From Crocinitomicaceae bacterium (GTDB lineage Bacteria > Bacteroidota > Bacteroidia > Flavobacteriales_D > Crocinitomicaceae): a stretch of 47,235 bases of DNA. The stretch lies in contig JAHEMQ010000008.1 in NCBI GenBank assembly GCA_024643555.1, positions 1 to 47,235 on the forward strand, read 5' to 3'. The position numbers and the translations under genes were made by a program. The notes under the pieces were generated by a model that was not told the origin of the DNA, ran no database searches, and worked only from the letters and a program-made list of their open reading frames with translations. Positions 1 through 47,235 of this stretch are shown here, one piece after another. Every line of letters starts with the position of its first letter. The first letter of the stretch is position 1.

Positions 1-523
1 CCCATTCAGGTTGCAAATACAACTGACAGGATTTGGTCACTTTTTTAGCGTGTTCTTCCGCCCAAGTAAAGTCAGATGGATGATTGATCACGATCTTTAG
101 TTCCTGAGCTTTTTCATATGCTTCTTCGAGTGGTTTTTTGAATTTCTTGGGTGAAAAACAATACCAATCAATGGCCGCATCCAAAGGGTGAACTCCTGCT
201 GTTTCAATGGCTACTTCTATGTTCTTTTCATGAAGAGCGTTAACTAATGAGCCCAATGAATGCATGGTTGGTTCTCCACCAGTAATAACAACGAATTCAG
301 CTTCATATAACGAAACATTTTCAAGAATTTCGTTTATCGTCATGAACTGTGAATCGTCAATTGTCCAGCTCTCCTTCACGTCGCACCAAACACATCCGAC
401 ATCGCACCCTGCTGTACGAATAAAGTAAGCAACACGTCCTGAATGGAATCCTTCTCCCTGAATGGTGAAAAAGTGCTCCATAATGGGCAGAGTTGGGTTG
501 AGTTGTGATTTTGGCAATGACAT
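1..523 (-). CDS. queE: 7-carboxy-7-deazaguanine synthase, radical SAM (3' end outside window)
   Basis: Radical SAM enzyme that turns 6-carboxytetrahydropterin into 7-carboxy-7-deazaguanine, an early step toward queuosine. The reading frame starts at ATG 521-523 and stays open to the window edge (about 174 codons), so the C-terminus is missing. Residues near the N-terminus read FFTIQGEGFHSGR, followed by AGCDVGCVWCD, a C-x3-C-x2-C [4Fe-4S]/SAM motif. VVITGGEPTMH further on is the GGEP motif of radical SAM proteins. The IQGEG start and the Trp after the cysteine motif are typical of QueE. It is transcribed away from the T9SS protein at 612, with 88 bases between them. No other queuosine gene is visible here. 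Confidence 0.9.
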   Translation of the reverse strand, partial: MSLPKSQLNPTLPIMEHFFTIQGEGFHSGRVAYFIRTAGCDVGCVWCDVKESWTIDDSQFMTINEILENVSLYEAEFVVITGGEPTMHSLGSLVNALHEKNIEVAIETAGVHPLDAAIDWYCFSPKKFKKPLEEAYEKAQELKIVINHPSDFTWAEEHAKKVTKSCQLYLQPEW

Positions 524-611
524 TGAGCAAAGTTAATTAAAATATTGGCGGAAAAGTAGGCGTGTTTTTGAAACTGAAAATCCTTATATTTGTTTACCTA
601 AAGCTAAACAT

Positions 612-1541
612 ATGAAATTAAAAATTACACTGACTAGCATTCTTCTTTCATCCTTATCATTTGCACAGCAAATTGCGAATAGCAATATGGAGTCATGGGA
701 TAACCTCGGTTTAACGACGGAAGAACCAACGAATTGGAATGGATTCAAATCGGGAACAGGTGGTCTTGTTTCCTTCGGCTCTCAACAAATTGAACAATCA
801 ACGGCAATTCGCGCCAATGCAACTGGTATGTACTGTGCCCGTATTTGGTCAAAGAGCACCCTCGGGATTGTTGCCAATGGTACCATGACACTTGGACAAA
901 TCAACATGGGAAGTACAACTGCTTCTAGTGCCTTAAACTTCAACTTCTCGAAAACAGCGGACACACTCTTTTCCGAACCGATTTCAAATGTTCCGGATTC
1001 AGCCGTTTTTTGGGCGAAATACACTGCGGGATCTGGACAACAAGCAAGAATGCATGCCATCATTCACGACAGTGCGGATGTACATGATCCCATTGATGCC
1101 GCTTCACAACCACATGTATTAGCAAGAGCTGAATTGAATTATGCTCCAACTGCAGGAAATTGGGTGCGATTCTCAACGCCATTTGTATTTGAAGTACAAA
1201 CGGGACTAATGCCAACGGCACAATTTATCTTGATGACCTTTGCAACCAATAAAAATCCGGGTGGAGGTGCAGCGAATGATGAAGTACTCATTGACGATAT
1301 TGAACTGATTTACAATGCCAGTTCAGTGGGTGAGTTGCATTCTTCTGTTCAATTGTACTATTCGACAGTTCAAGGATTAATGGCAAAAGATATTGCTTTC
1401 GATACAAAACTTGCGATGTACAGTCTTTCTGGACAGTTGGTCAAAGAGGCGGAATTGAGTCAATTTATTGGAAAATCCTTGCCTTCCGGACAGTACATCC
1501 TTCATTATGACGGAAAAACACAAAAACTGTTCATTCCATAG
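612..1541 (+). CDS. Secreted protein with T9SS type A-like C-terminal sorting domain
   Basis: A 309-residue exported protein. Residues 1-18 form a signal peptide ending SLSFAQQ. The middle part (NSNMESWDNLG at the start, then a beta-rich region with VLIDDIELIY near residue 225) resembles the putative carbohydrate-metabolism or jelly-roll modules found in Bacteroidota surface proteins; that is an impression, not a search result. The last 70 residues contain LAMYSLSGQLVKEAEL and LPSGQYILHYDGKTQKLFIP, the usual pattern of a T9SS type A C-terminal domain, so it is probably secreted across the outer membrane and anchored. The start ATG follows an AT-rich leader with a good -7-like element at 585-592. 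It lies 9 bases before the TonB-dependent receptor gene and is probably co-transcribed with it. Confidence 0.8.
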   Translation: MKLKITLTSILLSSLSFAQQIANSNMESWDNLGLTTEEPTNWNGFKSGTGGLVSFGSQQIEQSTAIRANATGMYCARIWSKSTLGIVANGTMTLGQINMGSTTASSALNFNFSKTADTLFSEPISNVPDSAVFWAKYTAGSGQQARMHAIIHDSADVHDPIDAASQPHVLARAELNYAPTAGNWVRFSTPFVFEVQTGLMPTAQFILMTFATNKNPGGGAANDEVLIDDIELIYNASSVGELHSSVQLYYSTVQGLMAKDIAFDTKLAMYSLSGQLVKEAELSQFIGKSLPSGQYILHYDGKTQKLFIP

Positions 1542-1550
1542 GGGCAATCC

Positions 1551-3965
1551 ATGAAGTTTTTCCTGAGTACATTCTTTAGTCTTTTTCTGACTCCATTTTT
1601 TGCGCAAACTTTTTCGGTAACAGGATATGTATACCAAGAAAATCAGGTAGCAATTAAAGGGGCAAGAATTACGGTTGTCGGTCAGCGAATTGGTGCCTTT
1701 TCACAAGCGGATGGATCCTATAAAATCGATCAATTGCCAGCAGGGACAAAGGTGCTGCGCTGTGTTTTTGACGGCATGCAAGCGGACACCTTCGAAATTG
1801 TAGGACAAAGTTCAGATGTCGTGCATCATTTTTATTTAAAAGAGCGAACTCAAAGCGTTGAACAAGTCAAGGTGATGGTTGGGAAGTTCGATAAACCCAT
1901 CGAAGAACAAACCGTGACAATGGTCGTTTTAAAGCCAGAATTGATTGAGAATAAAAATACACGGAGCATTGAGACGGCCTTAGATCAAACGCCAGGACTA
2001 AATATTTTGGATGGAGAACCTCAGATTCGTGGAGGAAGTGGATTTACCTTTGGCGTGGGATCAAAAGTTGCTGTAATTGTAGACGACATGCCGATGCTTT
2101 CCGGTGATGCCGGTCGTCCCGAATGGGGCTTTATTCCCGTGGAAAACATCAGTCAAGTGGAAGTAACGAAAGGGGCAGCTTCCGTACTTTCTGGTAGTTC
2201 TGCACTTTCTGGTTCAATTCATATTCGGACGGCTTATCCCAAAGCCAAACCATTGACAAAAGTTCAAGTATACAGTGGATTTTATTCCCAACCCTCAGAT
2301 TCACGGATGTCATGGAATCAACAGTATTCGGGAATTCACGGAGTCAATTTTTTGCACACCCGTCGCATCGGGAATTTGGATGTCGTGATGGGTGGAAACT
2401 TAAATCAAGACCATGGCTACATTGGTCCACCAAAGACAGATTCGATTGTTGCTACTGTTTTTCCAGATACCATCAGTAATTTTACAGAAAAGGATATGGT
2501 ATCAAAACGGGCACGTATCAATTTCAATTTGCGCTACCGTTCAGCAAAAATCAAAGGACTTTCTTACGGTGTAAATGGCAACTTTATGAAAATGCACACA
2601 GCGATGCCATTGGCTTGGTTGAACGATTCATCCGGACTTTATCGTGCATATCCAGGAGCGGTGTTTCTACAAAACCAGTTTATCTTTAATGTAGACCCTT
2701 TCCTTCATTACCTCACAGAAAACAAAGGAAAACACTACTTACGTTCGCGCCTATTGAAAGTAGACAACGACATGTCCGCACACCAATCGAATAAAGCCAT
2801 GACCTTTTATGGTGATTACATGTATCAAAAGAAATTGACGGACTGGAAACAAATCGAAATGGTTTCAGGTGTAACAGGAACATATACGAAGTCTGAAGCA
2901 TCTATTTATGCAGGTTCGGGTTCACCCAATAATGACATCTTAAATCTTTCGATATATACCCAATTGGAAAGTAAATGGAACGAGCGCTTGAACCTATCTG
3001 CTGGCGGAAGATTTGAATACTTTCAACTCAATGATTCGATCACTGCTACGAAACCTATTTTTCGAGCAGGATCAACCTATCAAATTCACAAGGGTACTTA
3101 TTTACGGGCGTCCTATGGACAAGGATTTCGTTTCCCTACCATTACGGAGCGTTACATTAAAACGGGAGTTGGAAATTTTGGTGTCTTTCCCAATCCAAAT
3201 TTGAAACCGGAGAGTAGTTGGAATGCTGAAATAGGTGTGAAACAAGGAATTAAAATTGGTAATCTTCTTGGATACTTAGACGTTGCGGGATTCTGGCAAG
3301 AGTACCAAAATACCATTGAATACATGTTTGGCATTTGGCATGAATTGACATCCGTTCAATCCATGGGATCAAGCGCAGGCTTTATGTTTTTAAATACGGG
3401 AAATTCTCGTGTGACTGGTTTGGATGTTTCGTATGCAGGGAAAGCACAAACATCTAAAAAAAGCGAAATCACATTTTTACTTGGTTATAATTACATTGTT
3501 CCGAAAACATTAAGTCCAAATTTTGTATATGCCACAGATTCTTTGAATCGTATTTTCACCTATCAATCCACGTCGATGGATCCAAGTAAAGGGATTTTGA
3601 AATACCGTTTCCTGCACAATATCAAATTGGATGCAGAACATTCTTGGAATAAAAAATATGCTTTTGGTGTCAGTGCGAAGTACTTTTCTAAGATGGTGAA
3701 TATGGATGCCATTATCAAAGATTTTGAGCAAATCACAGTGGACAATGAACTCTTACAAGATTTGAAATACATGGATTATTTCAATGCACATCGCTTTGGT
3801 AATTGGATCTTTGATGCACGACTTTCCTTTAATTTTTCGGAACAGCATAAACTAGCTGTCATTGGAAGTAATATTTTTAACCGCACCTATTCTTTGCGTC
3901 CATTGAAGATAGAGGCGCCGCGAACAATCATGCTGCAATACACGTATCGATTAGAAGGAAAATAA
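1551..3965 (+). CDS. TonB-dependent outer membrane receptor
   Basis: An 804-residue outer membrane active transporter. Residues 1-18 are a signal peptide ending FFAQ. Residues about 22-95 form a carboxypeptidase regulatory-like beta-sandwich (GYVYQENQVAIKGARITVVG), which is common in Bacteroidota receptors. The plug domain follows at about 115-230, with LDQTPGLNILDG, QIRGGSGF and VEVTKGAASVLSGSSALSG. The remainder is a 22-strand barrel with the usual GTYLRASYGQGFRFPTITE stretch near residue 510. The substrate cannot be read from the sequence. The upstream T9SS protein, 9 bases away, may be a surface partner. The stop codon directly abuts the convergent cinA stop. Confidence 0.9.
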   Translation: MKFFLSTFFSLFLTPFFAQTFSVTGYVYQENQVAIKGARITVVGQRIGAFSQADGSYKIDQLPAGTKVLRCVFDGMQADTFEIVGQSSDVVHHFYLKERTQSVEQVKVMVGKFDKPIEEQTVTMVVLKPELIENKNTRSIETALDQTPGLNILDGEPQIRGGSGFTFGVGSKVAVIVDDMPMLSGDAGRPEWGFIPVENISQVEVTKGAASVLSGSSALSGSIHIRTAYPKAKPLTKVQVYSGFYSQPSDSRMSWNQQYSGIHGVNFLHTRRIGNLDVVMGGNLNQDHGYIGPPKTDSIVATVFPDTISNFTEKDMVSKRARINFNLRYRSAKIKGLSYGVNGNFMKMHTAMPLAWLNDSSGLYRAYPGAVFLQNQFIFNVDPFLHYLTENKGKHYLRSRLLKVDNDMSAHQSNKAMTFYGDYMYQKKLTDWKQIEMVSGVTGTYTKSEASIYAGSGSPNNDILNLSIYTQLESKWNERLNLSAGGRFEYFQLNDSITATKPIFRAGSTYQIHKGTYLRASYGQGFRFPTITERYIKTGVGNFGVFPNPNLKPESSWNAEIGVKQGIKIGNLLGYLDVAGFWQEYQNTIEYMFGIWHELTSVQSMGSSAGFMFLNTGNSRVTGLDVSYAGKAQTSKKSEITFLLGYNYIVPKTLSPNFVYATDSLNRIFTYQSTSMDPSKGILKYRFLHNIKLDAEHSWNKKYAFGVSAKYFSKMVNMDAIIKDFEQITVDNELLQDLKYMDYFNAHRFGNWIFDARLSFNFSEQHKLAVIGSNIFNRTYSLRPLKIEAPRTIMLQYTYRLEGK

Positions 3966-5204
3966 TCAGCGTTGCTCTAGTTCGTAACGCAACCAATTTA
4001 ACGCGCTCAGCACGGTCATTTGAATGTTGCGCTCGCGGTTATCGCCGAATTGAAATTTTCGTGCTACAGTTTTTCCGGTGATGCTTAGTCCAATCCAAAC
4101 AAGTCCTACGGGTTTGTCTGCAGTTCCTCCTGAAGGACCAGCAACTCCGGTGGTCGAAATACAAACATCCACACCCAACTTTTTGGCACCTTTTTCAGCC
4201 ATTTCTAATGCTACGCGTTCACTGACGGCTCCGTCACTTAAAATAGCGTCAATTGAAACGTCACATAGTCGATGTTTTAAGTCATTCGAGTAGGTAAGTA
4301 GGGATCCCATAAAATAATCTGATGCACCAGAAATACTTGTTAGTTGTTGTGCAAGAAGTCCACTTGTGCAACTTTCAACGGTTCCGATGGTCAACTGATG
4401 TTTCTTCAATACACGTCCACTAACATCTGGAAGGGTATCTGATTCATAGCCAAAAACAGCCTCCGGTAGACGTGAAGTCAATTCTTGAAAGAACTGCATG
4501 ATTTCTGCTTGATCTTCTTTTCCTTCGAACGATGTGATGCGCAATTTCACGAGTCCCGGAGACGGAAGATAAGCCAATCCAAAACCTCTTTCTCGAATGC
4601 GATCTTCCCAATCACGAATGCGTTCCGCTAAAAATGACTCGCCAATTCCTTGGGTCAAGGCCGTGTAATGATACATCGCTTTCAGTTGAAAACGTTTGGT
4701 TAAAATTGGGATTAGCTCTTCTGTGACAATGCCTTGCATTTCATAGGGAACGCCAGGAAGAGAAACGTAGTATCGTCCGTTTTTTTCAAAAAGCATTCCT
4801 GCTGCTGTACCATAATTATTGGGTAGAATTTCACATGCGACGGGCAATGCTGCTTGCTGAATATTCGTTTCCAACATGGGCCTTTTTCTAGCTGCAAAAT
4901 AGGTCTCTATTTTAGCTAAGGTCGGCGGATGAATTTCTAAATGCGTTCCAAAATAGGTGCAAAGTGTATGTTTTGTGATGTCATCCTTAGTTGGACCGAG
5001 TCCACCCGTGATGATGATCACGTTTGTTTCAGGATAAATGGTGTCTAGAGCCTCCGAAATCCGGTCCTTATCGTCCGCAACAACAACAGAACGCGTTACT
5101 CTTGCCCCAATTTTCGAGAATTCTTGTCCAAGCCAGGAAGCATTTGTGTTAATCGTTTGTCCGATCAAAAGTTCATCTCCAATGGCTAGAATCTCGATGT
5201 TCAT
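3966..5204 (-). CDS. cinA: CinA-family protein (competence/damage-inducible; NMN deamidase-related)
   Basis: A 412-residue two-domain protein. The N-terminal MoaB/MogA-like domain (residues 1-170) starts EILAIGDELLIGQTINTNAS and has VIIITGGLGPTKDDIT. In related proteins this half hydrolyses ADP-ribose or similar pyrophosphates. The C-terminal CinA/PncC amidase domain (about 255-405) has TVESCTSGLLAQQL and STTGVAGPSGGTADKPVG. In PncC this half deamidates nicotinamide mononucleotide to recycle NAD. The catalytic serine motif is usually ESCTGG; here it is ESCTSG. It overlaps the end of the preceding RlmD-like gene by 4 bases and is the last gene of the lpxD-led operon. It is convergent with the receptor gene, with no gap. 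Confidence 0.9.
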   Translation of the reverse strand: MNIEILAIGDELLIGQTINTNASWLGQEFSKIGARVTRSVVVADDKDRISEALDTIYPETNVIIITGGLGPTKDDITKHTLCTYFGTHLEIHPPTLAKIETYFAARKRPMLETNIQQAALPVACEILPNNYGTAAGMLFEKNGRYYVSLPGVPYEMQGIVTEELIPILTKRFQLKAMYHYTALTQGIGESFLAERIRDWEDRIRERGFGLAYLPSPGLVKLRITSFEGKEDQAEIMQFFQELTSRLPEAVFGYESDTLPDVSGRVLKKHQLTIGTVESCTSGLLAQQLTSISGASDYFMGSLLTYSNDLKHRLCDVSIDAILSDGAVSERVALEMAEKGAKKLGVDVCISTTGVAGPSGGTADKPVGLVWIGLSITGKTVARKFQFGDNRERNIQMTVLSALNWLRYELEQR

Positions 5205-6628
5205 TTGCGGACGAATTTAGCAATGGATTCAATGTGTCCGGTATGTGGAAACTGATCAGCCAAAGCATATTTTTCAAGCACATATCCCGCTTCATTCAAG
5301 GTATTGGCATCTCTTGCTTGGGTGGACGGATTACAAGAAATGTAAACAATGTGTTCTGCTCCTAAATCAATGACTTTTTGCAATGTTTTTGGTGCAATTC
5401 CAGCCCGTGGTGGATCTAGGACAATGCAGGAAATATTTCCTTGGTAATGAGGATATTCTTTCAAGAATTTCCCAACATCTGCCGCATAAAAGTCGATGCT
5501 GTGGATGCCATTTTTCTTGGCATTTTCTTTTGCGTCTTCAATGGCTTTCTCTATGATGTCCACACCAACGATGCGTACCTTCGGATTTCGTTTGGCGAGT
5601 AGTTGACCAATCGTTCCCGTACCGCAAAACAAGTCCATCACCACTTTCTCGTCAGGAATTTCCTCTTCAAACACATAGTCCAATGCTTTGGCGTAAAGTA
5701 ATTCGGCACAAGCTGGGTTTGTTTGAAAAAAGCTCTCCATTGAAATTTGAAAGGTTAATCCAGACAGGACTTCTTCAATGACGGCTTGACCAAAAATCAA
5801 TTTTGATGTTCCATTTTCAATTTTTGCACGATCAGCCACATTGTCATTTTCCGTATGCCATAAACCAGCGATTCTTCCTGGTAACAATGTTTGAAGGAAA
5901 TGAGCGAATGCCTGAATGTCAAATAATTTATCTTCATCGCTAGAAGTCACTAGGTTTAGTAAAAGTTGGTTCGTGTGAAACGATTTTCGAACCACAATAT
6001 GGCGAAAGAATCCGACCTTTTTTGGCGGATGCCAAGCGGGCAAATTTGTTGCTTTTAAAAAGATTCGAATGTCTTTTAACTTCGTTTCCCATTCTTCATC
6101 GAATAGGCCCGAAGCCTTGTTTAAACTCTCCACTTTCCACCATGTTCCTCTGCGTTTAAATCCGAGTGCAAAAGCATCGTCCAATTCTTGGTTGCTTGCT
6201 AAATCGTGTTCAATACAAGAGAAGCTATATTCCATTTTATTTCGGTAGAAATAATGCTGGGGAGATGAAATAAATGTGTCAAAGCGATCGCGTGCTTCTC
6301 GAATTCCACTTAATCGTTCAAAAGTCGTTAAGGTGGATTCTTGTTTTACTTCTTCTTGTTTCTTGACTGGCACATGGATATATGGACCGCCAGAAATTTC
6401 TTGAAAGCGTTGTTCTGTTTCAAATTCAGATCGCGCTTCCACCTCCAGCAATTTGGCTTCCGCATAGTTTTTTCGTTTTGTTTCGATGCGAACACGCACG
6501 GTTTGACCAGGGAAGGTATTGTCTACGAAGACAATGAATTGTCCATGCTCCGTTTCAAGTTTTGCTATTCCACGCCCACCGAACGCGTAGTCCGTAATTT
6601 GAACGGAAAGTTCATCACCTCTTTTCAT
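5201..6628 (-). CDS. rlmD: RlmD/TrmA-family RNA (uracil-5-)methyltransferase
   Basis: A 475-residue class I methyltransferase predicted to make 5-methyluridine in 23S rRNA. An N-terminal TRAM domain (1-62, AFGGRGIAKLE) should bind RNA. The SAM site reads VVMDLFCGTGTIG at 329-341, LDPPRAGI is at 404-411, and the catalytic cysteine is C432 in YISCNPST. Canonical RlmD carries a [4Fe-4S] cluster on a C-x5-C-x2-C motif plus a later Cys. Here the corresponding CGGC segment reads SGGP (79-82), and the later position reads LNKASGLF, so the cluster appears to be lost. Which uridine is modified (1939 or 747) cannot be decided. It starts 1 base after lpxA ends and overlaps cinA by 4 bases. Confidence 0.85.
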   Translation of the reverse strand: MKRGDELSVQITDYAFGGRGIAKLETEHGQFIVFVDNTFPGQTVRVRIETKRKNYAEAKLLEVEARSEFETEQRFQEISGGPYIHVPVKKQEEVKQESTLTTFERLSGIREARDRFDTFISSPQHYFYRNKMEYSFSCIEHDLASNQELDDAFALGFKRRGTWWKVESLNKASGLFDEEWETKLKDIRIFLKATNLPAWHPPKKVGFFRHIVVRKSFHTNQLLLNLVTSSDEDKLFDIQAFAHFLQTLLPGRIAGLWHTENDNVADRAKIENGTSKLIFGQAVIEEVLSGLTFQISMESFFQTNPACAELLYAKALDYVFEEEIPDEKVVMDLFCGTGTIGQLLAKRNPKVRIVGVDIIEKAIEDAKENAKKNGIHSIDFYAADVGKFLKEYPHYQGNISCIVLDPPRAGIAPKTLQKVIDLGAEHIVYISCNPSTQARDANTLNEAGYVLEKYALADQFPHTGHIESIAKFVRK

Positions 6629-6629
6629 C

Positions 6630-7406
6630 TTAAATCATTCCCCGAATTACGCCTTTATCCGAAGCTTGAATGAATCCAATGATTTCATCCCGTAATGGCG
6701 ATTTATCCATCGATTGAAGTACAGCTTCAACTCCTTTGGAAAGGTTACTGTTTTGAACGTAAATGGTTCGGTAGATGTCTTCAATTTCACGAACTTGTGC
6801 ATCTGTGTAGCCTCTTCTACGCAAGCCTACGGAGTTTACACCTGCAAAAGTGAGTGGTTCTCTCGCTGCTTTGATGTAAGGAGGCACATCTTTTCGAATG
6901 AGCGAAGCGCCACCGATAAACGCGTGTTTTCCGATATGAGCAAATTGTTGTGCAGCAACTTTTCCTTCTAATATTGCATAGTCATCAATGATAACATGTC
7001 CAGATAATCCCGTGTAACTCGCTAAAATGACATTGTTTCCAATTTGGCAATCATGTGCGACATGTACGTATGTCATTAGAAGGCAATTGTCACCGATAGC
7101 AGTTTTCATTTTATCGCTTGTTCCTCGGTGAATCGTAACACATTCGCGTATTTTCGTGTTGTTTCCGATTTCCACAGTAGTGTATTCATTGTCAAATTTC
7201 AAATCTTGTGGAACGACACCAAGCACAGCGCCTGGGAAAACTTCACAGTCTTCACCGATTCGTGTTCCGGGATATAACGCAACATTCGAATGAATACGCG
7301 TCCCATTTCCAATCACCACATCCTCGTGAATCACGGCAAATGGATCGATTCGGACATTTTGTCCAATTTGGGCATCTTTCGAAACCGAGGCCAGAGAAGA
7401 AATCAT
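6630..7406 (-). CDS. lpxA: UDP-N-acetylglucosamine acyltransferase
   Basis: First enzyme of lipid A synthesis, which moves a hydroxyacyl chain from ACP to the 3-OH of UDP-GlcNAc in the cytoplasm. The 258 residues are mostly left-handed beta-helix hexapeptide repeats (for example IGQNVRIDPFAVIHEDVVIG). HVAHDC at 115-120 places the catalytic base at H118 (H125 in E. coli). The C-terminal helical domain starts near residue 195 with GLRRRGYTDAQVREIEDIYR, the usual LpxA signature. It directly abuts lpxC/fabZ (stop to start 0 bases) and is followed 1 base later by the RNA methyltransferase gene. Confidence 0.96.
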   Translation of the reverse strand: MISSLASVSKDAQIGQNVRIDPFAVIHEDVVIGNGTRIHSNVALYPGTRIGEDCEVFPGAVLGVVPQDLKFDNEYTTVEIGNNTKIRECVTIHRGTSDKMKTAIGDNCLLMTYVHVAHDCQIGNNVILASYTGLSGHVIIDDYAILEGKVAAQQFAHIGKHAFIGGASLIRKDVPPYIKAAREPLTFAGVNSVGLRRRGYTDAQVREIEDIYRTIYVQNSNLSKGVEAVLQSMDKSPLRDEIIGFIQASDKGVIRGMI

Positions 7407-8807
7407 CTATTCTTTGTCTTTAATAATTTGTGCAAGCATACTTGCTTCTGAAACTACTTTACCGTTTACGTAGGCCTTTCCACTCATTTCAACTAGTCCA
7501 CGACGAATAGGAGAAGTCAAAACCAATTCAAATACTACCGTATCACCTGGCATCACTTTTTGTTTGAAACGAACGTTGTCAATTTTCATGAAATAGGTCG
7601 AATACAAATGTGGATCCTCTACCTTCGTTAAGGCGAAAATTCCACCCACTTGTGCCATTGCTTCAATTTGAAGAACGCCTGGAAAAACAGGGTTTCCTGG
7701 AAAGTGTCCTGTGAATTGTGGTTCGTTCATGGTGATGTTTTTCACTCCTAAAATCGAGTTCTCTTGAATTTCAATGATCTTATCGACCATCAAAAACGGA
7801 TAGCGATGCGGTAAAATACGCTCAATGTCATTGATGTCGTAGATTGGATCCTTCGATAAGTCAAAATGACGTCCTTGGTTTTGTTGTTTTTTGATTTGTA
7901 CTTTGAGTACTTTTGCGAAGCGAACATTTCCAGAATGCCCAGGACGTGCCGCCAAAATATGTGCTTTAATGGGTTTTCCAACCAAAGCTAAGTCCCCAAC
8001 AATGTCTAACAATTTGTGTCGTGCCGGTTCGTTTTCATATTGCAACTTGGTGCTATTCAAAACGCCGATTCCATCAATAGAAATATCTAATTTTTCCTTG
8101 CCAAGTAATTTTGCTAAACGATCTAATTCTTCTTTAGAAACGTCCGCACGGTCAACCAAAACAATCGCATTATCTAAATCTCCTCCTTTGATGAGGTTGT
8201 TGGATGCTAGGTATTCGAGTTCACGCAAGAAGACAAAGGTGCGACATTTCGCAATTTCCTTCGTGAAATCAGAAAGTTGATACATGCTGGCATGCTGTGT
8301 TCCCAAGACAGGAGAATTATAATCCACCATCACCGTTAATCGGTAATTAATGTCAGGAATAGCCAAGAATTCAATTCCTTTTTCAAGGTCTTCCCAAGGA
8401 ATATTTTCATTCAATTCAAAATACTCGCGTTCCGCATTTTGATCTTCAAATCCAACACGTTCGATTTCGTTCACGAAAAGAATGGAGCTACCATCCATGA
8501 TTGGAATTTCGGGGCCGTTGATTTTAATCAAAGCATTGTCCACCTGACAAGCATACAATGCAGCCAATACGTGCTCAGTAGTGTAAACACGTGCTCCATT
8601 TTGTTCGAGAGTTGTCCCGCGATCTGTAGCAACAACAAAGTCCACATCTGCCTTGATGATTGGTTGATTCTCCAAATCGACACGCTGAAACTTATATCCA
8701 TGATTGTCCGCTGCCGGACAAATCTCCATTCTTACTGCTTCTCCTGTATGAAGTCCAACTCCATTAAAAACAATAGCCTCTTTGAGGGTGCGTTGTTTTT
8801 CAATCAT
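7407..8807 (-). CDS. lpxC/fabZ: Fused LpxC deacetylase / FabZ 3-hydroxyacyl-ACP dehydratase
   Basis: Bifunctional 466-residue enzyme. Residues 1-305 are LpxC, the zinc deacetylase that commits UDP-3-O-acyl-GlcNAc to lipid A. The zinc ligands are visible as H79 in TTEHVLAAL and as H264 and D268 in ARHKLLDIVGD. H291 in PGHSGN is the general acid. Residues about 325-466 are FabZ, which dehydrates 3-hydroxyacyl-ACP in fatty acid elongation. H368 in FTGHFPGNPVFPG and E382 in QIEAMAQ are its catalytic pair. The fusion is characteristic of Bacteroidota and puts the two competing users of hydroxymyristoyl-ACP in one chain. Its start overlaps the lpxD end by 8 bases. Confidence 0.97.
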   Translation of the reverse strand: MIEKQRTLKEAIVFNGVGLHTGEAVRMEICPAADNHGYKFQRVDLENQPIIKADVDFVVATDRGTTLEQNGARVYTTEHVLAALYACQVDNALIKINGPEIPIMDGSSILFVNEIERVGFEDQNAEREYFELNENIPWEDLEKGIEFLAIPDINYRLTVMVDYNSPVLGTQHASMYQLSDFTKEIAKCRTFVFLRELEYLASNNLIKGGDLDNAIVLVDRADVSKEELDRLAKLLGKEKLDISIDGIGVLNSTKLQYENEPARHKLLDIVGDLALVGKPIKAHILAARPGHSGNVRFAKVLKVQIKKQQNQGRHFDLSKDPIYDINDIERILPHRYPFLMVDKIIEIQENSILGVKNITMNEPQFTGHFPGNPVFPGVLQIEAMAQVGGIFALTKVEDPHLYSTYFMKIDNVRFKQKVMPGDTVVFELVLTSPIRRGLVEMSGKAYVNGKVVSEASMLAQIIKDKE

Positions 8808-9852
8808 TTTTTTCTGTTTTTGTGAGTTCTTTTAATTGTTTTTCAAACTCATAGATTTTTGATAAGATAAATGGCAATTTCCGAAATCCTAAATAAGAGC
8901 GCTTGAAATCATTGTGATTAAAGGCTGGAGAACCCATAAGGGTATCTGCATTTTTTATGGTAGATGGAATACCTGATTGCGCAACAATCTTGGTGTCATC
9001 CGCAATGTGCAAGTGTCCAGCAACACCCGTTTGTCCACCAATCATGACATGCTTTCCAATTTTTGCAGACCCTGCAATGCCCACTTGCGCAGCCATGGCG
9101 GTGTGTTCATTCACGTCAACGTTGTGAGCGATTTGACAAAGGTTGTCGATTTTTACACCATTGCGAATAAACGTTGAACCCATGGTGGCACGGTCGATGG
9201 AACAATTGGAACCGATTTCTACATTGTCTTCAATGACAACATTTCCGATTTGTGGAATCTTTTGATAAGCCCGATTTTCATCTGGTGCATAACCAAAGCC
9301 ATCCGAACCGATAACCGTACCGGAATGAATGATAACGAAATTGCCTAATTGACAATCCGAATAAATACTCACATTTGCAAAAATGGTACAGTTGTCCCCA
9401 ATTTGAACGTTGTCACCGATGACCACATTTGGATAAATCTGAACGTTATCTCCAATTTTAACACCTTTGCCAATATAGGCAAACGCACCAATATAGGGCT
9501 CCTTTCCAATAATAGCTGTTTCATGAACAAACGAAGGCTGCTCAATAATTGGCTCCTTGCGATTCATACTGTTGTAAATCGACAGCAGTTTTGCAAAACA
9601 GGCGTATGCGTCCTCTACACGAATTAAGGTAAGCGTTTGAGGTAAGATTTTGCTTGGAACAAACGTTTTGTTTACAATGCAAATACTTGAACCTGTGGTG
9701 TAGATGAATTCTTCGTATTTTGGGTTCGAAAGAAAACTCAAGGATCCACTAGTTCCTTCTTCAATTTTTGCCAGTCCATGTACGCTTGCTGATGGATTCC
9801 CATCAACTTCTCCTTGCAATAGTCCGGCGATTTGTTCGGCTGTAAATTCCAT
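8800..9852 (-). CDS. lpxD: UDP-3-O-(3-hydroxyacyl)glucosamine N-acyltransferase
   Basis: Third lipid A enzyme, which adds the N-linked hydroxyacyl chain. The length, 350 residues, is normal. The N-terminal uridine-binding domain (1-100, VHGLAKIEEGTSGSLSFLSNPKYEEF) is followed by a long run of hexapeptide repeats. QIAHNVDVNEHTAMAAQVGIAG contains the catalytic histidine near residue 241 (H239 in E. coli). The C-terminal helix (FILSKIYEFEKQLKELTK) is the ACP-recognition tail. It is the first gene of the minus-strand run down to cinA. The promoter should lie in 9853-9929, where I saw no clear consensus. Confidence 0.96.
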   Translation of the reverse strand: MEFTAEQIAGLLQGEVDGNPSASVHGLAKIEEGTSGSLSFLSNPKYEEFIYTTGSSICIVNKTFVPSKILPQTLTLIRVEDAYACFAKLLSIYNSMNRKEPIIEQPSFVHETAIIGKEPYIGAFAYIGKGVKIGDNVQIYPNVVIGDNVQIGDNCTIFANVSIYSDCQLGNFVIIHSGTVIGSDGFGYAPDENRAYQKIPQIGNVVIEDNVEIGSNCSIDRATMGSTFIRNGVKIDNLCQIAHNVDVNEHTAMAAQVGIAGSAKIGKHVMIGGQTGVAGHLHIADDTKIVAQSGIPSTIKNADTLMGSPAFNHNDFKRSYLGFRKLPFILSKIYEFEKQLKELTKTEKND

Positions 9853-9929
9853 TAATCAAAGTTACTAAAAGCTAGGACGGAGAAACAGGTGGAAAGGTCA
9901 ATTTATTAACAATAAAAAGTCCAATTTTG

Positions 9930-10640
9930 TTAGAAATCTTTCGGTGTAACCATCACGTTGTACACTTTGATTTTGTCCTTGAACCAAATACATTGAACCT
10001 CAAGACTTTCTTTTGAATGATTGGATGTTTGAAATTGAAGTCCGTGAATGGGTTTAGGATGCAAGGTCAAACGAGAATGAGCGAAGGAAAATTGGCCGTA
10101 TTTACGAATGAACTGGTTTAATTTTTTATCATTTGGAACACCTAATTCTTTCATTTTTTCTTGAAAGATTTGGGAAGAATCCATGTAAAATAGAAATTCG
10201 TTTTTAGGGAAAAAGAGAATTTGCCCCGGTAATTCAGCGTCTGAATTGGTTGGTGAAATTTGATTTGCTTTTTTAGTTGAAAAGAGCACTTCAGAAACAA
10301 AGCTCTCATCTCCCATGGTCATAAAACAATGTTGTTTTTTACCACTTGGCGTTTGATAATCAATTCGGTAAACCTTATCTAGTCCTTGTTTTTTACTTTT
10401 TCCAAAGTCAACGTCCCCATTCTGGATGGTTTTTAAAAATTGCGTTTTTGAAAATCCTTGTCCTTTGATTTCGGCGAATGAAGAAGCATTTGCCACGATC
10501 ATTCTGCTGAATAAATTGTCCTTCACGCGATTGGATGGAAACCAACTACAACCTTTGTTGTCGAAGAGTGCCATCACCATGATGGTTCCAATTCCAAATC
10601 CTAATCCGTAATATTTTAAGCGTCTTAAAAAATCTTTCAT
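9930..10640 (-). CDS. Membrane-anchored protein of unknown function (Bacteroidota DUF4258-like)
   Basis: A 236-residue protein with no function I can assign. Residues 9-25 (YYGLGFGIGTIMVMALF) form one membrane helix, followed by NKGCSWFPSNRVKDNLFSRM. That helix-then-GCSWxPxNRV layout recalls a small Bacteroidota family, sometimes annotated DUF4258, that I remember but could not check. The rest looks globular and mixed alpha/beta, with a VYRIDYQTPSGKKQHCFM strand pair near residues 88-105 and no catalytic motif. It starts just downstream of the trxA terminator, so it may need its own promoter or depend on read-through. It is followed by a 77-base gap before lpxD. Confidence 0.75.
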   Translation of the reverse strand: MKDFLRRLKYYGLGFGIGTIMVMALFDNKGCSWFPSNRVKDNLFSRMIVANASSFAEIKGQGFSKTQFLKTIQNGDVDFGKSKKQGLDKVYRIDYQTPSGKKQHCFMTMGDESFVSEVLFSTKKANQISPTNSDAELPGQILFFPKNEFLFYMDSSQIFQEKMKELGVPNDKKLNQFIRKYGQFSFAHSRLTLHPKPIHGLQFQTSNHSKESLEVQCIWFKDKIKVYNVMVTPKDF

Positions 10641-10644
10641 GGCA

Positions 10645-10671
10645 TAAAAAAAGGGAGCGAACTCCCTTTAA
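10645..10671 (-). terminator. Rho-independent terminator of trxA
   Basis: An 8-bp perfect stem (10650-10657 paired with 10662-10669) closes a TTCG tetraloop on the minus strand. A run of T follows on the minus strand at 10645-10650. It begins 4 bases after the trxA stop codon and should end trxA transcription before the gene at 10640. Confidence 0.85.
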
Positions 10672-10673
10672 AA

Positions 10674-10991
10674 TTACATTAATGAATTTAGTTTTTCTTC
10701 TAACACTGCTTTTGGAACAGCTCCTACAGATTTATCAACTACTTCACCATTTTTAATGAATAATACGGTTGGAATGCTACGAACACCAAACTGTGCCGAA
10801 ACACCTGAATTTAAATCCACGTTTACTTTACCAATAACCGCTTTTCCGTCATATTCATTCGCCATTTCTTCGATAACTGGACCAATCATGCGGCAAGGAC
10901 CACACCACTCAGCCCAAAAATCAACAACAACTGGTTTATCTGACTTCATGACTAGTTCGTCAAAGTTCGCATCTGTGATTTCTAATGCCAT
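10674..10991 (-). CDS. trxA: Thioredoxin
   Basis: Cytosolic disulfide reductase that donates electrons to ribonucleotide reductase, methionine sulfoxide reductases and others. The 105 residues form one thioredoxin fold with the active site [10 protein letters not shown] (C30 and C33) and the cis-proline segment [14 protein letters not shown]. The protein lacks a signal peptide, so it stays in the cytoplasm. The gene looks monocistronic: 108 bases of AT-rich leader separate it from uvrA, and a clear terminator follows immediately. The minus-strand leader contains TTTG and, 16 bases later, TAATTTTA, a weak Bacteroidota-type promoter candidate. Confidence 0.97.
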
Positions 10992-11099
10992 TTTATTTTG
11001 TTTTAAAGTATATAATTTCCCTTTTCGGGCGTAAAATTAAGTCAATTTATTCAATCAAAGGTTAAGCCAAAGTCAGAATTAAGTCAAATTGTCTGAATT

Positions 11100-13922
11100 T
11101 CATGCTAATTCAAGCGCTAGGTAGGTTGCAGTATGAGATTTTCCCTTTACTTTCTTCACCATTTGCTCCGGCGTTCCGTGAAAAAGAATTTCTCCTCCAC
11201 GATAGCCACCTTCTGGACCCATATCGATGATGTGATCTGCAATTTTGATGATGTCCATGTTGTGTTCGATGACTAAAACGGTGTTGCCTTCATCGACCAG
11301 GCGTTGCAGGACTTCCAACAGCATTCGAATGTCTTCAAAGTGTAAGCCCGTGGATGGTTCATCCAGAATATAAATGGTTTTTCCCGTTGCTTTTTTGGCC
11401 AATTCCGTCGCCAGTTTTATCCGTTGTGCTTCTCCTCCGGATAGGGTAGTGGAGGACTGTCCTAACTTGATGTATCCCAATCCAACTTGCTGAAGCGTAT
11501 GTAACACACGGTAGATTTTAGGATGGTTTTCAAAGAAAGGTACAGACTCTTCAATCGTCATGTTCAATACATCTGAGATGCTTTTTCCTTTGTAGCGAAC
11601 TTCCAATGTTTCTGGATTGTAACGTTTTCCATTGCAAGTTTCACATTCCACATAAACGTCTGGTAGAAAATTCATTTCAATTAATTTCAATCCACCACCA
11701 TTGCACGTTTCACATTTTCCACCAGCTACATTGAAGGAAAATCTCCCCGCCTTGTATCCTCGAATTTGGGATTCAGGCAAGGCGGCATAAAGGCTTCTGA
11801 TCTCATCAAAAACCTTGGTGTACGTCACGGGATTCGAACGGGGTGTTCGTCCAATCGGACTCTGATCGATTTCAATGACTTTATCCAATTCGTCAAGACC
11901 TTCAATGGATTTGTGCGGCAAAGGTTTGCGGATGTCCTGATGAAAATAATTCATCAAGAGCGGATAAAGTGTTTGATTGATCAGTGAGGATTTTCCACTT
12001 CCGGAAACTCCCGTCACGCAGGTGAAAGTTCCAAGGGGAATGGTGAAATTGACATTCTTTAAGTTATGTCCGCTTGCACCTTTTAAACTGAGACTTTTTC
12101 CATTTCCTTTTCTTCGGTTGCTAGGGACTTGAATGCTACGCGTTCCATTTAAATAGTGAGCGGTTAATGAATCACTCGTTAAAACAGAGTTCAAATCTCC
12201 AGCACTGACAATATTTCCTCCAAATGATCCAGCGCCAGGACCGATGTCCACGATAAAATCTGCAGCTTCAATCATTTCTTTGTCGTGCTCGACAACTAAA
12301 ACTGAATTCCCCACATCGCGCAGACGCTGCAAGGATTGTATCAATTTGGTATTGTCCCGCTGATGCAAGCCAATGGATGGTTCATCAAGTACATAAAGCA
12401 CATTGATTAACTCGGTGCCAATTTGAGTTGCTAAGCGAATGCGTTGTGCCTCACCACCCGATAGGCTTTTTGCGCTGCGATGCAAGGTCAGGTAGTCTAA
12501 GCCGACTTCCAAAATAAAGCGAATCCGAGTCCGAATTTCTTTCAATATTTCGGTACCAATCTGAAGTTGCTCGCTGCTTAAATGTGTTTCAATTCCGTGG
12601 ATCCATTCATTTAATTGGGAAAAGTCCAAGAAAGCTAAATCACCGATTGTTTGTCCATGGATTTTAAATTGTAGCGCTTCTTTTCGAATGCGTGTTCCGC
12701 GACATTCGGGACAAACCTTTTTATTCATGAATCCTTGTGCCCATCGTTGAATGCCGGCAGTGCTATCTTCGGAGTGTCTGGACATAAAATTGGCAATTCC
12801 CTCGAAGCGGTCTTCTTGCGATTTGGCATTCATCTCCATGTCCTCGTTTCCGTAAAGGAATAATTGAATTAACTCTTCGTCCAAATCAGCAATTGGCGTA
12901 TTGATCGAATAACCGTTTTTGATCAGAATGGCTTCCATCTTTTCAAAAATCCAAATGCGTTTGTATTCACCGAGTGGAGCAAATCCTCCTTTTCGGATGG
13001 ATAAACTTGGGTTTGGAATAATTTTGTCTGTGTCAATTTCGCTCACCTCACCGAGTCCTTTGCAAGATGGACAAGCGCCGTAAGGTGAATTAAAGGAAAA
13101 TAAGCTTGGTTCTGGTTCCGGATAGCTAATGCCGCTGCTTGGACACATTAAGGAACGACTGTAATGTTTGATGGTGTTCGACTCTAAATCCATGACCATC
13201 ATCGCTGATTCACCCATTTTCATGGCAACCATCACCGCGTCGTAAATGCGTTTTTCGTCTACTTGTCCGACCAACATTCGATCCACTACGACTTCAATGT
13301 CATGAATCTTGTATCGATCCAACTTCATCCCTTTGACAATTTCCTTGATCTCTCCGTCGACACGCACTTTTGTGTATCCGTTTCGCTGAATTTGTTCAAA
13401 TAATTCGCGGTAATGTCCTTTACGACCTTTGATTTTTGGCGCCAGAAAAGCTACTTTCTTTCCATTGAAGTCTTTATCAATCCGCTCGCAAATCGCTTCG
13501 TCTGAATATTTAACCATCGGTTCGTTGGTAACGTAAGAATAAGCTGTTCCCACTCTGGCGAATAACAAGCGAAAGAAGTCATATAGTTCAGTAATCGTTC
13601 CAACAGTCGATCGTGGTGAACGAGAAACAGTTTTTTGCTCGATGGAAATCACCGGACTTAGTCCATCAATTTTATCGACATCTGGACGTTCGAGTCCGCC
13701 GATGAATTGTTTAACATAACTGGAAAAAGTATCAATGTATCGACGTTGACCTTCCGCAAAAATCGTATCAAATGCCAAACTCGATTTTCCACTCCCACTT
13801 AATCCAGTGAAAACGATGAGTTTGTTTCTTGGGATTTGAAGATGAATGTCTTTCAGGTTGTGTTCTCTTGCACCATAAATATCAATGGTTTCAAGTGCGC
13901 CTTCGGTTGGTTTTTTGGACAT
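11100..13922 (-). CDS. uvrA: Excinuclease ABC subunit A
   Basis: ATPase that recognises damaged DNA in nucleotide excision repair and loads UvrB. The 940-residue length is normal. The first ABC half has the Walker A motif GLSGSGKSS at 40-48 and the signature SLSGGEAQRIRLATQIG. The second half has GVSGSGKSSLINQT, TLSGGEAQRIKLATELAKK and YILDEPSTGLH. Zinc-module cysteines are present as CPECRGTR and as CETCNGGG with CETCNGKR. The first canonical zinc pair is incomplete: the segment reads CPSSGISY instead of CPxCG, a variant I recall in other Bacteroidota. The gene starts 8 bases after the rfbC stop, so the two are probably co-transcribed. Confidence 0.97.
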   Translation of the reverse strand: MSKKPTEGALETIDIYGAREHNLKDIHLQIPRNKLIVFTGLSGSGKSSLAFDTIFAEGQRRYIDTFSSYVKQFIGGLERPDVDKIDGLSPVISIEQKTVSRSPRSTVGTITELYDFFRLLFARVGTAYSYVTNEPMVKYSDEAICERIDKDFNGKKVAFLAPKIKGRKGHYRELFEQIQRNGYTKVRVDGEIKEIVKGMKLDRYKIHDIEVVVDRMLVGQVDEKRIYDAVMVAMKMGESAMMVMDLESNTIKHYSRSLMCPSSGISYPEPEPSLFSFNSPYGACPSCKGLGEVSEIDTDKIIPNPSLSIRKGGFAPLGEYKRIWIFEKMEAILIKNGYSINTPIADLDEELIQLFLYGNEDMEMNAKSQEDRFEGIANFMSRHSEDSTAGIQRWAQGFMNKKVCPECRGTRIRKEALQFKIHGQTIGDLAFLDFSQLNEWIHGIETHLSSEQLQIGTEILKEIRTRIRFILEVGLDYLTLHRSAKSLSGGEAQRIRLATQIGTELINVLYVLDEPSIGLHQRDNTKLIQSLQRLRDVGNSVLVVEHDKEMIEAADFIVDIGPGAGSFGGNIVSAGDLNSVLTSDSLTAHYLNGTRSIQVPSNRRKGNGKSLSLKGASGHNLKNVNFTIPLGTFTCVTGVSGSGKSSLINQTLYPLLMNYFHQDIRKPLPHKSIEGLDELDKVIEIDQSPIGRTPRSNPVTYTKVFDEIRSLYAALPESQIRGYKAGRFSFNVAGGKCETCNGGGLKLIEMNFLPDVYVECETCNGKRYNPETLEVRYKGKSISDVLNMTIEESVPFFENHPKIYRVLHTLQQVGLGYIKLGQSSTTLSGGEAQRIKLATELAKKATGKTIYILDEPSTGLHFEDIRMLLEVLQRLVDEGNTVLVIEHNMDIIKIADHIIDMGPEGGYRGGEILFHGTPEQMVKKVKGKSHTATYLALELA

Positions 13923-13930
13923 GAATGATG

Positions 13931-14473
13931 TTAAAACGGACTAGTAAATGCACTAAATAAAGTTCCTTCCAAATCTTTTTGGGAAATAACGGGATTGTTC
14001 ACATTCCAGTCAATGGCTAACGTAGGATCATTCCATAAAATACATCCTTCGTGTTCCTTGCTGTAGCTATTGGTACATTTATAGGAAAAAATAGTATCAT
14101 CTTCTAGACTAACGAATCCATGTGCAAATCCAGGTGGAATCCAAAGTTGATTGCGATCGCTTGCGTTAAGTACCACTTGAAAGGATTTCCCATAACTTGG
14201 AGATGCGGAGCGAATATCCACTGCGACATCCAACACACTACCGGTGATCACCTGCACTAATTTCCCTTGGTCAAAAGGTGGTGCTTGGAAATGCAATCCA
14301 CGAAGAACGCCTTTTTTAGATTTGGATAAATTGTCTTGAACGAAGGTGTGTTCGTTCAGAAAATCGGCATATTTCAATTGGTTAAAGGATTCTAAAAAAA
14401 ATCCTCTTTCATCCCCAAATACCTGAGGATAAATGGAAACGAGTCCTTCTGGAAATTCTTTTATGACTTTCAA
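13931..14473 (-). CDS. rfbC: dTDP-4-dehydrorhamnose 3,5-epimerase
   Basis: Epimerase of the dTDP-L-rhamnose pathway that supplies surface polysaccharides. The 180-residue cupin shows FGDERGFFLESFNQ, VQDNLSKSKKGVLRGLHFQ (catalytic base H61) and WIPPGFAHGFVSLED. The conserved tyrosine lies in FSYKCTNSY. The start is a TTG at 14471-14473: the frame upstream holds no ATG before an in-frame stop, and the family normally begins MKVIKT or similar. No other rhamnose gene (rfbA, B or D) is in the window, so this copy is detached from its pathway partners and sits with uvrA. Confidence 0.93.
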   Translation of the reverse strand: MKVIKEFPEGLVSIYPQVFGDERGFFLESFNQLKYADFLNEHTFVQDNLSKSKKGVLRGLHFQAPPFDQGKLVQVITGSVLDVAVDIRSASPSYGKSFQVVLNASDRNQLWIPPGFAHGFVSLEDDTIFSYKCTNSYSKEHEGCILWNDPTLAIDWNVNNPVISQKDLEGTLFSAFTSPF

Positions 14474-14579
14474 TGTTTCTTCGTTTTTTGAATACCCGCA
14501 ATATTACAAGTTTTTAGCGATATCAGCGTTATCCAAATTATTTTGCATCTTTGTTTGAATGCATTTTTAAACATCCCGC

Positions 14580-16025
14580 ATGCGCTTTTTGTTCGCCCTA
14601 TTGATTTGTCAAATTTCATGGTCCCAGGGATCGGTGGAACAAGCGTTGAATGCATTTGTCTCGGATCCAGTCAATCATCATTCCAAGATTAGTTTTCAAG
14701 CAGTCGACATGGAAACGGGGGAGTCCATAGCGGCTTATCATCCGACTCAAACCCTTCCTCCGGCTTCTACAACAAAATTGTTTTCAACCGCATTGGCTTT
14801 TGAATTATTGGGTCCCACTTATCGAATGAATACGCGTATTTATTGTGATGGATTTATCGACAAGGACAGTGTCCTTCATGGAAATGTTTGGATTCGAGGT
14901 GGAGGAGATATTAGTTTGGGCAGCAAATTCTTCTCCTTCGAAAACCAAGAGTTATCCTTTTTACAAGTATGGACTGATTCACTCAAGCAGAAAGGAATAA
15001 AATTTGTCGAGGGAGCCATCATCGCAGATGCTTCTGATTTTGGATACGAAGGAACGCCGGATTCATGGGGAGAAGGTGATGTCGGGAATTATTATGGTGC
15101 GTTTGCAGGCGGACTCAATTTTTACGACAACACGGTAAAACTCAAATTTAAAACTGGTCCAAATGGCAGTAAAGCCAATTACCTTGGGATGTTTCCTGAA
15201 GTCCCTGGATTTCAGATGGATAACATGGTGGTGGCCTCGGGAGTGGGTGGAGACGAAACAATTGTATATGGTGACGCATTTGAATTACATCGATCCATCA
15301 AAGGACAATTACCGAGCAATCAATCCTTATTTATTGTCAAAGGAAGCATGCCAGATCCAGAATTGCAATTAGCGATTGAATGGCAAAAAGTATTGCTGTT
15401 AAATGGCATTCAAGTGGAGGACGGCGCCAAAGGATTTCGTTTGCATCAACAGGAGTTACATGGACATCAGTACGATAATAAAACACTGTTGTTCACGGTA
15501 TTTGGAAAAACCGTTCAAGAAATTGCCAATTGGACTAATTTAAAAAGTGTCAACCTGTTTGCCGATGGCTTATTGCAAGCGGTAGCCTACCAAAAAGTTG
15601 GAAAGGCAAGTATGGAGTCTGCGTTACAAGTAGAAAAAGAATATTGGAGTCGACATATTTCAACCGATGGTTTGATCATGCATGATGGATGTGGTTTATC
15701 TCGGTCAAATGCCATTTCTGCAAGTCATTTTTGTTCCTTGTTGACTTATATGTATCAGACGACTCATTACCAAAATTATAAGTCGACTTTACCTGTTGCC
15801 GGAGTTTCTGGCACGGCTAAATACCTATGTAAAGGTGAAGCGGGTGAAGGACGTGTGTTTGCGAAAAGTGGATCCATGAAAGGAGTGAAATCATATGCGG
15901 GATACGTGGAATCAACTACGGGTAAGAAAATAGCTTTTTCCATTACTGTGAATGATTTTTCCTGCACAGGAAACCAACTTTCCGTTAAAATAGAGAAGGT
16001 ATTAAATGCGCTAGCGACTTATTAA
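14580..16025 (+). CDS. dacB: D-alanyl-D-alanine carboxypeptidase/endopeptidase (PBP4 family)
   Basis: Periplasmic class C penicillin-binding protein that trims and cleaves peptidoglycan cross-links. A short signal peptide (1-15, ending ISWSQ) leads into the mature protein. The three serine-peptidase motifs are present: STTK with S63 and K66, SRSN near residue 373, and KSG near residue 428. The insert between the first two motifs is long, as in PBP4. The length, 481 residues, is normal. The gene is divergent from rfbC. Its stop codon overlaps that of the convergent ddl gene by 2 bases. Confidence 0.93.
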   Translation: MRFLFALLICQISWSQGSVEQALNAFVSDPVNHHSKISFQAVDMETGESIAAYHPTQTLPPASTTKLFSTALAFELLGPTYRMNTRIYCDGFIDKDSVLHGNVWIRGGGDISLGSKFFSFENQELSFLQVWTDSLKQKGIKFVEGAIIADASDFGYEGTPDSWGEGDVGNYYGAFAGGLNFYDNTVKLKFKTGPNGSKANYLGMFPEVPGFQMDNMVVASGVGGDETIVYGDAFELHRSIKGQLPSNQSLFIVKGSMPDPELQLAIEWQKVLLLNGIQVEDGAKGFRLHQQELHGHQYDNKTLLFTVFGKTVQEIANWTNLKSVNLFADGLLQAVAYQKVGKASMESALQVEKEYWSRHISTDGLIMHDGCGLSRSNAISASHFCSLLTYMYQTTHYQNYKSTLPVAGVSGTAKYLCKGEAGEGRVFAKSGSMKGVKSYAGYVESTTGKKIAFSITVNDFSCTGNQLSVKIEKVLNALATY

Positions 16026-16990
16026 TCCTTCCATTCAAAGGAAACGATGTCTTTCCAGAAATCGTGAATGGATGTCCCGGCACAGGCCAACATTTGTGGG
16101 ACAATGCTAGCAGAGGAGAATCCTGGGGTTGTGTTGACTTCAATCACAAATGGCTCGTTATTAACAATCATGAAATCAATGCGCGCAATGGAACGAAGTT
16201 GTAACAGTTGATAAACCTTTTTCGCTCGCTCTTGCACTTTTCGAGCAATGTCATCGGAAACACGGGCAGGAGTAATTTCCTGAGATTTCCCGTTGTATTT
16301 GGCATCGTAATCAAAAAATTCATTTTCTGAGGCAATTTCCGTGAGGGGAAGCGCAATGAGTCCCTCCTTTGTACCGTAAACACCACATGTAACCTCCGTT
16401 CCATCTAAAAAGGATTCGAGCACCACTGTTTTTCCTTCTTTGAAGGCAATTTCGAGGGCGGGATGAAGTTCTTCAGCAGCTTTTACTTTCGAAATACCAT
16501 AACTGGAGCCAGAATCGGAAGGTTTAACAAAAATGGGTAATCCCAATGTTTGGATGATTTCATTGGTTGTTTTTTCATGAATGGAAGTCAAGAAAACAGA
16601 TGTTGCCACAGGAATGTCAAAAGCACGTAAAAATTGATTGCAATACCACTTGTCAAAAGACAACGCAGAGGCAAGTGGGCCAGAATTCAAATAGGGAATC
16701 CCTTTCATGTCTAATAGGGCTTGAATTTTTCCGTTCTCACCAGGATTTCCATGAATATAAACGAGACCAGCATCGATGGTTTGTGCCACACCATTCGAAG
16801 TAAAACTGAATGAGTTGAGGTCAAACGGAAGTTCTTTCTCGTCTAATTCAGCAAACCAACCTTTTGGTGATACCACAATTTTTATCACCTCAAATTCCGC
16901 AGGGAAATGTGCTTGGATCGTTGTTGCACTGAGGATGGATATAGAGAATTCAGAGGAAAGACCACCACAGAATAAGCCGATTCGTTTCAT
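16022..16990 (-). CDS. ddl: D-alanine--D-alanine ligase
   Basis: ATP-grasp ligase that joins two D-alanines for the peptidoglycan precursor. I chose the ATG at 16990 (MKRIGLFCGGLSSEFSIS), giving 322 residues; an ATG 30 bases upstream adds a stretch that does not resemble the family. Visible motifs are YIHGNPGENGKIQALLD, the ATP-binding IFVKPSDSGSSYGISKV, and FVIEVNTTPGFSS with the metal-binding E and N. Residues equivalent to the usual HGxxGE are HGNPGE. The gene is convergent with dacB, so the enzyme that makes D-Ala-D-Ala and one that releases D-Ala lie tail to tail. Confidence 0.95.
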   Translation of the reverse strand: MKRIGLFCGGLSSEFSISILSATTIQAHFPAEFEVIKIVVSPKGWFAELDEKELPFDLNSFSFTSNGVAQTIDAGLVYIHGNPGENGKIQALLDMKGIPYLNSGPLASALSFDKWYCNQFLRAFDIPVATSVFLTSIHEKTTNEIIQTLGLPIFVKPSDSGSSYGISKVKAAEELHPALEIAFKEGKTVVLESFLDGTEVTCGVYGTKEGLIALPLTEIASENEFFDYDAKYNGKSQEITPARVSDDIARKVQERAKKVYQLLQLRSIARIDFMIVNNEPFVIEVNTTPGFSSASIVPQMLACAGTSIHDFWKDIVSFEWKD

Positions 16991-17110
16991 GTTTTGCTGA
17001 TTTAAAAACGAAAGTAGCATTTCTTAGGGAAGGAAAAAATGTCAGCAAAAAAAGTTATTATACCATATATTGTTAAAACAGAATTTTGAAAATATGTAAC
17101 TTCGCGAACG

Positions 17111-18439
17111 ATGCGCCTACTCTATTTAATTTTCAATCTGTTTTTGAATTATTCGCTGCGTTTATATTTTCGAAATATTCGCTTGGTGAATGCAACTAAA
17201 AATAAGTTTAGCAGAACGATTTTTGTCAGTAATCATCCTTCTGCATTCATGGATCCCTTGATTGTTTCCGTTCTGAGGAGGCCAATTGTCTTCTTTATGA
17301 CACGTTCGGATGTATTCAGTAAATGGTCAACTCCATTTCTCTCTAGTGCTCACATGATTCCGATTTATCGTCAACACGACGGAGGAAATGCCGTAGAGAA
17401 AAACAAAGAAACATTTCGAAAAGCCACCGAAATTTTGGAAGGCAATCGAAGTTTGTTAATTTTTGGTGAAGGTTTAACGGATGATGTTTTTGAACGACGG
17501 TTAAAGCCTTTGAAAAAAGGTGCATTACGGATTGGTTTTACAGCATTAGAGGCGACAAACTGGGAAAAAGAAATCCAAATTGTTGCTGTTGGTTGTAACT
17601 ACAGTAATCCAACGGTAATGCGAAGTGACATTCTGATGGCGGAATCTGAACCAATCATCTTGAATGATTATAAAGCATCCTATCTAGAGAATCCTTCTAA
17701 AACGATCAATGAGTTAAATCGCGTGTTGGAAGCAAATCTAACTGGGGTCATTACCAATATAGAGTTGGATAGTGACTTTGAGTTTCATGAACAGGTGATG
17801 ATGCTAACCCGTTCCGGAATGAGTCCTGTTTGTTATGATCGTCAAATTCCTTTGGAAAAAAGATGGCGTTATTCTCAGGAACTTGCAAAATTCATCAATC
17901 AATTTCAAGGTGCGTATCCTGTTGAACTTCGTAATTTAGCGGAAGACCTTAAAAATTATTTCGTAAAACTCAAACAACAGAAACTTTCAGAGGAGGTGTT
18001 GTACAGAAGAATGTATAACAAACAGTTTCTTCGCTTTCTTCAGCTAGTCGTTCTTTCTCCAATTGCTTTGTTAGGATTTATACACGCCTACACCCCCTAC
18101 ATTCTAATTAAGCGTTTTGTGGAGAAATCGTTTAAGCGAAAAGTGTTTTGGTGTTCAGTTAAAATGGTAATGACAATGGTGTGTATGCAGTTATTTAATC
18201 TCCCGCTTTTATTCATTTTACCAGGTGTTTTCGCGCTAGGATTTTGGCCCGTATTTGCTTATTATTTATCCATTGGTGTCATTGGCTTGATTTGGTACAA
18301 TTGGAGAAAACAGTTGTTTCTTTTCATGTCAGATTTAAAGCATAAGAATGGGTCAACTGAGAAACTATTATGGGAGGATAGAGCGGAACTCATCAAAAGA
18401 ATTCAACAAGTCATTCCAGTAAACATTTCTTCATTTTAG
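17111..18439 (+). CDS. PlsC-like glycerol-phosphate/lysophospholipid acyltransferase
   Basis: A 442-residue membrane acyltransferase. The catalytic H-x5-D motif is in SNHPSAFMDPL (H42, D48). FGEGLTDDVFERRLKPLKKGALR near residues 118-138 matches the glycerol-phosphate-binding block, usually FPEGTRS. After the catalytic half come a helical stretch (about 230-300) and at least three membrane helices (about 310-420, including LPLLFILPGVFALGFWPVFA). This long form with a C-terminal membrane part recurs in Bacteroidota. The acyl acceptor is not determined. lipA starts 15 bases after the stop and may be co-transcribed. Confidence 0.82.
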   Translation: MRLLYLIFNLFLNYSLRLYFRNIRLVNATKNKFSRTIFVSNHPSAFMDPLIVSVLRRPIVFFMTRSDVFSKWSTPFLSSAHMIPIYRQHDGGNAVEKNKETFRKATEILEGNRSLLIFGEGLTDDVFERRLKPLKKGALRIGFTALEATNWEKEIQIVAVGCNYSNPTVMRSDILMAESEPIILNDYKASYLENPSKTINELNRVLEANLTGVITNIELDSDFEFHEQVMMLTRSGMSPVCYDRQIPLEKRWRYSQELAKFINQFQGAYPVELRNLAEDLKNYFVKLKQQKLSEEVLYRRMYNKQFLRFLQLVVLSPIALLGFIHAYTPYILIKRFVEKSFKRKVFWCSVKMVMTMVCMQLFNLPLLFILPGVFALGFWPVFAYYLSIGVIGLIWYNWRKQLFLFMSDLKHKNGSTEKLLWEDRAELIKRIQQVIPVNISSF

Positions 18440-18454
18440 TTGTTTTATAAGGGC

Positions 18455-19333
18455 ATGGAAAACGAAATCGAACAAACGAACATTCGCATCAAGAAACCGA
18501 AATGGTTGCGTGTAAAATTGCCCACTGGGGAAAATTACCGTACCGTTCGTGGACTTGTGGATCAGCATAAGCTACATACGATTTGCGAAAGTGGCAGTTG
18601 TCCAAATATGGGCGAGTGCTGGGGAGAGGGAACGGCTACTTTTATGATTCTTGGAAATATCTGTACGCGTTCTTGTGGATTCTGTGCTGTTCAAACTGGT
18701 AAACCTGAGGAAGTGGACGAATTTGAACCGGGAAGAGTGGCGAACAGTGTAAAAATCATGGGTGTCAAACACGCAGTCATTACTTCAGTTGATCGAGATG
18801 ATTTAAAAGATGGAGGTTCAGCTATTTGGGCTCAAACCGTTCGAGCGATTCGTCAACAATCTCCCGGGACAACCTTGGAGACTTTGATTCCCGATTTCGC
18901 AGGAAAATGGGAGAATTTACAAGTGATCATTGATGTGGCTCCGGAAATTGTTTCTCATAATTTGGAGACGGTCAGAAGATTGACCAAACAGGTGCGTATT
19001 CAGGCCAAATATGACCGCAGTTTGGAAGTTCTTTTTCGTTTGAAAAAAGGAGGTATGCGAACAAAATCAGGTGTAATGCTCGGATTAGGTGAATCGGAAA
19101 CAGAGGTCATTGAAACCATGCAAGACCTTCGTTCGGTTGGAGTGGATATACTTACACTAGGTCAATATTTACAGCCAACACCAAAACATTTGCCGGTGCT
19201 TGAATTCATCGAGCCTATGCAATTTGAAAAATACCGCATCTTAGGATTAGAGATGGGATTCCGATTTGTGGAAAGTGGACCGCTTGTTCGTTCTTCCTAC
19301 CATGCGGAAAAACACTTGTTTGATTTGAATTAA
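18455..19333 (+). CDS. lipA: Lipoyl synthase
   Basis: Radical SAM enzyme that inserts two sulfurs into protein-bound octanoyl groups to make lipoate for the 2-oxoacid dehydrogenases and the glycine cleavage system. The ATG at 18455 gives 292 residues; a TTG 15 bases upstream is less likely. The auxiliary cluster is C44-x4-C49-x5-C55 ([12 protein letters not shown]). The radical SAM cluster is C70-x3-C74-x2-C77 (CTRSCGFC). The conserved C-terminal RSSYHAEK supplies the serine ligand. It follows the acyltransferase gene closely. No lipB was seen in the window. Confidence 0.97.
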
Positions 19334-19447
19334 AACGGGACGGAATTAAAAGTAATTTTCTGAAAATTCGACAGCTATATTATGTTGGTTTTAAAGAAAT
19401 ATTACTTAACTTGGTCGTCACATATTGTATATTTATTATTATAGTTT

Positions 19448-22372
19448 ATGAATAAGAAAGTCTATGTATTTGGTTCTCTGATGGTTGCAGGTGTAGTTGC
19501 TGCCGCTGTTGGTGCATTTATGTTGTTTCCAACAGAAGGGAAATACAAGCAAGAAAGTCTAAGCTCATTACAGGAGCAGTCTTCTGATGATGCGATGGAA
19601 TGGTTGAGAGCGCGTTACATTGATGTAACAACAGGACAACCAGTTTCCGCTGAGAAAATTGCGCAGATTGATGGACAAATCCGTAAAATGAAAAAATCTA
19701 AATCCATTGTGTTTGAATCAATGGGTCCAGATAACATTGGAGGACGTACACGTGCGATTCAACCGGATCGAACAAATATCAACCGTGTTTGGGCTGGTGG
19801 AGTTTCAGGTGGACTTTTCGTTTCAATGAACAAAGGAAATCAATGGGAGCGTGTAGAGTCTTACTTTGCAGCTGGAGCAAATCCTTTTGTTTCGTCAATG
19901 ACCCAAACTCCAGATGGTACCTTGTTTGTTTCGACTGGTTCTGATCAGGAAGGATGGAATGGAAATGGGGTGTGGTATTCAACGGATTTCGGAACGACAT
20001 GGAGTTCAATTCCAGGTACTTCTAGTTGTACTGAGGTTGTTAGTTCGAATGCAGATAATTATGTATTTATGGCATCAAATTCTGGAGTAAGAAAGTGGAA
20101 AGTGGGAGATGCAAATATGACAACGGTTCCAGTCGCGAGTGGTGGGTGTTCAGCCTTGAAAATTTCACCAGACGGACAAGTGATCGTTGCAGCGTTTGGT
20201 GCGAATAAGACTTATGTTTCTGCAGATGGTGGAGCAAGTTTCACCGACAAATCGGGAACAATAACAAACAACCTGGTTCCTTCAGGCGCGGCGCGTATTG
20301 AATTTGCCATTTCATCGATTAAAAATGCATCGAATCACTATTCCCTATATGCAGTTCGTACAAATAGTAACCTAATGAGCATGCATGTTTCGCATGATGA
20401 TGGTCAAACTTGGAATCAATTTGTCGGCGCTTCTGCTCCGCCAAGTGAATTTGATATTTACCGAAATCAGGGAACTTACAACAGCATTGTCACTGTCGTA
20501 CCTAATGATCCAGAAATGATTCTGATTGGTGGAATTGACATTTGGAAATGGAAACAAATGGTGGATAATCCGCCACAAGGAGGATTTGAAAAAGTGAGTC
20601 AGTGGTTTGCCTCACCAAACTCTTCGATATACGCGCATGCGGACAACCACGAAATGAAATGGGATGCCAATAATCGTTTCTACATCGGTAATGATGGGGG
20701 GATTGGAGTAACATCAAATTATGGTCAAACATGGCATCCCTCGAACAGAGGTTACAATGTAACACAGTTTTATGGCATCGCTTTCGATCGTAAAGGTGCG
20801 GTAATGGGAGGTGCACAAGATAATGGTACACTTTACAATGATTTCAGCTTAAATACGCCTCAAGAATTTAGTCAAGTGAATGGTGGTGATGGATTCGAAT
20901 GTGAGATTTCATTCTTTAATCCACGTGTCATGTTTTCAACCGTGTATTACAATTCCATTTCTCGTTCCGGCGATAAAGGACAAACGTTCACAAGTTTTGT
21001 TCCGAGTCTACCAGCTTCATACGATGCGGCAGGAACGGATGGAAGTGCAAACCACCCTTTCCACTCTGAAATTTTCTTGGCAGAGTATTATGATTTAAAT
21101 TCTCAGGATTCTGTGACTTTAATTCCAACAAAATCTTATGCTGCGGGATCCATCATCCGCGTGCCATCAATGTCATCGGGAGATTCAATTTCTTACGTCA
21201 CTCCTACAGCATTGTACTTTGACGATACGCTTCTTTACGATCCTTCTTTAACGGTTGGTAACGTAAACTATGGATTGAATGCCGCAACCGGAGAAACAGT
21301 TGCAATGGGAACAGACACTGTCATTTACAATGTGACATGGGATACCGTTCGCGTGCAAGATCCTTACCAATCTTGGTTCTTGGTATATGTGAATGCCAAC
21401 AATGGAGAACTTTGGGGAACAAGAAATGCACTTCGTTTGGCAGTGACAAATCAGCAATGGGTTTGTGTCGCTCGCGGAATTGGTGGTGGATTGTTCAACT
21501 CGATTGACGTAGAATTCTCTAAAGACTTAAATCATTGCTACGTTAGTGCAGGAAATGGTGTATGGCGCATCGATAACATGGGTTCTGTATACACAAGTGA
21601 TCCTAATTTCTTGACGAAAGTGGGATACATTACTTCAGGTAGTACTTCGACAACTCCATCTTTTACTACGGCAACGAAGATTACTACTGCAAGCTACGAG
21701 GGTATTGCGGTGAATCCAAGTAATGGGAATGACATCATTTGTTTTGCTGGATTTGGGGGGACAAATAAACGTTCATTGAATGCAAATGCGGGAACACCAA
21801 CGTTTACTGCGTTGACTTCAATTACGAATCCTGGAGTGGCGTGTTACGATGGAATCATCGACCGTAACAATTCAGATGTGATTGTGGTTGGTACATCTAA
21901 TGGTGCATTTATTTCTACAAATGGAGGAGCTTCTTGGGAAAATTCGTCAACAGGATTTGAAGGCACTCCAGTGTATGAAGTTCGTCAGTCATGGAGAACC
22001 TTTGATGAAGGAAATGATCGTCCGGGTGAAATTTACCTTGGTACTTTTGGACGTGGAATCTGGAGATCGACAGCTTTCTTAGGAATGGATGAAAATGGTA
22101 CAGGAGCAAACGGGAAGTTTGACAGCAAATTGAAAACATATCCAAATCCAACGCGTGACAATACAACGGTAACCTTCGAATTGGCAAATGCAGGAATGGT
22201 AGATATTCAAGTTTATTCCATTACTGGTCGCTTAGTGAAATCTGTAAGAAAATCAATGAGCGAAGGAACAAATTCCATCGAAATTGAAGGAGATAATTTA
22301 GCGAATGGTACTTACATTGTGAAATTCAATTCAGGTAAGCAATCTGAATCAGTGAAATTCATTAAAATGTAA
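19448..22372 (+). CDS. Large Asp-box (sortilin/BNR-like) protein with T9SS type A sorting domain
   Basis: A 974-residue secreted protein. Residues 7-28 are an N-terminal hydrophobic signal sequence. The body carries repeated Asp-box-like turns S-x-D-x-G-x-x-W/F: STDFGTTW (about 178), SADGGASF (257), SHDDGQTW (314), TSNYGQTW (421) and STNGGASW (823). These are typical of sortilin/VPS10-like or sialidase-like beta-propellers. FESMGPDNIGGRTRAIQPD near residue 95 is the opening seen in many Bacteroidota propeller proteins. The last 75 residues (YPNPTRDNTTVTFELANAG, then VYSITGRLVKS) are a clear T9SS type A domain. No catalytic site is visible; binding or adhesion is an inference. A strong terminator follows. 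Confidence 0.88.
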   Translation: MNKKVYVFGSLMVAGVVAAAVGAFMLFPTEGKYKQESLSSLQEQSSDDAMEWLRARYIDVTTGQPVSAEKIAQIDGQIRKMKKSKSIVFESMGPDNIGGRTRAIQPDRTNINRVWAGGVSGGLFVSMNKGNQWERVESYFAAGANPFVSSMTQTPDGTLFVSTGSDQEGWNGNGVWYSTDFGTTWSSIPGTSSCTEVVSSNADNYVFMASNSGVRKWKVGDANMTTVPVASGGCSALKISPDGQVIVAAFGANKTYVSADGGASFTDKSGTITNNLVPSGAARIEFAISSIKNASNHYSLYAVRTNSNLMSMHVSHDDGQTWNQFVGASAPPSEFDIYRNQGTYNSIVTVVPNDPEMILIGGIDIWKWKQMVDNPPQGGFEKVSQWFASPNSSIYAHADNHEMKWDANNRFYIGNDGGIGVTSNYGQTWHPSNRGYNVTQFYGIAFDRKGAVMGGAQDNGTLYNDFSLNTPQEFSQVNGGDGFECEISFFNPRVMFSTVYYNSISRSGDKGQTFTSFVPSLPASYDAAGTDGSANHPFHSEIFLAEYYDLNSQDSVTLIPTKSYAAGSIIRVPSMSSGDSISYVTPTALYFDDTLLYDPSLTVGNVNYGLNAATGETVAMGTDTVIYNVTWDTVRVQDPYQSWFLVYVNANNGELWGTRNALRLAVTNQQWVCVARGIGGGLFNSIDVEFSKDLNHCYVSAGNGVWRIDNMGSVYTSDPNFLTKVGYITSGSTSTTPSFTTATKITTASYEGIAVNPSNGNDIICFAGFGGTNKRSLNANAGTPTFTALTSITNPGVACYDGIIDRNNSDVIVVGTSNGAFISTNGGASWENSSTGFEGTPVYEVRQSWRTFDEGNDRPGEIYLGTFGRGIWRSTAFLGMDENGTGANGKFDSKLKTYPNPTRDNTTVTFELANAGMVDIQVYSITGRLVKSVRKSMSEGTNSIEIEGDNLANGTYIVKFNSGKQSESVKFIKM

Positions 22373-22390
22373 TTTTCAATCGAATGGATG

Positions 22391-22422
22391 AAAAGGCGAC
22401 CCTACGGTCGCCTTTTTTTTTG
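22391..22422 (+). terminator. Rho-independent terminator after the Asp-box protein
   Basis: A GC-rich 9-bp perfect stem (22393-22401 with 22406-22414) has a 4-base loop and extends with A-T pairs into a run of nine T ending near 22421. It lies about 20 bases after the stop codon at 22372. On the minus strand it has only four T, so it serves the convergent gene at 22475 less well. Confidence 0.9.
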
Positions 22423-22474
22423 CACTAATTTTTAGGTGAGAAAATGTGACGTTTGCCGTGTTTTATTTCTCCAG

Positions 22475-23227
22475 TTATTTCCTTACTGGAATTGAATTCA
22501 CCTTGCAAGAGTCCTGGCAGCAATTCATAGATGGTTGCGAATGACGCTCTAATTTTTCGAGGTTTATTTCAGGACTTAGGTAAGGAATTCCGAGGTTCAT
22601 ACCTCGAACGACGGTTAAGATTCCAATAAGGCTTAAAAGTAGTGCAATGATTAGCTTCGGCACTTTGATTTTCCAGTTACTTTGCGCGATTAGCGGCATG
22701 AAAAACATAGCTGGTAACGTTCCGATTCCAAAGGCGGTCATTGACAAGATAGAACTTGGAATATTAGGAGCACCAAGAGCATTCGTCAAACCTAAATAAA
22801 CCAATCCACAAGGTAACAGTCCATTGGCGAGTCCAAAGGAAAAAGAACGGTAGGCAAGGGGCAGTTCTTTTGTTTTGGCAAAAATTCGTCGAACTAGCGC
22901 ACTCATTAGGCGTGTCCATTTTCCTAAAATTGGCCAATTTTCCACGTGATTAGACCATGCCATTCCGATAATCAAGATACCTGTCAAAATACTTAACCAT
23001 TGCATCGTACTGAATAATTGGACGCTAAATCCAAACATACCAACGAGCATCCCAAGAAAACTATAGCTAAAAATTCGTCCGAAATTGTATTTCAAAACCC
23101 CAAGTACACTTTTGAACGTGCTCGAACGATCGACAGGTAAGGCAAACGCTAAAGGTCCACACATCGCTATGCAATGGAAATTGGAGGCTAAGCCAATTAG
23201 AAATCCAAAGAGCAAAAATGTGGTCAT
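22475..23227 (-). CDS. Sulfite exporter TauE/SafE-like membrane protein of the cbb3 cluster
   Basis: A 250-residue protein with about six membrane helices. The first helix contains HCIAMCGPL (H18, C19, C23), and NGLLPCGLVYLGL occurs in the second half. These paired Cys/His-bearing motifs mark the UreH/CcdA-like branch of the TauE/SafE group that travels with cbb3 oxidase genes. In related clusters it is thought to handle copper or thiol chemistry for oxidase assembly. The tail carries NCCQDSC (C236, C237, C241), a possible metal-binding site. It overlaps ccoH by 4 bases and closes the ccoS-to-ccoH operon. Actual substrate unknown. Confidence 0.8.
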   Translation of the reverse strand: MTTFLLFGFLIGLASNFHCIAMCGPLAFALPVDRSSTFKSVLGVLKYNFGRIFSYSFLGMLVGMFGFSVQLFSTMQWLSILTGILIIGMAWSNHVENWPILGKWTRLMSALVRRIFAKTKELPLAYRSFSFGLANGLLPCGLVYLGLTNALGAPNIPSSILSMTAFGIGTLPAMFFMPLIAQSNWKIKVPKLIIALLLSLIGILTVVRGMNLGIPYLSPEINLEKLERHSQPSMNCCQDSCKVNSIPVRK

Positions 23228-23646
23228 TTAAAATACCATGTCGTCACCTGCATGTAAGGTTCATTGTTCACTTGATACCGCAGTTGAATCTCGTAATTTC
23301 CTTTGGCTAATTTTTGCTTATGAATCCAAGTTCTAATGTCGTGATTTTTCACGCTGAAATCGGACCGACCATCATTCATACGAATAAACGTTACATCAAC
23401 AAGTTGTATATGCAAACTGGAAGTATTTCGAAAAAAAATACCATTCGGATGATTCTCGACTTTAATGGGGTTCTGGTGGTCTGCTGCGCGTTGCTGGGCA
23501 TCGTAGTCTTGATTGAAGTTTTTCTCCTTAATGTAATAATCTTCGCTGATCAATTCTGAATTCTTTGAATTAATAACGACTGCCATCGTAACAATAAATG
23601 CAACAAAAGCAATCATGGCGAAAATAATACCGTTTCTAAATCTCAT
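23224..23646 (-). CDS. ccoH: FixH/CcoH-like cbb3 oxidase assembly protein
   Basis: A 140-residue single-pass protein needed in other bacteria for assembly of cbb3 oxidase. One N-terminal membrane helix (8-26, IFAMIAFVAFIVTMAVVIN) is followed by SEDYYIKEKNFNQDYDAQQ, the conserved opening of the FixH periplasmic domain. A small beta-sandwich follows (IRTWIHKQKLAKGNYEIQLRY near residues 104-124). It sits between ccoG (3 bases) and the TauE-like gene (4-base overlap), which is the expected FixGH order. Confidence 0.88.
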   Translation of the reverse strand: MRFRNGIIFAMIAFVAFIVTMAVVINSKNSELISEDYYIKEKNFNQDYDAQQRAADHQNPIKVENHPNGIFFRNTSSLHIQLVDVTFIRMNDGRSDFSVKNHDIRTWIHKQKLAKGNYEIQLRYQVNNEPYMQVTTWYFK

Positions 23647-23649
23647 AAT

Positions 23650-25047
23650 CTATAGCATTGGACCAATAAATTTGGTTTGAATTGTTTCGATTTCATGACC
23701 ATTTCCAAAAATATGGACTTTAAATTTTTTCATGCCATTTTCAAGAGCTGAATTCGGCATTTTCACAACAATAAGCGCCTTGATTCTTGATTCACTCTCT
23801 AATTTGACTGGTTTACCTACGACCTTAATTTCAGCGTTCGAATCATCTAGTTTAAATTGTATTCGATAGAAATCATGGGTTTTATTCAGTAAATTGACTT
23901 CGAAAATGTTTGACACAAGTCCATTTTCATCAACCTGGAATGTGGAACCTTTCTGACGAAGGATATTTGTTTCGAAAGATTTTCGGGTTATCAGCAAGAC
24001 CGTAAGCGTAATCAATAATCCGAATAAAAGTAAGCTATAGGCCTTAACACGTCTCGTCCATTGAAATGGTGTTCTATTTTTAATTCCGTTTTCTGAAACA
24101 AAACGAATAAGTCCTTTATCTTGTCCAACGGCATCCATCATGTGATCACAAGCATCGATGCAAGCTGTACAATTGATGCATTCTAGTTGTGTTCCATTTC
24201 GAATATCAATGCCTGTCGGACAAACATGGATGCATTGTCCACAATCGATGCAATCTCCTTTACCAGCAACTTTTCGATTTTCTCCTTTGTGAATTTTTGC
24301 TCGCGTTTCACCTCGAACTTCATCGTAGGCAACGACCATGGTATTTTGATCTAACAAGACGCCTTGTAATCGACCGTAGGGACAAATTGTTGTGCAAACT
24401 TGTTCCCGCAGGAAGGCAAAAACCCCGTAAAATACATAGGTGAAAATAATGATGGCAATGAGTCCTCCTAAGTGTTTACCAAGTGGATCTGTTTGTATTT
24501 TCCATAAATAGTCTGATCCGATGATATAAGCCAAAAATGTATTGGCGATCAGAAAGGAAATCCACCAAAAAATAATGTGCTTCATGCTACGTTTGATAAT
24601 CTTTTCGCGATTCCAAGGACTCTTTTCTAATCGTTTTTGCTCAGTCCAATCTCCATCAATCAGATATTCGATGCGACGAAACAACATTTCCATGAAGATG
24701 GTTTGTGGACAAACCCAGCCACAGAATAAGCGTCCAAAAATGATCGTAAAAAAAATGACAAAGACAACACCGATGATAAATAGTATGGCAAATAAGTACA
24801 TGTCTTGTGGCCAAAAGACTTGTCCAAAGATGACAAATTTGCGATGAATGATGTCTAATAAGAGAAAGGGCTCGGAGCCAATTCGAATATGAGGACCACC
24901 AAAAAGGAGCACGAGTAGGAAGTAACTTAAAATTTTACGTTTATTGTAGTATGATCCGGCTGGTTTTTTTGGAAAGATCCAAATGCGTCTACCTTTTTCA
25001 TTCACCGTGGCAATCCGGTCACGGAAAGCCTCATCCTGCTCGTTCAT
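23650..25047 (-). CDS. ccoG: CcoG/FixG membrane ferredoxin, cbb3 oxidase assembly
   Basis: A 465-residue membrane iron-sulfur protein. Its proteobacterial relatives reduce Cu(II) for insertion into the oxidase. Helices lie at about 37-55, 85-110, 150-170, 190-215 and 335-355. CGWVCPQTIFMEMLFRRIEYL (about 120-140) is the conserved CcoG motif. A double [4Fe-4S] ferredoxin domain occupies about 262-306, with CIDCGQCIHVCPTG and then CINCTACIDACD. A C-terminal Ig-like domain (about 360-465) is periplasmic. It lies 14 bases after ccoP and 3 bases before ccoH. Confidence 0.95.
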   Translation of the reverse strand: MNEQDEAFRDRIATVNEKGRRIWIFPKKPAGSYYNKRKILSYFLLVLLFGGPHIRIGSEPFLLLDIIHRKFVIFGQVFWPQDMYLFAILFIIGVVFVIFFTIIFGRLFCGWVCPQTIFMEMLFRRIEYLIDGDWTEQKRLEKSPWNREKIIKRSMKHIIFWWISFLIANTFLAYIIGSDYLWKIQTDPLGKHLGGLIAIIIFTYVFYGVFAFLREQVCTTICPYGRLQGVLLDQNTMVVAYDEVRGETRAKIHKGENRKVAGKGDCIDCGQCIHVCPTGIDIRNGTQLECINCTACIDACDHMMDAVGQDKGLIRFVSENGIKNRTPFQWTRRVKAYSLLLFGLLITLTVLLITRKSFETNILRQKGSTFQVDENGLVSNIFEVNLLNKTHDFYRIQFKLDDSNAEIKVVGKPVKLESESRIKALIVVKMPNSALENGMKKFKVHIFGNGHEIETIQTKFIGPML

Positions 25048-25061
25048 AACATACGAATTAT

Positions 25062-26486
25062 TTATTTTTCAATGATGTCACCTTGTGCTGGTTTTCCATT
25101 AGGTACTTCTTTTAAGGAGAGTACATAAGATGCTACTTGCTGAATCTGAATTGGGTTCAATAAAGCGTCATGGGTAGGCATACCATTTGGCCGTCCGAGT
25201 TTAATTGTCGCAAAAACCTCCTTGATATCGTAACCATAAATCCAATTTTTATCTGTTAAGTTTGGACCAACATCACCTGATCCATCTGCTTTGTGACAGG
25301 TGACACAGTTCACTCCGAAAGTTGTTTTCCCAGCCGCTAGATCGGACGCATCTGTCATCAAAGTAGCGTTAGTTTCATCAACATCCATGGCCATTTTCGC
25401 GCGATAGGCCGCAATTTCTTTACCTGCTTTTACCATCTCTTTTTGGTAGGCTTTTTCTTGCAGATCCGAAACACCGAGAACATGGTAGTTGATAATGTAT
25501 AGGAAAGCAAAAACAATGGTTGCAAAGAATCCCCAAACCCACCAAGGCGGAAGGTTATTGTCCAACTCACGAATGCCATCGTATTCATGTTCCATGAGAA
25601 TTTTGTGTTCTTCCTCAATCGGTACTGCATCCGTCAAGATGGCGTTCACTTTTTTCAACGTTACACCTACGTCAGGTGCGGTTTCAACTTCCTTCTTCAC
25701 ACGTACCATTGCCACCATTTGATGAAACAAATGACGCAAGTATAACACAACGATTAACAGAATGATATTTACTGCTAACAACGCATACAAGTCCGTGTTT
25801 TCCACAAGCAACCAAGGCATTCCTTTTTCAGCTTCACCAGCTTGCATAAAATCCAATGCATAACTTTGGTTACTCACAAACATGGATCCAAGGGTGATGA
25901 TGAGGATTAAAAGATTGGATTTATTGCCCATTTCTGCAACTTTCGTTTTAAAGTAATCTGACTTTACAAAGGTCATGATAGAGCCAGCTAGTACAATAAT
26001 GATTAAAATCAAGATGACCATCAGAAAAATCATCCATTGAAAGATGGATAAATTTCCTGTATAATCAGGTTTAACTTCTACACTTGTTCCAGCAGTCGCT
26101 GCAGTTGAGTCACTCGGATTGGTACTCACAGCAGGTGGTGCATCCACATATGTTAAAATGGCATCAATTTCCTCTTTACTTACCGTTTGAGGAGGCATTG
26201 CGGTCGGACTAAACGCTGAAATTTCTTTTGCTCTTGCACTTTTTCCAGAAGAAATTAAATTACTTGAATTCGCTACCCAATCATAAATTAAGTCGCCTTC
26301 ACCGGCATCGATCCATTTTTGTTTTGCACCTTGAAGTTTAGGTCCAGTGGAGTTTTTGTCTACCATGTGACACATGTTGCAACGAGACTTGAACAATTGT
26401 GCACCATCTGCAGCATAAAGTTTCCCTTGCGCAAAGAAGGAGATGAAAAGCGCAACGAACGTAAGTTGTGTGAATTTAATTTTCAT
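25062..26486 (-). CDS. ccoP: cbb3-type cytochrome c oxidase subunit III, with N-terminal cytochrome c domain
   Basis: Electron-entry subunit of the cbb3 oxidase. I chose ATG 26486 (MKIKFTQLTFVALFISFFAQG), which restores a signal peptide; an in-frame start 51 bases upstream does not. A first haem site, CNMCH (36-40), lies right after the signal peptide, with AMPPQ as a possible axial Met. Four hydrophobic segments follow. One of them is the FixP-type segment NLPPWWVWGFFATIVFAFLY. The second haem site is CVTCH (394-398), with axial Met in NGMPTHD. Classical CcoP has both haem sites after the membrane part; here one is N-terminal. The start overlaps ccoQ by 11 bases. Confidence 0.93.
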   Translation of the reverse strand: MKIKFTQLTFVALFISFFAQGKLYAADGAQLFKSRCNMCHMVDKNSTGPKLQGAKQKWIDAGEGDLIYDWVANSSNLISSGKSARAKEISAFSPTAMPPQTVSKEEIDAILTYVDAPPAVSTNPSDSTAATAGTSVEVKPDYTGNLSIFQWMIFLMVILILIIIVLAGSIMTFVKSDYFKTKVAEMGNKSNLLILIITLGSMFVSNQSYALDFMQAGEAEKGMPWLLVENTDLYALLAVNIILLIVVLYLRHLFHQMVAMVRVKKEVETAPDVGVTLKKVNAILTDAVPIEEEHKILMEHEYDGIRELDNNLPPWWVWGFFATIVFAFLYIINYHVLGVSDLQEKAYQKEMVKAGKEIAAYRAKMAMDVDETNATLMTDASDLAAGKTTFGVNCVTCHKADGSGDVGPNLTDKNWIYGYDIKEVFATIKLGRPNGMPTHDALLNPIQIQQVASYVLSLKEVPNGKPAQGDIIEK

Positions 26487-26682
26487 GATATGTAGGGTTA
26501 ATGTTCGTACTTTCTTCCAAATCCAAGGGCATCGCACTCATTTCTGTTACTCGGTTCTTGGACATTTTAATGACATACCAAAGCATGACAGCAAAAAACA
26601 AGGTGAATATGATCAAGGAAATCAATGGGTAAATTTCCACGTTGAGCATGCTTGTTAAGTTATGTTTGATGAATCTTAACAT
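26476..26682 (-). CDS. ccoQ: cbb3-type cytochrome oxidase small subunit (CcoQ/FixQ-like)
   Basis: A 68-residue single-pass protein. The segment EIYPLISLIIFTLFFAVMLWYVIKMSKNRV (here positions 16-45) is the typical FixQ helix followed by a basic stop-transfer end. The remaining residues are an acidic cytoplasmic tail. CcoQ stabilises the oxidase complex in other bacteria. It begins 6 bases after the ccoNO stop and overlaps the ccoP start by 11 bases, so its operon position is exactly that of ccoQ. An internal ATG at 26649 would give a shorter version starting MLNVEIYP. Confidence 0.88.
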   Translation of the reverse strand: MLRFIKHNLTSMLNVEIYPLISLIIFTLFFAVMLWYVIKMSKNRVTEMSAMPLDLEESTNINPTYHEN

Positions 26683-26688
26683 TGTTTC

Positions 26689-28863
26689 TTATTTACTTGG
26701 TTTTACTTTAACATCTGTCCCTAAACGTTGTAGGTAAGCGATGATCGCAACAATATCTTTTTGTTCGATGTCTTTAATCAATTCTGTTTTGCTTCTTCCT
26801 TTTAATGCAACTTGATTCGTCGTATTGACAATATCTTCAGCGATGACATGTGCTTGCGCTTTCAAATCTCTTAAGGCTTTTTTGTCATATCCCTCTGGAT
26901 ATGGAACACCTAACGTTTGCATTGCACGAATTTTTGCATCTATGTTGGAAATGTCCATATTGTCATCTCGCATCCATGGATAAGCAGGCATGATGGACCC
27001 AGGTGTAATTACTTTTGGACGAATCATGTGGTTGAAATGCCAGATGTTGCCACGAACACCACCTTCACGTGCCAAGTCTGGTCCAGTTCGTTTAGAACCC
27101 CATTGGAATGGATGATCGTAAACAAATTCCCCTGATTTGGAGTATGCGCCGTAACGAACGGTTTCAAATCGCAAAGGTCGAATCAACTGCGAGTGACAGT
27201 TGTAGCATCCTTCACGTAGGTATATGTCACGTCCATAAAGTTCCAATGGAGTATATGGCTTGACACTGTTAATCGTCGGAACATTGCTTTTGACAATCAT
27301 GGTTGGGATAATTTCGACAATTCCTCCAATGGCAACGATCACCAAACTCAAAATCATGAATTGAATTGGCTTACGTTCAATTACTTTGTGCCAGTATTCT
27401 CCTTTTGTATTCACGTGAATTTCTTTCGTAACCACAGCTTCAGTGTCCTCATTGGCAACTAAAACTCCTGATTTTGCTGTCTTTACTAAGTTGTAAAACA
27501 TAAGGATGGCTCCGCTCAAATACAACAATCCACCAATTGAACGCAAATAGAAGAATGGCTTCATTTCAATTACCGTGTCTACAAAGTTGTTTGCCAAGGT
27601 ACCATCCGGTTTGAATTCTTGCCACATTAATCCTTGCATGAATCCAGCAATGTACATTGGAATGGCATATAGGATGATTCCTAAAGTCGCAATCCAAAAG
27701 TGCTGATTCGCCATTTTCGTAGAATACAATTTCGTTTTGTACAAACGTGGAAATAACCAATATAACATACCAAAAGTCAACATCCCATTCCATCCGAGTC
27801 CACCAATATGAACGTGCGCGATGGTCCAATCTGTAAAGTGCGAAATGACATTGATGTTTTTCAATGACAGCATAGGGCCTTCAAAGGTGGACATTCCATA
27901 ACAGGTCAATGCCACCACCATGAACTTTAATAAAATATCGTCTCGTACTCTGTCCCACGCTCCTCTTAAGGTTAATAATCCATTCAACATTCCACCCCAA
28001 GATGGTGCAATCAACATGACAGAGAAAACCACCCCTAAACTTTGTGCCCAATCGGGTAGGGTAGAGTACAACAAGTGATGTGGTCCGGCCCAGATATATA
28101 AAAAGATTAGTGCCCAGAAGTGAATGATGGATAAACGGTAGGAGTAAACGGGACGATTCGCTGCTTTTGGAACGAAGTAATACATCAAACCTAAATATGG
28201 TGTTGTCAAAAAGAACGCAACAGCGTTGTGACCATACCACCACTGAACCAAAGCATCTTGAACCCCGGCATACCAAGAGTAACTTTTCAAGAAGGAAACA
28301 GGTAATTCAAATGAGTTGAAAATGTGCAACATAGCAACGGTGACGAAGGTGGCAATGTAAAACCAGATCGCAACGTAAAGATGTTTGACGCGACGATTTA
28401 GAATGGTTGCGAACATGTTCCATCCCCATACTACCCAGATGCCAGCAATCATGATATCAATCCACCATTCCAACTCAGCATATTCTTTACCAGTAGTGAT
28501 CCCAAACGGCAAGGTTGCAACGGCACAAACGATGATCGTTTGCCATCCCCAGAAATGAAGGTTACTGAGTTTATCGCTCCACATTCTAGATTTTAACAAA
28601 CGTTGAAGTGAGTAGTAAATACCCATGAACATACCGTTTCCAACAAAGGCAAAAATCACTGCATTTGTATGTAAAGGACGTATGCGTCCAAAGGTTAAAT
28701 ACTTAAATCCGAGGTAGTCGTTGAAAAATTCAGGAAATGCTAATTGTAGGGCTGCTATTAACCCAACTAACATACCCGTTACACCCCAAATGACTGTGGC
28801 GTAAGCAAAATTCCGAACGATTCGGTTGTCGTAACTAAACTTTTCTGCTTCCATATTACTCAT
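26689..28863 (-). CDS. ccoNO: Fused cbb3-type cytochrome c oxidase subunits I and II
   Basis: Catalytic core of the high-affinity terminal oxidase. Residues 1 to about 490 are CcoN, a 12-helix haem-copper subunit, with RPLHTNAVIFAFVGNG carrying a low-spin haem histidine and WWYGHNAVAFFLT and HVHIGGLGWNGML carrying copper- and haem-binding histidines. After another membrane helix, residues about 530-724 are the mono-haem cytochrome CcoO, with CYNCHSQLIRPLRFETVRYG near 551 and GSIMPAYPWM supplying the axial Met. The N-O fusion is usual in Bacteroidota. The gene starts inside the ccoS stop region (8-base overlap). Confidence 0.96.
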   Translation of the reverse strand: MSNMEAEKFSYDNRIVRNFAYATVIWGVTGMLVGLIAALQLAFPEFFNDYLGFKYLTFGRIRPLHTNAVIFAFVGNGMFMGIYYSLQRLLKSRMWSDKLSNLHFWGWQTIIVCAVATLPFGITTGKEYAELEWWIDIMIAGIWVVWGWNMFATILNRRVKHLYVAIWFYIATFVTVAMLHIFNSFELPVSFLKSYSWYAGVQDALVQWWYGHNAVAFFLTTPYLGLMYYFVPKAANRPVYSYRLSIIHFWALIFLYIWAGPHHLLYSTLPDWAQSLGVVFSVMLIAPSWGGMLNGLLTLRGAWDRVRDDILLKFMVVALTCYGMSTFEGPMLSLKNINVISHFTDWTIAHVHIGGLGWNGMLTFGMLYWLFPRLYKTKLYSTKMANQHFWIATLGIILYAIPMYIAGFMQGLMWQEFKPDGTLANNFVDTVIEMKPFFYLRSIGGLLYLSGAILMFYNLVKTAKSGVLVANEDTEAVVTKEIHVNTKGEYWHKVIERKPIQFMILSLVIVAIGGIVEIIPTMIVKSNVPTINSVKPYTPLELYGRDIYLREGCYNCHSQLIRPLRFETVRYGAYSKSGEFVYDHPFQWGSKRTGPDLAREGGVRGNIWHFNHMIRPKVITPGSIMPAYPWMRDDNMDISNIDAKIRAMQTLGVPYPEGYDKKALRDLKAQAHVIAEDIVNTTNQVALKGRSKTELIKDIEQKDIVAIIAYLQRLGTDVKVKPSK

Positions 28864-29014
28864 CTTTTAATTTTGGTTCATCTTCAAAGAGCATGCGTAC
28901 TGATGGCGTGTAGTCATCGTCAAATTGTCCATTCTTCGTTGCCCATAGAAAGAACAACAAAAAGAATCCTGCAATGCAGAGACTCACGATTAACATCAGA
29001 TAAATCATTCCCAT
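28856..29014 (-). CDS. ccoS: cbb3-type cytochrome oxidase assembly protein CcoS
   Basis: A 52-residue protein starting at ATG 29012-29014 and ending at 28856. It opens MGMIYLMLIVSLCIAGFFLL, one membrane helix, and then has FLWATKNGQFDDDYTPSVRM. The WA-x4-GQFDD block is the signature of CcoS/FixS, a small protein required in other bacteria for cofactor insertion into cbb3 oxidase. It overlaps ccoNO by 8 bases and follows ccoI, matching the common ccoI-S-N order. It is the first gene of the oxidase operon, just downstream of the FNR-like box at 29071. Confidence 0.93.
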   Translation of the reverse strand: MGMIYLMLIVSLCIAGFFLLFFLWATKNGQFDDDYTPSVRMLFEDEPKLKDE

Positions 29015-29070
29015 GTTGCAAATTTCAGCAAACAGGAAGCGAATAAGTATGATATAGGTATTCTAAAAAA

Positions 29071-29084
29071 CTGATTTAAATCAT
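29071..29084 (-). promoter_or_regulatory. FNR-like operator upstream of ccoS
   Basis: The sequence CTGATTTAAATCAT contains the perfect 12-base palindrome TGATTTAAATCA. It matches the E. coli FNR consensus TTGATnnnnATCAA at every position except the two outermost bases. It lies 57 bases upstream of the ccoS start and 5 bases past the ccoI stop. A Crp/Fnr-family gene lies nearby at 32911. The regulator link is an inference. Confidence 0.6.
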
Positions 29085-29088
29085 GTTT

Positions 29089-31443
29089 TTAGAGCTGCTT
29101 CCAATACTTAATGTGAATGAGTGTAGAACTCAGGAAAACCACCGTAATGGAACTAATGGGCATGAGAATGGCAGCAACAATTGGAGATAGAGCTGCTGAG
29201 ATGGCGAACGAAAGTCCGATTAAATTGTAGGTAATCGAAAAGCCAAGACAAATTTTAAGTACGCGCTTTGCATAGTTGGAAACTTTGAAGTAGGATGGTA
29301 AAAGGTTTAAATGCTGTGCGTTCAAAATAGCGTCTGACGAAGGCGTGAAACGAAACATGTCCTCCGACAAGGCAATGCCCACCTCTGCCGTTCCAAGTGC
29401 ACCAACATCATTTAAACCATCTCCTAACATGAGCACTTTTTCTCCGGATGCCTGTAGCTTTTCAATGAACAAGGCTTTATCCTTCGGCTCTTGATGGAAG
29501 AAACAGTTTTCTGCTTGGAAACCAAGTGAAACGAGTGTTTCCAAATCTTTTTGGTCGTCACCTGAAAGAACATATTTTTTTTTATCGTGGAGTTGAGTTA
29601 GAATACTTGGTATTTCATTTCGAAATGCACTGGTGAAATGAATTTCTTGTATAAGTTGGCCGTCTTTGGAAAAATAAACGGTGCCGTTTTGCTGGGTGCT
29701 TGAATTTACTTTGGTAAATGAGGCGCTGCCCAACAGATAAGTAGATCCATTTACTTTTCCTTCGATTCCTTTGCCTTTCCATTCTTTAAAGGATTCCAAG
29801 ATTATTCCTGTAGATGTAGCGAAAAGGTTGGTGAAAATTAATTTTGATAATGGGTGTGTTGAATGACTGGAAAGTTCTTTTAAAATGCGCCATTCGTCCA
29901 CTGCGAGATCTGGATTCGAATAATTCAAGTGGTATGCCGATGGATCCGTCAAGGTACCTGTTTTGTCAAAAACAACCGTGGAGATTTCATCAAGTGCTTC
30001 AACGATGTTTGTGTTTTTTAGGTAAAGTCCGTTTTTACCTAAGACACTCAATGCATTGCCCAAGGTGAAGGGACTTGATAAAGCGAGCGCACACGGACAC
30101 GCAACAATAAGAATAGAAACGATGACCGTCATGATTTTACTTGGATCTAAAAAGGACCAAACTATTCCTGAAACGAGCGCCACAAGAATTAGGATGATTA
30201 AAAAATAACGTGAAATGCGGTCTTGATACCGAACGAATCCATTGGCTTCTTTTTTGTCCTTAGTTTCATTCCATAATTGCGTTAAGTGGCTACGGTTGGT
30301 TTCGGATTTCACCTCCAATTCAATGCTCATGCCCATTAATTTCCCTCCTGCATAAATGATTTCACCTTTTCGTTTTGTGATTAATTCAGATTCACCCGTC
30401 ACAAAACTATAGTCGATTTGAGCCTCCTCAGAGTGTAATAAACAATCACATGGTATGATTTCTTCATTTCGCACGAAAATTCGTTGACCTTTTTGCAAGT
30501 GTTCAATGGGAATGATTTCCGAACCTGTTGCTGTTACCCGATGGATGGCAACAGGGAAGTATGATGTGTAGTCTCGGTCGAAGGACAAAGATTGATAGGT
30601 GCGGTTTTGAAACCATTTTCCGATTAAGAGGAAGAAAATAAATCCAGCAAAGCTATCCATGTAACCCGGTCCTTGTTGGGTGAAGATATGATAGGTGCTT
30701 TGTGCATATAAGGCAAGTATCCCTAATGTAATGGGGACATCTAGGTTGATGCTTCGACTCCGCAAAGCTTTGTATGCCGATATATAGTATTCATTTGCAG
30801 AATAGAAAAATACGGGCAGCGAAACGAGAAACGACAGGTATGCGGTAAAATTCCGAAAAGATAAATTATCTAATGTGATGCCGAAGTAATCGGGTGCACT
30901 CCAAAGCATGATGCTTCCAAAGGCAAATCCAGCGAGTCCGATTTTCAGTAAAAAGGATTTTTTCGTTCCTTTTGATTCCGATTTTCGTCCAAAGTCAGGC
31001 TCGTAGCCAATAAACTGTAATAATTCGGCTAACTCGGATAATTGAAATCCTTCCTTTTTAAATACGATGGTCGCTTCCTTTTTTGCGAAATGTACTTGAG
31101 AAGATCGGACATGCGGATTTATTTTAGGAAGATTCTCTAATAAAAAGATGCAGGAAGTACAATGAATACTAGGTAAGGATAAACAAATGCGCACGATATG
31201 GTCATCCTCGTATTGTACAAAGCGCGCTCGAATTTCAGGGATGTCCAAGAATTGGAATTTGTCGCTGCGTCCTTTTTTCGGTTTAATGCCCGGCGTTTTC
31301 TCGAACTGGTAAAAGTCCTTCAAGGCATTCGTGTTCAACAAGGCATATACGTTTGAACAGCCTTGACAACAAAATTCTTTCGCATCGAAATGAACCGCAG
31401 GACTCGGGAGCTCTTCTCCGCAATGGTAGCACGTGTTCATCAT
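29089..31443 (-). CDS. ccoI: Copper-translocating P-type ATPase of the cbb3 cluster (CcoI/FixI)
   Basis: P1B-type ATPase that moves copper across the inner membrane for the oxidase. I placed the start at the ATG overlapping the hemN stop (TAATG at 31445-31441), giving 784 residues; longer forms would run back into hemN. N-terminal cysteine clusters CYHCGEE and FCCQGCSNVYALL precede an HMA-like domain with CTSC near 95-98. Eight helices follow, including the ion-binding CPCALALSSPFTLG (about 449). Phosphorylation site DKTGTLT is near 495 and GDGLNDVGALG near 673. The soft HP block is SHSTHPLS. Translational coupling to hemN is likely. Confidence 0.94.
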   Translation of the reverse strand: MMNTCYHCGEELPSPAVHFDAKEFCCQGCSNVYALLNTNALKDFYQFEKTPGIKPKKGRSDKFQFLDIPEIRARFVQYEDDHIVRICLSLPSIHCTSCIFLLENLPKINPHVRSSQVHFAKKEATIVFKKEGFQLSELAELLQFIGYEPDFGRKSESKGTKKSFLLKIGLAGFAFGSIMLWSAPDYFGITLDNLSFRNFTAYLSFLVSLPVFFYSANEYYISAYKALRSRSINLDVPITLGILALYAQSTYHIFTQQGPGYMDSFAGFIFFLLIGKWFQNRTYQSLSFDRDYTSYFPVAIHRVTATGSEIIPIEHLQKGQRIFVRNEEIIPCDCLLHSEEAQIDYSFVTGESELITKRKGEIIYAGGKLMGMSIELEVKSETNRSHLTQLWNETKDKKEANGFVRYQDRISRYFLIILILVALVSGIVWSFLDPSKIMTVIVSILIVACPCALALSSPFTLGNALSVLGKNGLYLKNTNIVEALDEISTVVFDKTGTLTDPSAYHLNYSNPDLAVDEWRILKELSSHSTHPLSKLIFTNLFATSTGIILESFKEWKGKGIEGKVNGSTYLLGSASFTKVNSSTQQNGTVYFSKDGQLIQEIHFTSAFRNEIPSILTQLHDKKKYVLSGDDQKDLETLVSLGFQAENCFFHQEPKDKALFIEKLQASGEKVLMLGDGLNDVGALGTAEVGIALSEDMFRFTPSSDAILNAQHLNLLPSYFKVSNYAKRVLKICLGFSITYNLIGLSFAISAALSPIVAAILMPISSITVVFLSSTLIHIKYWKQL

Positions 31444-32810
31444 TAGATTGTAGCAGAAAATAAAGGTTTTTCGCCTTGATATTGGTGTAAATCCAAATCG
31501 AAGGCCATGCAAATGTTTCGGACAAAAGGATATCCAAGCTCGGTGACACGGACTGATTTTCCTTGAACAACAATCAAATCATCTTGAATCAAAGGTTGAA
31601 GTTTTGTCAAAATGAAATCATGTGTTTCTTTGAATGTGGAGGTTTCTTGAAAAGTCGTTTCGAAATGACACATTAAATCGAGTATATAGGTGCGTATTTC
31701 CAATTCCAATTCATTTAGTAAGTGTCCGCGAAATACAGCCAATTCGCCATTTCTAATTCGCTCCTGATAGGATTCTACCGTTTTATCATTTTGTGCAAAT
31801 CCAGTCCAACAATCCGAAATGGCGGACATGCCAAGTCCGAGTAAAAATTGAGTGCTTTTCGTCGTGTAACCCATGAAATTTCGATGTAGGCTTTTTTCAG
31901 AGAAAGCAAGCGCTAAGGCATCGGTCGGCAAGGCAAAGTGATCCATGCCAATCGCTAAATAACCATTTGCCAGCAATTTCTCACAAGCCATTTCATACAA
32001 CGCACGTTTTTCGCTGTCTTGTGGCAAATCTTTTTCGTCATAACCTCGTTGCCCCGTCCCTTTCATCCAAGGAACATGTGCGTAGCCGTATAAAGCGATG
32101 CGTTCCGGTTTTAACTGTATGGTATAATCAATGGTTTGTTCGAATCCAATTAAGGATTGATGAGGTAATCCATACACTAAATCGTGGTTGATTGAACGGT
32201 ATCCAATGGATTTCGCAAGGTGATGGACTTGTTGAATTTCATGGAAACTTTGAATGCGATGTATGGCTTTTTGAACGGTATGATCGTAATCCTGAATTCC
32301 AAAACTTACCCTTCTAAATCCAAAGACATACAAGGATTTTAAATGTGCTTCCGTTGTTGAACCTGGATGGGCTTCGAAACTCAAATCACAGGTGGATGGA
32401 TCTATGGAGTCCAATTTGAAAATGCCACGCAACAAACGAACTAATTCCGTTGCTTGAAAAAAAGTGGGGGTTCCTCCTCCAAAATGTAATTCTGAAATTT
32501 GGGTACCTAACGGCAAATGTGCTTGGTATAATTCCCATTCCTTTAAAACCGTATCGATGTAGGGCGTCTCAACCTGGTGGTTTTTCGTGATGCGTTTATG
32601 ACAACCACAAAAGGTACAAAGTGATTCGCAATAAGGGAGGTGTATGTAAATACCAATGCTGGAATTGGGAAATCGTTCAAGCGCTTGATCCAATTCAGAC
32701 AACCATTCTGCTGAATGAAATTCGTTTTTCTTCCAGAAAGGAACTGTTGGATAAGAGGTATACCTCGGTCCAGGCACATTGTATTTTTGAATGAATTCCT
32801 TGGTAATCAT
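31443..32810 (-). CDS. hemN: Oxygen-independent coproporphyrinogen III dehydrogenase
   Basis: Radical SAM enzyme that makes protoporphyrinogen IX without oxygen, securing haem under low oxygen. ATG 32810 (MITKEFIQKYNVPGPRYTSYP) gives 455 residues and matches the family start; 16 further residues upstream look unrelated. The cluster is C61-x3-C65-x2-C68-x-C70 (CESLCTFCGC), nearly the same spacing and numbering as E. coli HemN. HFGGGTPTFF, FEAHPGSTT and SFGIQDYD follow. It overlaps the ccoI start by 1 base and is divergent from the Crp/Fnr gene, with an FNR-like site between them. Confidence 0.95.
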   Translation of the reverse strand: MITKEFIQKYNVPGPRYTSYPTVPFWKKNEFHSAEWLSELDQALERFPNSSIGIYIHLPYCESLCTFCGCHKRITKNHQVETPYIDTVLKEWELYQAHLPLGTQISELHFGGGTPTFFQATELVRLLRGIFKLDSIDPSTCDLSFEAHPGSTTEAHLKSLYVFGFRRVSFGIQDYDHTVQKAIHRIQSFHEIQQVHHLAKSIGYRSINHDLVYGLPHQSLIGFEQTIDYTIQLKPERIALYGYAHVPWMKGTGQRGYDEKDLPQDSEKRALYEMACEKLLANGYLAIGMDHFALPTDALALAFSEKSLHRNFMGYTTKSTQFLLGLGMSAISDCWTGFAQNDKTVESYQERIRNGELAVFRGHLLNELELEIRTYILDLMCHFETTFQETSTFKETHDFILTKLQPLIQDDLIVVQGKSVRVTELGYPFVRNICMAFDLDLHQYQGEKPLFSATI

Positions 32811-32844
32811 GTGACAAAAGTAGGGGGCATAGCTTGTTGAAAAA

Positions 32845-32858
32845 ATGACCTTTATCAT
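32845..32858. promoter_or_regulatory. Weaker FNR-like operator between hemN and the Crp/Fnr gene
   Basis: ATGACCTTTATCAT has half-sites TGAC and ATCA spaced by four bases, one inner mismatch from TGATnnnnATCA. It ends in ATCAT like the box at 29071. It is 35 bases upstream of the hemN ATG and 53 bases upstream of the regulator start, so it could act on either gene. Confidence 0.45.
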
Positions 32859-32910
32859 ATTTCGATTTTTCCTTTAATATCAGTACATTTGATAGACTAA
32901 ATCCAATGAA

Positions 32911-33600
32911 ATGCTTGAAAAATCGCACAAACACATTACCTGTTCGACATGCTCTAGTAGAAATAATTCGCTCTTGGGTTCATTATGCAGCGACGAAATA
33001 GATCATGTCAATGCACACAAATCATGTAATTATTTCAAAAAACAGCAATCCCTTTTCTTAGAAGGTTCCTTTCCACGCGGTGTATTTTGCATCAATCAAG
33101 GTATGGTTAAAATCTTTCAACGAGGGGACGAAGGAAAAGAACAAATCATCCACATTGCCAAATCAGGTGAAATGGTTGGATTCCGTGCGATGTTCAGTGA
33201 GGAACCATATAAGGTAGCTGCTGAAACCTTAGAAGAAAGCAACATTTGTTTTATTGGCAAGGATGATTTTTTAAACATGATGGACTCGAATCCGGTATTG
33301 CGTAAAGGGATTATCAAGGAGCTTTCTAAGGAATTGTCCGATCGAGCAGATTTCATCACCAACATGGCTCAGAAGTCGGTCCGTGAGCGCTTGGCATTTA
33401 CCATGATTTTATTAATGGACATTTACAATCCTGAACCAATTAATCTATCACGTGAGGACCTTGCAAATTTCGTAGGGACAGCCACAGAAACCTTGATTCG
33501 TTTGTTAAAGGACTTCAAAGAGGAAGGAATCATTGAGGTACACACGCGAAAAATTACGGTACTCAATAAAGAAAAATTATTTTCGTTAGCAGGGAAATAA
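32911..33600 (+). CDS. Crp/Fnr-family transcriptional regulator, FNR-like
   Basis: A 229-residue regulator. The N-terminus has C11, C14, C26 and C39 (CSTCSSRNNSLLGSLC), compatible with an oxygen-labile iron-sulfur cluster, though the spacing differs from E. coli FNR. A cyclic nucleotide-like beta-roll occupies about 40-150 (GMVKIFQRGDEGKEQIIHIA). A winged helix lies at about 165-225. The recognition helix GTATETLIRLLKDF keeps the E and R that contact TGA half-sites in Crp and FNR. It is divergent from hemN and adjacent to the whole cbb3 cluster, which supports a role in oxygen control. Confidence 0.88.
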   Translation: MLEKSHKHITCSTCSSRNNSLLGSLCSDEIDHVNAHKSCNYFKKQQSLFLEGSFPRGVFCINQGMVKIFQRGDEGKEQIIHIAKSGEMVGFRAMFSEEPYKVAAETLEESNICFIGKDDFLNMMDSNPVLRKGIIKELSKELSDRADFITNMAQKSVRERLAFTMILLMDIYNPEPINLSREDLANFVGTATETLIRLLKDFKEEGIIEVHTRKITVLNKEKLFSLAGK

Positions 33601-34161
33601 TTAGTGACCCACACAAAGGGTATAGAAATTCTCAAGTAAAATCGCTCCATAATTACCGGAAACTTCTGGGTGAAATTGTACACCAAACATGAGTTTTTCT
33701 TGATGTTGCATGGCTTCGTTGATGCACGCATCTGAAGCGGCAATCAATTGAAAGCCGGGTGGTACATTGATGTGTTCACAGTGGTCTTCCATCATATCAA
33801 AACAAATAGGTAGTCGATTGAACAAAGGAGAATCCTCGATGACCTCAATTTCTTGCCAATCCCGGTCCTCCCGCATTTTTGCACCAAAGGCCCCATGTAA
33901 AAGTCCAAGAAGCTGATGGCCAAAACATATACCGAGGATCGGTTTTGTACACATTTTTAACCAAGAAACATGCTCGAGGTATGGGGTCATGTTGATTTCG
34001 GTAATCAAAATAGGAGCTCCAGAAATAACAATACCTTGGAATCCCTCCAGCATTTCTTCGCTTAGGTCATGGAATCCAACTGTTTTTGTATCGCAAAACT
34101 CCTCCAAAAGGGATGCGATTTGAGGGGTTTTAGCACTTCCGCAATCAACAATCAGGATCAT
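33601..34161 (-). CDS. Stand-alone class I glutamine amidotransferase (GuaA N-domain-like)
   Basis: A 186-residue protein made only of a class I glutaminase domain. The nucleophile is C79 in GICFGHQLLG; H164 and E166 in GVQFHPEVSG complete the triad. The start MILIVDCGSAKT is like GMP synthase small subunits, but no synthetase domain follows. It may serve a separate synthase subunit or hydrolyse gamma-glutamyl compounds. It overlaps the EEP gene by 4 bases at the end of the mutL operon. Its stop directly abuts the convergent regulator gene. Confidence 0.8.
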   Translation of the reverse strand: MILIVDCGSAKTPQIASLLEEFCDTKTVGFHDLSEEMLEGFQGIVISGAPILITEINMTPYLEHVSWLKMCTKPILGICFGHQLLGLLHGAFGAKMREDRDWQEIEVIEDSPLFNRLPICFDMMEDHCEHINVPPGFQLIAASDACINEAMQHQEKLMFGVQFHPEVSGNYGAILLENFYTLCVGH

Positions 34162-35276
34162 TTGACACGGGAAAAAGTACAGACTAATGCACGGTGATCA
34201 CTTAATTCTTCGCCCTGAATTTGAAAGCCGCTTGTACTTAAATTAGGAGAAAAGAATAGGTAGTCAATTCTTCCTGCGGGTAATCTGCCAATATAGGTGG
34301 AACCGATTCCGCTGCTTGTTTGACGGAAAGCATCTTTTAGAAAGCGGTTAAATTGATTATAGGTGTAGGACATGGGTGTATCGTTAAAGTCTCCACAAAC
34401 AATGACTGGATAGGGTGAGGTTTTAATGTGCTCCACAACACGACGCGCTTGTTCCGCCCTTTTCAAATAAGCCAATCTAAGTTTTAAAAAGACATTTTTG
34501 ATCACGCGTTTATTTCCAAGTGATTCTTCGCTGGATCCTTGTTCAATATTTGGATCGGTATGTAAGCGAATGGACTGTAAATGAACGTTGTATACCCGGA
34601 ACGTATCTTGATTTTTGACAATATCCGAATAGATACAGTAATTAAAGTCTCCATTTCCTTGGGATTCAAACATGACATCTCCTTTTGCGATGATCGGATG
34701 TTTTGAAAACATGGCAATGCCATAATTTTGTCGTGTACTTCGCTTATGGGCACTCCGTTCATGATAGTTTCGATTTCCCATAATTGAAAATAAGGAATCG
34801 ACGACTTCAAAATCTGTTGGTTTATCCTGGCGATAGTATTCCTGTAGACAAAGGACTTCGGGGTTGGTCCTGCGGATATATGCAAAAATCTGGTTTCGGT
34901 GTTTCACGGCATCTTTGAAACTCGGGTTAAACAAGTCAAAAAGACGGACATTGTAAGTCAAAACTTTTAATCCTGAGGATTCGGCTGGAACATGACTAGA
35001 AAATGCCAGGCTTCGAAAGTGCATTTTTCCGCCCAGTCCCAACACAATCAGCGTATAAATGGCCCATTTGGATCGTGCTAAACTCCAAATCAACAACCAA
35101 GCGATATGGATGCCAAGAAGGACAGGGTACATCAATCCGAAAAAAGGAAGGATGGAAAGTGTTTTTGGATGAATAAACGGACTTAAGTAACATAAAATGA
35201 GGGCGCCATAACTAATTAGACTTCCTATTTTGAAAACCGATGAAAAGCGAAAAACACGATTGAAAAGATTAGCCAT
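34158..35276 (-). CDS. Membrane-anchored endonuclease/exonuclease/phosphatase-family hydrolase
   Basis: A 372-residue protein with three membrane helices in residues 15-95 followed by an EEP domain. Motifs visible are LKVLTYNVRLFDLF (metal-binding N), VLCLQEYY (metal-binding E), VYNVHLQSI, VIVCGDFNDTPMSY (D and N) and the terminal ELSDHRALVCTF (catalytic D and H). The domain should cut phosphodiesters in nucleic acids or lipids; the location of the domain, periplasm or cytoplasm, is not settled. It overlaps the upstream rhomboid gene by 8 bases and the downstream amidotransferase by 4. Confidence 0.87.
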   Translation of the reverse strand: MANLFNRVFRFSSVFKIGSLISYGALILCYLSPFIHPKTLSILPFFGLMYPVLLGIHIAWLLIWSLARSKWAIYTLIVLGLGGKMHFRSLAFSSHVPAESSGLKVLTYNVRLFDLFNPSFKDAVKHRNQIFAYIRRTNPEVLCLQEYYRQDKPTDFEVVDSLFSIMGNRNYHERSAHKRSTRQNYGIAMFSKHPIIAKGDVMFESQGNGDFNYCIYSDIVKNQDTFRVYNVHLQSIRLHTDPNIEQGSSEESLGNKRVIKNVFLKLRLAYLKRAEQARRVVEHIKTSPYPVIVCGDFNDTPMSYTYNQFNRFLKDAFRQTSSGIGSTYIGRLPAGRIDYLFFSPNLSTSGFQIQGEELSDHRALVCTFSRVK

Positions 35277-36162
35277 TCTTGCTTTGGTTAAATAAGAAAT
35301 CCTTCTCAGCTTTGCTTAAAGAATCGTAACCCGATTTGGATATTTTGTCCAAAATCTGATCCATTCTTTCTTGTTTCTGATGCTTTTCACTGTTAAATTC
35401 TTCGTCTGTTTTGTAACGTGTATTTTGTCGTTTTACTTGGGGTTTTGCTTTAAAAAACGAGGGGAACTTCGTGAAAAATCCTTCGAGTCGAGTGAGTATG
35501 TTTCGAGAGGAATACAGGTTGCGCACAGAGAATAATCCAAAAATAGCACCGCCTAAATGCGCGAAATGGGCGATTTGGTCATCTGTACCGATGTTTATCA
35601 GGTCTTTGAATAAGAAGAACAAAGCAAGGAAGTAAATGCGGATTGGAAAAATACCGAACAACTGAACTTGTAAATTTGGTTGGTGAAATGCCAAGGCTGT
35701 GAAAATGGCCATGATGGATCCGGAAGCGCCGAGAATGACAACGTTTACTCCTTCAAGCGCTGGAAATAAGTTGTTGGCGATGATTTCTAATAGCCCACCT
35801 GCGATTCCACCGAATATGTAGGTCAAGATTAGTTTTTTTCTACTAAAGAATTGTTCAAAAAAGGATCCTGAGAAGTAGAGGAACAACATGTTGAACAATA
35901 AATGTCCAAATTGCTCATGCGTGAAGATACTGGTAACAAGTCCCCATGGAGCTTGAATAAATGCACCTAATGAACTGTTTAATTCGAATACACGGTGAAT
36001 GATTTCCGCAGCGAAATACGCATTTAGATTGAAGAGAATAAAAAACTTCTTCAGCAATAGAATGAATAGAAAAACGCATACATTGACAATGATCAGTCGA
36101 TTTGTCATCGTACCTGAGCGTAATTGAAACTTGAATTCTTCGATGAAATTTCTACCCTGCAT
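35269..36162 (-). CDS. Rhomboid-family intramembrane serine protease with C-terminal tail
   Basis: A 297-residue membrane protein. The catalytic serine is in VILGASGSIMAIF, and the catalytic histidine is in HFAHLGGAIFG. HLLFNMLFLYF carries the conserved loop-helix motif. About six helices lie in residues 20-215. A charged tail of some 80 residues ends DKISKSGYDSLSKAEKDFLF, a conserved tail in Bacteroidota rhomboids (I recall it as DUF6576). It directly abuts the preceding rhomboid gene with no spacer. The pair may divide substrates, but no substrate is evident. Confidence 0.92.
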   Translation of the reverse strand: MQGRNFIEEFKFQLRSGTMTNRLIIVNVCVFLFILLLKKFFILFNLNAYFAAEIIHRVFELNSSLGAFIQAPWGLVTSIFTHEQFGHLLFNMLFLYFSGSFFEQFFSRKKLILTYIFGGIAGGLLEIIANNLFPALEGVNVVILGASGSIMAIFTALAFHQPNLQVQLFGIFPIRIYFLALFFLFKDLINIGTDDQIAHFAHLGGAIFGLFSVRNLYSSRNILTRLEGFFTKFPSFFKAKPQVKRQNTRYKTDEEFNSEKHQKQERMDQILDKISKSGYDSLSKAEKDFLFNQSKNG

Positions 36163-36897
36163 TTACCAAAAGTTTGATCGATCAGCTTTTCTCCAAAATA
36201 AAACAATGATAGCACCTACAATGGCTCCACCGACATGTGCCAAATGCGCAGTATTGTCATTCGGATTGTTTTGTAAGGACAAATACACTTCAATCAGGAA
36301 GTAAGCGGCAACAAAGTACTTCGCTTTGACGGGAATCGCAAAATACAAACGAAATTCCGTATTTGGAAAAAGAATTGCGAAGGCGGTCATGACGCCAAAA
36401 ATGGCTCCGGATGCACCAACAATTGGAGTAAAGCACATGGAAGCATATTTAATGACGCTACCAGAATTCGTGGATAACAATCCATCTCTGTCATTTTGAA
36501 TAATCAATTGATTGATTTCATCCAAACGGAAACCTTCCGAAATGATTGCTGATTTTAATTCTGAAATCTCAACTACTCCTAAAACATTGTACAAGGCATA
36601 AGCTCCCAATGCTGAGGCTATATAGAAAATAAAAAATCGTTTTGGGCCCCAAATATGTTCTAGGTAAGCACCAAGAATGGCAAATAAATACATGTTAAAA
36701 AGGATGTGGAAGAATCCACCATGCATGAAAAAATGCGTCACGATTTGATACGGCTTGAAAAGAGGAGAGTTTACATAGTGTGCTCCGAGAGATGAACTGA
36801 GGTCAATTCCCTGATACTGCAATACTAAAGTAACTACGAAGAACATGATGTTCAACAGAATGATGTTTTTAGTTACTTGTGGAAGATGGTTGAACAT
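36163..36897 (-). CDS. Rhomboid-family intramembrane serine protease
   Basis: A 244-residue six-helix rhomboid. The start ATG 36897 (MFNHLPQVTKNIILLNIM) lies 2 bases after the mutL stop; a longer frame would overlap mutL and adds a sequence without family resemblance. Motifs are HGGFFHILFNMYLFA, GASGAIFGVMTAF with the catalytic serine, and HLAHVGGAIVGA with the catalytic histidine. Between helices 2 and 3 is an unusual soluble insert with SEGFRLDEINQLIIQNDRDG. It is the second gene of the mutL-led operon. Confidence 0.92.
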   Translation of the reverse strand: MFNHLPQVTKNIILLNIMFFVVTLVLQYQGIDLSSSLGAHYVNSPLFKPYQIVTHFFMHGGFFHILFNMYLFAILGAYLEHIWGPKRFFIFYIASALGAYALYNVLGVVEISELKSAIISEGFRLDEINQLIIQNDRDGLLSTNSGSVIKYASMCFTPIVGASGAIFGVMTAFAILFPNTEFRLYFAIPVKAKYFVAAYFLIEVYLSLQNNPNDNTAHLAHVGGAIVGAIIVLFWRKADRSNFW

Positions 36898-36899
36898 GC

Positions 36900-38726
36900 T
36901 TAAAAGTTTGATTGAATTTCGGTTAGGGATAAGGTATGCATGATTTTCTTTCCATTTGGAGCCACTGCATGTTCCTTGCATTGAAACAAGGACTCTATGA
37001 GTGCTTGTGCTTCCTCTGGTCGACGAACAACGGCATCTTTCGAGGCGTTTTGCGTCAAACGTTTGACCAAATGATGTGCCACGTCTCCTTGATCAATATC
37101 TCTGTTTTGAAGTTCGGATAACAAGGAGTCAAGACATGCATCAATAGCATGTTCTGGTAAAACGGATGGAACACCATGTATGTACAAAATACCATCTTCT
37201 AATGAACTTTGAAAACCTAATTGATGAAGCAGTTTGTCATGGGTTTTCCATAAGTCGCCTTCGCTTGAAGACACCTGTTTTTCAATGGGAAATAGCAATT
37301 GTTGGCTATCCAATGCTTGATGAATGAATCGTGAAATTAACTCGTCGTATAAAATGCGCCATTTTGCACGCTTCACGTCAATGACTAACAGTCCAGATTT
37401 TGTTGGCGAAAAGACGTAGCGGTCGTGTAATAAGTAACTGCCAGATTCTCGTTCTTCGTGTAAACCTAAATCCTCAGAAAGATCTCCACGGTTCGAAGTT
37501 TGCTCTTCTATTTGATAAAAGTTCTCCCAATCCTCTGTACTTGGCATGGTTTGTCCAAATCCTTCATTTTTCAATGCTTTCGAAAATCCGTTCCCACTCG
37601 AAGTGGAAGAGCTACGTGCAGACTGAAAAGGATTGAATGTTGGGTCGACCGTGATTTGGGGTGCTACTGGATCTGTTTTTCGGAAGGAACTTGGAACATC
37701 AAAACTTGTTTCTGTTTCGAAATCAAGGGTAGGGAAGATGTTGTGTTTTCCCAACGCTTGTCTCACACTGCTTAACAATATGGAATAGATAAATCTGTCC
37801 TCTTCGAATTTAATCTCTGTTTTAGTCGGATGAATGTTGACGTCAATTTTCGCCGGATCTACATCCAAATAAATGCAATAACTAGGATAGTGTTTTTCAC
37901 TAATCATTCCATCAAATGCTTTCGAAATGGCATGATGAAAGTAAGAATCCTTGAAATAACGATTGTTGACAAAAAAGAACTGTTCGCCGCGCGTTTTTCT
38001 TGCTGCATCTGGTTTTCCAATAAATCCTTTAATCGAAACAATGTTCGTTTGTTCCTCGATTGGAACCAGGCGTTCATTGCTGTTACGACCGAAAATACTA
38101 GCAACGCGCATACGCAACACTCCTGCTTGCAAATTATAGATTTCTTGTCCGTTATGGTGTAAGGTAAATTTAATCTCGGGATGTGCCAACGCCACACGTT
38201 CAAACTCATCGCGGATGTGTCCAAATTCAATGGTTTCTGACTTCAAGAAATTTCTTCTGGCAGGGACATTGTAAAACAAGTTTTTTACTTCAAAACTTGT
38301 CCCTTTCGCACAAACGATTTGCTCGTTGGTTCGGATGGTATTTCCTTCTACTTCGATGAATGTTCCTGTATCCACTTGGACTTGTTTTGTCCGCATTGCT
38401 ACATGCGCAATCGAAGCAATCGAAGCAAGTGCCTCTCCACGAAACCCTTTGGTTTGTAATTTGAAAAGGTCATCCGCAGTCTTTAATTTACTGGTAGCAT
38501 GACGCTGAAAGCACTTCACAGCATCTTCCGGACTCATCCCGGTCCCGTCGTCCACTACTTGAATGAGTGTTTTTCCAGCATCCTTAATGATCAATTGAAC
38601 CTGTGTCGCTCCTGAGTCGATGGAATTCTCCATGAGTTCTTTCACTACGGAAGCTGGACGTTGAATCACTTCACCTGCTGCAATCTGATTGGCAATGTGT
38701 TCAGGAAGTAGTTGAATCACACTCAT
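36900..38726 (-). CDS. mutL: DNA mismatch repair protein MutL
   Basis: Mismatch repair coordinator. ATG 38726 (MSVIQLLPEHIANQIAAGEVIQ) is preferred over a TTG 6 bases upstream; length 608. The GHKL ATPase shows KELMENSIDSGATQV, QVVDDGTGM and TKGFRGEALASI. A disordered serine-rich linker lies at about 355-400, and then the C-terminal dimerisation domain. Nicking MutL proteins have DQHAxxE-x4-E. Here the segment reads LLVIDVKRAKWRILYDE near 447, and the CPHGRP zinc motif is replaced by APNGKKIMH, so endonuclease activity is unlikely. It leads a run of five packed genes. Confidence 0.94.
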   Translation of the reverse strand: MSVIQLLPEHIANQIAAGEVIQRPASVVKELMENSIDSGATQVQLIIKDAGKTLIQVVDDGTGMSPEDAVKCFQRHATSKLKTADDLFKLQTKGFRGEALASIASIAHVAMRTKQVQVDTGTFIEVEGNTIRTNEQIVCAKGTSFEVKNLFYNVPARRNFLKSETIEFGHIRDEFERVALAHPEIKFTLHHNGQEIYNLQAGVLRMRVASIFGRNSNERLVPIEEQTNIVSIKGFIGKPDAARKTRGEQFFFVNNRYFKDSYFHHAISKAFDGMISEKHYPSYCIYLDVDPAKIDVNIHPTKTEIKFEEDRFIYSILLSSVRQALGKHNIFPTLDFETETSFDVPSSFRKTDPVAPQITVDPTFNPFQSARSSSTSSGNGFSKALKNEGFGQTMPSTEDWENFYQIEEQTSNRGDLSEDLGLHEERESGSYLLHDRYVFSPTKSGLLVIDVKRAKWRILYDELISRFIHQALDSQQLLFPIEKQVSSSEGDLWKTHDKLLHQLGFQSSLEDGILYIHGVPSVLPEHAIDACLDSLLSELQNRDIDQGDVAHHLVKRLTQNASKDAVVRRPEEAQALIESLFQCKEHAVAPNGKKIMHTLSLTEIQSNF

Positions 38727-38807
38727 ATCCAAAAAATGTTAGATTCGTGAGGGAATGTCCAAAAGGATTGCGCTAAAATGCCTGTAAAAAAATGCGTATT
38801 CATGTCC

Positions 38808-38848
38808 ATCGTTACTCACAAAAATAACGATAATCCTTGGGAATTATC
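38808..38848. other. Two overlapping inverted repeats between the sigma module and mutL
   Basis: ATCGTTA (38808-38814) pairs perfectly with TAACGAT (38825-38831), and GATAAT (38829-38834) with ATTATC (38843-38848). The shared bases make the two hairpins mutually exclusive. On the minus strand they lie after the stop at 38877 and before the mutL start. A T7 run follows 14 bases later, so a weak terminator is possible but not classical. Confidence 0.35.
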
Positions 38849-38876
38849 TTCCCTTCACACAACATTTCCGTTTTTT

Positions 38877-40136
38877 CTACATGCGAACAATTGTTCCGCG
38901 GTACTCGCCTTTTTCTCCAGCTAATGGATTTTGCAAAACCACTTTCCAAATGTAAGCTTTGTTGCTAGGAACCATCTTGCCATCACGTCGGTCAATTCCG
39001 TCCCAGGCATTATCAGCATCTGTCGATTGGAAAATGAGTCCACCGTTATCTGGATCCAAAATGATCAATTTAAACGGTGTTTGTCGAATGGTTAAGGCAA
39101 AAGGCATAAACGTGTTGTTACGACTATCCAAGGACTGTGGGTTAAATGCGTTCACAGCCAATAAGTTATAATCCTCTGAAATGTTGATCATTTCTTTTTC
39201 CTTCGATTTACATCCATTCGCACCGATGGCTTGTACTTCCACAATAGCGATACCTTTGACAAATGCAAGGACATTTGTTGATTTCCCTTGGTACGTATCC
39301 ATTTTCACGTTGGAAAACCAGCTCAAGTGTGCGTCAGTTGCTTCAGCTGTCAAATTGATTTTAGGTAAACCGTCTTCATAATTGATGTTTCGATCAACCG
39401 ATAAAGCCAAGTTAGGCGCAGCGAATACTTCAAAACTTCCAAATTCCTCAATCTGTCCGTAAGGACCAGTATTCGCAGTTAAAGTTACTTTTCCTGCTTC
39501 TGTTAATTTAATAGAAATCGATTGTCCATATCCGAAATACAACATTTTTCCCGCATAGTTGATGAAGCGTTCATGCTGTTGATCAGCTGCAAGTTCAAAT
39601 GTTTCACCTTGACATCTGCTTTTGAAGTCAAATTGTACAATTCCACCACTGTATGAAGGTGTTGTTTCTTGATTTTCAATTATTTGATCCCTTAAGCCCA
39701 GTACTTCTCTTTGATTTAAAATAAGTGGAATCGAATGTGGAATCAACTCATTTTCATTGGGAATAACTGCTGGCGGATTGCTTTGAATCATCAACTGATC
39801 CATTTCGTTTGAATTCATTCCTTTTTCAGTGTGATGTTGAGCCGTTAAAGGAGCTGCTTCGCTTTGATTTGGAGATGCCACTACCGTAGCATTTGTTTTC
39901 TTAGAGGCAGTTTTTTCGTTTGTTTCTCTCCAAGCACGTTTAACTGAAGTCGGTAGCGTAAAATACGCAACAATACCAATGGCAATTACAATAACAGCAG
40001 ACCATTTCAAACTGGATGACTGGTACCATTTTTTAGCGCTTAATTTTTGATTCAGCGATTCCCATGCTTGCGCATTATAAGGAAGCTCGAAATCATTCAA
40101 GGCCTTTTTAAAATTATGTTCTAAACCATCTTTCAT
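38877..40136 (-). CDS. Putative anti-sigma membrane protein with gliding-motility/T9SS type B-like C-terminal domain
   Basis: A 419-residue protein. The N-terminus (1-36, NDFELPYNAQAWESLNQKL) matches the short cytoplasmic segment common to Bacteroidota proteins encoded beside ECF sigma factors. A single helix at 45-61 follows. The predicted periplasmic part has a low-complexity stretch (65-155) and two Ig-like regions (about 170-320). It ends with a 90-residue domain (AVNAFNPQSLDSRNNTFMPF, then WDGIDRRDGKMVPSNKAYIW and GTIVRM). This matches the gliding motility-associated C-terminal domain (CHU_C, T9SS type B). Its start overlaps the sigma gene by 4 bases. Acting as an anti-sigma factor is inferred from layout. 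Confidence 0.75.
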   Translation of the reverse strand: MKDGLEHNFKKALNDFELPYNAQAWESLNQKLSAKKWYQSSSLKWSAVIVIAIGIVAYFTLPTSVKRAWRETNEKTASKKTNATVVASPNQSEAAPLTAQHHTEKGMNSNEMDQLMIQSNPPAVIPNENELIPHSIPLILNQREVLGLRDQIIENQETTPSYSGGIVQFDFKSRCQGETFELAADQQHERFINYAGKMLYFGYGQSISIKLTEAGKVTLTANTGPYGQIEEFGSFEVFAAPNLALSVDRNINYEDGLPKINLTAEATDAHLSWFSNVKMDTYQGKSTNVLAFVKGIAIVEVQAIGANGCKSKEKEMINISEDYNLLAVNAFNPQSLDSRNNTFMPFALTIRQTPFKLIILDPDNGGLIFQSTDADNAWDGIDRRDGKMVPSNKAYIWKVVLQNPLAGEKGEYRGTIVRM

Positions 40137-40705
40137 TTCTCGATGTGTATGAATTTCTCTGTTAATATGCGTTGAAGGTTCATCTTTGCCTTCGCCAAAT
40201 TGGATTTTGAAGTTCCTTCACTAATTCCCAAAAGATCAGCGATTTCTTTGTGTGAACAATCCTCTAAAACAAACAAGTTAAATACTGTACGATAGGCAGG
40301 TGATAATTTGGAAATAGCCTCCATGGCTACTTCTGCTTTAAGTCCGAGTAAATCTAACTCTTCCTGCTCCACTAGCTCGTCGCGACCTTCTTGCTTGAAA
40401 TCAGTGTCCAAGTCACTCAAAAAAGGATTTCGTTTGGCTTTTCGAAGGGCATCGATCGCCGTGTTAGCCACAATGCGACGAATCCATCCTTCCAAAGAAC
40501 CTTTGAAATCAAAAACTTCCAATTTGTCAAAGACCTTTAAAAACGCTTCTTGCAAAACCTCTTGGGCAGTGTCCCTGTCCGACATATAACGCAAACATAC
40601 TGCCATCATTTTTCCGTAAAATTGCTTAAACAATGCCTCCTGCGAACGACGTTCGCCCCGGATGCATCCCTCCACAATTTCCTTTAAATGACCCTGGTTC
40701 TCCAA
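40133..40705 (-). CDS. ECF-type RNA polymerase sigma factor
   Basis: A 190-residue sigma-70 family protein with regions 2 and 4 only. Region 2 is at about 24-90 (ALFKQFYGKMMAVCLRYM, DTAQEVLQEAFLKVF and GWIRRIVANTAIDALRK). Region 4 is at about 130-185 (AISKLSPAYRTVFNLFVLED and KEIADLLGISEGTSKSNLAKA). It overlaps the putative anti-sigma gene by 4 bases, so the two are translationally coupled. It is divergent from mdh with about 150 bases between the starts. A promoter for self-regulation could lie there, but I could not recognise one. Confidence 0.93.
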   Translation of the reverse strand: MENQGHLKEIVEGCIRGERRSQEALFKQFYGKMMAVCLRYMSDRDTAQEVLQEAFLKVFDKLEVFDFKGSLEGWIRRIVANTAIDALRKAKRNPFLSDLDTDFKQEGRDELVEQEELDLLGLKAEVAMEAISKLSPAYRTVFNLFVLEDCSHKEIADLLGISEGTSKSNLAKAKMNLQRILTEKFIHIEK

Positions 40706-40853
40706 TTTTCAACAATTTTTAAACGTCTCGAAGATACGACGGTTGCCTTGAAAAATAAATAAAACTGAAAATAAGGACTAAAAAAACTAAAATTTGCTCA
40801 AATTCACTAAATTCGTGACGCTATTAAGCAATTACGAACTAATACCAGATCAA

Positions 40854-41792
40854 ATGAAAGTAACCGTAGTAGGTGCAGGTAATGTAGGAGCAACCTGTGC
40901 AGATGTGTTAGCGCAACGAGAAATCGCTAACGAAATTGTTTTATTAGATATCAAAGAAGGTTTTGCGGAAGGAAAAGCTTTGGATATCTGGCAAACGTCT
41001 CCAATCAACTTGTATGATTCACGTACAATTGGTTCAACAAACGATTATGCTAAAACAGCAGATTCAGATGTGGTGGTCATTACTTCAGGTTTACCAAGAA
41101 AACCGGGAATGTCTCGTGACGATCTTATCGCTACCAATGCAGGTATTGTTAAGACCGTGACAGAGAACATCGTGAAGTATTCACCGAATGCCATCATCGT
41201 TGTTGTTTCGAATCCGTTGGATGTCATGACGTATTGCGCATATTTAAATGCGAACACAGATCCAAATAAAGTTTTTGGAATGGCAGGAGTGTTGGATACT
41301 GCACGTTACCGTGCATTTTTGGCCTCGGAATTAAACGTTTCTCCGAAGGATATTCAAGCAGTGTTGATGGGTGGACACGGGGACACGATGGTTCCACTTC
41401 CACGTTATACGACTGTTGGTGGAATTCCAGTAACTGAATTAATTGATGAAGCCAAATTGAACGAAATCATCGAACGCACGAAATTTGGTGGTGGCGAAAT
41501 CGTGAAATTATTGGGTACTTCGGCTTGGTATGCACCAGGTGCGGCAGCGGCTCAAATGGTAGAAGCGATTGTTCGTGATCAAAAACGTATTTTCCCAGTT
41601 TGTGCTTGGTTGCAAGGAGAATATGGAATGAAAGATATTTACCTTGGTGTACCTGTAGTTCTTGGTAAAAACGGAATCGAGAAGATCATCGAATTGCAAT
41701 TAAACGATGCTGAACGTGCACTTTTAGTGGAATCTGCAGACGCAGTGAAAAGTGTGATGGAAGTATTGGACAACATGATTGCGAACGCATAA
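40854..41792 (+). CDS. mdh: Malate dehydrogenase (LDH-like)
   Basis: NAD-dependent malate/oxaloacetate dehydrogenase of the TCA cycle. The ATG at 40854 (MKVTVVGAGNVGATCADVL) gives 312 residues and begins directly with the NAD-binding glycine loop; an upstream in-frame ATG at 40794 adds 20 unlikely residues. Substrate-binding GLPRKPGMSRDDLI carries the mobile-loop arginines. GGHGDTMVPLPRY holds the catalytic histidine near residue 174. Arginine rather than glutamine in the loop position points to malate over lactate. It stands alone, with a strong terminator after it. Confidence 0.96.
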   Translation: MKVTVVGAGNVGATCADVLAQREIANEIVLLDIKEGFAEGKALDIWQTSPINLYDSRTIGSTNDYAKTADSDVVVITSGLPRKPGMSRDDLIATNAGIVKTVTENIVKYSPNAIIVVVSNPLDVMTYCAYLNANTDPNKVFGMAGVLDTARYRAFLASELNVSPKDIQAVLMGGHGDTMVPLPRYTTVGGIPVTELIDEAKLNEIIERTKFGGGEIVKLLGTSAWYAPGAAAAQMVEAIVRDQKRIFPVCAWLQGEYGMKDIYLGVPVVLGKNGIEKIIELQLNDAERALLVESADAVKSVMEVLDNMIANA

Positions 41793-41810
41793 GAGTTTAA
41801 TCTTTTTCAA

Positions 41811-41848
41811 AAAAAAATGCGGATGAAGTTCATCCGCATTTTTTTTGT
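41811..41848. terminator. Bidirectional terminator between mdh and the beta-helix lipoprotein gene
   Basis: A strong inverted repeat (GCGGATG with CATCCGC, extended by A-T pairs) centred on 41829 is flanked by a run of A upstream and a run of eight T downstream. It can terminate mdh on the plus strand and the convergent gene ending at 41856 on the minus strand. Confidence 0.9.
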
Positions 41849-41855
41849 CTAAATT

Positions 41856-43244
41856 TTAATTTTCAATGGCGCCGATGTCCGGAGGATTATTTCGCGCGTT
41901 ACCAAGAATGTCCGTAACGACGGAAGTGGTAATGCCATTCCCCTGTAAGTCCGAACTGGCTCCAAAAGTAAAGTCTAAATTCGACGGATCAGTGAACGCA
42001 GCTTGTCCATTCCAAATCACCGAAGCATCGTAAAAACTATCCGTGTAAATTTGCTCCGAACGCAATAAGGTATTTCTGAAGTCGAAATGAAGTACAACAC
42101 CCGACATCTGAATGGTGTCCATCGCAAATTCTGTTGCCAAATTCCCTGTTACGACACAATTGTAGAGTTTTCCTTCCTCAATGGAGGACACGTTCGTTTG
42201 TCCGGCCGTATAGTCATTGTAGTAATTACTGATTCCAACAGCAGGATTCGTTGAGCTGCCGTATCCAACTAAATCACAATGATTAAAATTGAAGTCACCA
42301 CCTTGAAGGACAAACAAGGCATGTGTGCCGTTTTTAGCTACGATGCAATTTTCTGCTTTTACTTTCGCACCGGCAAAAATAAACACCCCGTATCGCGCTT
42401 GATTTTGAATAATGGTGTTCGTCAGGGTTAAGGTATATCCAGTGTTCGTTGGATCCTCACTGTACAAGTGAACACCGGCTGTTCCATTTTTTATAATTGC
42501 ATAATCGATGGTGCTTGGACGTGCTTTGTGAAAATAAATCCCGTAAAATTGTCCGGCAATATGTTGATAATCCTGCTCTAAACGATCCCCTTCAATGATG
42601 ACTTCGTTTCCAAGAGTCCCCTGAATGTTCAAGGTCGACTTGTACACATAAAGGATGGCGTTCTTGTGCATGTGAATGTGCGTACCTGCTGAAATATTTA
42701 GCGTTTTCGCCGAATCAATTGCGGCGTAACCATAAATTACATGAGGTTTATCGTTTGGCCAAGTACCTTCGTTTAAATCCTTGTAATGAAAATAGGCATC
42801 TTGTCCCCATACGGCCAACTTAACAAATTGATCCATTCCATTGGTACGAAAACGAATGGAGTCTTCAATAATGAGTGGAAGGTTCGACCCGTTTGGATCC
42901 AAGGTCACTTCTACGAAAACAAAAAGGCTGTCTTCCCCTTCGATGTTGATATCTGTCAATTTTGTTCCTTTCAGTCCGTCCACATTCATATAGAATTTGG
43001 AACTTGTTCCGCCCATTAATTCGATTTCGTCGATGTGGATGGTCTTGTGATCTTTATTGTAGATTTTAAATTGCTGCGTGGTGGACCCTATGGAGGTGAA
43101 AACCGTATCGAATACCACGGTGTCTTTGGAAAAACTCAAGTGATTTTTAGATAGAACGATATGCTTCCCACAGGAGCTGAATGATGCTCCAACGATGATG
43201 AGTAAACATAAAAAAATCGAAGAAATAAAAAATCGCATTTGCAT
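41856..43244 (-). CDS. Lipoprotein with right-handed parallel beta-helix
   Basis: A 462-residue predicted lipoprotein. The ATG at 43244 gives a signal peptide with the lipobox GASFSSC (lipidated C25). Residues 30-140 are beta-rich (KDTVVFDTVFTSIGSTTQQFKIYN resembles an abnormal spindle-like/Hydin Ig domain). About 160-410 look like a right-handed parallel beta-helix (ILYVYKSTLNIQGTLGNEVIIEG, TGYTLTLTNTIIQNQARYGVFIF). The end GNARNNPPDIGAIE is the typical choice-of-anchor Q motif of such proteins. Surface polysaccharide binding is possible, but no catalytic residues stand out. It is divergent from the exported protein at 43326. Confidence 0.82.
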   Translation of the reverse strand: MQMRFFISSIFLCLLIIVGASFSSCGKHIVLSKNHLSFSKDTVVFDTVFTSIGSTTQQFKIYNKDHKTIHIDEIELMGGTSSKFYMNVDGLKGTKLTDINIEGEDSLFVFVEVTLDPNGSNLPLIIEDSIRFRTNGMDQFVKLAVWGQDAYFHYKDLNEGTWPNDKPHVIYGYAAIDSAKTLNISAGTHIHMHKNAILYVYKSTLNIQGTLGNEVIIEGDRLEQDYQHIAGQFYGIYFHKARPSTIDYAIIKNGTAGVHLYSEDPTNTGYTLTLTNTIIQNQARYGVFIFAGAKVKAENCIVAKNGTHALFVLQGGDFNFNHCDLVGYGSSTNPAVGISNYYNDYTAGQTNVSSIEEGKLYNCVVTGNLATEFAMDTIQMSGVVLHFDFRNTLLRSEQIYTDSFYDASVIWNGQAAFTDPSNLDFTFGASSDLQGNGITTSVVTDILGNARNNPPDIGAIEN

Positions 43245-43325
43245 ATAACGAACAAATCTACGGATTATTGAGACTTTTTTTGAACCTTTGATGAACTTGG
43301 TTGTAAATAGCAAAAAATCATCCCA

Positions 43326-44522
43326 ATGAAACGGATCTTTATACTGTATGTTTTTCTTGCACTACCCTTGCTTTTTTTGGCACAACCTCCACAAGGTAAG
43401 AAAGAAACGAATGTACAAATGAATGCTGGTTATATGAATATTCAAACCAATCAATCCACGGAGAACGGTTTAATCAATAGTGCACCTCAGACGGAGCAAA
43501 ACACCTTGATCAAAAGTGATTCAGTTTATTTCAATGTGGAACGCAAAGGAAACGAAAATAGATTGAAGGATCAGGAGCAATTATCGGTCGATCAAACCAC
43601 ACAAACAATCCGTTCGTTTTCCTTGGTTCGACAAAAATCCAAACTGAATAACTTTCAACGTACACCACTTCCTGCTGAGCAACATGAGATGGATACGAAA
43701 GTGCAGCAATTAGAACAACTTTCTCCTCAATCATGGGAATATCAATTTGCATTTTACTCCGCTGGAAATTACAATTTAGATCGAGCACCAGCTATGGAAA
43801 AAGCGTTTGAAATGAATCCAGATGACAGCGAAGTTCTAAAACAATATTTTTCCGTGAAGTACATTTCAGGTGACACTTTGAACGCTGCCAATACCTTGTC
43901 AACGATGTCCCTGTATGGATCCTTGAGTTTGGATATTGAGCGATACACATCTGATGTCCTGCTATCCTGTTCTCCAAGTTCTACCCTGATTACACATGGA
44001 TTCGAGGATTCTTATGGTTGTTTTTTCAATCAATTTAACCATCAACAATCGGTGGATGTACGGATCATTTCCCTCGATTTTTTACAAAGCCCACAATACC
44101 GCTCCGAACTATCGAAATTAGGATACAAATTCCCAAATTCAGCGCGTGTGGATGTAGGGTATTTAAACCAGTTTTGTTATTTAAATGCGGACAAAAACAT
44201 TCATTTATCGATGACCTTACCCCGAACCTATTTGGAACAAATGGCAAAAAAACTGTATCCATGTGGACTCACATTTGTCTACGCTGATAGTCCTCCAGTT
44301 GATTTGCCTTCGCGCCAACAGAATTTGTGGTTTTACCAGCTGACAAAATATGGATTGAACGAAGGGGAACAAAAAACGAAGTTCGCATCGAATTACTTGC
44401 CGATGTTGTATGTGCTCCTGCGTAAATTCGAGCGAGAGGGAGACGAACTGCAGGCCCAGCAAATCCATGAAAGCATCGATCGCATTCAAGTCAAACAAGT
44501 GAGCAAGAAACTCGGAGATTAA
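43326..44522 (+). CDS. Exported protein of unknown function, coupled to an ECF sigma gene
   Basis: A 398-residue protein with a signal peptide (1-19, PLLFLAQ) and then a low-complexity, Gln/Asn-rich segment up to about residue 100. The second half has a helical repeat-like part (AMEKAFEMNPDDSEVLKQYF, TPR-like) and SDVLLSCSPSSTLITHGFEDSYGC followed by VDVRIISLDFLQSPQYRSEL. The latter pattern recalls the soluble C-terminal part of DUF2723 membrane proteins, where NGDNDT is usual; here it is HGFEDS. I do not know the function. Its stop directly abuts the sigma factor ATG (TAAATG), so expression is coupled. Confidence 0.7.
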   Translation: MKRIFILYVFLALPLLFLAQPPQGKKETNVQMNAGYMNIQTNQSTENGLINSAPQTEQNTLIKSDSVYFNVERKGNENRLKDQEQLSVDQTTQTIRSFSLVRQKSKLNNFQRTPLPAEQHEMDTKVQQLEQLSPQSWEYQFAFYSAGNYNLDRAPAMEKAFEMNPDDSEVLKQYFSVKYISGDTLNAANTLSTMSLYGSLSLDIERYTSDVLLSCSPSSTLITHGFEDSYGCFFNQFNHQQSVDVRIISLDFLQSPQYRSELSKLGYKFPNSARVDVGYLNQFCYLNADKNIHLSMTLPRTYLEQMAKKLYPCGLTFVYADSPPVDLPSRQQNLWFYQLTKYGLNEGEQKTKFASNYLPMLYVLLRKFEREGDELQAQQIHESIDRIQVKQVSKKLGD

Positions 44523-45101
44523 ATGAAATTCTTTCGCAAATCTATTTCCGAATGGACAGATGAGTCCCTCATGCACGCCTTAGGCGAGGGGAATCAGCAT
44601 GCCTTTACGGAATTGTATGAGCGATATGCGGGGAAATTGCGCGGATATTTTAGAAACATGCTTTGGCGGGACGATGAAAAGGCGGAGGACTTTGTTCATG
44701 ATTTATTTGCAAAAATCATTCAGCACCCAGCGTTGTTCGATACCAACCGATCTTTTAAAACCTGGGTTTTTTCCGTAGCGAGCAACATGTGTAAAAACGA
44801 ATACAAGCGAATGGAAGTCCGCAAGAACACCATCAACGGTGCCGATACTTCGCATGCACCTTCATCGGAAAATGTCCTAAATCAAGTGCAAGATGTACAA
44901 TTTATGGAGGATTTTGAGCTGAAAATACAAGAACTTGATGAAAAACACCGATCTGTCTTCACGTTGAGGCATTTGGACGGATTGTCATTAAAAGAAATCG
45001 CAGAAATTTTGGAAATAAATGAAGGGACAGTTAAATCCCGATTATTTTATGCTACGAAATTTCTAGCAAATCAACTAAGTATATACCAACTGAACGAATA
45101 A
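44523..45101 (+). CDS. ECF-type RNA polymerase sigma factor
   Basis: A 192-residue sigma factor. Region 2 is at about 25-90 (AFTELYERYAGKLRGYFRNM, AEDFVHDLFAKIIQH and FKTWVFSVASNMCKNEYKR). Region 4 is at about 135-185 (QELDEKHRSVFTLRHLDGLS and KEIAEILEINEGTVKSRLFYA). It is quite different from the sigma factor at 40133. It sits between the exported protein (stop adjacent to start) and a membrane-anchored protein 2 bases downstream, which is the usual place for an anti-sigma factor. Confidence 0.92.
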   Translation: MKFFRKSISEWTDESLMHALGEGNQHAFTELYERYAGKLRGYFRNMLWRDDEKAEDFVHDLFAKIIQHPALFDTNRSFKTWVFSVASNMCKNEYKRMEVRKNTINGADTSHAPSSENVLNQVQDVQFMEDFELKIQELDEKHRSVFTLRHLDGLSLKEIAEILEINEGTVKSRLFYATKFLANQLSIYQLNE

Positions 45102-45103
45102 TC

Positions 45104-45895
45104 ATGGAAGAGTCATTAAAAAACATCTTAAAAACGCACCGTTCCTTTGCTGAATTAACTTTAGCACAGCGGAAACAATTAGCGGAATGGTGTGCTGACG
45201 AACAAGAGTTTCAAGCGATGAAGTCCTTGTTTCATCAGGTCGAGGCATGGTCAGAGAAACAGGATGATGACAAGAACACCAAGCAACGCTTGGATCAACT
45301 TTTTGCATTTCAATATGCAGGAAAACAATACACGGAAGGAGGCTCCAATTCAAAACCACGATTTTTATCCATGAAATTATGGATTCCAATGAGTGCGGTG
45401 GCAGCGGCGCTTGTGCTTACTTGGTACGTTTACCCAACCAATTCTCACGTGCAACTAGCGAAGAACGAGACTCCCAAACAGGAACTGTTGCATAAAAAAT
45501 CGACGCAATTGGGGGAAACTCAAAAAGCAGAAGAACAAGTAGCGGCAGATTCGGAGCGAAATGTCGAACCGCGCGAAAATCAAATCAGTGAGGAACGCGT
45601 TTCAGTTTTGGAAATGAGCGCTGCCGCTGCGGATGATTTTGCTGTTATTCCCGCTGGACCGTCAATAGAAGTGTTCTCAAATTCTATGGCAAACGCTTCT
45701 GATACCTTCACAGAGCCAGAGTTGTCCAACTACTCTTGGAGTGCCGCTTCATTATCTGAAGTACAAGTTATTACTTCATCTAAACTAAAAAATCGCAAAG
45801 ATCAAGTCGATGGCCGCCTGGAAAAAGATGCATTCACAGCCTTTAGTTTGAAGTCCATGCCAGAAATGTTGGATGTATTGGTGGCTTCTTATTAA
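45104..45895 (+). CDS. Membrane-anchored putative anti-sigma factor
   Basis: A 263-residue protein. The cytoplasmic N-terminus (1-85, FAELTLAQRKQLAEWCADEQEF) is helical and ends before a membrane helix at about 90-108 (LWIPMSAVAAALVLTWYVYP). The outer part is acidic, repetitive and probably disordered (EAEEQVAADSERN-like stretches, about 115-200) and ends in a short structured region. No zinc-binding HxxxCxxC motif is present. It starts 2 bases after the sigma stop, so position suggests an anti-sigma role. The stop overlaps the convergent gene at 45892 by 4 bases. Confidence 0.68.
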   Translation: MEESLKNILKTHRSFAELTLAQRKQLAEWCADEQEFQAMKSLFHQVEAWSEKQDDDKNTKQRLDQLFAFQYAGKQYTEGGSNSKPRFLSMKLWIPMSAVAAALVLTWYVYPTNSHVQLAKNETPKQELLHKKSTQLGETQKAEEQVAADSERNVEPRENQISEERVSVLEMSAAAADDFAVIPAGPSIEVFSNSMANASDTFTEPELSNYSWSAASLSEVQVITSSKLKNRKDQVDGRLEKDAFTAFSLKSMPEMLDVLVASY

Positions 45896-46464
45896 TACCG
45901 AAGAACAAAGTGTTCTTTTTCTTGCTGAGGTCGTTTGGAAAGCATCCCAAATGAATACAGGTCAGCGGTAAAATGAATGGAATCCAGTGAAATAATCTTT
46001 TGCCAATCCTGTTGATTTTCTGCTGTTTTTCGAATACCATCAACCACAATGAGTGTTTGTTCATTGAGTCTCTTGATCACTATTTGTAAGGCTTCGAAGT
46101 CTGAATTGTTTGTGTTTTCCATCGAAAAATAGACCAAAGACGTGTGTTGAAGTGCGGTAGTGTCCATTGCCGACAATTGATGTACTGTGCAATTCAATTC
46201 ATGAGCTTCCAAAACACTTTTCAAGTCTTTTAAATGGGGGTAATTACTAACTAATTCACTTACTTCAAGGTATTTGACGAGTTGTAAGAGTAATCTAAGA
46301 CTTTTTTTCCCTTGCTGTTTTGTTCTGAAAGGAGAGCTTTGAATCATGTCATTCATCGAAATTTGAAAACAGCGATCCACTAAATCGTATACAAAGGGAG
46401 AATGAATCCCATGTCTTCCTTTGGCTTTCCAAGTATATTTTATAAATTCGACAAATCGTTTCAC
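45892..46464 (-). CDS. Degenerate SAM-methyltransferase-family protein
   Basis: A 190-residue protein related to a Bacteroidota class I methyltransferase family. The opening YTWKAKGRHGIHSPFVYDLV and the close LVVDGIRKTAENQQDWQK to EKEHFVLRY are strongly like that family, where the end reads DDIHWSKEM and KEHFVLRF. In the relatives a LELGTSLG-type SAM motif follows the first block; here the stretch reads EVSELVSNYPHLKDLKSVLE, with no glycine-rich loop. It is also shorter than relatives as I recall them (about 240-260). It is likely not an active methyltransferase; it could bind a partner or be decaying. It is convergent with the anti-sigma gene. Confidence 0.72.
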   Translation of the reverse strand: MKRFVEFIKYTWKAKGRHGIHSPFVYDLVDRCFQISMNDMIQSSPFRTKQQGKKSLRLLLQLVKYLEVSELVSNYPHLKDLKSVLEAHELNCTVHQLSAMDTTALQHTSLVYFSMENTNNSDFEALQIVIKRLNEQTLIVVDGIRKTAENQQDWQKIISLDSIHFTADLYSFGMLSKRPQQEKEHFVLRY

Positions 46465-46491
46465 GATACAAATTAAGCACTTTCAGGAGAC

Positions 46492-47235
46492 ATGGAATTC
46501 ACAGAGGAACAAGAAAAAAACATTTTAAAGCAATCTAATGACATTTTAAAAGGAGTCCCTTCTTTGGATGTTATTCGACCTTGTCGACCTGATGATGGGA
46601 TTGTGCAGTTAACTGAAGATGAAAAACGAAATCTGAAACAACGATTCAAGCAGCTTCAAAAGAGCATTTCGTTCTTCGTTCCTGCTTCTGGGTCAGGGTC
46701 ACGCATGTTTCAATTTTTGTATGACTATTTAGATCAAAAAACTGAAACAAATCAAGCGCAGACCGAACAATTTATTCGTCGTTTGCAATCATTTGCCTTC
46801 TACAAACAGTTTCCATCAGAGCTGCGCAAAAGGGTGGAAGATTTCAGCCTGACCATCGAGGAATTAATTCAGTTTTTACTAAGTCCTTCGGGATTGAATT
46901 TTGGCGTCTATCCGAAAGGATTGATTCCTTTTCATTCGATGGGACCTTTTATTTTGAATCCTTTTCAGGAACAATTAATTCAAGGTTCTACTTTGGTGAA
47001 TGCCCCTGTTACTTTTCATTTTACCATTCAAGGGGATTTTGAGCGTCATTTTCAGTCCTCTATTCAGCATCTTAGTTCCATGACCGGTGACGTTTATCCA
47101 GTTTCTTATTCCGAACAAGATGCGCGAACAAATTCGTATGCTTTTGAGGTGAATGGAAACTTGGCATTCGATTCAGACGGGAATCCAATTCGACGTCCAG
47201 CCGGACACGGAACCTTACTAAGTAACTTATCGAAA
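46492..47235 (+). CDS. DUF4301-family protein (3' end outside window)
   Basis: The frame starts at ATG 46492 (MEFTEEQEKNILKQSNDILK) and is open to the window edge for 248 codons. FFVPASGSGSRMFQFLYDYL near residue 65 resembles the glycine-rich start of nucleotidyltransferases (GxGxR). KGLIPFHSMGPFILNPFQEQL near 140-160 and RRPAGHGTLLSNL at the edge are features I associate with DUF4301, a Bacteroidota family with no known function. A nucleotide-sugar pyrophosphorylase-like fold is possible. The truncation prevents a full reading. Confidence 0.8.
   Translation, partial: MEFTEEQEKNILKQSNDILKGVPSLDVIRPCRPDDGIVQLTEDEKRNLKQRFKQLQKSISFFVPASGSGSRMFQFLYDYLDQKTETNQAQTEQFIRRLQSFAFYKQFPSELRKRVEDFSLTIEELIQFLLSPSGLNFGVYPKGLIPFHSMGPFILNPFQEQLIQGSTLVNAPVTFHFTIQGDFERHFQSSIQHLSSMTGDVYPVSYSEQDARTNSYAFEVNGNLAFDSDGNPIRRPAGHGTLLSNLSK

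Follow-up and report, generated by a model that had tools for sequence, protein, structure and literature searches.

Genes and domains at the locus

The DNA analysed here, referred to as the window, is a stretch of 47,235 nucleotides from a Crocinitomicaceae genome (GCA_024643555.1, contig JAHEMQ010000008.1), in which the gene of an ECF sigma factor is directly followed by that of a membrane anti-sigma-like protein (Table 1). A preliminary description made from the sequence alone had proposed an ECF sigma factor and a membrane protein at this site; both open reading frames (ORFs) are present, and the sigma product matches Pfam sigma-70 regions 2 and 4 (E = 8.8e-15 and 2.6e-16, respectively). 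The pair is a conserved operon of the order to which the window belongs. A sigma gene adjoins the anti-sigma-like gene in 29 of 30 same-genus loci (window included), with the lone exception stopping at a contig edge, and in 14 of 17 loci taken from other families of the order, where two of the three loci without a sigma gene resemble cargo genes and the third is a contig-edge fragment. Retention across these loci indicates that the pairing is not due to chance, and the fusion seen in the window recurs beside ECF sigma genes of its relatives.

The neighbourhood is partly conserved as well. The mdh gene lies near the sigma gene in 27 of the 30 genus loci and 12 of the 17 other-family loci, and the preservation of this neighbour in most loci suggests that the sigma/anti-sigma locus was inherited vertically. 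In the genus, mutL is found near the pair in 28 of the 30 loci; it is present in none of the 17 other-family loci within the few kb fetched per locus. Any part of the neighbouring rhomboid protease in a sigma switch would be speculative.

Table 1. Features of the sigma/anti-sigma-like locus and its neighbours, with coordinates within the window
Feature	Coordinates	Strand	Remarks
ECF sigma factor	40133-40705	-	190 aa; TTG start, position kept in the genus loci read
Membrane anti-sigma-like protein	38877-40136	-	419 aa; 4-nt overlap with the ECF sigma gene
Residues 1-43, short charged N-terminus	40008-40136	-	E17, P19, Y20 and W25 conserved
Residues 47-65, single membrane helix	39942-39998	-	From hydropathy
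Residues 66-165, linker of ~100 aa	39642-39941	-	Poorly conserved, gap-rich in the family alignment
Residues 170-318, Ig/PKD-like region(s)	39183-39629	-	C175 and C309; PKD hits come from relatives
Residues 319-419, T9SS type B (CHU_C-like) domain	38880-39182	-	Without the R-W/F/Y-G motif
ECF-type promoter GGCAAC-N16-CGT(T)	40723-40747	-	17 nt upstream of the TTG start
-35-like box	40742-40747	-	Within the sigma-gene promoter
-10-like box	40723-40725	-	Within the sigma-gene promoter
mutL	36900-38732	-	Downstream neighbour; named from sequence
Rhomboid protease	36163-36981	-	Downstream neighbour; sits beyond mutL
Malate dehydrogenase (mdh)	40794-41792	+	Divergent neighbour of the sigma gene; named from sequence

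The anti-sigma-like protein contains only one strong hydrophobic stretch, the helix at residues 47-65 (KD 2.17; next best stretch elsewhere, 1.52). It is preceded by 46 residues, and no cleavable Sec signal peptide is apparent when the sequence is judged by eye. The earlier view of a short anti-sigma-like N-terminus that leads into one membrane helix, with no cleavable signal, therefore holds. The residues before the helix are predicted to be cytoplasmic, and residues 1-43 are a putative sigma-binding segment, as suggested by their position and by the gene pair. On the other side of the helix, the linker may serve as a periplasmic tether.

PKD domains are matched directly by 15 of the 45 aligned family members and not by the window protein, so that its Ig-like region(s) are assigned through the alignment with these relatives. 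The two Ig-like regions of the preliminary description are upheld to this extent, as Ig/PKD-like region(s) of the family, although not as PKD matches of the window protein itself. A search of the PDB with the family profile retrieved PKD domains of collagenases and other proteins and no type B C-terminal domain (CTD), and the same search with the CTD alone gave nothing convincing.

A C-terminal domain resembling type B sorting signals

As judged from its family profile, the C-terminal domain is homologous to the tails of T9SS type B cargo. A profile of the last 105 residues aligned with type B tails over 98 columns (HHalign probability 98%, E = 1.5e-13), whereas the same profile found no match among 7 type A tails (probability 0.2%); the query comprised 107 proteins (the window protein and its listed relatives), and the targets were 31 type B and the 7 type A tails. 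The C-termini of relatives from other families matched type B tails with 99.9% probability. At E <= 1, the C-terminus of the window protein matches neither Pfam CHU_C nor NCBIfam TIGR04131, and CHU_C is matched directly by 12 of the 45 aligned family members (best E = 2.9e-16). The T9SS type B-like domain described earlier is thus borne out by the family profile, though not by a direct Pfam or NCBIfam match. The home genome has 38 CHU_C matches, all of them on contigs other than that of the window.

The domain differs from the tails of real cargo in its motifs. Read in the last 110 residues, R-W/F/Y-G is present in all 19 cargo tails examined from the home genome and in 12 of 13 tails of the promoter-motif targets described below. 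Twenty home-genome tails had been taken from the 29 CHU_C matches over the cut-off, and the twentieth, which does not have R-W/F/Y-G, is the genome's second anti-sigma-like protein. Among the matches listed, none of 113 close anti-sigma-like proteins and one of 118 more distant ones contain the motif, all of these proteins having been picked by sequence and length (7 of 120 close and 2 of 120 distant proteins were left out for length). The SprB tail has five conserved motifs, each needed for secretion, according to Paillat and colleagues (PMC12618676), and we infer that R-W-G is one of these five. As the R-W/F/Y-G of real cargo tails is missing, the C-terminal domain appears to imitate an export signal without functioning as one.

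Other motifs have been retained to varying degrees. W-x-G of the type B domain is found in 226 of 231 anti-sigma-like proteins, compared to 17 of the 20 home-genome tails, and [YFI]-x-W in 230 of 231, compared to 7 of the 20 home-genome and 12 of the 13 target tails; [YFI]-x-W is not general in cargo. P-N-x-F, present in 15 of the 20 home-genome tails, is kept by 80 of 118 distant and by only 6 of 113 close anti-sigma-like proteins. Its disappearance from most close relatives indicates that the window's own group has drifted further, and the domain may be decaying in this group rather than being kept as a mimic.

A conserved promoter motif upstream of the sigma gene

The promoter listed in Table 1 is the window's only exact copy of GGCAAC-N16-CGT. 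We surveyed 43 loci for this motif, two of which stop at contig edges, and GGCAAC-N15..17-CGT is located shortly ahead of the sigma start codon in all 41 readable ones (window included), with a spacer of 16 in 37 loci, 17 in three, and 15 in one. The home genome has 18 sigma matches, and 15 of its sigma-70-like genes exceed the family cut-off, not all of which need be ECF sigma factors. The contigs analysed from it contain 11 exact N16 sites, and the window's sigma gene is the only one of the 18 matches with such a site just upstream. Sixteen of the 18 matches were also inspected for other spacers, some of these genes being located at contig edges with partly incomplete upstream sequence.

Genes downstream of the motif

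The T9SS exports proteins that range from gliding adhesins and enzymes to very large proteins of the cell surface, and T9SS cargo genes lie downstream of a number of the motif sites. In a first set of ten genomes, 98 exact N16 sites were found, compared to 106 for the reversed motif; since the raw counts show no excess, only the position of the sites and the class of their targets were used. We classified 82 of the 98 sites (81 with two identical sites merged), leaving out 12 sites in one genome (G054) and four sigma promoters. Of the 82, 33 are intergenic with a start codon within 150 nt (ATG, GTG, or TTG, ORFs of >=100 codons), including four sigma operons. Under the same rules, only one of 30 sampled sites (out of 61) of an N13 control is intergenic with a start, and this site is the sigma operon itself. 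With other start rules (ATG only, >=60 codons, within 250 nt), 39 of the 81 sites are intergenic, consisting of four sigma operons, five sites without a downstream ORF, and 30 others.

Half of these 30 non-sigma targets (n = 15) contain a T9SS sorting domain, of type B in 10 cases and of type A in five. They include proteins of 3397, 3402, and 4757 aa, the last being the largest among the targets. TIGR04131 is matched by 10 members and TIGR04183 by six, five of which have identifiable tails; one member probably matches both models. Candidate target t5 of this set gave no match, and t7, a truncated giant like t15 and t17, was counted as not cargo. Many motif targets are orthologous to each other. 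When orthologues were merged by eye, 10 of 22 targets carried a sorting domain (binomial P = 4e-8), against a background of ~5% of home-genome genes, a figure derived from 29 CHU_C and 68 type A matches over the cut-off on the assumption of ~1 gene per kb. Two targets in the home genome, the type A protein C25:25924 and C87:57962, have equivalents in related genomes that are likewise preceded by the motif. C87:57962 is a giant repeat protein truncated by the end of its contig.

The second set consisted of five genomes of other genera (of eight scanned) and covered 56 of their 61 sites; 74 sites of G037, G041, and G044 were left out. Here, as in the two samples below, starts were restricted to ATG, >=60 codons, and 150 nt. 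A start follows 23 of the 56 sites, three being sigma operons, and all 20 others were scanned. Eight of these 20 have a sorting domain, two of the eight falling below the curated cut-off. For TIGR04131 this cut-off is 35 bits, and three proteins below it were counted at E <= 1e-6 (t30, 31.2 bits; L380, 32.2 bits; L371, 29.0 bits). L371 sits at a contig end. One further site precedes a PorP/SprF shuttle gene (L341, 6.6e-51), and L382, which is PorP/SprF-like, below the TIGR03519 cut-off and >150 nt from its motif site, was not counted. The remainder includes two truncated exported proteins (L348 and L362). Several targets, e.g. methionine synthase and an Lrp-like regulator, seem fortuitous. Other spacers (10-15 and 17-22) gave 22 sites in the DNA fetched around the N16 sites of this set, three of them with a start.

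In a third sample of 30 out of 65 sites from five genomes, which had been chosen in the hope that the sigma factor would be absent, 11 sites have a start and two of these are sigma operons. Only one of the nine non-sigma targets contains a sorting domain (L486, CHU_C); the others are a giant exported protein truncated at a contig end (L485) and seven proteins without a sorting domain. In genome G005, a further CHU_C protein begins at a motif site and was not counted. Over the three sets, recognised cargo amounts to 24 of 59 targets, and the majority of targets are not recognised cargo.

A different ECF motif, TGTAAC-N16-CGT, served as a control. In 30 of its 94 sites, 13 were promoter-like, none of which leads to a sorting-domain protein as judged with local HMMs rather than NCBIfam models. 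Three sorting-domain ORFs occur at TGTAAC loci, none of them the downstream gene of one of the 13 sites. With orthologues unmerged, the difference from 0/13 is supported by Fisher's exact test both for the 15/30 of the first set (P = 0.0013) and for all three sets combined (P = 0.003). The N16 motif thus often precedes T9SS cargo genes, which are enriched among its targets without making up the whole target set. The link to the T9SS made in the preliminary description is strengthened by this conserved promoter motif, which suggests that the sigma factor may control T9SS cargo genes.

Distribution of related proteins

The anti-sigma-like protein is matched by 423 proteins, 120 of which were listed. 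Relatives were seen under the names Crocinitomicaceae, Cryomorphaceae, and Parvicella tangerina, the last with a protein 100% identical over 98% to the copy of genome G038. A match at E <= 0.01 is present in each of the 60 genomes searched, the home genome included, many of these matches being only CHU_C domains of cargo. In a phylum-wide sample of 148 genomes, full-profile matches at E <= 1e-20 came from G000 and G044 only, both of the window's order, in a type of search that misses diverged members: G020, a genome of the window's order in which the pair is known, matched over the last 171 profile positions. A scan of named genomes covered 80 loci of 480 relatives, two of which are sigma/anti-sigma loci, and no relatives of the anti-sigma-like protein were found in viral contigs.

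Five genomes had been picked since no anti-sigma factor had been found in them. Two of these, G039 and G050, were considered as natural sigma knock-outs and dropped, as both turned out to carry the sigma factor together with a diverged anti-sigma factor with a weak CHU_C match; they add two loci to those described above. The home genome itself may hold related circuits: its second anti-sigma-like protein ends in a CTD-like domain. Another of its ECF operons ends in a PorP/SprF-like barrel.

A possible coupling of cargo synthesis to secretion capacity

We propose that a membrane anti-sigma factor equipped with a secretion-dead T9SS signal as a decoy couples cargo synthesis to the availability of the T9SS or its shuttles, a reading to which we give slightly less than an even chance. 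The N-terminus would hold the sigma factor at the inner membrane, and the long linker could allow the type B look-alike to extend to the outer membrane and contact T9SS parts or PorP/SprF shuttles there. Because the anti-sigma factor is anchored and does not have the motif of real cargo tails, its ectodomain would dock without export, as a decoy substrate. The decoy would dock whenever a T9SS or shuttle is free, and this step, perhaps with subsequent proteolysis, would liberate the sigma factor to transcribe its own operon as well as cargo and shuttle genes, as the promoter motif suggests. Newly synthesised cargo would displace the decoy and thereby shut the system down. Cargo synthesis would in this way be tied to secretion capacity in the manner of FlgM, by docking instead of by export of the anti-sigma factor. 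Together with the possibly related circuits of the home genome, ending in a CTD-like domain and a PorP/SprF-like barrel, this raises the possibility that several ECF systems read different parts of the T9SS.

A rather unlikely alternative is that the sigma factor controls T9SS cargo while the ectodomain senses surface contact, a glycan, or the state of the envelope, the type B fold having been borrowed as a stable Ig-like module unrelated to reading the T9SS. Ig-like folds are common as sensor modules, and the loss of R-W/F/Y-G, and in close relatives also of P-N-x-F, would agree with such a borrowing. Moreover, the authors of a study on the membrane anti-sigma factor Dma2 proposed that it senses a glycan (PMC13088901). 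However, it would then be a coincidence that the fold chosen is also the sorting signal of those proteins that the sigma factor appears to control. The persistence of W-x-G and [YFI]-x-W in nearly all anti-sigma-like proteins and the PorP/SprF-like barrel at the end of a second ECF operon in the same genome also speak against it.

The preliminary description had offered a sensor that reports T9SS load or blockage to the sigma factor, which could then raise a rescue response. This would explain why the anti-sigma factor bears a T9SS-like domain, and is in line with the PorP/SprF gene L341 and the PorP/SprF-like L382 following motif sites, and with an ECF-type promoter class of Flavobacterium psychrophilum (SM6, with a CGT box) that drives gldN, porU, and a sigma/anti-sigma pair (PMC9723704). 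Yet the recognised targets, in an analysis that covered a minority of the T9SS machinery promoters, are mainly cargo, accompanied by PorP/SprF-type shuttles, and making more cargo would worsen a blockage, whereas one would expect a sigma factor that responds to overload to induce machinery, proteases, or chaperones. We therefore consider this reading improbable. With cargo as the recognised targets, regulation by available capacity is sensible and regulation by blockage is not; if the protein senses the T9SS at all, available capacity or a free shuttle fits better as the signal.

Little probability also attaches to the idea that the ectodomain is cut at the membrane, e.g. by the neighbouring rhomboid, and exported through the T9SS as true cargo, thereby freeing the sigma factor in the way known from FlgM export. 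The type B-like C-terminus and the rhomboid genes downstream of mutL would allow for this, but R-W/F/Y-G is absent although the SprB tail needs each of its five motifs (PMC12618676), and mutL, the companion of the rhomboids here, was not found in the few kb fetched from each of the 17 other-family loci. Finally, it is very improbable that another sigma factor reads the motif, with the window's operon being just one target among others. The genome does have 15 sigma-70-like genes above the cut-off, and ECF motifs resemble each other, but no further home-genome sigma match has an exact N16 site upstream, the window's sigma gene keeps the motif across many genera, and ECF genes are usually self-controlled.

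If the decoy reading is true, it offers a testable way in which Bacteroidota may match cargo synthesis to export capacity, and the window protein would provide a natural, non-exported type B domain for studies of shuttle recognition. It might even be the first secretion-coupled transcription checkpoint for the T9SS, in which an anchored decoy competes with cargo for the T9SS or PorP/SprF shuttles and, by being free or bound, sets the activity of a sigma factor dedicated to cargo and shuttle genes, a claim that we regard as possible and somewhat doubtful.

Comparison with known systems

A literature search at the title and abstract level, outside subscription journals, returned no fusion of an anti-sigma factor with a T9SS sorting domain. 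Among published T9SS circuits, the available parts of the papers on PorXY-SigP and on the ECF, sigma-54, and SM5 promoters of F. psychrophilum do not mention an anti-sigma factor that mimics a cargo tag. In F. psychrophilum, the adhesin/shuttle operon remFG-sprCDBF has sigma-54 and SM5 promoters and not SM6 (PMC9723704).

In its architecture, the window protein resembles the Dma anti-sigma factors, which are described as consisting of an N-terminal anti-sigma segment, a membrane helix, a disordered tether, and a beta-barrel (PMC13088901). Both have a known or putative anti-sigma segment, one membrane helix, and a large C-terminal domain, and are usually encoded beside an ECF sigma gene; the poorly conserved linker of the window protein may correspond to the Dma tether. 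However, Dma proteins, whose sigma partners are of group ECF21, end in a beta-barrel, and the window protein in Ig-like region(s) and a type B look-alike. The C-terminal domain shares its homology over 98 columns with type B CTD cargo that uses PorP/SprF shuttles (PMC12618676 and PMC9143113), in contrast to which the window protein is anchored, has no evident signal peptide, and lacks R-W/F/Y-G.

For a T9SS CTD protein with an effect on an ECF pathway, the nearest published case found is PorA of Porphyromonas gingivalis, which acts on PorXY-SigP (PMC7712824). Both there and in the scheme proposed for the window, a protein with a T9SS CTD influences an ECF sigma factor in control of T9SS genes. 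PorA is, however, a separate surface protein without an anti-sigma fusion, and SigP acts on genes for T9SS components, whereas the recognised genes behind the window's promoter motif are mostly cargo.

In the flagellar FlgM/FliA checkpoint, the soluble anti-sigma factor FlgM is itself exported by the type III system. On the proposed reading, both systems would use an anti-sigma factor to tie the expression of late export substrates to the export machine. The difference lies in the means, as the window protein is anchored in the membrane and carries an apparently dead T9SS signal.

Possibly related sigma factor operons in the home genome

The arrangement of an ECF sigma gene followed by a protein with a T9SS-related C-terminus appears to recur in the home genome (G000). 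Directly 3' of a second ECF sigma gene lies a gene for a 289-aa protein that has a hydrophobic stretch and matches CHU_C directly (9.2e-15), and that lacks the R-W/F/Y-G motif of real T9SS type B cargo tails, as does the anti-sigma-like protein of the window. This protein has the design of the window's protein in shorter form. The anti-sigma-like protein after a third ECF sigma gene ends in a PorP/SprF-like barrel (2.3e-12), and its gene adjoins a separate PorP/SprF gene.

The window itself holds another ECF sigma gene. A 398-aa ORF that Pfam did not recognise lies before it, and after it comes a 263-aa ORF for which neither Pfam nor NCBIfam gave a match.

Features of the sigma operons and their surroundings
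Feature	Location	Strand	Remark
Further ECF sigma gene and 289-aa protein	L223:1897-3303 (G000:C76)	-	CHU_C match
Third ECF sigma gene and anti-sigma-like protein	L391:1456-3144 (G000:C41)	-	PF11751 match
Second ECF sigma gene of window	44523-45101	+	
263-aa ORF	45104-45895		3' of the preceding gene
Apparent TTG start of sigma gene	40703-40705	-	
C175, anti-sigma-like protein	39612-39614	-	
C309, anti-sigma-like protein	39210-39212	-	
Two consecutive rhomboid protease genes	35269-36981	-	after mutL
T9SS type A cargo protein, 974 aa	19448-22372	+	Por_Secre_tail 7e-14

Start codon, cysteines, and other genes

The position of the apparent TTG start is conserved across the same-genus loci examined, with ATG in its place in several loci of other families, and this codon may limit sigma synthesis. 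C175 and C309, the sole cysteines of the 419-aa protein, are nearly invariant across the family and could be disulfide-bonded, either to one another or to a partner.

The rhomboid protease pair lies near the membrane anti-sigma gene. The type A cargo protein also has sortilin/BNR-like matches. Downstream of the GGCAAC-N16-CGT promoter motif, three genomes from two families (G043, G039, and G050; loci L462, L479, and L480) encode mutually similar membrane proteins of 144-179 aa, which matched nothing in NCBIfam and are possible regulon members other than cargo.
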